Positions 1 to 64,000 of a stretch of 64,000 nucleotides of DNA are shown one piece after another. This stretch comes from Paramacrobiotus metropolitanus (taxonomy: Eukaryota > Tardigrada > Eutardigrada > Parachela > Macrobiotidae). Location: positions 1 to 64,000 of the forward strand of contig NW_026570339.1 of NCBI RefSeq assembly GCF_019649055.1. Direction: 5' to 3'. Each line of letters starts with the position of its first letter. The first letter of the stretch is position 1. Made by a program: the position numbers and the translations under genes. The notes below the pieces were generated by a model. That model had not been told where the DNA came from. It ran no database searches and was given only the letters and a program-made list of their open reading frames with translations.

Positions 1-250
1 GATGCGTCTTCAACGGGCAGCATCAGCAAGTGTTTCTTGTTCTCTGTCGAGAGGGCTTCCACTGACTTTTGCGCGCCTGATCAATCAGACATCGATCAGG
101 TCAGGTCAGGTCAGGTAATTGGTCAGGTCCGACATCGATCTTGTGCTCTTCGACTTGGAGGCTGAGCGCTCGATCTGATCCAATCCGTGCCGAGGACGTC
201 ACTGCCTTCCTCCACTGCCGTCCCACCAGTGAGTAAGCCAATCATGCGGA
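1..250. other. Intergenic sequence at left edge
   Basis: No gene is recognised here. Around positions 80-130 there is a short run of direct repeats of the pentamer CAGGT, and related ATCGATC words recur up to about position 180. The stretch lies past the 3' end of the WDFY3 gene and just before a LINE remnant. It could be distal 3' flank, or the 5' side of the LINE insertion. Confidence 0.4.
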
Positions 251-900
251 AGACGGACGGTCTGGGTGAAACGTGCATCTCAACGCATCAAACTGTACGC
301 ATTTGGCCAGTCTCATCTGGGCTACATCTGTTCCGTTTTACTGTTTCTTTGCGCGGCGCTGTCTGCGCGAGAAATTAGCCATAATTGCACACCGCAGTGC
401 CGTTCGAGCAATCGCCAGTTACTGCTACTCGAGGATCGGACTCCCGTAACGACGCTAATTATAACGAACCGAACCGGCTCGGAATAATCCGGCTCTTCAC
501 CGGATGGAAGCACCAGGAAGCCGCTTGGCACAACCAGATCAGACATCCTGCGCTATTCCATGTCCCAAGGTACATCACGCAAATGATTGTGCACAAGAAG
601 CTCAACAGCTAACGGCGCGCTACCCGCCCGACCATCCAAACACATGCGCATGCAGCTTGAATAAACTCTTGAACAAAACTTATTCTTCTGCAAGTGATGT
701 TCTCAGCCTACACTCTCTGTCGTGTTTTAAAGCCGCTCTGTTTTCCGCCTGCTTTCTCTAACATTTCCATTAGTTTTAATCCCATGCTAGACTGTCACCT
801 AGCCGGCAATGGGCTAGCAAGTACCTGCTCTGACTATGATTCAATTATTCATTCCCAAATTTTACCTGACCAACGCGAATTAATAATAAATATTTATTGA
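250..900 (+). mobile_element. LINE (non-LTR retrotransposon) 3' fragment, copy 1
   Basis: This segment aligns by eye with the end of the LINE at 11.56-12.70 kb. Shared stretches include the CCAGTCTCATCTGG block (about 309 here, 12090 there), the GCAATCGCCAGTTAC-like block, and the block around 500-600 that encodes W-K-H-Q-E-A-type residues followed by P-R-Y-x-T-x-M. It ends in a non-coding tail and an A/T-rich terminus (AATAATAAATATTTATTG near 885-899), as LINE 3' ends do. All frames are broken and the RT core is absent, so it is a dead 5'-truncated copy. It sits about 350 bp downstream of the WDFY3 stop codon, in the opposite orientation. Confidence 0.75.
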
Positions 901-1254
901 GTGCAACTTACAGTGGCATGAACCGCGGTGTGTAACAACGACAAGAGAAAAAACAGCATAAAATGAATATCAACGGACTGGACACCGGGCAAGAAGACCC
1001 AACCGATGATTAACGACAACAAGCAACGCGCACACTCACTCACCGGACACAAGACAGCGCAGAAAACGAAGCCCCGCTGAGAAATCACTGAGATCGCCAC
1101 GAAATCAAGACCCATCAACATCATCCAACTGAGCCACAATTATAATTACAATTAATTATAATTTCTCCAAAATTCCCACTAATATATCGCCGTTGAGCCG
1201 GGCGCAGAATAATTACAATTTCATCCGGAAATTCCCGATAATTCCCGTTGTGGA
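901..1254. other. Probable 3' UTR / flank of WDFY3
   Basis: This AC-rich then AT-rich sequence lies directly after the WDFY3 stop on the minus strand. I searched it on that strand for the paired CxxC and R-R-H-H-C-R motifs of a FYVE finger and found none. A minus-strand AATAAATATTTATTA at about 884-898 could serve as poly(A) signal, although it lies in the LINE tail. Confidence 0.4.
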
Positions 1255-16868
<15,614 letters not shown>

Positions 16869-18251
16869 CCTTAACAACGCCGAAACATTGTTCCAAACAG
16901 GGAATGCGCGATTCGGGAATGACGGGAAGATTGTCCAGAAAACAGGGATCAATCGATAAATGCCAATCAACAAGGGGAAAACAGCTGCCCCCGGCCAAAC
17001 ACAAGCTGAACACACAATTTGGCTGTATGAGCCTGATTAACCCATTACTGCTCCTTGGATGCTTTCTCCGCAATTTCCGCCGAACCCCACGTCACATCAC
17101 GACAGCGGCTAATGCGCGTCAAGACGGGCTACTTGTGCGCCTGTTACGCGCGGGAAGAGTGGGTCCTGTGGGGAAGAGTCTATTAAAAAGTTGTGCTCAA
17201 CTTTTAGCCTTGAGACTTGACGAATGCGATTGAAGTTCAGGCGTGTTTGTGGCTGGCAGCGTGAAAACGCCACAGATCGATCGGCTGCGGAACCGAGTGC
17301 GGGCGTGCCGCGCTGAGGTTGGTTAAAAGGCGGTTAGTGGGCGGATACGTGGGGCGGTTGGGCTGGTGGCAGGTGTTCGTGTCGAGGCGGAGTAATTAGC
17401 GCTGCTAACGGAAGGACAGGCTGACACCGGAAGTGGATGGGATCAGGAGGATGCCTGGATAATTTGACGTCTGGCAGTCACTTCCTTCCCTCAGACACAA
17501 GGACACACCGCCACGCAAGAACGTAATTGCGTTTTCCCAGCTTTTCCACGGCGCGTCTGTGTTGTCGTACTGCAGACAATTAAGTACAGTACGAGTACGA
17601 AGTACAGTTAAATGCGCCGGAAGCGGCCGAATTCCATTGATTGCAATTCCATTAACAAAATGGAAGGACGCGTAGCGCCGTATCAGTGGGTGACGGCAGC
17701 GGAATTGGTATTCCCATGGCTGATGAGTGCACGACGCACGTGTTGTTTTTTTGGCCAGTCGATGCAACTCGCACTGCGCCAGTGAAACCTGAAATGTGTG
17801 TTGACATTTCTCATTTCTGCGCAACATTTGAACAACTCGCGTTGCTACAAGTTAGCAGCAGGCGCGGTAATTTCGCCCGATGGATTGGTGTTATTCATGG
17901 CGTCGCAGGTTGTTTGGATAACGAGCCAGTAAGTAGCAGTGTGAGTGTGGAGCTGGGCAAATCCGTGGAAGGAAACTTGCTACTTGCCTCGATCGAGGAT
18001 CCGCGCCATCTGTCATCCATCTGCAATCTTATCGATTGGCTCCTGGTCCGCTCCATCAACTGCCTCTCTTATTTCCTCGACACCGTTATTCTGTATCCGA
18101 AGGAATTGTTTATTCTGGGAAAGAGCGAGTGACTGGGATAAGCGGGAAGAAAAAGGGGAAGACGTCCCTGTTTACGCAGCTGTGTGTTGTTTTGGATGTT
18201 GTTGTTGTTTTGATTGGGGAGAGGACGTTTGAGCGTCCGTGGGTGCGGGGA
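16869..18251. promoter_or_regulatory. Divergent intergenic region between WDFY3 and CCDC85
   Basis: The start codons of WDFY3 (minus, 16868) and CCDC85 (plus, 18252) point away from each other across 1.38 kb, so both promoters and 5' UTRs must lie here unless upstream non-coding exons exist elsewhere. The sequence is of mixed composition with GC-rich patches around 17,240-17,380. I see no convincing TATA box or conserved motif. Open frames at 17,686-18,132 have no recognisable homology. Confidence 0.45.
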
Positions 18252-19907
<1,656 letters not shown>

Positions 19908-19976
19908 GGCGCACGACAAACACGCCCGCATTCCCCGCAATTCTCACCTGCATCCGGACGATGCAGCGGAAATAAA

Positions 19977-20643
19977 ACGACGGTGTGATATAGGTATTTA
20001 TTCGGCGGTTTTATTTTTTACCTGTCTTTTGGGCAGTCGAATTCGTACGGTTGTTTCTTCAACGTGTGTTAGTCGCGATGTGCAGCTTTTTGACGGTGCT
20101 AGTGTGCAACTGAATCTCTCGTTTTTTTTTACGTACAGTCTCATTTTTTGCTTGATACGGTTGGATTAATATGAATTATTGTAGAAATAATCCGGTATAA
20201 ATTCGTTGTGAATTTATTCAATAAAATTCGATATAATTAGTAATTAAATTTGCGGATGCAGTTAGTTGCAGTGGTATTTTTCAACCGGTCAAAAATACGT
20301 CATCACAAGTAGAAAAAACCCCGAGAGCTGCCGCGCGATGAAGTAATCAGTAATAGACATCTTTGGACTACGGAACGGGAGCAAAAAGAGACGTGCAGCG
20401 ACGCGACGGAGGCGCAGAATCAGAATTATTATTATCGGGTTAGTCATGATCATTTTAGTGAATTTGGGACAGGGACAGGCAGGCGGTTACGTGGATAACG
20501 CGGGGTGCACCGGCTAAACGTACGGGTCATGCAGGACGCGGGCGCCCGCGGGGGGTTAGTCGCCGTCACTCCATGCTGCAATCACAAACACACAAGGTTA
20601 ACCAAACGCTTTCGTCACATATATTGACTATATAAAAATTTAT
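19977..20643. other. Convergent intergenic region CCDC85 / SH3BGR
   Basis: The two flanking genes end towards each other across this 670-bp AT-rich stretch. It holds the 3' ends of both. No gene, repeat or transposon is seen. Confidence 0.45.
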
Positions 20644-21800
20644 TTAATCGTCGCCGCGCCCGGCGAAAATATCCTCCACGTCTTCCTCTTCCTCCTTCTT
20701 TTCTTCCTCTTCCTCCTTTTTCTCTTCCTCCTCTCGGCGTCCTTCACCACCGTCTCCGTGGATTTCTTCCGCGGCGCTTCCTCATCGCGCCCGGCGAAGG
20801 TGTCGTCCACTTCTTCCTCTTTTTCCTCCACTTCCGGTTCCTTTTTCTTGGGCGCATCCTCGTCTCGTCCCGCGAAAATGTCTTCCGCTTCTTCCTCAGC
20901 TTCCGGCTCGGGTGTCGCTTCCTTTTTCTTGACGGGAGCGTCGTCATCCCGCCCGGCAAAGATATCTTCCGCTTCTTCTGCTTCCGGTTCCGGCGCGGGT
21001 TTCTTCTTCGGGACGTCGTCATCCCGATCGGCGAAGATATCGTCCACTTCCTCCTCCGTCTCCTGTTTCTGCACTTTCTTCTTCGGGACGTCGTCGTCCC
21101 GGTTGGCAAAAATATCATCCACTTCTTCCTCTTCCGGTTCCTCTTTTTCTTCCTTTTTTTCTTGGGAGCGTCGTCATCACGATTTGCAAAAATGTCTTCC
21201 ACTTCTTCTTCCGGTTCGGGTTCCTCCTGTTTCTTCTTCTTGGGAGCGTCCTCATCCCGGTCAGCGAAAATATCGTCGACCTCCTCTTCCGGTTCCTCTT
21301 TTTTCTTCTTTTTCGGCGCATCGTCGTCCCGATCGGCGAAGATGTCTTCCACCGGCTCCTCTTCCTCCTCGGCGACGTCCTTGGAGTCCTGGCGTTTCCT
21401 TAGCGCCTTCCGCTTGGCGGTGGCCTCGTCGGCCTTGCCCAGTTCATCCCAGAAATCCACGACTTCGTCCTCTTCCTTCTCCTCGGTTTCCTCCCCTTCC
21501 GCCTCGGCGGGCGGTTGGGATTTCTTCCGCGGGGCGTCCTCGTCCCGGTCGGCGAAGATATCGTCCACCTCTTCCTCCTCTTCCTTCTTTTCCTCCTTTT
21601 TCTTCTTGGGTGCATCCTCGTCGCGGTCAGCGAAGATGTCCTCGACGTCCTCCTCGTCGTCCTTTTTCTCCTCCTCGTCCTTGTCCTCCTTTTTTGGGCT
21701 TCTTTTTTGGCGCGTCGTCGTCGCGGTCGGCGAAGATGTCGTCTACTTCCTCTTCCTCTATGTTCTCCTTATTTTCTTCCTTACCATTTTCATTTTCCTT
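20644..21800 (-). CDS. SH3BGR: SH3BGR exon 4: twelve D-I-F-A-D-R-D repeats
   Basis: The core motif is [V/E]-[D/E]-D-I-F-A-[D/N/G]-R-[D/G]-[D/E]-[D/E]-[A/V]-P-x-K-K, repeated about every 20 to 35 residues and interrupted once by a longer linker containing V-V-D-F-W-D-E-L-G-K-A-D. Copies change gradually: D-R-D in the first five, N-R-D in copies 6-7, G-R-D or G-R-G in copies 9-12. The last copy stops directly at R-G-D-D before TAA. Each copy sets an aromatic-aliphatic pair in an acidic patch before a Lys cluster, which looks like a short linear binding motif. Frame breaks: one extra A near 21690-21695, one missing A near 21154-21160, one missing base near 20730-20737. Confidence 0.85.
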
Positions 21801-24633
21801 CTGCAATGCATTGTATATGTATATACAAAATGTATATAATCGCCGATATATATATGAAAGGTCACTGAAAATGTATATATATACGATATACATAAAAAAG
21901 CATACATATATAGATATACTGATACATGACATCAATCACCGATATATATGAAAGGTCACTGAAAATGTATATATATACGATATTACATATTACATAAAAA
22001 GCATATATGCTGATACATGACACATCACCGGTACATACGAAAGGTCACTGAAAAATATATACGATGATATATAAAAAAGGTCACGCACTTCTCCGTTGAG
22101 GCCCTCCCCGGCGGCGGTGGCCGCAGCGGCGCCGCGTTCCTTCCGCTTCTTCGGCTTCTCCAACTGCAGGAACACCATGAGGTTGTCCATTTCGTTGGCT
22201 TCGTCGAAGGCATTGTAATCCTACGTTGCAAACAATTAAAAATACATAAACGTATACGTAAATGTATGAAAATACATGTACCAAAATGTATACAGACAAA
22301 TTACATATACGAGCGAATTAATCATTCAAAGTCAAAAACAGATTGTTATATACGTATACAAAATATATGTATCAGATGGAATAAGAAAAAGTAAAAAAAT
22401 ACAATGCGATGTACAAGAAAAAAACTACTAAAAAGAATGGAAAATAAATGCATCAAACATGATTGGAAAGGCGAAATTGTTTGGCGGGTTTAAGCGGGAC
22501 TTTTTTGGACGGACCCCGAGGAACTGCTCGTCGATGAAGATCTGCGGCGGCAGCGGCGGATGCCGTGGCGAGTGCTTGTTGGCGTGCTGGAGGAAAAAGT
22601 CCTTCTCCTGCTCGCTGCCGGGCGCCGTGATGTCGATTAAATCGTAGGGCACTTTGTGGCTGTCCAGCACCATCAGCAGCCGCTGCTGGTGCTTCCGCAC
22701 CTGCGATGGCATTCATTCCATTCATTACACAAGTACCGACGCTTCAACGGAGCATATAGATATAGTATGCACTTGTGCTTTTAATATTAGCGCACAATTA
22801 GTTCGCTATAACTGAGCGCGGAGTGACCGGAAGTGACAAGAGATACACTGTAGTACAGGGAAAGGCGTTTGTCCGTGTACCTGCTAACTGCAACAATACG
22901 TTGTTTATCGATAAGCGTCGTGTTGACACTTGACGTACACCGCTGTTGACACTCTTGTCTGTAAAGCGCTTAAATCAACACCGGCGCCGATAAGACACAT
23001 CGTGTAGTTTGTGCCGCTTCTCCCGTCGAAATTAATCCCGACGAATTGACGCGATGCGCAGCAGACAAAATCGTTGAGGTATCATAATTATACAGGTAAT
23101 AGAACTATTCCACACGTACTACTCATTAATATATATAGATATCAGGAATTACAGCAGCTGAACAAATATCCGGTGATTTTTACTGTACATGTACTGTACT
23201 GTACCTGTGGCTGCACGTATATACGTATATACGTAACGTACAGCAATATAAATTGTGCAATGGACGTGTGCTCGTTGAGGCGTAGAGTTACTGTATATGA
23301 TTACCTATTATTCACAATAATGCAGCAATAATGGAGGTACACTGGTGCTTTATTATGATTATCAAGCGCGGTGCTGTTTAGCAGTCTAATGCACTGCACT
23401 CCACTTCCGGTCGCGCTTGTGTGAGGCCCTGACATGCAAACGCAAAGCCGAGTACCAGCAACACGGATGCGCTGAAGGTTTTATTTTATTATTCTAATCG
23501 TAATATAGAAGTATGTACAAGTACTGCTCAAGGTTGCAGCTAGGAAAGTCGATCAGCTAATATATAGATATAGATATACAAATCCGTCGGCACTAATATA
23601 TTACACAGCGCAACGCAGTGCATGAAGATTTCCGGCTCAGTGTTTCTGTATACTCGTGCTGCACGCGTACAACAAGACAGACATCCTCGTAAACAAAACT
23701 GTTTATAACTTGCGGTCCGCTTCGATTCCTGACGCACGTTACGACACCACCCAAATCGCATCCCGTGATGTCGATGCATGATGGTGTTGCGTCGGGATAT
23801 ACAGATATTACATGTACGAGCATACACATAAAGCGTGAATTGCTTATAACTATTATAATACAGTAATAATACATATTACGGTATAGCACCGAGCACGTAC
23901 ATCCGTATTTTTTGATATGTCAGTTTGTATAGTTTTACAATACAGTATTCTAATGTTGATTAATTTTATGTACCGGTAGGTATACTGTGCTTGCAAGCGT
24001 GTACTCAACGTATTGTAAATGTAGATATTGTATGTAATATCAGCCGGTTTGACTGCTGTTCTAGTGGGTTGGTTAATCCAGCTGACCACGAGCTGTCGGC
24101 TGTTAGTGCGGGAAAGGCTGGCACGGTCGGCAGCGATGCTGACCGGAAGCTGACTAGCGTTTACAGGGTGACGACGATGGGAGATGCACGATCATCCCAT
24201 AGCGATTACGCAACACAACACGCGGTCATCGCAAGTGTTTATTAGCAAGTACAACGTAGCAAGATTCGGCGAGCAATGCAACCTGAGGAGCAAGCACAAG
24301 CGTACGCATACAGATAAGCGTGGGCAGGAAGCGCGGTGCAAGCTGCAGCAAGACTAATTTCAAGATGTTTCTGACCGTGAGATCTGGTCGGTAAAATGTA
24401 GGAAAATAAGGATTCTGATCTTCATAACACAACGTAACAACCAATAAACAGTAGAGAAAGGCAGTTAACACTCCTGCTGGTGGTACATGTAGTGTAATTT
24501 CTATTGCTACAATATAAGCAGTTTACTAAATGCATTAATATCTATATTCGGCGCAACTACATTCTACATATAAATATAGCCTGCTCACCTCTTTGCTGGA
24601 GGAGATACCCGATATATACACTTTAATCACCAT
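20644..24633 (-). CDS. SH3BGR: SH3BGR-like thioredoxin-fold protein with a 12-repeat acidic/basic tail (4 exons)
   Basis: Exons on the minus strand: 24633-24589, 22700-22515, 22220-22089, 21800-20644; all junctions are phase 0. Exon 1 encodes M-V-I-K-V-Y-I-S-G-I-S-S-S-K-E, the first strand of the SH3BGR fold. Exon 2 has the V-P-Y-D-L-I-D-I helix-strand, L-P-P-Q-I-F and the loop before D-Y. Exon 3 has D-Y-N-A-F-D-E-A-N-E and L-M-V-F-L-Q-L-E, ending the domain at about residue 105. The redox cysteine pair is absent, as in the family. The remaining 385 residues hold twelve copies of a motif close to V-D-D-I-F-A-D-R-D-D-D-A-P-K-K-K, spaced by Glu/Lys/Pro linkers. Known SH3BGR proteins have only a plain Glu-rich tail. 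Three one-base frame breaks in low-complexity sequence must be corrected to read through. Predicted length about 506 residues. Confidence 0.87.
21830..22080. repeat. Threefold AT-rich tandem repeat in SH3BGR intron 3
   Basis: A unit of about 90 bp, carrying ATATATGAAAGGTCACTGAAAATGTATATATA, appears at about 21843, 21939 and 22030, the last copy shortened. Each copy pairs AAAGGTCACTG with TATA runs. The array fills almost the whole 288-bp intron. Confidence 0.75.
22701..24028 (-). other. SH3BGR intron 1, 5'-distal part
   Basis: The first intron of SH3BGR runs from 24588 down to 22701 (1.89 kb), much longer than its neighbours. Besides the LTR-like repeat at 24029-24511, I see only unique AT-rich DNA with ATATAG/TATACG words. 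The intron's size comes partly from the inserted repeat. Confidence 0.5.
24029..24511 (+). repeat. 483-bp LTR-like repeat, copy 1, in SH3BGR intron 1
   Basis: The element starts TGTA and ends TACA, and is flanked on both sides by ATAT, which fits a 4-bp target duplication. A second, diverged copy lies inverted at 42343-42810 with the same termini. Shared internal blocks include GGTTGGTTAATCCA, GATGCTGACCGGAAGCTGACTA, GAGATGCACGATCATCCCAT and AAAATGTAGGAAAATAAGGAT. It has no open frame. Length, TG...CA ends and lack of coding fit a solo LTR; a non-autonomous DNA element is the alternative. Confidence 0.6.
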
Positions 24634-26202
24634 CCTCTTAATTTCGCTCGCGGTACACGTAACAGCATCGGAATACTACGTTTCAGTGTCGGCAAATATA
24701 CTGTAATATGATGTATAGATTCAAGAGAATCGGATAAGGAATCCCAATTATGTCCAGTGCGAGCAAAGACCACAGAGAAGATGCCCAATAACTGCTCACA
24801 GCGCAACTGCAAGCGGAAGTGCCATACACCCGCGCATGCACTGTGTCATGGCACTGCTTCGATTCCAGCACCCAGAAATGAACAGAACGAGTATAGCAGT
24901 ATTATCAAGCCAGGCCGGTTCTTAAGCTTCCGCTCTTCCTGATCACTGTCGCAACAATCACAAGCATATAGATATACGTAATGATGTATTTTATAAACAC
25001 ACGTCCGTGATTTCTTCCTAAGAACAATGGTTGCGCGTGCTGCACAGCACGATCCAGCCGTGTTTACTGCGAGTATAGCTGCATGTACTATGTAGTACCG
25101 TCGTGCCGTCGTGGAGCAGCGGAGCGTCGCCTCACCACCGCGTCAACCCCGCTCGCTGCAACTTCGCGCTGCCGGCTGCAGTGTGCTCAGCAGTTGTGCG
25201 TGCAATTTATAGTACAGCGTATACGATAAAATACAACCGGCGACGCCTCTTCACTCTGGCTGACTGCACTACTCTGTACGCGTCTGCGAGTAGCGAGCGG
25301 AGATATGGATTATCAATCGTTTTATGACTGTACTGTTCCGCTTGTATAAATACAGCAACCATCCCGCAGCACCGGCGACTGCCAAAATGCTGTTTAATTT
25401 GGACGCCAGCACTAGCACTCTAGCAGTCGCTCGTTTTTCAAGTTCACCGCAACGGCGATTGCCGTATAATACAATATATTGCCGATATACTGTACTGTAC
25501 GTATTTGTAGCTACATGCATGCACTATGTACCATACACCGATCGATAATTGACTCGGTTGGAAACACACAGCCCACCGCGGGCGCGGCTAACTGCCATGC
25601 GCCGGCAGTGCCCTTTATTCCACCTGCCAGATCAATTACAAATTCGCCGCTTACAGAATGTTCATTGCCTGACGTGGTCATGCATTCTACAAGCACTTTT
25701 CCTTCTTCTCCGATTAACTGCAAACGACGCACACACACTGGAAGAATGCAAGTCACTGAGTAATCTTTCTTTGCATTCACCAGGCCTACACTAACACACC
25801 AACCAAAGAAATCCATTCAAAATCCATCAAAAATTAAAATCTCCACAATAAAGCACAACACATAGCGGGACACTGACAGAAAATAAATTCCAAGAGAAGA
25901 CGACTGTACAGCTAAAACCACACTAAAAACCACCGAAGCCTTAACCGGCGAAAAACAGCCGAGGGCACCAATCAGCCCGGCAACCGGCGTCCATACAAGC
26001 CGGAAACCAAAGAAAACCAACCGGCAAAACTAACCAAAAAGACTGGATCCAGTGTCGTGTAGCCGCAGCCCGGCGGGCGGTCCGCGGGTGGGCGGAAGAG
26101 AAGAGAGAGATACCGACGCGCACGTTTTGGCCGAGGACGCAGCAGCAACCGGAAGACGCCGGACGAAAGCGTCCGTTCCGTTTAAACGGCGTCCTGTACG
26201 TT
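24634..26202. other. Intergenic region FOS / SH3BGR
   Basis: This 1.57-kb stretch contains the SH3BGR promoter side and the FOS 3' end. A short palindrome-rich region with repeated TACTGTAC words lies near 25,070-25,500. No gene is supported; the open frames here lack homology and biased composition. Confidence 0.4.
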
Positions 26203-28676
26203 TCACAGCGAGACCAGATTGTTGGGCGAGACGCTCTCGCCCAGGCCGCCGGCGTCCACCGGCCGCGGCGCCAGGGGCGACTTGCTGGAGGGCGTCTCCG
26301 TCGAGCAGCTGGGGATCAGCGGCGTCAGGCCCGTCGGCGTCAGACCTAACATAACCAACCAATTCAGCAATTATTGGCCAATTAAAGGAGCACTTGTCAA
26401 CTGACCGGTGGGCGTCAGTCCGCTGTGCTCAAAGTTGAAGATGAGTTTCGTCGGGCTGGGCGTGGGCATGGCCAGGTCCAGCAGGCCCCCGCCCAGCTTC
26501 ACCGGCAGACTGGCCGGCCGCTGCGCGCCCCCGCCGCCCTTCTTCCCGGCGGGGGCCGTCGTGCCGCTGTCGGGGACGACGACGATGGCCGGCGGCGGCA
26601 TCGCCTCTTCCGGTGGCGGTTGAACTGGAGCTTGTGCTGGCGGCGCCGCTTCCGGCTCCGTCTCCTCCATCTCCACGTCGGCCACCACGACGGCAGGCGG
26701 CGGCAGCTCGAACTCCTTCGAGCACACTTGCCGGTGCGCTTGTAGAAGATACTCCATCTCCTCCTTCTCCGCCTGCATCTTCTCGATCTCCGCGCGGATC
26801 GCCGCGCCCTGCTCCTCTAATCCTTCCACTTCCTGCAAAAATACATCCAAATAATTAAAAACGTCGACACATGACACAGTAATATATTCAATTAAAATCA
26901 CACACCAAAATAATTCAATGGAATAAAATCAACTGAAATTATTTCCCAAGTCGGAAGTGCCGAAGCCTACCTCGACAAGTACATTGGTGTGATCCATGCG
27001 CCGTTTGCGGCATCGTGCCGCCGCCTGTTTATTCCGTTCGCGACGGACTTTGCGCCGTTCCTCTTCTTCCGGCGTCAACTACAATCAGCCCAATTAAATT
27101 TCGGTTGAAATGCCAATACACAAATAAGTATTATAGCCGTGAAAATTCTGATAGCAGCAATTAATAAACGCTAGTAATGTGAAAACTGCGTACCGTGTCG
27201 CCGTGCCAACCGCCCAGTTACCGCAGCACAATTAACTACGTAGAAATCTATAAGGCGTGTCGCTGTGCCAACCGCCCGCCGCTACCGTACACCGTGCCTA
27301 CCTTTTCATCGCGAGCAGCGCGTCGTCCGCCGCCGCGGCCCTTGCCGCCCGTGGTGCTGCCGCTGCCCGAGGGCCCGGGGGATTCGGATTGCTGGTGGCT
27401 CATGAGCAGCGTGCCGTTGGCCATGCGCTGGCCGGCGGGGAAGAGCAGCCCCCCCTCAGGGGCGCCGGGGGCGCTGGTCGTCAGCAGCAGGCGCGTCCCG
27501 GGCTGGCCCTGCAGATTCTGGAGATTCTGCAGCTGCAGCGTCACGCCCGGCTCCTGTTTGATGTGGCTGGCTCCGGAGGAGGTGGGCACGCCGGACTGCA
27601 GCAAGAAGGTGGGGATGACGTTGTTGGGCAGGGAGCTGGTGTGGATCAACTGGCCGCCGCTGACTGCTGTGCCGTTAACGTTGACGTTGCCTGCGTTGAC
27701 ATACTGCGCCTGACTGAAGGCCGCCGTGGATGTGTACACGGGATTGGGATTGCCTCCCGGTTGGAGCATCTGCAACACGGCACACTGGTTATCGATTGTT
27801 TCGGGCGATGATTCAACCATCTCAACCAGCCGCCGCGGCGCAGCGGGATCAACATCAAATCATCACTGGCTAGCGCGGGTGGGCTGGCTTTCCATGTGAT
27901 GCACAATCTAACTGCTTACGCTAACTGCCCTGTATCTCACACATTACACTGAACTGCTAGAACAGAATTGCAACAAGTAGCGCACTAATTATACCCTGAT
28001 TGCGCGTATGCCAATGTATTCCTGTTATGCAACACACTACTCTAACGGATCGGTACAGAGAACGCAGCGGCTCAGCCTAGTTGTAAACAGAAAGCAGGCA
28101 CTGGTAACGCACGGAATAGTCATCGGATACGTACGATCAAAGCGGGATGGGAATCAGGGAAGACTGGCGATTTTTACCTCCCGGATAAATCAATAAAATA
28201 GGATGGTTCTTCAGCGGTATGGACGCTCTTTGTGGTTCACAGACGATGAACAAGACAAAGCTAAGGGAGACCCACAGACAGAAATGGAAATCCGTGATTC
28301 ACGCACTCATTCATCGCGCACATCCGACAGCGTGCTGCGATGAGTCATCACCGACCAGACGGAGCCGACAACCGACGCCGTCGCGGCCTGAACCGGCACC
28401 GCGCTGTTTTCTTGAATCGGGTGTCCGTAGATCGGTAGAGAATAATTTCTACCCTAGATATTTTTTCCTACATGTACATAATAAAAATCTAAATTTTATT
28501 TATGATCTTACGTAGAATCCGCCGTGCGCTGGCGTCATCGGCGTCACCGGCTCGAAATCGTAGTTAACGGTCCGGACCGGTCCGTTGGCGGTCTTACTGG
28601 CCAAATGGCAGAGAATGTGCGCCGCTTCGGTGTGGCGCTGATTGTGCGCCGAACTGGCGCCGGCTCGTTTGGCCAT
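26203..28676 (-). CDS. FOS: FOS / kayak bZIP transcription factor (5 exons)
   Basis: Exons on the minus strand: 28676-28512, 27769-27302, 27078-26971, 26832-26406, 26345-26203; phases agree and give 436 residues. Exon 1 encodes the N-terminus ending H-G-G-F-Y. Exon 2 is Gln/Gly/Ser-rich with an I-K-Q-E-P motif. Exon 3 holds the whole basic region L-T-P-E-E-E-E-R-R and [16 protein letters not shown]. The redox cysteine is present, and one change from the usual Fos basic region is Q for L after N-K. Exon 4 starts the leucine zipper, whose heptads are weak in leucine (L, I, I, M, M), and closes with L-L-Q-A-H-R-Q-V-C, a Fos signature. The C-terminus repeats G-L-T-P-T and ends S-P-N-N-L-V-S-L, like the Fra C-terminus. 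It should bind AP-1 sites as a dimer with Jun. Confidence 0.93.
28341..28347. promoter_or_regulatory. Consensus AP-1 site TGAGTCA in FOS intron 1
   Basis: A perfect TGAGTCA heptamer lies in the first intron of FOS. A second copy lies upstream at 29149-29155. Fos genes in other animals are autoregulated through AP-1 sites, so this placement is suggestive. A 7-mer also occurs by chance in a few kilobases. Confidence 0.3.
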
Positions 28677-29921
28677 TGCGTGATTGCAGATGCCGATAAA
28701 TACCCACTTTCGCTGTTTGTTCGGCCGGAAAAGAAATCAACGCCAACGCCGAAACGGATCTAGCGATCGTCAAACGCCGCGCTATCGGTTGCATCGGGTC
28801 TGGCTGATACCTATCGAAAATTCACCGGCCACTCCTTGGAGAAATAAAAATTAATTTGCGGTTACGAATTGCGCACGGCAATAATTCTCTCCCGAATTAT
28901 ACGCGTATATAACAAACAGGTCAATACGGTTTATCAACCGGAAGTGACCACAAAATGTCCTGGATTCCGGGGAAAATTAAAAACGGGATGATTGTGGTTT
29001 AATTAGAAGAAACAGTGTGGTTTAATCAATCGCTACGGCCGAGTAAGTGAAAACAAAAAATGCGCGACTGTGGTTTCCGGTTCGGAAAAGTGTGGCGTTG
29101 CGTTAAAGTGCGCGATGTGTGTCAGCTGCGTGGCTGTTGTGTTGGGTGTGAGTCATGTGTGCCAGATCGGCCATTAGTGTAATAATAATTTTATATATGC
29201 CGCCACAAAAGTGACGTTCTTCGCCGAGAACGGCGGAACGCGTACGAAGCCAGTTGTGTTTATGGCTCTGAGCGGTGTACGCACACTGCAGTGCCGGTTT
29301 AATAACAAGAAAACGACCTGGTTTCGCCGCGGTAAAAGCGCAGCAAACGTGTACTGCGTCACAAACCGGACAAAGTATAAACCAGCCATTTTATGCACGT
29401 ATTTTGACCGAATAATTGTGATAATATTTAGTTTTCTAATTTTACGAAAAATAATTATAATTTATTTTTAATAACTTCACACCGAATAATTATCATTTTT
29501 TTTAGTTATTTTACACCGAATAATTTCAATTTTAATTCCACTTTTTCTTGGTTTGTATCAAAAACATACTTTAATCATCTTTAAACAGTTGTAAATCAAT
29601 CGCATTTTGTAAAAAACAGCAGAATATCCCCGGCGATAAATTACGCTGTATAGTACATCATACACTTTGGAATTATCGGGCAAAACGAGAAGCTTTCGAT
29701 CGCAGCACGGAAACCGAGGTTAAATCGCAGATAAAAAATTACAACCGATTATTCAATTAAAAAAATACGGATCAAATTAGAAAGGGCGAATATTATTTGC
29801 AGGGTTAATCGAAAACGAGCGCAACAACACCGCCTGACGGAAATCATCGGACTGGTCCGCGGAATCACCCGCTCACATCGCCCATGGCACCGCGCCGGAC
29901 GGGACGGCCGGATTTGTGGAT
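28677..29921. other. FOS upstream region / SNX1-2 downstream region
   Basis: Both flanking genes are on the minus strand, so this 1.25-kb interval holds the FOS promoter and 5' UTR and the SNX1/2 3' UTR. It is AT-rich around 29,390-29,640. A plus-strand frame at 29,211-29,471 has no recognisable homology and is probably chance. Confidence 0.45.
29149..29155. promoter_or_regulatory. Consensus AP-1 site TGAGTCA upstream of FOS
   Basis: A perfect AP-1 heptamer lies about 470 bp upstream of the FOS start codon, in the short interval between FOS and the SNX1/2 3' end. Function is inferred only from sequence and position. Confidence 0.3.
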
Positions 29922-32900
29922 TTACGCGGTGGAAATGGAGCGCGCTTCCGGCAGGAAGGCTTCCCAGTATTTGATCAGCTAAAGCATTCATCCAATTATT
30001 TTTTAGTAATTTTTTAAGATTTTTACAACGCTTCCCAGTATTTATTTAATCAGCTAAACAATTCATCCAATTATTTTTTTACTATTTTTCTGTAAATTTT
30101 ACAACATTCCCAGTACCTATTTATTATTTTTACAGCGCATCCCACTTCCCAGTAATTTTATCAGCTGCAGAATTCGACAATTTATTTTTAAATAATTGTT
30201 AAAAAAAATTTATAATGCTTCGCAAGCGTACCTGCTGTTGGTGCAGCATGAGCGCTTCCAGATATTTCACCAGCGTCTCCTTAAAGTCCTTAACGCGGAT
30301 CTTGTCGAAGCGCTCCATCTCCTTCTTGATCATCTTGGAAATATCGTTGAAATCCTTCTCGCCCTGCTCCACTTTGTCTTCCCACTAAATCAACCCAAAA
30401 TGTCAGCAACTTGAGCAAATCGCACAAATTACGGAATTTATTCGGAACGATAAATCAAAAATTTATTCCTCATTTAATTTTGGTAAATAACAATTTCTAA
30501 AGTATTAACTTAAAAATATTTGTTTCTATCTGCAGTCAATTTATAAATACTGAATAATTAGGATAATTAAATTGTTTAATTTTTAAGAAAAGCGAAATGC
30601 CCGCACGGACCTCGCGGACTTCGTCGGAGGCGGCCTGGATCTTGTCGTGCTTGCCGGCCAGCTCCAGCTTGACCTTGGCCTCGCGCTTCTTGGCCAGCGT
30701 GCTCTGCGCGCTCGTCCAGTTGGCGTAGATCTTGGTGCGCTGGTGCAGCACCTCCTGCGGAACAATTAGCCATTAATACAGCCTCCGCTGAATAATTCCA
30801 TCAATAAATAACACAAGAATAAATCCATTAAATTAAGATACGCGTGGCTGGCTTGCCTTGACGGTGGTGAGGAGGCCGATGTAGTCGCGCAGCATCTCGG
30901 CCAGGACGTAGTAGTCGGTGGTGCCCTGCTCCTGGTACAGCAGGTCGATCTTCTCCTCCGTCTCCGCCAGCTGGCTGAGCGCCCGCGACAGCGACGTGTG
31001 CTCCTCGCAGTTGGCCAGCATCGCCGCGCTCTTCGCGAACATCCCCGTCGCATTGGCCAAATCTGCACAAATTAATCCGGAATAATTAACCCATAATTAC
31101 TGAAACATGATAACATTAATTACGGCAATAAACTATAACTTGCACTAATTACAGTAGTTTTAAAAATCTGAATTTAATTGAAATAATCTGAATTAAATGT
31201 ATTAAAAAATACATCAGTATATCCACTAATTCAGATTTATTATCCGACCAATTAAATGCCCGTCTCGCTGACCTCGGCGGTGGTGGTAGAGCGATTCGAC
31301 GCTGGCGTGCAGCTTCTTCAGCTGCATCTCCATGTTGTCGATCTGCGAGGTCTTTTCTTCGAACCACTGCAAAAACCATCCAAATAAACAGCCAACATCG
31401 CCAACGAACGATCAGAAGAGTATACTTCGTCCTTCTCCTCCATCTTGCTGGTGATGCGCGTCACCTGCTCGCCCACCTTCCCGAACAACCGCATCACGCC
31501 GGCCCCGCTGAAGGCGCTGGTGTTGCTGGCCTTGGGCAGCGTCTCGTCCATCTCCAGGAACTCCCGCAAGTCGGGGTCCATGCGCAGCACCGGGTGCTGC
31601 GCCGTGCGCGCCAGGAAGCGCTCCAGCGCCGCGCGACGCCGCTCCACGAATTCTCCTGTAAGGAAACGGCCACATTATTTTCAAGAATTATTCTTAATAC
31701 GAAAATAAAATTATAAAATCAAATAAATTCCATTTTTAATCCGAAGAATAATGAATAAATCGGGCAAATTTAAAAGGAATTAATTTTAATAAAATAAACA
31801 GTTAATAACAGCGCGTACCGGAAGCGCCGTCGGGCGCGGTGGTGTCGCCCTTGGACATTTTGACCTTGGCCATCCCGGCCACGCTCTTCTCGGGCGCCGG
31901 CGGCACGAAGCGGCCGACGTGCACGTGCTTCTCCTGCAGCTTCTCGTGCAGGCCCAGGAAGTCGCTGAAGCGGCGCACCACCGAGAACTTGCGGCGCCGG
32001 AAGACGGCCAGGTTCGTCTCCGTGCTGACTTTGTACTGCACGTACGCCTGCAGTCCCTCGTTCACCTTCTGCGGCTCGCTCACCGTCACCGTCACGAACT
32101 TGTCGTCCTCCTCCTTTCCCTCGTCCTCCGTAATCTATCAAATTATCACTGATTTTTGACTTCTCTTTTTTTCTAAAGAATTTCTTAGGAAATTTCCCAA
32201 AAAAAAACAGAAAATAAATGAGAAAATTTTAAGAAAAATAGTGCAAGGTTTTATAGGGCTCACGCTAAGGCTGTAAGGAAAGGAAGAACTGAAAAAACAT
32301 TTTACACCCAATCACCAGCGAAAATAAGAAAACAATAATTTCTGTCGTAAATAAGTTACAAACATCACCTGTTCTACACGGCGCACGCTGTTCCACTTAT
32401 TGAAAATAAATCAATTAAATCTACATGCAAACGAAAAAATACTAAAAATACGTTGCATAACTTACGACACGTTTCGGCGCCGTGAAGGGCTCCTCGCGGT
32501 CGCGCTCGGTGGAAGAACTGGAGTCGGAGACGTAGTTGATTTTGGAGATGGTGGTCGACGTCAGCGACGTCTGAGAGGCGTCGTCGCGGTCCGCCTCCTC
32601 GCGACTCTGGCTGTCCCGGCCCAGATCGATCTTGGTGAAGTCCGGCGGTGTCATGTCGCTGCCGCCGCCGAAGGGGTTGTTCTTCGCCGCAGCAAACTCA
32701 TCGCTCGGAGTTGTTTCCTGCAGAGAAACAGACGAGCAAATCACCACGCTCTGCTTTAATCGTTCCTCCACAGTCAACACTGGCGCAAGCAAACATGTCC
32801 ATGTACTGCCCAATGCACTCTGTTTAACCACAACAGGGAAACGCGCAGGAGAACCCCGTTTACCCACGCATGTTGCTCCTCTTCGCGTTCTCATTGCATT

Positions 32901-33070
32901 TCGTGCCAGTAAACTGCCAAACGGCCTTCCCTACGCAGATTATACCGAAGAAATCCTTTTAGAAAATAAAAACAAACCTCTAGAGCAGACTGGAACATGT
33001 CTTCATCCGGTTCAGGCTTGTTAAAGTCGATGTCCGTAAATGCAGGTGGGCCTTCGCGTCCGTCCGACAT
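29922..33070 (-). CDS. SNX2: SNX1/SNX2 orthologue, retromer PX-BAR sorting nexin (9 exons)
   Basis: Exons on the minus strand: 33070-32978, 32717-32466, 32134-31819, 31655-31426, 31366-31273, 31062-30857, 30754-30611, 30384-30232, 29978-29922. They join in phase to 514 residues (human SNX1/2 about 520). The acidic N-terminus carries an N-P-F motif. The PX domain (about residues 120-250) has the phosphoinositide-binding R-R-F-S-D-F and P-P-A-P-E-K-S. The BAR domain follows, with L-S-R-A-L-S-Q-L-A-E, E-K-I-D-L-L and K-R-E-A-K-V, and ends Y-W-E-A-F-L-P-E-A, the SNX1/2 signature. The protein should bend endosomal membrane with SNX5/6-type partners in ESCPE/retromer traffic. The intron after exon 6 has a GC donor (G-GCAAGC), and phase demands it. 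SNX1 versus SNX2 cannot be decided. Confidence 0.93.
29955..30175 (-). repeat. Partial duplications of the SNX1/2 last-exon boundary
   Basis: The sequence spanning the start of the last exon and its acceptor (CTTCCCAGTATTTGATCAGCTAAAGCATTCATCCAATTATTTTTT as read on plus, about 29,960) recurs with small changes at about 30,035-30,085. Shorter pieces lie near 30,105 and 30,143-30,170. The intron thus contains two or three decoy copies of a real 3' splice site plus the first codons of the exon. Confidence 0.75.
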
Positions 33071-34103
33071 TTTACTGGTGTGCTAGTCAACTCGCGAATC
33101 GACTTTTTACCTGCTTCAAGATAATAGTATTGCCGCACAAGATGCCAGACTTGGGTGTTTATTCTCACGATTAATTAAAAAGGAAAACCAGATCAAATCT
33201 CCAAAACACATTCAGAAAGCTTAAAGCAGAGAGCACAAGCTGTGACAAGCAAAAATGAAAAATCCAAAAGCGAAAAAAGTAAGTATTAATTTATTGATGA
33301 TTCTCGCCGGGATGGCGCCCTGGGGCGGTTGGGAGCCGTGCGACTCAGGTGCGACGGGAAGTCATCGTAAGCACATAACAACAAGTGCTTATCCCGGCAC
33401 TCTTTAAACAGCGCGCGTTCGCAAACTATGTTGTTTGTTAATTGGGCAGATACATGAAAATTCACAGAAAACCATCCTCTGCAAACGAGGAAAAAACGCG
33501 TGATAAAAATGTTTACAGTATTCTTAAATCAAGCGCCAGTGCTATGACCACGGTATTGCACCACCGCGCATATGACAGCACGCGAACAGAAACAGAGCGC
33601 ATGCGTAGTTCTCCTGTTGGCGCACAGTAAAATCCCTGTCTGTTAGTGACGTCAAAATGACACACTGCCAGTCTGCAATCGCGGCGAGAATCACGAATTG
33701 ATAAAATTTAATCAAAAAACTGTACTGTACTAGCTGCCCTGGTATGTACAATAGTAGTACGTACTTCACCATCAGGTGTGCGCTGCCAGCACAAGTACGC
33801 CAGCCGTGTCCAATCGCAGCTTCCGCCCATTGTTATCGGGCCCTCCCACACGCGGCACGCTGAAGCGTGCTTCAGCAGCAGCCAGCGCACTTTTCGTTGC
33901 GGCGCTTGCGATCAACGACCGCTGCTCACTGCTGGCGCTGCACTCGTCGCCATTGTTTGATTTCACCACCGGGAACGAAGAGCTGTGAAATACGCTGCAC
34001 TTTCATTCACGCACGGGCACGCACTTTCCAGCCTTGCATAATCCTCTTTCCTGCCTTGCTTGATCTTATTAATTTTGACCTGACTTCCGTCACTTCCCAG
34101 ACC
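33071..34103. promoter_or_regulatory. Divergent intergenic region SNX1-2 / orphan gene
   Basis: SNX1/2 (minus) and the orphan gene (plus) start 1.03 kb apart and transcribe outward, so their promoters share this stretch. It contains a perfect CRE palindrome TGACGTCA at 33647-33654. No TATA box or gene is evident. Confidence 0.4.
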
Positions 34104-37100
34104 ATGGCTTCAAAGCGAAGTCCCAGCGGTTCTCCCCGGGCATCCCAGTCACCATCTAAGAAAGCCCCTGAGACGCACCCAGAGTTTTATCTGATTGTAG
34201 GAATACGTGAGTACCAGTGAAGTTGAGGATTGCTGCAGGTCAACAGCAATAACCAAAATATTTGCTGATTTTTTAAAGGAAATAGCGTTTGCGCATTTTG
34301 CAAACTAACGTTCAACGTCACTTCGCTTTTTTTAACCTTTAATTTTGTAGACCAGAAAAATGATTATGTTGTTTTTTTACTTAAAATTTATTGTTAAAAT
34401 TTTAATGGCTGTGCTGCCTGTGCAGTGTCGTCGCGAACGCAAATTTGTTGATGAGTGAGTTGGTCAGTTGCATGGTCCAGTAAATAACGGATAATTATTA
34501 TTAAATTTATTGATAAATAAAAATATTTAAGTCGTATGACGTCGTGTGCTTGTTTAGAGAGAGGAACTGCATTTCCTGTTTTCGAGGAGCTGGAGGAGCT
34601 GCTGCGCGATTCCACGGCAGTCACGGCGCGGAAGTTTTTGACAGCCGTAACTGCATGGCCCTACTTCAAGTCCTGCGTGGAGAAAGAGAGCTCCATCATC
34701 AGTTCCCGCGATGCTGCGTCGCGCATCTACGGCCTCCCAGAATGGCCCTGGCCGAACGCACGCAAGGGCGAAGTGGACGACATCATTGCTATAAAGGGTA
34801 CCAGCGGACAGCGGGAAGTGTGCCTTAACGTGGTCAGGTAAGTCCCTGATTTTGTTGAATGCAATCGTACTGCGTATGAATCAACAGTTTATTCGTGTGG
34901 CCGATAATGTCAGTGCTTGAGAGCACGCCAAGGTCGAAGCATGTCGAGCAGTTGGTTTTCATGCCATTTAACGATTTACGTGGGGAATTCCATCAGGAAA
35001 ATTTTGGAGAATATTTCGTCTGTCCGCAGACAGGCAGCAGTTGTGTAACCAGTGAAATCTTCCATTTAGGAACCTTCCCTTGTCCGGTTTGACCTGGGAT
35101 GTGACCGATGATCTCCCGAAGGCAGGCGGCGAGGGCCCGAGCACCAGCGGCCAAAGCGGAGCGGGTGGAGGGGCGCCGCACGCGTCGGGAGCGACTACCT
35201 CTGCAGGTGTGCTCTTCAAGTTTCGCCCGTGGCAACCGAAACTGGACGGTATGCAAGTCTGCGAAGAAATGGATTGCATTTTTATTTAAATAAATCATTG
35301 CGGTTAATATTGCGATTTATCAGTATCAAAACGTGTTATTAAGGTTGAATATTGTCTTTATTGTGACCATTAATGTTACACTAGTAATTTGCGTAAATTG
35401 GTATTAATTTTAATTGTTCAATTGATTACTCCCGACAAGTTGACTTTGACGAAATTATTTTTTAATTATTTGCATTGGTAAATTAATTAGACAATTAGTA
35501 AATTTAGTTACATCATCACGTATTAGCGCAGCTCAGTGTAATCATGGCTGCAGTTTACGCGGAATTGTAACTGCTTGGTTGTGTGCGTAGGAAGCGACGT
35601 GAGCAAGAAGGACGCCAAGCAGCCCCACCGCATGGCGCCGGATGAGCCCGTGCTGGCGGCCCCGGCGAAGCCGGAGGAGCGCAGGTCCGACTCCCGGCGC
35701 GAGGCCAACGCGGCGGCCGACAGCGTGAAGCACGCCGCCGGCGGTGTCGTGCAGCAGAGTGGTCGGAAACGGAAGGCGAGCAGTGACGAAGGCGACAAGA
35801 AGCGCCGCGACGGCGGCCAGGCCGCGCGGGCCATCGACGAGCCCCTCCAGGACCGCGCCGCCGCCGCCGAGGTCTCGCAGCGGCAGGATAAGGGGCCGGA
35901 CGCCGGGCAGCATGGCCGCCGTTCCCACGAGCAGGCTGAAGTGGAATCGGCGCAGTTGGCCAGCGTGAGCGGGCAGAAGGTTGTTGGTAAGCACTAAGCA
36001 GATTAGTTTTCTCATTTATTTTCCTTAATTTCGCGTTTGGCTGTCAGGACTGTAACAGGTTAGCCGTTGCATTTTGTTTACGTGATATTTTTTTTCCATT
36101 TTGTTTACGTAATATTCGTAATATTGTCGTGAATTTGCATTTCTTTTCTAAAGTCCGTGTACAGTATATTCATAAACTGCAAAGTGATCGTTGCCGTTGA
36201 ATATCCATGAGCTGATTGATTTTCAAGATTTGCACCTTTTGACTTTGTTGTTTAAAGCCAGCTTTAACGAGATTAGTTAGTATGCACTTGGCTTGTAAGT
36301 TGTAACGACCGACCGATTTCCGCCGCTGGTAAATTAACTGTGAAAAAATTCGTTAATACATAAATTGTTAGGTCGTTAATAAACTGCGAAATACCGTAAT
36401 TACTCGTTAATTGCGAAATAATTACTCGTTAATAATCTGCGAAATAATTACTCATGAATGAATTGCGAACTCATTAGTCGTTAATAAATTGCAATAAATC
36501 CGCGTTAATTAATTGCGAAATAATTACTCGTTAATTAACTGCGAAATAATTACTCGTTAAATTACTGCGAAATAATTACTCGTTAATAAGCTGCCAAATA
36601 ATTACTCGTTAATTAATAGCGGAATAATTACTCGTTAATTATTTGCGAAATAATTACTCGTTAATCAATTGCAATAATTACGCGTTAATTAATTGCGAAA
36701 TAATTACGCGTTAATTAACTGCGAATAATTACTCGTTAAATTACTGCGAAATAATTACTCGTTGATAATCTGCGAAATAATTACTCGTTAATTAATTGCG
36801 AAATAATTACTCGTTAATTAACTGCGAAATAATTACTCGTTAATTTATTGCGAAAAATTACTCGTTAATAACTTGCGAAATAATTACTCGTTAATAAGTT
36901 GGGAAATAATTACTCGTTAATCAATTGCGAAATAATTATTCGTTAATAAATTGGGAAATAATTACTCGTTAAATTACTGCGAAATAATTACTCGTTAATA
37001 AGCTGCCAAATAATTACTCGTTAATTCATGGCGAAATAATTACTCGTTAATCAATTGCAATAATTACGCGTTAATTAATTGCGAAATAATTACGCGTTAA

Positions 37101-38610
37101 TTAACTGCGAATAATTACTCGTTAAATTACTGCGAAATAATTACTCGTTGATAATCTGCGAAATAATTACTCGTTAATTAATTGCGAAATAATTACTCGT
37201 TAATTAACTGCGAAATAATTACTCGTTAATTTATTGCGAAAAATTACTCGTTAATAACTTGCGAAATAATTACTCGTTAATAAGTTGGGAAATAATTACT
37301 CGTTAATCAATTGCGAAATAATTATTCGTTAATAAATTGGGAAATAATTACTCGTTAAATTACTGCGAAATAATTACTCGTTAATAAGCTGCCAAATAAT
37401 TACTCGTTAATTCATAGCGAAATAATTACTCGTTAATTAATTGCGAACTCATTAGTCGTTAATAAATTGGAAATAATTACTCGTTAATAAATTGCAATAA
37501 TTACTCGTTAATCAATTGCGAAATAAATACTCGTTAATTAACTGGGAAATAATTACTCGTTAATTGGTGGGAAATCATTACTCGTTAATAAATTGGGAAA
37601 TAATTACTCGTTAATGAATTGCAATAATTACTCGTTAATCAACTGCGAAATAAATACTCGTTAATTAACTGGGAAATAATTACTCGTTAATTAATTGGGA
37701 AATCATTACTCGTTAATAAATTGGGAAATAATTACTCGTTAATGAATTGCAATAATTACTCGTTAATCAACTGCGAAATAAATACTCGTTAATTAACTGG
37801 GAAATAATTACTCGTTAATTAATTGTTGGGAAATCATTACTCGTTAATAAATTGGGAAATAATTACTCGTTAATTATTTGCGAAATAATTACTCGTTAAT
37901 CAATTGCAATAATTACGCGTTAATTAACTGCGAAATAATTACTCGTTAATTAACTGCGAATAATTACTCGCATTAGCGCAGCGCCATGTAATCATGACTG
38001 CAGTTTAGGCGGAATTGTAATTGTTCGGTTTCCGTGCGTAGCCAGCGACGAGGACGCCAAGGGCACGGGCCAGGAGACGCCGGACGAGCATGTGCAGGCG
38101 GCCGACGAGAAGAAGGAAGCGCTGAAGCCCGACGCCCGGCACGAGCCCGAGGAAGCGGCCGACACCCTGGAGCATGCCGCCGGCGACGTCCTGCAGCAAC
38201 CGGCCGGTGAGAAAGGGAGCGACGAGAAGCGCCGGGAAGAAGTGGACGAGTCCGGCCAGGAGCGGGCCACCGGCGCCAGCGCCAGCGCTACCGGCGTGGA
38301 CCAGGCGCAGCATGCGATGGAGGCGTGTCGTCGTACGCTGGTGGCGGTGCGGGATGAGGCTGGGACGGCGCTGTCGGACGCTGGGCCGTCGCAGGCTGCC
38401 CCCGTCCGTGCGTTCGCGGCGCGCGTGGGCGTCCTCTTCGTCTCGTTGGCGGACATCTCCTCCCTGGCGCTCGCGTCCTCCATCGAGGCGTCCGACGTCC
38501 AGGAGGGCCTGCTGGAGTTGGCCGCCAAGCTGGAGAAGGGCGGGGCCTCGTCCACCGGCGGCGGGGGCTCTGTTGAGGACCGCGAGCAAGAGCCGCATGG
38601 CAGCAAGTGA
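34104..38610 (+). CDS. Orphan hydrophilic protein with duplicated final exons (5 exons)
   Basis: I do not recognise this protein. Exons 34104-34206, 34558-34837, 35070-35248, 35591-35986 and 38042-38610 join in phase to 508 residues. Exon 1 is a Ser/Pro/Lys-rich start. Exon 2 (about 35-127) looks folded, with W-P-Y-F-K-S and Y-G-L-P-E-W-P-W. Exon 3 is Gly/Ser-rich and ends F-K-F-R-P-W-Q-P-K. Exons 4 and 5 are Ala/Glu/Lys/Asp/Gln-rich and related: A-A-D-S-V-K-H-A-A-G-G-V-V-Q-Q in one, A-A-D-T-L-E-H-A-A-G-D-V-L-Q-Q in the other, like LEA-type or amphipathic-helix repeats. Exon 4 has a bipartite nuclear-signal-like K-R-K plus K-K-R-R pair that exon 5 lacks. The C-terminal 90 residues look helical. 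There is no signal peptide or membrane span. A nuclear, partly disordered protein is likely; a stress-protection role would be speculation. Confidence 0.7.
35520..35590 (+). repeat. Duplicated intron-exon boundary, copy 1
   Basis: The 70 bp ending at the acceptor of exon 4 (TTAGCGCAG, then TGTAATCATG, CTGCAGTTTA, GCGGAATTGTAA, TGCGTAG) match the 70 bp ending at the acceptor of exon 5 (37973-38041) at roughly 85% by eye. This shows that exon 5 arose by duplication of a block holding the intron end plus the exon, rather than by convergence of low-complexity protein. Confidence 0.85.
36350..37972 (+). repeat. 1.6-kb intronic minisatellite, unit about 27 bp
   Basis: The array is built from a unit close to AATAATTACTCGTTAATTAA followed by TTGCGAA, with some 60 imperfect copies. 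It has higher-order structure: a block of 386 bp starting at 36661 is repeated almost exactly from 37047, and from about 37,500 to 37,860 a block of about 118 bp repeats three times. The array fills most of the intron between the duplicated exons 4 and 5, and stops 1-2 bp before the duplicated boundary sequence. The unit has a TTAATTAA palindromic core and regularly spaced ACTCGTTAA. Confidence 0.93.
37973..38041 (+). repeat. Duplicated intron-exon boundary, copy 2
   Basis: This is the second copy of the boundary at 35520-35590, joined directly to the end of the minisatellite. The junction marks the left edge of the duplicated block. Confidence 0.85.
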
Positions 38611-39014
38611 GCGCTGAGTGACGCTGACCCAGCGGATGGTACTCTTTTCGTCTTTATCATTCGCCGGCTCATTTGATCGCGTTTTATAATCGTACACTTT
38701 TCCGCCTTGAGCGAGTAATTTCTTTACAGTCTTTGAATCAAATGTTTCGGTAATCGGTACGCTTTTTTTGGAGATGTTGTTTGCGTGTAACCGCTAAATT
38801 GGGTTGTACTGCGCGAACGCTTCTGTATGGTGTTGTGCGGTATTTTTGGACGACTTTTTCTTTGTACGGCTAACGGGGATCTCTTTTTTTGTGAACAGCA
38901 GTGTTTTGTATTGTGGCCAACGTTGGGCTTTCAGGGACAAATTTTTTTTTTTGATAAATGAGGATCGGTATCTGTAGTTACGGCTAGCAAGTGTGCCAGA
39001 TTTAATGTAGCACA
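38611..39014. other. Downstream flank of orphan gene
   Basis: This T-rich sequence follows the orphan gene stop codon and probably includes its 3' UTR. I see no clear AATAAA in the first few hundred bases and no other feature. Confidence 0.4.
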
Positions 39015-39708
39015 ATTCCCATATCTATTGCCATATTCTACTGTATATATGCCCCTTACTATATGCGCCGACTGCTTTTCGGCTGCGGAAAATGTGTGTG
39101 CCAAAAGTCCTGCGTACTGGGCAACCCCTGCAGGTTCGGTATTTTCGAAAGCCTTCAGATTCATTCGATCTGTTCAACCTATAGCTCAAAAAATGCAGAA
39201 AAAAGTTTTATTATGAAAAATAAAATGTTTGCAGGTAAAAAGTTTCCGGAGAAGCGAGATATCAACGTCTTATATAAATTGCAGTTAGCATACAAGTCTA
39301 TGGCAAACTGCCCCGTAGAGGAGTATGTTAAACGCAAAAAGCGTTAATCGTTGATATCTCGCTTGTCCAAAAACTTTTTACTTGCAAACTTTCTATTTTT
39401 CTTATTAAATTTTTTTCCTGCATTTTTTAAGCTATAGCCTCAACAGATTGGTCGTAACTGAAGGCTTTCTAGAATCTAGAGGGCAGTATTATTACATTAA
39501 AAAATTTTCTGTAAAATTGCAAGCAGTTAAGCGACAGCAAGATTTTTGAATCTGGCGCAGCACCCGTGGGTGGCATGCGATAGCGACAACTTCGGCACGC
39601 AAACCGAGCGCGCACCTGCTTCGCACATCGATTTTAAAATGCTAAAAAGCTGTCGGGGCATAGGTAAGGGGCATATATTCATTCTATATTTTCTATTCCC
39701 ATATCTAT
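39015..39708. mobile_element. Foldback element FB-1
   Basis: Long inverted arms pair 39141-39267 with 39349-39475 (for example AAGCGAGATATCAACG against CGTTGATATCTCGCTT, and AAAGCCTTCAG against CTGAAGGCTTT). Weaker outer pairing brings TATATGCCCCTTAC near 39045 against GTAAGGGGCATATA near 39663. A 14-bp direct repeat ATTCCCATATCTAT flanks it (39015-39028, 39695-39708) and may be a target duplication. No transposase is encoded, so it is a MITE-like hairpin element. Confidence 0.7.
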
Positions 39709-39897
39709 CATGTCAGGCATCACACACAGGCACTCAACTCAAGTGGAAATTCAACGAGGCGACGCCGTCTGTGTACTCGGAACAATGGAAAAAGCGGCAG
39801 CGTTAAATGAAATTGTGTTGCTGTGATTATTGTTCTTGCTATGTTATGTACTGTCCCTGTATTCCACGCATTAAAACTACACCGCTGTATGGTGCAC

Positions 39898-40310
39898 TTA
39901 AGGAAAATGCCCCGGTACATAGTCTCAAGAATGGGATACATACACTAAAACTTTCGCTTTCGCGCACTTCGAATCACATTTTTGTAATACTTTATGTCAT
40001 TCTAAAGCTAAACGGTCTGTGTGCATTGTTCTGAAAACCGTTTGCGCGCGCAACATCCGGTTGCCGAGATATAGCGAAACAAAATGGGTGAAAAGTTGAA
40101 ATGCATTGTTGTGCAGCGAAAGTCTGGTTATTACCCGATCTTTTTGAAACCTCGCTATAAAAGACATATCTGTATGGCCATAACATGAATTTCAAAAATT
40201 TTAAAATTCATTTAAAAATTATGGGTAAGTGCTATGAACCGGAAATCGGTTCACTTTCGACTTTTATAGTATAGTTTCAAGAAGATCGGGTAATAACCAG
40301 ACTTTAAAAA
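39898..40310 (+). mobile_element. Partial FB-3 family foldback element with internal hairpin
   Basis: It starts TTAAGGAAAATG and CCGGTACAT, and shares AAAACTTTCGCTTTCGCGCACT, TTTATGTCATTCTAAAGCTAAA, AAAACCGTTTGCGCGCGCAACATCCGGTTGCCGA-type blocks with the complete element at 53273-53896. Inside, 40122-40150 and 40274-40302 form a near-perfect hairpin (GTCTGGTTATTACCCGATCTT...). The opposite terminal arm is missing, so this copy is truncated. Confidence 0.65.
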
Positions 40311-40514
40311 CCACGAAGCACCAGAACATCACCCAGTACTTCTTGTTCCGAGCGGTGTGTGGGGAGACAGTGGGACCACTCGGACCGGAAGCCTCCAGGC
40401 TGCTCAGCGAAGTGGGCAGGATGATATGGCAGGCGCTTGCACTTTTCATCATTTTGATGGCGATCGCCTATTGAAATATTTCTTTAAATCTTGAGTATCT
40501 AGAAGTCTGCTGAC

Positions 40515-41208
40515 TACTCGTATGGTCGTTCAAGTGAAACACTATGATAAGTGAATAAGCGATGGTCGTTCAATGAAACACCCGAAATATTAAATTCTAA
40601 ACCGATTTTCTTCCAGTTTTTCTTTTATCCACTGAGGATTTACTTTACAGAGTACGAAATTTTAAAAGCTGCACCGTTTTTTGCAATTGCGTCAAAGAAA
40701 TCAGTGACGAAAGCGCTTTAGCCACGCCATGAGCCACTGCACTAACTTATATAATTGAGTCACCGCCGCATTATGGCGGCTGTTATCGCCGTGTTAGAAG
40801 TTGATTTAGAGGGGAGCTCGAATTCAGTTTAAAGACATCAACTTTGAAGAAATGAGGAAAAAACTTAAATTAAACAGAAACCAAGCTTACTAAATTAACT
40901 TCTAACACGGCGATGGCACAGCCGCCCATGTACGGCGGCGATTCCAATTATGTGAGCTTAGTGCAGTGGCTCATGTGTCATGGCTAAAGCGCTTTCGTCA
41001 CTGATTTCTTTACGACGCAATTGCAAGAAAACGGTTCAAGCTTTTTTAAAAATTTTAAGTACTCTGTAAAGGGTAAATCCTCCTTAATTGGATAAAGAAA
41101 AAAACCGGAAGAAAATCGGTTTGGGGAATTTAATATTTCGGGTGTTTCATTGAACGACCATCGCTTATTCACTTATCATAGTGTTTCACTTGAACGACCA
41201 TACGAGTA
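40515..41208. mobile_element. Foldback element FB-2
   Basis: This 694-bp element consists almost wholly of two inverted arms: 40515-40807 and 40891-41208. Ends read TACTCGTATGGTCGTTCAAG and its complement. Internal pairs include the GATAAGTGAATAAGCGATGG block, the GAAATCAGTGACGAAAGCGCTTTAGCC block and CTTCTAACACGGCGAT. The loop is only about 80 bp and encodes nothing. The outer TA pair could be a TA target duplication, as for mariner-type MITEs, but this is uncertain. Confidence 0.85.
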
Positions 41209-41274
41209 GATCACTGCTCTATCCCGTGAAGACAATATTATGCACTTTAACCATGTAATACGCTCTTGACGTTG

Positions 41275-41545
41275 TTAACGAAAATGGCCCGGTACATACA
41301 GGTAATGTCAAAAAATATGGTATATCTGTACAGATACATACACCAAAACTTTCGCTTTCGCGCACTCCTAATCACTTTTTTTGTGTATTTCGTTATATCT
41401 CGGCAACCGGATGTTTCTCGCGCAAACGGTTTTCAGAACAATGTACTGTATACAAACCATTTAGATTTAAAATGACATAAAGTATAAATGGGTGAAAAGT
41501 TTAAATGCATTGTTGTGTGCCAAAAGTCGGGTTTAAACATCCAAA
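41275..41545 (+). mobile_element. Second partial FB-3 family element
   Basis: It shares with FB-3 the GAAAATGGCCCGGTACATA start, ACTTTCGCTTTCGCGCACTC, ATATCTCGGCAACCGGATG, CGCAAACGGTTTTCAGAACA and GGGTGAAAAGTTTAAATGCATTGTTG. It lies in the same orientation as the partial copy at 39898, on the other side of FB-2. One explanation is that FB-2 inserted into or beside an FB-3 cluster. Confidence 0.65.
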
Positions 41546-42342
41546 ACACACCCAGACGTCACACAGCATCAAAAGACAGCGGGAACATGCGGCCGAACCA
41601 CATAGAACATTTGATCAAAATTAGCCGAGGCTGGTGTCGTTCCCAGGATGGATGCAGCATTTCCACGTTGAATTTCGATGCTGGACCTCTGGCGCCGATA
41701 CTCCGTTGCACGTATCTCACCCGTTTAGGGACACTACTTGCCGGGGCCCGGTCACCGGATGCAGATCGAAACGAAAATTTTCATTTTTTTGTTTATACAC
41801 AGATCTGGTATGACGTACGTACTGGGAATAATAAAAAGTTAATTTCAATGGTCCAGTGGGCGTAGTAGAAACCAATTTAAGTATTTAATACAAGCCATAC
41901 TAGCCATACTGTATGGATATCGGACAGACGTACTGATAAGTATTGTTAGTGTAATGTACTGTACATATTCGGGTAATATTCCCATACTTCTGGTCATACT
42001 GGTGAAAAATTAATATGCTACGAGGCACGGCTGCTGTTTCACAGTACCTGTTATCAGTGCCGACTTGCTCCTTGATTATTTTCAATTTTTAATGGCTGCT
42101 TTTACATTATAAAAATAAAATTGTCAGAAAATTTCCCCGATACTGGGTTTGATTGGATTGCATTTGTTTCTGTATCCTTCTGTGTGCTGTACCACGCAGG
42201 CACTGCTTTTTCAGAGGTTATTGTGTACTCGGACTTCATGAAGAAGTCAAAATAGGAGCGTTCCCCAGTACAATAAAAAGCACCAAAAACATTTTGACTG
42301 GATTACGTGCTACTTCAAGTGCTGTACTTCCATTAACAGCAT
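41546..42342. other. Gene-free sequence between repeats
   Basis: A weak open frame runs to 41,865 but has no recognisable domain. The rest is unique-looking AT-rich DNA. Confidence 0.35.
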
Positions 42343-42810
42343 TGTAGCGATAGACATTAGAATGTACCGCCAGTAGGAGTGTCAATTGCTTTTCTCTGCT
42401 GTTTATTGGCTGTTGTGTTATGAAGATATGAATCCTTATTTTCCTACATTTTAACGACCGCTTCTCACGGTCAGAAACATCCTGGAATTAGTCTTGCTGC
42501 AGTTTGCTCCGAATCTTACTCCGCGCTTCTTGCCCCACGCTTATGCGTTCTTGCTCCTCAGCTTGCGTTGCTCGCTCAGTCTTGCTACGTGTACTTGCTA
42601 ATAAACGCCTGCGATGACCTTGTGTTGTGTTGCTTAACCGCAATGGGATGATCGTGCATCTCCTATCATCGTCACCCTGTAAACGGTAGTCAGCTTCCGG
42701 TCAGCATCGCTGCCGACCGTGCCAACCTTTCCCCCGCTAACAGCCGACAGATCGTGATAAGGTGGATTAACCAACCCACCAGAACAGCCGTCGAACCGGC
42801 TGCTGTTACA
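42343..42810 (-). repeat. 468-bp LTR-like repeat, copy 2 (inverted)
   Basis: Read on the minus strand it starts TGTAACAGCAGCCGG and ends TCGCTACA. It aligns along its length with copy 1 at 24029-24511, with scattered substitutions and small indels. No target duplication is clear here. The divergence between the copies shows that they are old. Confidence 0.65.
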
Positions 42811-43513
42811 ATATATACCGCAAGAAGATCCTTCTGGCCACGTTACTGGACCGGTGCCGGTGAGATTACTTTTTTTATTATTACCAATAACAAATCTGTC
42901 TTTAAACAACAAACTTTTCTGAGGAGGGAGCCGGTGACAGCGCCCTGGTTAGTTAAATCACCTGTAGGAATTCAAAACCAACCAACTAAACTAGAAAAAA
43001 GAACAGCAGGCGGAGATATTTAGAGCGCCCTTCTCCGCTCAGGTCACAGAATGATATTATTTTGGCCCATGAAGTGCAACAGTTCGCTTAAGGCCGGGCC
43101 GAAACACCCAACGCTTCACCAAGACAAGGGCAAAAATAAAAAGTAAGTCTTTCTTCTCTGGGTATTCAAGCAGCTAGGCGTTGGTCATTTAGCAGATGTT
43201 GACGGCGCCAGACGCAAAATTCTGGTGCTGAGCCATTTGCTCATAAAACGGCAACAGTATGACCATGTGCAGCGTTGGCATGACTGCTGATCTGGCTGGA
43301 TCGAGGATACTGCTCGTACGATTTGAACTGTTCATCCCCATTCCCCGGTACAATAATATTTGGAAATCCTCGATGCTGCTAATAGGTATTTTTATCCTGG
43401 CGCTAATAAACACGGGATGCTCCTGGATCCTTCCCAAGAATCCCAACGACCCAACGAGATGAGAATTCAGATCAGTGTGGGGATGAATGTAATCACAACG
43501 GGGAAGTTTGCTT
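42811..43513. other. 3' flank of the F-box gene
   Basis: This stretch follows the F-box gene on its minus strand. I see no repeat family shared with the rest of the window and no recognisable coding exon. The open frame at 43,189-43,677 on minus uses another frame of the last F-box exon. Confidence 0.35.
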
Positions 43514-46500
43514 TCACACGCGGAACAGCTCGTTGATCCCGTAGATGGCCACTCTGCTCCAGGCGGATATATCCACACAGCGCAGATCGACCTCGTCCCA
43601 GCATTTCGGTCTTCCGTCCGAGTGAAACCCACTGAACCTGCACAGACAGTAACAGTACTTGTAAGCGTTAGAATCACGCTCCGCTAAATCATACGGAGCG
43701 TTGACTCCATCACTTCCTGGCGATGAAATCAACGGGCGTTCGAAACGAACAGACCGAGGAGACTATGTGTACTTGTACGGCCAAATGGGATCCGCTACTA
43801 GATATTGTATAAAAGTCTATATCCAATTATGACTTACAGTAGAAGGTAGCAGCGAATGCTCTCCCAGTCGGCGGGGTAGTCGAGGGTGCGCTGCCAGCGC
43901 GCGTGGACGGCCGTGACCTTTGCCAGCATCTCCGGCGTGACCGGCGGGAAGTGCTCGTTGACGGCGCACATGAAGCGACTGGTCGTGTGCATTTTGTCGT
44001 CGCTGCAGGGCAGCAGCAGCTTGGGAATGGTGATTTGTAGTTCGTCTACGGCCAGTTCCGGCGAGACTGGCCACTGGGAGAGACGTCGCGTCCACTGGCG
44101 TTCTTGCTCTGGCAGAGGACGCCCGGGCACATCGTCATAACTGCGACCTAACTCAAAGACGTCGTACATGTGCCTACCGAACAGATTGCGCACTTGCCAG
44201 TTGTCCAGCAAGATGAAGTCGCAAGTGCCCTTGTAGTACAGTATCTTATCTGCTGGCTTAAAATGCGCCTGGTGGAAGGGTGTCACTGACAGTACATCTC
44301 GTTGCATGTCCACGTAGTCTTTGAGCACAAGTACAGGCAAACTGATCTCCAGGGCACTGAGTATCGCTTGCAGAAATGCAGGGAAGCCGGGAATGACTGC
44401 TGGCGCGAGGGCTCTTAACAGGGTGAGCGTGACGGTCGCCGAGCTGAGGGAGCGGGTGAGGAGGGAGGCCGCGCGGAAGCAGCTGTCGGAGTCGACTTGC
44501 AGATGCCAGCAGCTCTCGAAGGAGATGCTGACGTGCTCCTGCATCCGGGGATGGCCCAGCAGCAACTGCCATAAGCCACACACCCTAACAAGACACATTC
44601 CTTGTTCATCATTCACAACCACAACTATTCCGTAGACAGTAATTGTCCGATCGAACATTTGCAAAGCTGCTCGCTGGTACAAGCCTGTCGTATTTCTTGC
44701 CTAACAAGTATCTGTCGGAACGGGGAATCTGTCGTTGCGCTACCTGATAGTGTAATGCATATATATGGTGGTCGTTTCACTAGCGCTCACTGACATTCTG
44801 AGAGCTTAAAAAACTACACCTTCACACAAGAAATTAAGCGGCAGGCTTATACAGTACTGACATGCTATGCGGAAGTCGCACCGCGACAACCGCACTAGAT
44901 GACCAAACCTACTCAATCGGTAGAGTGGGAATATGCTCTGGACTCCGTAAGTGGTACTACTGCCTACTTCCGCTAGGTACGAGCGGATTGCTGTGCCTAA
45001 CGAAAGTTACCGAAACCCAAACACTCAGGAACTTCCCAAATGTTTAATCACCAAACTGAACGAACGAACAAACAGAACAGAACAGAACGAGATATGAACT
45101 TCCTTCTAACCTAGAGTCACACGACCTTTCAGCTAGAAACAAGCTCACAGATTTAGTTGAAGTCAGAAACTTCAGACTGATTCGTTAAACCAGAATCATG
45201 GATGGAATTAGCGATGAAATGCGTTAGATAAGAACAGCAAGTCATACGTAACGGAACAGACAACACGTACGTCATAACACGTACGTAATACGCGCAACTA
45301 CGCATAGCGCGTTACCCCCACTGCTACAGAATTAACGTCCGCGTTAATCAAAGCAAACAAACAAACAAAAACCAAAATCAAAGAAAACTTGAAATCCAGG
45401 AAAGTACCGTAATCCTGGAGGATCCTTTTCATCATTCGCGTGTGGAATCCGGGTGTAACGGGGGTTCCAATGGAGGTCCAGGTTGATGAAGTTGGTGTTC
45501 CGTCCAAGTCCTCCGAGGTTCCTGGTTCCACGCGCGTCCGTTATCATCCATCCATCCAAACGTTTCGTATCCAGGTGAGGTTTTCTTCCATCCTCTCCCT
45601 CCGAAGAGCTCGAAGATCCGCAGTCCAACAGACCAAACAACCAGAAATTACCAGCTTTCTGATAAACACTGGTCAAAGCCAATCAATCAGAAAAAACCGT
45701 TCAGAACGGATAAATACCGTTCATTTATCAGCATCTTCAAGACATCAAAAAGTGGATACTTAGTTTCCACTAATTAGTACTGATAATTACCCCCACTGCA
45801 AGTTTGCACATGCAGTCAAACAATCAAACACAGTCAACCACAACCAGATCAGAAGAACCGAACGACGTGGTTCTTGCCCATGATCAAATAAACACAATCT
45901 TTATCATCCAAATTACTTTCGGATGATCGACTCAAATCCCAACTGTGAACTTCTTATCAAACAGCAAGTCAAACAGTAACTGTACTGCTGACAACTGCAG
46001 AATCAAAATGATTTTAAAATCATTTTTACAGATTTCAAACACTGCACCGTAGCACAGCGTTTTAAACATGTAGCTGCCACACCAGCGGCTACGGACAAAA
46101 CATTAAGTACTTTTAAAATTCAGTACTTAATTTCTCCAAACAACAAATTTCTATATCTTTCTGATAGTTGGGCAATCAGCATCCCCTTTTCGCTGATTAA
46201 TCCTGCGGTTATGAGTAAAAGCAAGTTACACTGTCAGTACAATACTGACAATAAAACAGCGGACTCACAACGTAGCAGTCGAAACTTAAACATGAGCACT
46301 ACATTGCTCACATCCCGCTTCCATTTTCCACAATTCAGCATTCATCCCAGGCCAGTAATAATTCCGCAAAACATACTTACGGACTGACCAGTAATCATGC
46401 AAATTACCAGCATGATAACTCTCATGGCAGTCTCGTAACAAGTCCTGGCGGCTAACTTCCGGTACGACTACACGGTGTCTACCGTACCTACCGCCCTTGC

Positions 46501-49500
46501 TACGGTACACAATGCCACGATAAACATGAAAACCTTTCACGTTCTCTTTCTCATCCTGACTCATCTCCGCCTCGGGATTTTCGATCAGGAACTTCAAGCG
46601 CTTTAAGTAAGCACTGTTGCTCTGCTTCCGACGCCAACCCACACGAGCCTGAGCACCCCCACTGCGAAGCGAGTGCCTCGTCGGACAGCGTGCCGAGCTG
46701 AACTGTGACTGGGCGGCTCCGCCCCCACTGCGAGTTTCATCTCCTTCCGCAACTTGTGCACTTTTAACCTGCACATTGAAAGAATTAACTTCCGGCCTGC
46801 GCATTAGAAACGATCCCAAGCTATTACTTTCGGGATTCTTTCCCATCGACTTCTTCATCATGTATGCTTTAATCACCTGATCCGGTGGTTCCGCTGTAAT
46901 CGGCTTACGCGGTTCCGAACTGGTGCACTTCTTTCCCACATGCGCACCGTGACATTTAAAACATATCGGCTGTCCATCTGGAAAATACCGTTTAGCGTAA
47001 TTAATGGTAATTTGCTTACCATTATCACCAACACTCCCATCGGTCTTTTTCGTCTCATCACCAGCAGCTTTAACTGAACTGCTATCTGCATCAGCTGGCT
47101 TCCTGCCACTGAACTGCTTCGAATCAGAGTAACCAGGACCAGGGTTACTATTCCGCAGTTTATACTGCAGCTTCAATTCTGACAAAAATTCTTCAACATC
47201 CGCCACTCTTTTCTCCTCCATGTACTTGAACCAAAAGAAACGGTTCTTCTTTAAACCCTGCTTCAGATAATACACACGTTCAGATTCATTCAAATCTAAC
47301 TTTTTGAACGACGTAGTGAACCAATCCACATACGAGTTCGGTGTATCGTAACTAGTAAAATGACGATCAGCAATCTTATCACGAACTGCCATTAAATCTT
47401 TCTCATCCGAGAAATGTTCCCGGAGCAACTTCTTCCATTCAGACCACTTCAACTTCTTATTAGAATCGTACTTATCCAAGTACCAGGTAAGCGCCGTACC
47501 AGTAAGGCAGCGCGACAGGCACTTACTGATGACGTCACCATCAGACCAACTGTTGTGGTTTTTACAATTATCCACACTCTGGATAAACTGCTCAACCTTA
47601 TTCGTGTCTGTCTTCCCATCAAACTTTTCAGGATACATTGTATCAGTCCTGAATGCACCTTTCATTGCATCAGTAAACTTATCCATATCAAACGGAGCGG
47701 AAACAGTACTACCGCCCTTGGCTTCCTGTTCCTTTAAACGACGATCAAGTTCAGCAACCGTGGCTTCCATCTTGGCCAAAGCAATTGTGCTAACTTCTGA
47801 AATCGTTGGTGAAGGACTACGCGACTCACCCAAACATTCCTGCATGTTATGCGCACGCTCACGTAAATCCAGAAAATTTTCCAGCTTCTGGGTATCTTTG
47901 ACTACAAAGACAGGCTTATGAACAGCACTGTACAGCTTTCGTACAGGTTCAGCCATATCCTGTACTACTACGCTGCGTCGACCTGCTTCAACATGCGGAA
48001 CAAAGATAACGTCATCATTTACTGCATGACGTCCATTATTCTTATCAATTTTCCACTTATCAACAGCAACTTTAAATGCTGTTTGTTCAGCCAGAAAACT
48101 TGCATACTTTTTATTCAAGGCGGCCGTGCCTTCTTGAAAGCTTTTCTGCGCTTTCTCCTTCTCTAACTGGAACTTCTGCCTTTCCAGTTGCAACTTCTCA
48201 CTTTCACTGTTAACATGCTCGAACGCGTCCTGCATCAGCTTTGCATCTCTCGTCCGCATGATAGTAAGCAACTTTAGGTCATCCGTCAACTTTTTTTGAT
48301 GATCAACACTATCATCGTATTTTTCGACCAAATCGTTATACTTTCCGATTACTTCATCATGCTTCAAAGCGAGCGCATGGTATCGCACCTTTTCCGCATC
48401 CAGTTCTTTATGTAACTGATCAACCACAGCAGCGGTTGATGACTCATCGCTTTCCTTGCCAACTTTCTGACTGTAGTGAGCATCAGCGTTTCCATCACGC
48501 TGATCAACAGCTGCCAGTTCCGCATCGCTATCATCATCATCTCCAGTAACAACAGCTGAATAATCTGGAGCATTATTAATCTGCTCCAATACCTTATTCA
48601 TTTCTGTCAGGTCCAAGTGCTTAGTTACCACGGTATCTTTCGCAGTACCACTCAAACCACTGGCAGACAGTGCATTGCCCTCACTGAGTACAACCTGCAC
48701 TCCGCCGCTTTGCTGCACATTCGACCCTGGACGAGCTTTACCGCTATCTGCTGCAGACTGATCAGGCTTTTGTTGGCAAGATACTGCATCCATTTGCCAT
48801 GCAGTTCAGTGCCATACTGCTGATCGTAATCGTGCAAGGTCAGGTGGATCGTTCGACGGGCGGGAATCTTCCTTCCTGCCTGAATCCACTGATCATAACC
48901 TCCAGGTTTTTTACCACCATTAAGGTCATATTCAACCCATTCCTGACTTAATTCTCCAGTACGTGGGAGAACAATTTCCCACTTCTTGCAGAAATCGCCA
49001 ACCTTTTCGTCTTCGGGTAGAAACCACTGCACTGTAGGCGGGCTTAAATAATCCGCCTTCACCAGCATGGCTTCAAACTCTTCAACATTAATCATCCCTT
49101 TTCGACGGGACGGTTTACTTTTTCCCGTTGATGGCTCTTCCGGACCATCCTCATGTCCAGCGGTTAATGCTGATGGTTCAATCACTGTACCATCCATTGC
49201 ACCTGCTTGACAAACAACAGACAAGTAATCCAGGTCACCGAACCCGGATGTAAGTCTGCACAAATAACACGGCTTACGCCACCACTTCTTAGTACACACC
49301 GTACTAATTACCAGTACAAGTACAGGCGGACTCCCGTCCAGCACCTGGCTCGCACTTAGGAACCGTGCCTCGCGTAACCCTCTGAGGTCACTGCGGTACA
49401 CACTGCGGTCTAGCACCTGGTTCTCACTTAGGAACCTTGCCTCACGGGATTCTCTGAGAATCCACGCGGTCAACCAACACCACACAAAACGCCAAAACCA

Positions 49501-52113
49501 AATACCACTTACCAGACGATCCAGATTCCCAGGGGTTGTTAAAATCCGTTGGGCGCCATGACATGCTATGCGGAAGTCGCACCGCGACAACCGCACTAGA
49601 TGACCAAACCTACTCAATCGGTAGAGTGGGAATATGCTCTGGACTCCGTAAGTGGTACTACTGCCTACTTCCGCTAGGTACGAGCGGATTGCTGTGCCTA
49701 ACGAAAGTTACCGAAACCCAAACACTCAGGAACTTCCCAAATGTTTAATCACCAAACTGAACGAACGAACAAACAGAACAGAACAGAACGAGATATGAAC
49801 TTCCTTCTAACCTAGAGTCACACGACCTTTCAGCTAGAAACAAGCTCACAGATTTAGTTGAAGTCAGAAACTTCAGACCGATTCGTTAAACCAGAATCAT
49901 GGATGGAATTAGCGATGAAATGCGTTAGATAAGAACAGCAAGTCATACGTAACGGAACAGACAACACGTTACGTCATAACACGTACGTAATACGCGCAAC
50001 TACGCATAGCGCGTTAGTACTGTACTCGTTGCGAATTGGTTTGCCTTGTGAAAACCATTCAATCTCGGTGCCTACGTAGCCAGTACGGAGTGCAGTAATA
50101 AGCCCTAACAATTGTAAGCTAAGCCCAAAAAACCGAATTCTGTAGAATATACTGTACATAATTAAATGTTCTCTTGTTATTTATTTTGTCCTCTTGGCAC
50201 ATAACCAGCATGACGCAAATCACGCAATAGTTCTGGCGGTAAAATACAGTAACCTTCGCGTTCACAGTGTCAGTCTGATGGTGATTTTTACGGAGTTCGA
50301 CGTGTACTCGGTGTAAACCTGTCAAACCGTCGTACGCGTTCAACGTGTGCTTCCAGAATAGCGCTGGTGAAAACTGACGGCAGTGACCCGCTACCGTCAC
50401 TGCCTTTGGAAAACAGTAAGTACTGTACTGTACGCGATCACAGAGAAATCCCCATTCCGGCATTCCCCACCGTACCGTTTGGCTCTCATCTGTGAGTGCA
50501 GGTCCAAATGGGACAAGATGTCGCTCAGCAGCCAGGGCGTCAAATCACTCAGCATCGCCGCATCAATGTCCACATCTAAGCAAGGAACACATTAATTTCC
50601 ACAATCATGCAGTAAAGTAACTACTACAACAAAGTACAACTTCACGGTTTAACTGGCTACAGTGGCGGGTGCATCTTCTCGAGACAACCTTCTAAACTGT
50701 GATCATAACTTGCGGCAAAAATCCGCAGGACTGACTGCCAGCAAAGGATGCCAGTAAAAAGAGCTGCGGCGTGCATTTTCTCGGGAAGCAGCTTTAGCGG
50801 TTGTGGATGATACGAGGTGGCTGCAGTGGTCATGTTGTTATAGATTCCCTTATAATAAAGTGGACCGCTAGCCGTTGAATTTTTATTTTGGTCGCTTTCC
50901 ATAATTTATAATTTGATTTGCCAAGTTTTCTTTCTATGCCCTTGTAGAGAATTCTCTTATCTTTATGAGGATGTATTGCAACAAACAGTAAGTAAGACTT
51001 GCTTTAAGTTGACTTGCTTTAACCAAGAGCGGGTAAACGCTCATCGAGTGTATTGTGTGTAACGGGTACAACTGCTGGCCGAGATAACTTGCTGCGGGGG
51101 AAATGTAAGTAACACGCCGCTCAATGCTCACCGGTTTCCACAGCCACGGCCACGGGCACACTGTCCATGCAGCTGGTGTGGAGCGCTGCAGCGGGTGCAT
51201 GTAGCGGCGGAAGCAGGGCGCGGCTGGCCAGATGCGTCTCCAAGACTGCGGGCAGGCTGGCGGCCATCCAGCGTGCCGATCTCGATTGCGCGTCCTTGTC
51301 CTTGGCCAGTCCGACGACGATGATGGTGCAGCCCTCGTCTGCGATGCGCAAATGAAACCGGCAGCAGTCGTCCAGAGGTTCATCCTCGACCAGACTGTAC
51401 TGGCCAGGCAGAGCGTCACGCAGATGCTTGATGATGCGAAACTTATCGGAAGGTTCGCTGAGCAGGGCGCGGGCGCGGGCGCGCGCAAAGGGAATCCAGT
51501 GCTTGGTGTACAGCACACCGCTGACGCTGGCCCGCTCCGGCTCCGGCGAGGATGGAGCGCTGGCGCTGGGGGGCAATGCACTGGCCAGCTGGTTGGGATG
51601 GACCACCTCCACACAGGGACGAGCGCCGCTGCCGCTGCCGCTGCCGCTGCTGGACACGTCGGTTCGGATGCAAAACAGATGACACCCAAAGTCACAAGCC
51701 CATTTGCAAGCCTGGAACGACTCCAGCATAACGGCTGGTCGGAAGCGAAACGGCCCATTCTCGTCATCGCGCAGTGCCGCCAGTATGGGCGCATTTCGGC
51801 CAAATCTCCCCTGCAGCTCGTCGTAGTACGTCGGCAGTGGCCAGACGTCCTGCATGGGCAGCCAGCGAGCGGGGGCGGTTGTGGCGTTGAAGTGGATGAA
51901 GGCGCGCCCGCATTCGCCGTCCGTGTCGATATCCTGAATGTAGCCCAGCCACCAAATGTCGCCATCGATATCGTTAACGTTGGCGTCACGGCGGCGGATG
52001 CGGGCGGCGACCGTGTTGCAGTAGCTCATTTGACTGCCATCGGCCAATAACGGCTGATACAGATACCGCGGCCGCGGCAGCAGCACCGCATCCTCCAGCC
52101 TGTCCGCAAGGGC
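43514..52113 (-). CDS. F-box protein with a large unfamiliar N-terminal region (4 exons seen, 5' end open)
   Basis: Exons on the minus strand: 52113-51132, 50575-50476, 44584-43838, 43637-43514; phases agree and give 650 residues plus any upstream exon. Exon A (residues 1-327) reads R-Y-L-Y-Q-P, W-W-L-G-Y-I-Q-D-I, F-I-H-F-N-A-T, Q-D-V-W-P-L-P, a Gly/Ser repeat, then H-W-I-P-F-A-R and L-V-E-D-E-P. I know no named domain for this. Exons B and C are spliced to give an F-box: L-T-P-W-L-L-S-D-I-L-S-H-L-D, then M-R-A-K-R, V-C-G-L-W and L-L-L-G-H-P, which should bind Skp1 in an SCF ubiquitin ligase. The remaining 290 residues contain no WD40, LRR or Kelch repeat that I can see. The exon A acceptor at 52114-52116 is plausible, but the first ATG in frame is at 52029, so the start is unresolved. 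Intron 2 is 5.9 kb because a retrotransposon sits in it. Confidence 0.75.
44858..45314 (-). repeat. 3' LTR of the retrotransposon
   Basis: 457 bp; nearly identical to the LTR at 49559-50016. Imperfect inverted ends share GCTATGCG/CGCATAGC. It is the 3' LTR because gag runs on the minus strand. Confidence 0.92.
45315..46285 (-). other. Non-coding 3' part of the retrotransposon body
   Basis: About 970 bp between the Gag-integrase stop and the 3' LTR hold no long frame. The word CCCCCACTGC (minus GCAGTGGGGG), which forms the purine tract beside the LTR at 45,315, occurs again near 45,788 and twice within the deletion joint at about 46,647 and 46,731. Confidence 0.6.
46286..48793 (-). CDS. gag: Gag fused in frame to an integrase zinc-binding module
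   Basis: An 835-residue open frame. Residues about 70-300 are coiled-coil-rich (Lys/Glu/Gln). A retrotrans-gag domain follows, around F-D-G-K, C-L-T-G-T-A-L-T-W-Y and the F-T-S-Y-D-T region. Next comes a single C-x2-C-x3-H-x4-C zinc knuckle (C-F-K-C-H-G-A-H), one residue shorter than the usual C-x2-C-x4-H-x4-C. After a short Gly/Ser/Arg-rich joint (around 46,640-46,750) the frame goes straight into the H-x-H and C-x2-C module that precedes integrases (R-V-V-V-P-E, Y-Y-W-P-G-M, C-E-Q-C) and stops. A deletion of the pol region that kept frame is the simplest explanation. Confidence 0.9.
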   Translation of the reverse strand: MDAVSCQQKPDQSAADSGKARPGSNVQQSGGVQVVLSEGNALSASGLSGTAKDTVVTKHLDLTEMNKVLEQINNAPDYSAVVTGDDDDSDAELAAVDQRDGNADAHYSQKVGKESDESSTAAVVDQLHKELDAEKVRYHALALKHDEVIGKYNDLVEKYDDSVDHQKKLTDDLKLLTIMRTRDAKLMQDAFEHVNSESEKLQLERQKFQLEKEKAQKSFQEGTAALNKKYASFLAEQTAFKVAVDKWKIDKNNGRHAVNDDVIFVPHVEAGRRSVVVQDMAEPVRKLYSAVHKPVFVVKDTQKLENFLDLRERAHNMQECLGESRSPSPTISEVSTIALAKMEATVAELDRRLKEQEAKGGSTVSAPFDMDKFTDAMKGAFRTDTMYPEKFDGKTDTNKVEQFIQSVDNCKNHNSWSDGDVISKCLSRCLTGTALTWYLDKYDSNKKLKWSEWKKLLREHFSDEKDLMAVRDKIADRHFTSYDTPNSYVDWFTTSFKKLDLNESERVYYLKQGLKKNRFFWFKYMEEKRVADVEEFLSELKLQYKLRNSNPGPGYSDSKQFSGRKPADADSSSVKAAGDETKKTDGSVGDNGKQITINYAKRYFPDGQPICFKCHGAHVGKKCTSSEPRKPITAEPPDQVIKAYMMKKSMGKNPESNSLGSFLMRRPEVNSFNVQVKSAQVAEGDETRSGGGAAQSQFSSARCPTRHSLRSGGAQARVGWRRKQSNSAYLKRLKFLIENPEAEMSQDEKENVKGFHVYRGIVYRSKGGRYGRHRVVVPEVSRQDLLRDCHESYHAGNLHDYWSVRKYVLRNYYWPGMNAELWKMEAGCEQCSAHV
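48652..49197 (-). CDS. Small upstream retrotransposon ORF overlapping gag
   Basis: A 181-residue frame from the ATG at 49197, one frame away from gag and overlapping its start by 142 bp. It begins acidic, then a basic stretch (K-S-K-P-S-R-R-K), and a possibly folded part with W-F-L-P-E-D-E and L-T-L-H-D-Y-D. I recognise no domain. The overlap suggests leaky scanning, reinitiation or frameshifting between the two products. Confidence 0.5.
   Translation of the reverse strand: MDGTVIEPSALTAGHEDGPEEPSTGKSKPSRRKGMINVEEFEAMLVKADYLSPPTVQWFLPEDEKVGDFCKKWEIVLPRTGELSQEWVEYDLNGGKKPGGYDQWIQAGRKIPARRTIHLTLHDYDQQYGTELHGKWMQYLANKSLISLQQIAVKLVQGRMCSKAAECRLYSVRAMHCLPVV
49335..49455 (-). repeat. Two-copy repeat in the retrotransposon leader
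   Basis: A block AGCACCTGG, then CACTTAGGAACC and TGCCTC, occurs at about 49,338-49,378 and again at 49,411-49,452. It lies in the leader between primer-binding site and first ORF, a place where packaging or dimerisation signals are expected. Confidence 0.6.
49559..50016 (-). repeat. 5' LTR of the retrotransposon
   Basis: 458 bp; it should hold the element's promoter, reading leftwards. The primer-binding-like site lies next to it at about 49,541-49,558. Confidence 0.92.
50576..51131 (-). other. F-box gene intron 1
   Basis: A 556-bp intron with GTGAGC donor and CTTGCTTAG acceptor on the minus strand. No internal feature is seen. Confidence 0.6.
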
Positions 52114-53272
52114 CTGCAGAACAAGTGCAGCGTTGTCACTATCCACCACACGATAGAATTACGATTTACGAAGCCATCTCCCTTCAGTTTTTCAACTTGT
52201 TGAAAGAAATGCATGTGTACAATTCAAAATTGAAGGGCTGTGTCATACCTACAAGCTTCAAGCATCGTAAGGTCTCCAGTTCCAACCACTTAATTAAATT
52301 TTTATGGCCAGTTTAATTAGAGTTAACTTCCGGTTCACATGTGATAAACTGATACGACACGCATTCCTGAAGTTGTTCTGAGATGTACGTACGAATCTGA
52401 GATAAAAACGTGTGCAGACTTCACACTAGACTTTCTGAGCCAAAGTGCCTGACATTCTGACAATAAGGCATAAACTAAGTAATACTGTACAATATTTCTG
52501 GTCTTATACGCTAAAATTCTGTATTAGTACTGTATTATTGGTATCTCCATATCTGTATCGAAACCATTGCTAGAGCCTAGAGGGTAGTGTGTTTATATTG
52601 TAAGACTAAGAGTCTAAGACCATGTGTTCAGTTTTTAATGCTCGTAAAGAACAACTTCAAAACCAAGGTAAATCCTCAACTGAAGAAATTCCGATGCCAA
52701 GCAGCCCAAGCGAATAACTTACCGCACCGGCGACACAGGAATTTGTACTTTCTTCCATGGTAAAAAGGGATCAAATCAAAGGCCGAGAGCCGAAGATGTA
52801 GATACAGAATATTAATTACGCAGATCCATTCGATATTCGCTCGTTTCTAACAATAATTGCAAGTGACAGTCTCAGATGCTCAGACTGATGTTGTAAAATT
52901 ATGTTGCACCACGTTGTAATTCTAACAAATACGTTGATTCTCTGTAAAATTACGTTGTACCACAGGCATATGCCAAAATATAAATATAAATAAACAGGTT
53001 CATTTGATTATAATTGTTGAGCGAAGCTCGCTTTGTACATATTGAGAAATAAAATCAAGGAAAAAACAGGTAAAAATATAATAATGTTCAACAGTTCAAG
53101 GTTCATCACGACGATCACACGCTTATTTATTTCTTTGATTATTTATTTATTAACACGCACATGTGCTCTCCCTGCCTAGTATCTAGCGAAGGTAGCGCTT
53201 CGTACGCTTGCTCACCCGCACGAGGTGGCTGTGTGCAGATACGCGTGACGGAATAGCTAATAAGCCAGCGTG
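52114..53272. other. Upstream region of the F-box gene
   Basis: The missing first exon and promoter of the F-box gene should lie here or beyond. I found no convincing start codon plus donor on the minus strand. Short frames exist but none has homology. The sequence is AT-rich, with TACTGTAC-like words and two CCATGTTG/CCACGTTG-type blocks near 52,910-52,970. Confidence 0.35.
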
Positions 53273-53896
53273 TTAAGGAAAATGGCCGGGTACATACTAC
53301 ATAGCGTCAAAAAAGGGATACATACACTGTCTAAAACTGTAGTTACGAGTGTAGTATTCGCGCACTCCGAATCACTTTTTTCTAATACTTTATGTCATTC
53401 TAAAGCTAAATGATTTGTATACATGGTTTTGAAAACCGTTGGCGCGCGCAACATCCGGTTGCCGATATATGGCGTACTAAAATGGGCGAAAATGCATTGT
53501 TGGGTACCAAATGTCTGATTATTAGTTATAAGTTATTGCCCGATCTTTTTGAAACTTTGCTGTAAAAGGCACATGACTCGAACCAATATCAAATCCGTAG
53601 CAGTTTTTCCCGCTTTTAGAATGAATTTCGAAAATTTTAATATTCATTGTACAGTTATGGTAAAGTCACAGCCCAATAATCTACTGTAACTGGGCTGTGG
53701 TAAAGTGATATGAACCCGTATCTCGGCAACCGGATGTTGCGCGCGCAAACGGTTTTCAGAACAAAGTACACGAATCATTAAGCTTTACCGTAGAATGACA
53801 TAACCTATTAGAAAAAAGGTTTTCGGAGGGCGCGAAAGCGAAAGTTTTAGTGCATGAATCCCATTTTTGACACCATATACCGGGCCATTTCCCTTA
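53273..53896. mobile_element. Foldback element FB-3, complete copy
   Basis: A 624-bp element whose ends are inverted copies: TTAAGGAAAATGGCCGGGTA at left and its near-complement TACCGGGCCATTTCCCTTA at right. Further arm pairs are GCGCGCGCAACATCCGGTTGCCGA against TCGGCAACCGGATGTTGCGCGCGC, and AAAAAAGGGATACATACACT against AGTGCATGAATCCCATTTTT. The centre carries a shorter hairpin (CCCAATAATCTACTGTAACTGGG). No coding frame exists. It defines the family of the partial copies at 39898 and 41275. Confidence 0.85.
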
Positions 53897-55770
53897 GTAT
53901 TGCAACAGCTGGTTCGTGTTTGTGTTTGATTCCGTTCTTCCAAATTGAGTCATCGACAGCACTTCTCAGCCATCACTGCTGCAAATACTACCCTCTCACC
54001 CGTTCAACACTGTGTCGTCCACAATCGGCCCTTGGTTCTAATTTCTCGCAGGAAAACAGGATGTGATAATCCGGCGCTTCTAACAATAACTTCTGTGCTT
54101 GGCATCCCTGAAATTCAATGTGCTTTACAAATATCAAATCGCTGCTGCAGGATGAATGATATGATCTGCATAATCGTGTTGTTCCGCGCGGGCATTAGTC
54201 AGCAGAGAATTATTCTTTTACTTGTACAGTACCTGCTGACGTATTCTTTTCTGTACCTATTAGCTGCTTTTAAATTTCTACTCAAATCTGTTGATCTGTC
54301 TTAAGCATTTACATTAGCATATCATTGGTTTTTGTGCGACCAGATTGCAAGTCCCGTCGGGGTTGTTTGCTCTTGTGCCGTAATAATAACCGTGTTGCGG
54401 CAATCTTTAAAAGTTACATATGATATGTAACATATCACAGAACGGCCGTCTTGTCACTACCGCTGCCGTGTGATATAAAAAAGCATCACTGGCCTTCTTT
54501 TTACCAGATCCTTGCGAAAAAAAATCACATATGCATCAGCACCATCACATACGTACACAAAAGGTAGTAAAAGAAAGGAAAGTAGACTGTCTCATTCATG
54601 TGGCAACTTGAACCATATGCATCTTGACCAGTTTGACCAACTCTGCCCTCTCCTGTGTCTTTTGATAAGAAGTAGAGAGGTTTGCAGGTGTTCCAGACCT
54701 ATCGGTTCAAAAAGGCGAGTTAGGCGGGATGCAGAGCTAAACAGCGAACGGTCATCACACAAGAATGGGTCTGATTCAAACCGCTTACCATTTTTATAGC
54801 GTTTGCGATGATAAGCCTCGGTGATATGTGGCGGTTTGAGAGTCATCGCAACACGGTTAATAGTAATGTAACAGATGACAGCCGAGGGGTCACGAGTGAG
54901 CTTTATTGACAAATAAAGGGAATACAAGTACTGCGTAATAGCAGGAAGAAAGAACAAAGCACGTCTGGCTGAATCCAGCAAGTGGTTGCTAAACGGGTTC
55001 TTGAGCATCTGTCTAGATGTGAAAGAATATACCAATTGCGCCAAAACACGAATCGCGACATACTTACATCGAAGTTCACCCTTTACATACTTACATCGAA
55101 GCTCGAAAAAGGCTTGATTGGCTGGGCTTCGATGTAGGTCCATTTTCGCTCGAAGTCTGTCGCGGGGCGTTGACGAAAACCGTTACACAGATAGGCGTAC
55201 CTTGTAACGGGTCTAAGCGACACCCAGTTACTTACAAACTTCGTGTTTCTGCGATTTTGATTTGCTGGTCAACATTTTGAGTTAGATCGAGGCTGCCCAC
55301 CGCCAATAGAAAAATTCGAAATCTCGTGGTTTCTCTCCATACTTGCCGCTGCCAGTGCAGTTAACAACAAGAAACACAGTAAAACAACGCGTTCTACTGT
55401 TTTGTTTTTATTTTCGAAGTTCGTATTTGCTTTTTTATTACTTTTATTTTCAGTTTCTTTATTAAAATGGAGATTTAAAGTGGTAATGCTGACACCTTTA
55501 TGTCCATAGCAGGGAAGCCTGTATTTCTGGGATTCCAGAGAAAAATGGTTTATTTACAGTACTATACTGTTTAGCCCGATGAGTTCTTACCTTTGGGATT
55601 TTTCTTAACATCAGCTTTGATTATTGTCGACGTGCGTATTACAATTCGCTAGGAAGGCCAAAACGTGCGTAATACCTGTTTGGCCTTCTTTGATGATTTG
55701 TGATATTCTCGACATAGATTGTTGGCACCGTATCGCAGGGAACCCTGCTTGCTGGCTATCCAGCCGTAGC
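53897..55770. other. Gene-poor sequence
   Basis: No gene is supported. An inverted pair, ACTTACATCGAAG (twice near 55,060-55,100) and CTTCGATGTAGGT (near 55,126), could form a small hairpin and may mark another element end. Opposite-strand frames at 54,512-55,143 have no recognisable domain. Confidence 0.4.
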
Positions 55771-55900
55771 TGATGTTGAAGTGAAGTGAAGTGAAGTTTA
55801 TTGTCCTTGCAACGGAGCGGTTGCCCCCTCTAGGCTTCAGACAGTAGAAAGAAAACAGAGTTTAGTAAGAACATCGAAAAATAACAATAAAACATGAAGG
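55771..55900 (-). mobile_element. 3' tail of a LINE (non-LTR element)
   Basis: Read on the minus strand the sequence runs ...AGGGGGCAACCGCTCCGTTGCAAGGACAATAAACTTCACTTCACTTCAAC. It ends in short tandem TTCAC repeats after an AATAAA, as in LINE 3' ends. No coding part adjoins, so it is either a very short 5'-truncated insertion or a SINE-like tail. Confidence 0.55.
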
Positions 55901-57636
55901 TCATTTTGACATTACGTAAAAAAAGCAGGAAAAAAAATACGCAGAAATCAAGCTTTAGCCATAATCGCATGAACAGGCAGAAAGAAAGTCAGTGCTTTTG
56001 TTACGGTTGCGAAAAGTTATATTTACCTGTGTGGAAAATGGGAGGGAGACGATCGCGCTGGGGTCGATGCGTAAAACTGCCTTCTATGGTTCAGTGCTTG
56101 TTCTGCTTTAACACCCGACTGCCACTATTCTTACTGGATAGCCTTGCACAGTAAGCCGGATAAAGGTTTTATTTCAAACTGATGGGATAAGTTATAAATT
56201 GGCTTGATGTATTTTAGTCAGTTTTTAATTTTGGCCTGTGTTGTAAGGCAATAAATTACTTATTACACTATACCGTAGCACAGCGGGTTCCCGCTTTGAT
56301 CTGGCTACCCAGAAATACAATTATGTATTATGTTAGCCGCGTATTTCTAACTCTATGTAGTTAAAAATTAAAGTATTCTATAATAATCATTTTTTGGCGC
56401 TCTTTGTGATCGCGGGTTGTGAATTTATAGCAATATTCTTTGTGTAGAAATGCTGTGCTGGAAAATAAAATATCAGCGCAGCATCTATTTAAGTCTGTGC
56501 GTCTTGGCTGTTGTGCGCACGCGATCGGGTTTAGCCTTTACAGACATACACGAAAGATGTGCAAACGAGCGCGGTTTTGAATTCTTTGTTTGTAAATGCA
56601 CGGTAAAAATCGATGTAAGTCAGTCCCTGATGCGCCTATGCGCAGTGACTATAATGCTGGCGACAAGCACGTGCGTGATGCGATCGGGACATATCAGCTG
56701 TGTGAGGCGCAGACTGGACTCGATCCAACGCGAGCGTATGAACGCTGATTGGTGCTGCGAGAGAGGGACGAGAGAGCAGTGCCGCTCAGTGTATGCGCTG
56801 CATATATCCGCTTCAGCAGATGAGTGAGTGCAGTGCAGCAGCACAAGAGAGAGGCGATGCGGCATGCAAGTAAGTGCAAGTGCGCCCTGTGTGGGCGGAG
56901 CACCACGCGCAGGCTCGTATGCCTAATATGCCTCTGGGCGGGAATCTGAGCTCCTGAGAAGGATGCTCCGACTCGATACCGCACCAGTATCGCACAACTC
57001 TCCGGTTGGACCCATGTAGGGTCGAAGGTACGCGTCCTCAGCAGCGGGAGTCCGGTGTCTGGTTGACCGTCCCATACTTCACTTCCGAACCCATGAGAGG
57101 CAAGCAGTTCACGGCCGGGAAATCCGGAAGTCGCTCGGGCGTTTTCTTGGACCGGTGATGCATCTGTTGGCTGGCTTTTTGCGTCGGTTGGCATCGGAGA
57201 ACAATGTGAAAAGAAAATGTGATGAGTTATACAGCACGAAAGAAAAATGTGAAATAAAGTTTAATCACAATTCCAGTGAGCAAGAAGGGGTACAAAACAG
57301 ATCTGTTAAAGAGATCGAACTAGAAAAAATACAATTCCGTTTGTTAGGAAAAAATGCTAAAAGAAATGCAAAAATCTGTCCGGGGGTCCTATTCCGACTA
57401 GGATGACGTCCACGGGGTGCTTGAGTCGCCACAGGGTCTCCTGTTCAATCTCATCCGGTAAGTTAGGTCCGGGTTGTGCGATATTAAAACAGAAACGCTG
57501 GTGTAGAAAAGGAACACATACTCGGATGCGGTAAATTGCTAAAAAGATGACTCCCCGGCCGACAATTAAGTACTTACTTACTAAGCACTTTTAGCCACTA
57601 TCAATTACACTCCTTAAAATACTTCTCCTGTGTCAG
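55901..57636. other. Gene-poor sequence upstream of TBCE-like exons
   Basis: Weak open frames at 56,450-56,827 (plus) and 56,694-57,194 (minus) have no recognisable homology. I looked for upstream exons of the TBCE-like gene (leucine-rich or CAP-Gly) and found none. A donor-like CCG-GTAAGT at 57,458 has no convincing exon before it. Confidence 0.35.
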
Positions 57637-57904
57637 CTAATGAGTCTTCCGCAGATTTTCCCGCTGCTGCACCACACGCACCACCTGGAGTCGCTGAATT
57701 TGAGTTTTAACCCGCTGGACGGACTACAGGTGACCGACGTCAGGGCGCGGGCGCGGAGGGGTGCCCCTTGTGCCCTTTGCAGTCCGCCAGCTGCCGGCAT
57801 AACGAACGTCTCCTTTCGTCCGCCCCACAGCTGCGCCGGCTGATCCTCAACGGCAGCCGCATCGATGCAAGGGTGGCACTGGCGCTGCTGGACTCGCTGC
57901 CGCA
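57637..57904 (+). pseudogene. Two isolated exons of a TBCE/TBCEL-like leucine-rich repeat protein
   Basis: Exon a (57637-57729) encodes H-H-L-E-S-L-N-L-S-F-N-P-L. Exon b (57831-57904), after a 101-bp intron with good borders, encodes L-R-R-L-I-L-N-G-S-R-I-D and A-L-L-D-S-L-P-Q and ends in a GTAAGT donor. The pair matches the consecutive repeats of tubulin cofactor E and its like, where a leucine repeat with N-L-S-x-N-P-L is followed by L-x-L-N and W/A-x-x-x-x-L-x-x-L-P. The expected next repeat (E-E-L-x-L) is not found in the following 6 kb, and nothing is found upstream. They may be part of a real gene with very long introns, or a captured or broken fragment. Confidence 0.55.
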
Positions 57905-58375
57905 GTAAGTCCTTTAATCACTTGTCCCCAACTTGGCCTGTCTTCAGCCGTTCAGCGGGAAGAATGCCTGGCGTTGACAGTGCGGCAGTGTCGGAGTCGC
58001 GGCTGCCGGCGATTAACACTTTAGCCCGACCCTCCACGTACGCAGGGGAATCTGCGTCAGCATCGATCCACGCACATTTCTGCTTCCAGGACAAATCTCA
58101 CTGTCCGGTCGTCGTCGTTAGCCGATACTTGGCGTTCGCTGCCGATCGATTAACTGGCCTAGCTGTAGTGTACAGCCTCCACAATATTTTTTTGCAGATA
58201 TTTTATTTTTTTTTAACAATTTTAAACGACGATTTTTAAAATTATTTGTTAATTTTTATAAAATACGACGGCTTTATTTGGCAAGGTTTGTTATGTGCAG
58301 AGCTCATCACTTGCCGGCCTCTGAATTACATAATTCAAATGAAATGTATATTATAAATATTATTATTATTATTAT
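57905..58375. other. Sequence after the TBCE-like exons
   Basis: No further exon is recognised. The end (58,335-58,375) is an ATT microsatellite that leads into a 345-bp repeat array. Confidence 0.4.
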
Positions 58376-59066
58376 ATGTACAATTCCTACTCCGCCGTTT
58401 CCTTTTCCCAACATCTCCTCCTACACCGTTCGACGTAGATTTTTCGCCGATAACTTAAAAAGCGTATAAATTCCCGTAGGGTGGCAAGACGGTTTTCGTT
58501 TATCGTTATTTTCGCTTCCAAATTTACGAAACTTTTTCGGAACGAATTTCGCTTATTGGCTGAATCAGAAAGTACTAACGGCCGGCGAATAGGCGGAATC
58601 AGCTGTTATTATTGCGGAAAGAATAACTATGGCAACACCTACAGTAAGGAATACCAATACATTAGGGACTTTTAGATTTCACCACATTGCTTACGGGTTA
58701 CGTTCGTATAAATACGCGGACCGTTGTTTTCCTACACCGCCGTTTTTTTTTACCCAACATCTCCTCCTACACTGTTCGACGTAGATTTTTCGACGATAGC
58801 TTAAAAAACGTCTAAATTCCTGTAGGGTGGCAAGACGGTTTTCGTTTATCGCTATTTTCGCTTCCAAATTTACGAAACTTTTTCGGAACGAATTTCGCTT
58901 ATTGGCTGAATCAGAAAGTACTAACGGCGAATAGGCGGAATCAGTTATTATTTGCGGAAAGAATAACTATGGCAACACCTACAGTACGGAATACCAACAC
59001 ATTAGGGGCTTTTAGATTTCGCCACGTTGCTTACGGGTTACGTTCGTATAAATACGCGGACCGTAC

Positions 59067-59099
<33 letters not shown>

Positions 59100-59300
59100 A
59101 TTACAATCCTCACTCCGCCGTTTCTTTTCGGTTTTTTTGGCAAACAATTCCTAGACCATTCGACATTTCAACCCGCACGATAGCTTAAAAAACGTGTAAA
59201 TTCATGTAGTTTGGTTCAAAGATTTTGGTTTTTCGTAAATTTCATTTTTAGAATTACGAAACTTTTTGGAAACGAATTTCGTCAGTTAGACAGAGTGAAA
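58376..59300 (+). repeat. Tandem 345-bp repeat, two full and one partial unit
   Basis: Units start near 58376 and 58722, and a diverged third starts near 59098. Shared blocks are CTCCGCCGTTT, CCCAACATCTCCTCCTACAC, GGTGGCAAGACGGTTTTCG, TTTACGAAACTTTTTCGGAACG, AATAGGCGGAATCAG and GGGTTACGTTCGTATAAATA. An ATT microsatellite precedes units 1 and 3. A fourth, diverged unit lies at 60255-60480 beyond the satellite. No coding frame exists. Confidence 0.85.
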
Positions 59301-59960
59301 GGAATTTTTGCTGATCAGACAAAAGGGTGGGCGGGGGTTCGCTGGTTAGACAGTTGGGGTGGGACTTTTGCCAGTTAGACAAAGGATGAGGGATTTTCGC
59401 CGACTAGACAGAGGGGAAGAAATTTATGCCGACCAGATAAAAGGGAAAGAATTTTCGCCGGCCAGACAAAAGAAGAAATATTTTTGCCGGTTCGCCAGTG
59501 GGGAAGGGAATTTCGCCGCTTAGACAGAAGATTAGGGATTTTCGCCGGTTAGACAGAGGGGAAGGAATTTCTGCCAATCAGACAAAGAGGGAAGAATTTT
59601 CGCCGGCCAGACAAAAGTAGAGAGACTTTTGGTGGTTAGCTAGGGGAAAAATTTCGCCGCTTAGACAGAAAATTAGGGATTTTCGCCGGTAAGATAGAGA
59701 GAAAAAATGTTTGCTGATCAGACAAAAGGGGAAGAGTTTTCGCCGGCCAGACAAAGGAATAAGATTTTTGCCGGTTCGAACGTGAAGGGAATTACGCCAC
59801 TCAGACAGAAGGCTGGGGATTTTCGCCGGTAAAAAAGAAAGAAAAAGCTTGCCGATCAGAAAAAGAGGGAAGAATTTTCGCCGGCCAGGCAAAAGGAGAG
59901 GCATTACTGCCAGTTAAACAGTGAAGAAGGGAATTTCGCCGGTTAGACAAAGAGGTAAAA
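59300..59960 (+). repeat. CGCCGGTTAGACA satellite with higher-order period
   Basis: About 20 imperfect copies of a roughly 30-bp unit of the form TTTTCGCCGGCCAGACAAAAGGGGAAGA. The GGGATTTTCGCC variant recurs at about 59390, 59535, 59675 and 59816, so four or five units make a higher-order block of about 140-145 bp. The array is enclosed by the third and fourth copies of the 345-bp repeat. Confidence 0.88.
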
Positions 59961-60254
59961 ATATGAAGTACAGAAAGTAATAACTGCATTTTATAAAAAT
60001 AAAATTTTTAAAATTCGTTTCTTCTATATTAATTATATTATTAAAACCATGAACAAAATTCAGTCTCGCTCAATTCATCTTTCATTTTACGGATATTTTT
60101 TTTGGCAGCTTTTGACCTGAGTGCTGTATTTTTATATTCAGAGTTTATGAGCAATCCAGATTTTGGTTTTGCTGAATCGTTTATAACAAAATCCCATTCC
60201 GAGTTTCTAAAATTCGACGTTTGCAAACCGAGGCCGGAGGCCGAGGGTTGCCTT

Positions 60255-60480
60255 GTATGTACAATTCCTACTCCGCCGTTTTTTTCGCCTTTTTTACCCA
60301 ACATCTCCTCCCAAACCCTTCGACAGATCTGCATACACGATAGCTTAAAAACTCCGTAAATTCCCGAAGGGTGCCATTAAGGTTTTTGTTCTGCTTACAT
60401 TTCACGCCCAAAATTACCAAACTTTTTCGATTTAAATTTCGCCTATTGGCGAACAGGCGGATGGGCGGAAACAAATATTA
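60255..60480 (+). repeat. Fourth copy of the 345-bp repeat
   Basis: Contains TGTACAATTCCTACTCCGCC, ACCCAACATCTCCTCC, ACGATAGCTTAAAAAC, CGTAAATTCCCG and CAAACTTTTTCG in the same order as the tandem units upstream, but more diverged. It closes the satellite block on the right. Confidence 0.8.
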
Positions 60481-62022
60481 TTCCCTTACGTTAACGCTCG
60501 CTCGCTTAACGGTACCTTGCTGTATTTACGTGTCAACAAACTAACCATGCATACCCTTAGCAACTAATACAGCAGAAAATTTTAACACAATAATTTCCAC
60601 AGGTGCTGCGCGAACAGTCTGGGCGAATAGTCATCAGATATGCTTTTCACTGTGTACCGTTGCAATAAAGTTAACAGATCATCCTGTCCACATTGCATCT
60701 GATTAACGTTCAATCGAATCGAATTTGTTCTGTAGGTGGATGACATATCCCACACGAAAGTGATGCGGTCAGAATGCGAACGTGCGCATTCTGGATTCGT
60801 TTATTCTGCACGATTTTCGAAACTAACGGCTTTTAAAAAATCTGTGCTATTATATTTTTCTCCTTCAATTAAAAGCCCAGTTGGCTAGAAATTCAATGGT
60901 CGAAGTCGATCGGATTTCGCGACAGCTCCGTTGGAAAATTGGACGTTCTGCAAAGTGCTGTTAAAATGTGCGCAAGCGATGAAGCGTCCGTATCTGAGCG
61001 CATACCTGGGATGCGATTTAGAGAGCGACCAACTAACTGCATAATAGCAACACTCGAATTTGCGCGAAGTTAATTGAAAATATACAGAAAAACGACCAAA
61101 TCAGCATAGTTTATCCGCATCACTTTCATGCGGGCATCCTGTTGAATTTTGGCAAGGTTATCGATTGAGCTTTGCTGAGATAGTACCGAATGGAGTAATT
61201 GAAGCCGTTCCGCTGAAATTTCTTTAGTGATTCGATTTTTTCGATTGCTTATAATGCTTATTAATTTTATGCTGTTTCCTGAACGGATGCCGCGTTTCCA
61301 CCCTGGATTTCTATGCTGATCAGCTAAAACAATATTCCGTAACTCGGTACCGATGGCTGCGTCATTATATTATAATAAAAATATTTCATATTTACTTATA
61401 ACTTTTTTAAAATTATTAATTATTATTATTTATATTACCATAATAATATAAATAAGTTAAAATATAAATAAATATATTACAAGTAAATAATATTATAATA
61501 CTATCCTAATATAAATAAATTCGTCCATATTTATTTATGACTTAATAATATTATTAATTATTTTTATTTATATTATCATATTAACAATTATATTCATAAA
61601 TGTCTCAAATTATAAATTATAATTAAACAATGTAAATAAGAATTTATTTTATTTTTATTTATGGGAAATCGCAATAGCCCCGTTTTTTTAAGCTACCCGC
61701 ATTAGCAGCCCATTAAACATGGGCATCTCTTTAAGCAAATAATTTAGCTACAACACCCTGTTTGCAGTTATTACAAACACCCATTTTATTGTCCTTAACC
61801 GGAATCTGTAACTTATTTAAATATTATATATATTTCATTACATATATAAATTTTATATTTCATTAAATTATGTTTTATTATTTATTATATTTCATACTTT
61901 TTATTAATTTATTATTACGAAACATGATAAATTATCCCCTTTATAATAATAAACTAAGTAAAGTAATTTAGAAAAACAAATTAATTATTTTTTAAAAAAA
62001 TTGTAGATATCAAGAATTTTGT
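60481..62022. other. AT-rich, gene-free sequence
   Basis: From 61,370 to 61,980 the DNA is almost pure A/T with short ATTATTATATTT-like repeats. Before that it is unique-looking. No gene or transposon end is recognised. Confidence 0.5.
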
Positions 62023-64000
62023 AGATGCCTGCCAAGAAAAGAAAAGCAAGGCCGTCCACAGCGAGCCAGAGCAAAAAACAAAGAAAAATATGAGAATGCA
62101 AAGAGTAAGAGAAAGGCATCCCCAGAGCCAGCGGCAAAACGCCTGAAACGAGCAGAAAAGGCCAAACCGCTCAAAAATATTCTTCCTCAGTTGAAAAAAG
62201 TAATTTATCATAACGTTGTATAGGTAATACAGCCATCACAAAATCTTTATTCCTGCAGTTAACCATGAGGCCCTGCGATCGATGCGGAGCAATGCTTTTC
62301 AATACAGATGCAAAATCACTTTGGTGTAGTTATTGATTTACCGCACGTACCAGTAGCGTTCCAAGCCCTTTACAAAGAAAACCCAGAGCTCTGTAACCGA
62401 AGTCGAGCGTATAATAATCTTTTTGCATTCTCTGCCATTGGTACTTCCGGGGAATTCATCAAACAGACAGGAGGTCCATCAAACCTGATTCTGCATGGGT
62501 GCACGTATCACCGAATGCTTAACGGTAGTGTTTAAATCATTTGATGTTTAAAAATTTGTGGATTTTTTTTTCTGTTAATTGCTTTTTGCTCACTTTATGC
62601 TGTAGGATCTGATAGTACCGGTCCTTTGAGATGGTTTGTTAGCGATGCCAGCGTACCGAAGACCGCTGCCCAAGAAGAAAAATTAAGCGAAAATTTAGTC
62701 GAATCCATTCGCTCAATCCTTGAAGAGAACAACTATTTCTGGGGCAAATTTAAGCGCATGTCACAAGATTCTTCCCAACAGATACGAATGGAGTTAACCG
62801 TCTCAGCAAAACGAGAAATCGCGGCCATTAGATTATTATCGCCCGACAGTCGCGATATACGGTCCGGTATACGATACGGTGGGACACCGTATCGTGACCG
62901 TACCGTTGATAAGTTGGAGTGATCGCAACGCGCAGACGGTAAACGATACGGTCCAATCCTGCCTCTGACGTGAAGTATGCTGCGGTTCAAATCGGTTTTA
63001 AGACTTTGGCAGATGGTAACAATCGTTCAGGTTAAAACTCGATGAAAACTAAAATGCTAAGCTATTTTTCGATACCAAAACGGCCAGATTTAACAGCCCA
63101 TGAATCTTTCTACGAGCATTTAGATTTTAACACAGGCGCCTATGGAGTTTTAATAACAGCTCGCGCAGAGTACTCCAACGGCTCCGTAAGCTTTGCATGC
63201 TAAATTCACATGGCTGCAGAATAGTTCGTTTTCAGATAAACTGCACTTGCTTGGTATCAAAAAATTCCTTAGAATTTTATCTTTCTTCTTATATCCTTTT
63301 CTGATGAATCAAGAACAATTAAAATCTACCAGAAGAATTTTAAAGTTTCATGATTTGGCAGCTGCACACGTTGTGCTTCATGCCACTGCCAGTGAGGGTG
63401 GTTGCTATATCGCAGATGTCAACGGTAGTCATTACGATATCTCAGCCTTCTACCGTCAATCCTACCGTTAAACGGTCCGGTAAGGGTACGCCGTGATGAC
63501 GTGAAAGAGCCTACCGTATATCGTACCGTCTATCGTAGGTCCATTTTGTGTTGCGATAAGAATCTATTATATGCGACGATACGAGCGGTGACACGCAACA
63601 ACGTTCAGTAGTTTGCTGGAAGAATACTAATGCTGAGCCGACCTTCATCGAAACCTCGAACGCCATGTATTTTCCACTTCAATACGTTTTATTGTATCCT
63701 TCTGGAACTTTGGGATGGGATATTAATATGAAAATAACCGCTAATATTACACAGCTTAAATACTGTCGACAGATGATTTTGAGACATGAACCGCTACACT
63801 ATTTTGGTCCGTTATTTAACGAGTATTCAGTTGATTCGTTCAGTGCAATCGAAGAACCTCGATTAGGGTTTCATCGCTTAACCCAACAGAAAATTTGTCA
63901 GCGCAAAGAACTTTGAGTCAATTGCCAATGATGATGATGTTGGGCGAACGTTTTTACCATCGAGTCATCTGCACTCCAAGCGCAATATGCAGGAGAACAC
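62023..64000 (+). mobile_element. Decayed Helitron, Rep-side N-terminal part, running off the window
   Basis: Broken frames match the N-terminal half of animal Helitron transposases. A Lys/Arg-rich start (62,023-62,200) is followed by C-D-R-C-G-A and W-C-S, then V-I-D-L-P-H-V-P and S-R-A-Y-N-N-L-F-A-F with H-G-C-T-Y-H-R-M-L (62,308-62,535). Next is an E-N-N-Y-F-W-G-K-F block (62,690-62,750), then P-L-Q-Y-V-L-L-Y-P-S-G and G-W (63,665-63,720), F-N-E-Y-S-V-D-S-F-S and R-L-G-F (63,810-63,880), and G-R-T-F-L-P-S-S (63,940-63,970). Several frameshifts and an insert at about 62,845-63,550 disrupt it. The Rep HUH motif and helicase would lie beyond the right edge. Confidence 0.8.
62845..63550. mobile_element. 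ACGGT-rich insert inside the Helitron
   Basis: The Helitron homology stops near 62,840 and resumes near 63,640. Both edges of the gap are full of ACGGT/ACCGT words: GCGATATACGGTCCGGTATACGATACGGT at left and TACCGTATATCGTACCGTCTATCG at right, roughly inverted relative to each other. The centre has short frames (63,193-63,471) with no domain I know. It looks like a nested, non-autonomous element with subterminal repeats. Confidence 0.55.

Follow-up and report, generated by a model that had tools for sequence, protein, structure and literature searches.

A twelve-copy linear motif array in the predicted acidic tail of a tardigrade SH3BGR protein

The SH3BGR locus

The window, that is, the whole stretch of DNA that was analyzed, comprises 64,000 nucleotides of a contig of Paramacrobiotus metropolitanus. 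Its minus strand carries a four-exon SH3BGR gene, the exon junctions of which are all in phase 0 and have GT/AG ends (Table 1). On the same strand, a large gene with many exons extends over positions 1255-17000 approximately and resembles the BEACH/WD40 proteins of the WDFY/neurobeachin kind. On the plus strand, a short gene, similar to those of the CCDC85 coiled-coil proteins, lies at about 18250-19907 and converges on the SH3BGR gene. Further away, positions 46286-48805 of the minus strand form an open frame of 839 residues, which looks like parts of a retrotransposon gag and integrase. Finally, intron 3 of the SH3BGR gene harbors a 94-base tandem repeat with 2.4 copies (window positions 21848-22061, minus strand).

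The initial annotation had assigned the gene to SH3BGR, and comparison with the Pfam profile PF04908 (cut-off, 21 bits) bears this out. Exons 1-3, once joined, match the profile over positions 1-98 of 99 with an E-value of 4.6e-30 and a score of 104.2 bits. The open frames of exons 2 and 3 reach, on their own, 51 bits (E 1.7e-13) and 14.5 bits (E 0.041, profile positions 79-98), respectively, the latter value being below the cut-off. Thus, the much higher joined score supports the junctions between exons 1, 2, and 3, whereas the joining of exon 4 to exon 3 is predicted from the phase and the splice signals. With this predicted junction, exon 4 supplies the glutamate-rich C-terminal extension expected of SH3BGR proper. 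The signature PLPPQIF is found as PPLPPQIF within exon 2. The joined domain contains no cysteine, hence no catalytic CXXC, and its N-terminal loop reads SGISSSKE. The near-complete profile match, the PLPPQIF signature and the lack of CXXC are all shared with the SH3BGR/SH3BGRL family (PF04908), for which the name TPEC has been proposed. As in the tardigrade gene, vertebrate SH3BGR has an acidic tail behind the domain.

When the genome (169,799,020 bases in 533 contigs) was searched with the PF04908 profile, a single place was retrieved, exon 2 of the gene described here. By this profile evidence, the window gene is the sole SH3BGR gene found in the genome.

Table 1. Positions in the window of the SH3BGR exons, of the motif copies and of the frame changes.
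Feature	Positions	Strand	Remarks
SH3BGR exon 1	24589..24633	-	encodes MVIKVYISGISSSKE; donor GTGAGC
SH3BGR exon 2	22515..22700	-	VRKHQQ...PLPPQIFIDEQFLG; carries the PLPPQIF signature; phase 0
SH3BGR exon 3	22089..22220	-	DYNAFDEANEMDNLMVFLQLEKP...GLNGE; last part of the thioredoxin-like domain; phase 0
SH3BGR exon 4	20644..21800	-	acidic tail carrying the twelve motif copies (junction to exon 3 predicted); stop TAA at 20646-20644
Motif copy 1	21699..21755	-	EEEVDDIFADRDDDAPKKK; first frame
Motif copies 2-6	21155..21655	-	second frame
Long linker, copies 3/4	21353..21529	-	contains EVVDFWDELGKADEATAKRKALRKRQ
Motif copies 7-11	20763..21131	-	frame number equal to that of copy 1
Motif copy 12	20644..20688	-	EEDVEDIFAGRGDD, then stop; third frame
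Frame change 1	21690..21700 (near 21695)	-	A6 run
Frame change 2	21154..21160	-	A7 run, the only one and the longest A-run of exon 4
Frame change 3	20727..20740 (near 20735)	-	GA-rich tract

The motif array

Exon 4 contains twelve copies of a motif on the minus strand, from position 21746 to position 20644, which is the number that had been claimed. The unit is about 19 residues long and corresponds to the pattern EEE[VA][DE]DIFA[DNG]RD[DE]D[AV]P[KR]KK. The sequence D-I-F-A-D-R-D, by which the array had first been described, is exact in half of the copies (1-5 and 8, i.e., six out of 12), and the others are variants of it carrying N, G, or T: DIFANRD in copies 6 and 7, DIFAGRD in copies 9 and 10, DTFAGRD in copy 11, and DIFAGRG in copy 12, which reads DIFAGRGDD up to the stop codon. 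Eleven copies can be aligned without gaps over 19 columns, with the consensus given for copy 1 in Table 1, and nine of these columns (E, D, F, A, R, D, P, K, and K) are invariant. This alignment confirms the proposed ordered array within an acidic tail. The I-F pair in an acidic patch that had been pointed out is indeed seen, but the conserved unit is longer and also includes A, R, D, P, K, and K.

The flanks of the motif vary from copy to copy. Neighboring copies are 72-84 bases apart, except for copies 1 and 2 (100 bases), 3 and 4 (216 bases), and 11 and 12 (131 bases). The 216-base gap reads ...EEDEVVDFWDELGKADEATAKRKALRKRQDSK..., and the linker between copies 3 and 4 possibly consists of a decayed motif copy plus a helix. 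In an AlphaFold model calculated from the single sequence of the piece with copies 2-6, which is of low confidence overall (mean pLDDT 57.8), residues 69-101 form a low-confidence helix in this linker, with block pLDDT values of 62-66 over most of it. The copies are thus not all strictly held: the R-D step and the KKK end are missing from copy 12, the I of the motif is replaced by T in copy 11, and the linker behind copy 3 may contain the remains of one more copy. At the nucleotide level, the coding strand of exon 4 is made up of 71.3% purines, the mean for plus-strand tiles of equal length across the window being 49.9% (sd 3.7).

Selection and history of the copies

Comparison of the copies with each other gives a proportion of synonymous differences (pS) of 0.742 and of nonsynonymous differences (pN) of 0.102 for eleven copies and 13 codons; with all twelve copies and 10 codons, pS is 0.712 and pN is 0.116. 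These values are uncorrected proportions, rough because the copies are short, and not tree-based. Shifting the reading by one base inverts the picture (pS 0.043, pN 0.312; 11 of the 12 copies free of stops); with a shift by two bases, pS is 0.162 and pN is 0.224 (five of the 12 copies free of stops). Meanwhile, third-position identity among the twelve copies amounts to 0.427, to be compared with 0.417 +- 0.031 for random synonymous recoding using the codon usage of the exon; 35.5% of the random recodings reach the observed value. A conserved protein with randomized third positions can be produced by long selection at the protein level and would not result from recent duplication or from homogenization of the DNA. 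Hence, as judged from the copies within this gene, the data indicate long protein-level selection on the motif. The same combination rules out an origin as a DNA satellite or simple repeat.

Changes from D-R to N-R and G-R had been reported along the array and had been taken to suggest stepwise duplication. The residues at this position, D, N, or G, follow each other as DDDDDNNDGGGG, an order that is block-like only. At third positions, adjacent copies do not resemble each other more than others do (p 0.46 and 0.48), and at all positions the likeness of neighbors is slight (p 0.033 for 12 copies, 0.058 for 11 copies). Thus, the changes along the array stand as blocks, but stepwise duplication, by which the copies may have arisen, is not demonstrated. 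Since silent sites are random while the core of the protein is nearly fixed, no trace of the duplications is left at silent sites.

Frame changes within exon 4

A feature absent from the initial annotation is that the array does not lie in one frame but in three, with copy 1, copies 2-6, copies 7-11, and copy 12 as successive blocks. Accordingly, the spacings across the three frame changes (100, 80, and 131 bases) are not multiples of three, and a strict reading of the assembled gene meets a stop soon after copy 1. Two further A6 runs in exon 4 show no frame change.

Introns at the frame changes were considered and ruled out. They would have to comprise one or two bases, as compared with 61, 113, and 1,054 bases for the gaps between neighboring matches of a coiled-coil gene on another contig (C37), which were taken as introns. 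A generally poor assembly is argued against by other acidic or lysine-rich tracts, those of HSP90 and calreticulin being intact in the parts inspected and contig C4 having an intact acidic frame of 1,527 residues; however, in the sole HSP90 exon measured, A-runs do not exceed five bases. The published assembly of Paramacrobiotus sp. TYO, the probable source, is described as built from nanopore R9.4 reads and polished by means of short reads (PMC8277472). The signal of selection is seen in the copies on either side of the first two frame changes as well as in those lying between them. In view of this long protein-level selection, the frame shifts are most likely due to residual sequencing errors.

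Occurrence of the motif elsewhere

In the whole genome, the peptide pattern DIFA[DNG]RD has 10 matches, all of them in exon 4, and the reversed control has none. The array is therefore far beyond chance, and the motif-array tail is unique within the genome at the exact-pattern level. A protein search of the genome gave nine matches, seven in exon 4 and two, with E-values of 1.6 and 5.2, in the acidic frame of contig C4. With a relaxed DNA pattern, 41 matches were obtained (nine in the reversed control), of which 10 correspond to the array, 12 are located on contig C171, and the remaining 19 are found in other places; none of the five inspected among these 19 is within an acidic array. On contig C171, the stretch inspected, with eight of the 12 matches, is a 238-base satellite whose units are in shifting frames with nearby stops, whereas the copies of the array conserve the protein. 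In its own right, this satellite (L022, G000:C171:141500-145700) has 17.6 copies of the 238-base unit in 4.2 kb and is apparently noncoding. The genome also contains three loci that match trehalose-phosphate synthase (PF00982; G000:C67, C84, and C208), which fits an animal that makes trehalose. A search for lipocalins gave two matches, and the one inspected is an ordinary fatty-acid-binding protein.

Outside this genome, searches of the PDB with the array and with a profile of the motif gave no credible match. In Pfam, the tail retrieved only DUF2895 (E 0.22) and fvmX1 (E 0.14), both below the cut-off. Viral and prokaryote contig collections gave no result either: 293 and 584 stretches matched a peptide pattern in two of the searches, but none was confirmed. 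In the open-licence literature, nothing joined tardigrades with SH3BGR or its full name, and the titles and abstract openings of the matches listed contain no description of an SH3BGR tail with such an array. The passages drawn upon in the study of the family (PMC12827327) describe the extension only as glutamic acid-rich, whereas in the tardigrade tail one conserved motif recurs in an ordered array.

Relationships with known repeats

FAM21 has several LFa units in the disordered tail of an actin-linked complex, the WASH complex; repeats of this type would be expected to bind VPS35 or the PH domain of TBC1D23. The tail studied here had been likened to these L-F repeats, with which it shares a hydrophobic residue-Phe pair amid acidic residues. 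The resemblance did not hold at the level of the formal consensus, L-F-[D/E]3-10-L-F (PMC10899256), which has no match in the four tail pieces, even with I allowed for L. Indeed, the tardigrade unit differs in having one I-F pair, followed by A-x-R-D-[DE]-D-[AV]-P-K-K. A search of the tardigrade genome for FAM21-type families gave no match, nor did its controls. The LFa motif of LKB1 is bound by the PH domain of TBC1D23, and LFa-like binding by the tail would still be possible because residues before the aromatic pair matter in LFa motifs (PMC10899256). From its sequence, however, the tail does not qualify as an LFa array, and FAM21 is an analogy only.

Thrombospondin type 3 repeats are Asp-rich, calcium-binding repeats with the signature D-x-D-G-D-G-V-P. 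The tardigrade segment [DN]-R-D-[DE]-D-[AV]-P resembles part of it, but lacks the signature Gly, and the first Asp is changed to Gly in copies 9-12. The thrombospondin type 3 repeat is absent from the Pfam matches listed for the tail pieces.

In terms of layout, yeast Aip5 is close, as an actin regulator that combines a thioredoxin-fold part with a disordered region. Aip5 binds actin and its disordered region forms condensates under stress (PMC6838200), the thioredoxin fold being its C-terminal part (PMC12827327). The disordered part of Aip5 is thus N-terminal, whereas the tardigrade tail is C-terminal to the domain.

A proposed multivalent tail on a probable actin-capping fold

Human SH3BGRL proteins cap the pointed end of actin filaments through their thioredoxin-like fold, which contacts the last two subunits, and they cooperate there with tropomodulin (PMC12827327). 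Tropomodulin is present in the Paramacrobiotus genome. The tardigrade domain aligns over 99 residues with chain 8iah_Z, an SH3BGRL chain of the spectrin-actin complex 8IAH. In this alignment, only some of the actin contacts are conserved: I39 and T40 are retained and R46 aligns with a Lys, but position 15, an actin contact in all three human isoforms (PMC12827327), is a Glu.

Our preferred explanation, to which we give an even chance, is that the protein combines an actin pointed-end capping fold with a disordered multivalent tail able to bring together several copies of a single partner, perhaps as condensates. The glutamate-rich tail of SH3BGR would have become an array of twelve linear motifs of about 19 residues, set in a disordered chain with patterned charges. 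The thioredoxin-like domain would probably sit on the pointed end of the filament, as in human SH3BGRL proteins, and the tail would provide docking sites, twelve at most and nearly identical, at intervals of about 25 residues. By avidity, these could hold together several copies of one partner or, via that partner, several filaments. The twelve similar sites would also raise the local concentration of the partner at pointed ends, and crowding or stress might lead to condensates. A role of the tail as a multivalent hub or condensate-forming region had been suggested, and the conservation of the motif as protein among the copies fits what a multivalent binding tail would require. Actin binding by the tardigrade protein and multivalent binding by its tail are here proposed by analogy with the systems described above, and we infer that the gene is expressed, that the tail is disordered and that the frame shifts are assembly errors.

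Alternative explanations

The tail might instead be a charge-patterned spacer in which alternating acidic and basic blocks act as a condensate scaffold or a polyampholyte brush. It would then bind no specific partner, and the I-F pair would be no more than a weak sticker. Its composition agrees with this: in the 368 residues of the four in-frame pieces of exon 4, there are 167 acidic residues (102 Glu and 65 Asp) for 68 Lys and Arg; Leu occurs twice, and Met, Tyr, and Cys are absent. The low pLDDT of the modeled piece and the Lys clusters found behind the acidic block in each of the eleven aligned copies also agree with it. However, a generic charge code would not hold A, R, P, and an exact F in all eleven copies while silent sites were randomized. 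We consider this account unlikely, though worth keeping in mind.

If the frame shifts were real alleles or fixed mutations, the gene would be decaying and on its way to losing the tail, and what remained would be the domain with one motif and a short end rich in Arg and Gly. The gathering of three shifts within 1.16 kb, while the inspected HSP90 and calreticulin tracts are intact, would be explained in this way, as would the deviations of copies 11 and 12 in the motif core. Against decay, pN/pS values of 0.08 for copies 2-6 and 0.19 for copies 1 and 7-11, grouped by frame number, show selection in copies on both sides of the first two shifts. In addition, the pieces between the shifts are without any stop, two of the shifts sit at A6 and A7 runs in an assembly probably derived from nanopore R9.4 reads (PMC8277472), and the gene is the only one of its family found in the genome. 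Decay is thus improbable.

Slightly less probable again is a nuclear, histone-binding array. Some H2A-H2B chaperones use acidic-aromatic patches, and in each copy such a patch would be combined with a PKKK cluster that resembles a nuclear import signal and would act as one. P[KR]KK is present in 10 of the 11 aligned copies, with an acidic stretch around the invariant Phe, and there is a precedent in the acidic histone-chaperoning domain described for APLF (PMC9328677). In contrast, the SH3BGR family has been linked to actin (PMC12827327).

Lastly, ribosomal or transcriptional slippage could join the frames in vivo, as two of the three frame changes sit on A6 or A7 runs, but such recoding is very improbable, because the first change is +1 and the second -1, the third itself has no A-run of at least five bases, and three events per exon would leave little full-length product.

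Significance

Returning to the multivalent tail, a more specific version of it can be formulated, in which an undescribed linear motif, in twelve separately evolving copies on the pointed-end capper of an anhydrobiotic tardigrade, would gather a dedicated partner at filament ends, condense reversibly on drying and protect the filaments. Taken as a whole, this version has little chance of being correct. What we have in hand is a real and unusual tail on an ordinary member of the SH3BGR family; the tail is probably functional, although its sequence in this assembly has a quality flaw.

As a precise repeated code kept, by all indications, by selection, the tail makes the question of binding testable with one synthetic peptide of 19 residues. 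It would also connect multivalent scaffolding with the actin pointed-end cappers, a class recognized only recently, in a group of animals known to survive desiccation.
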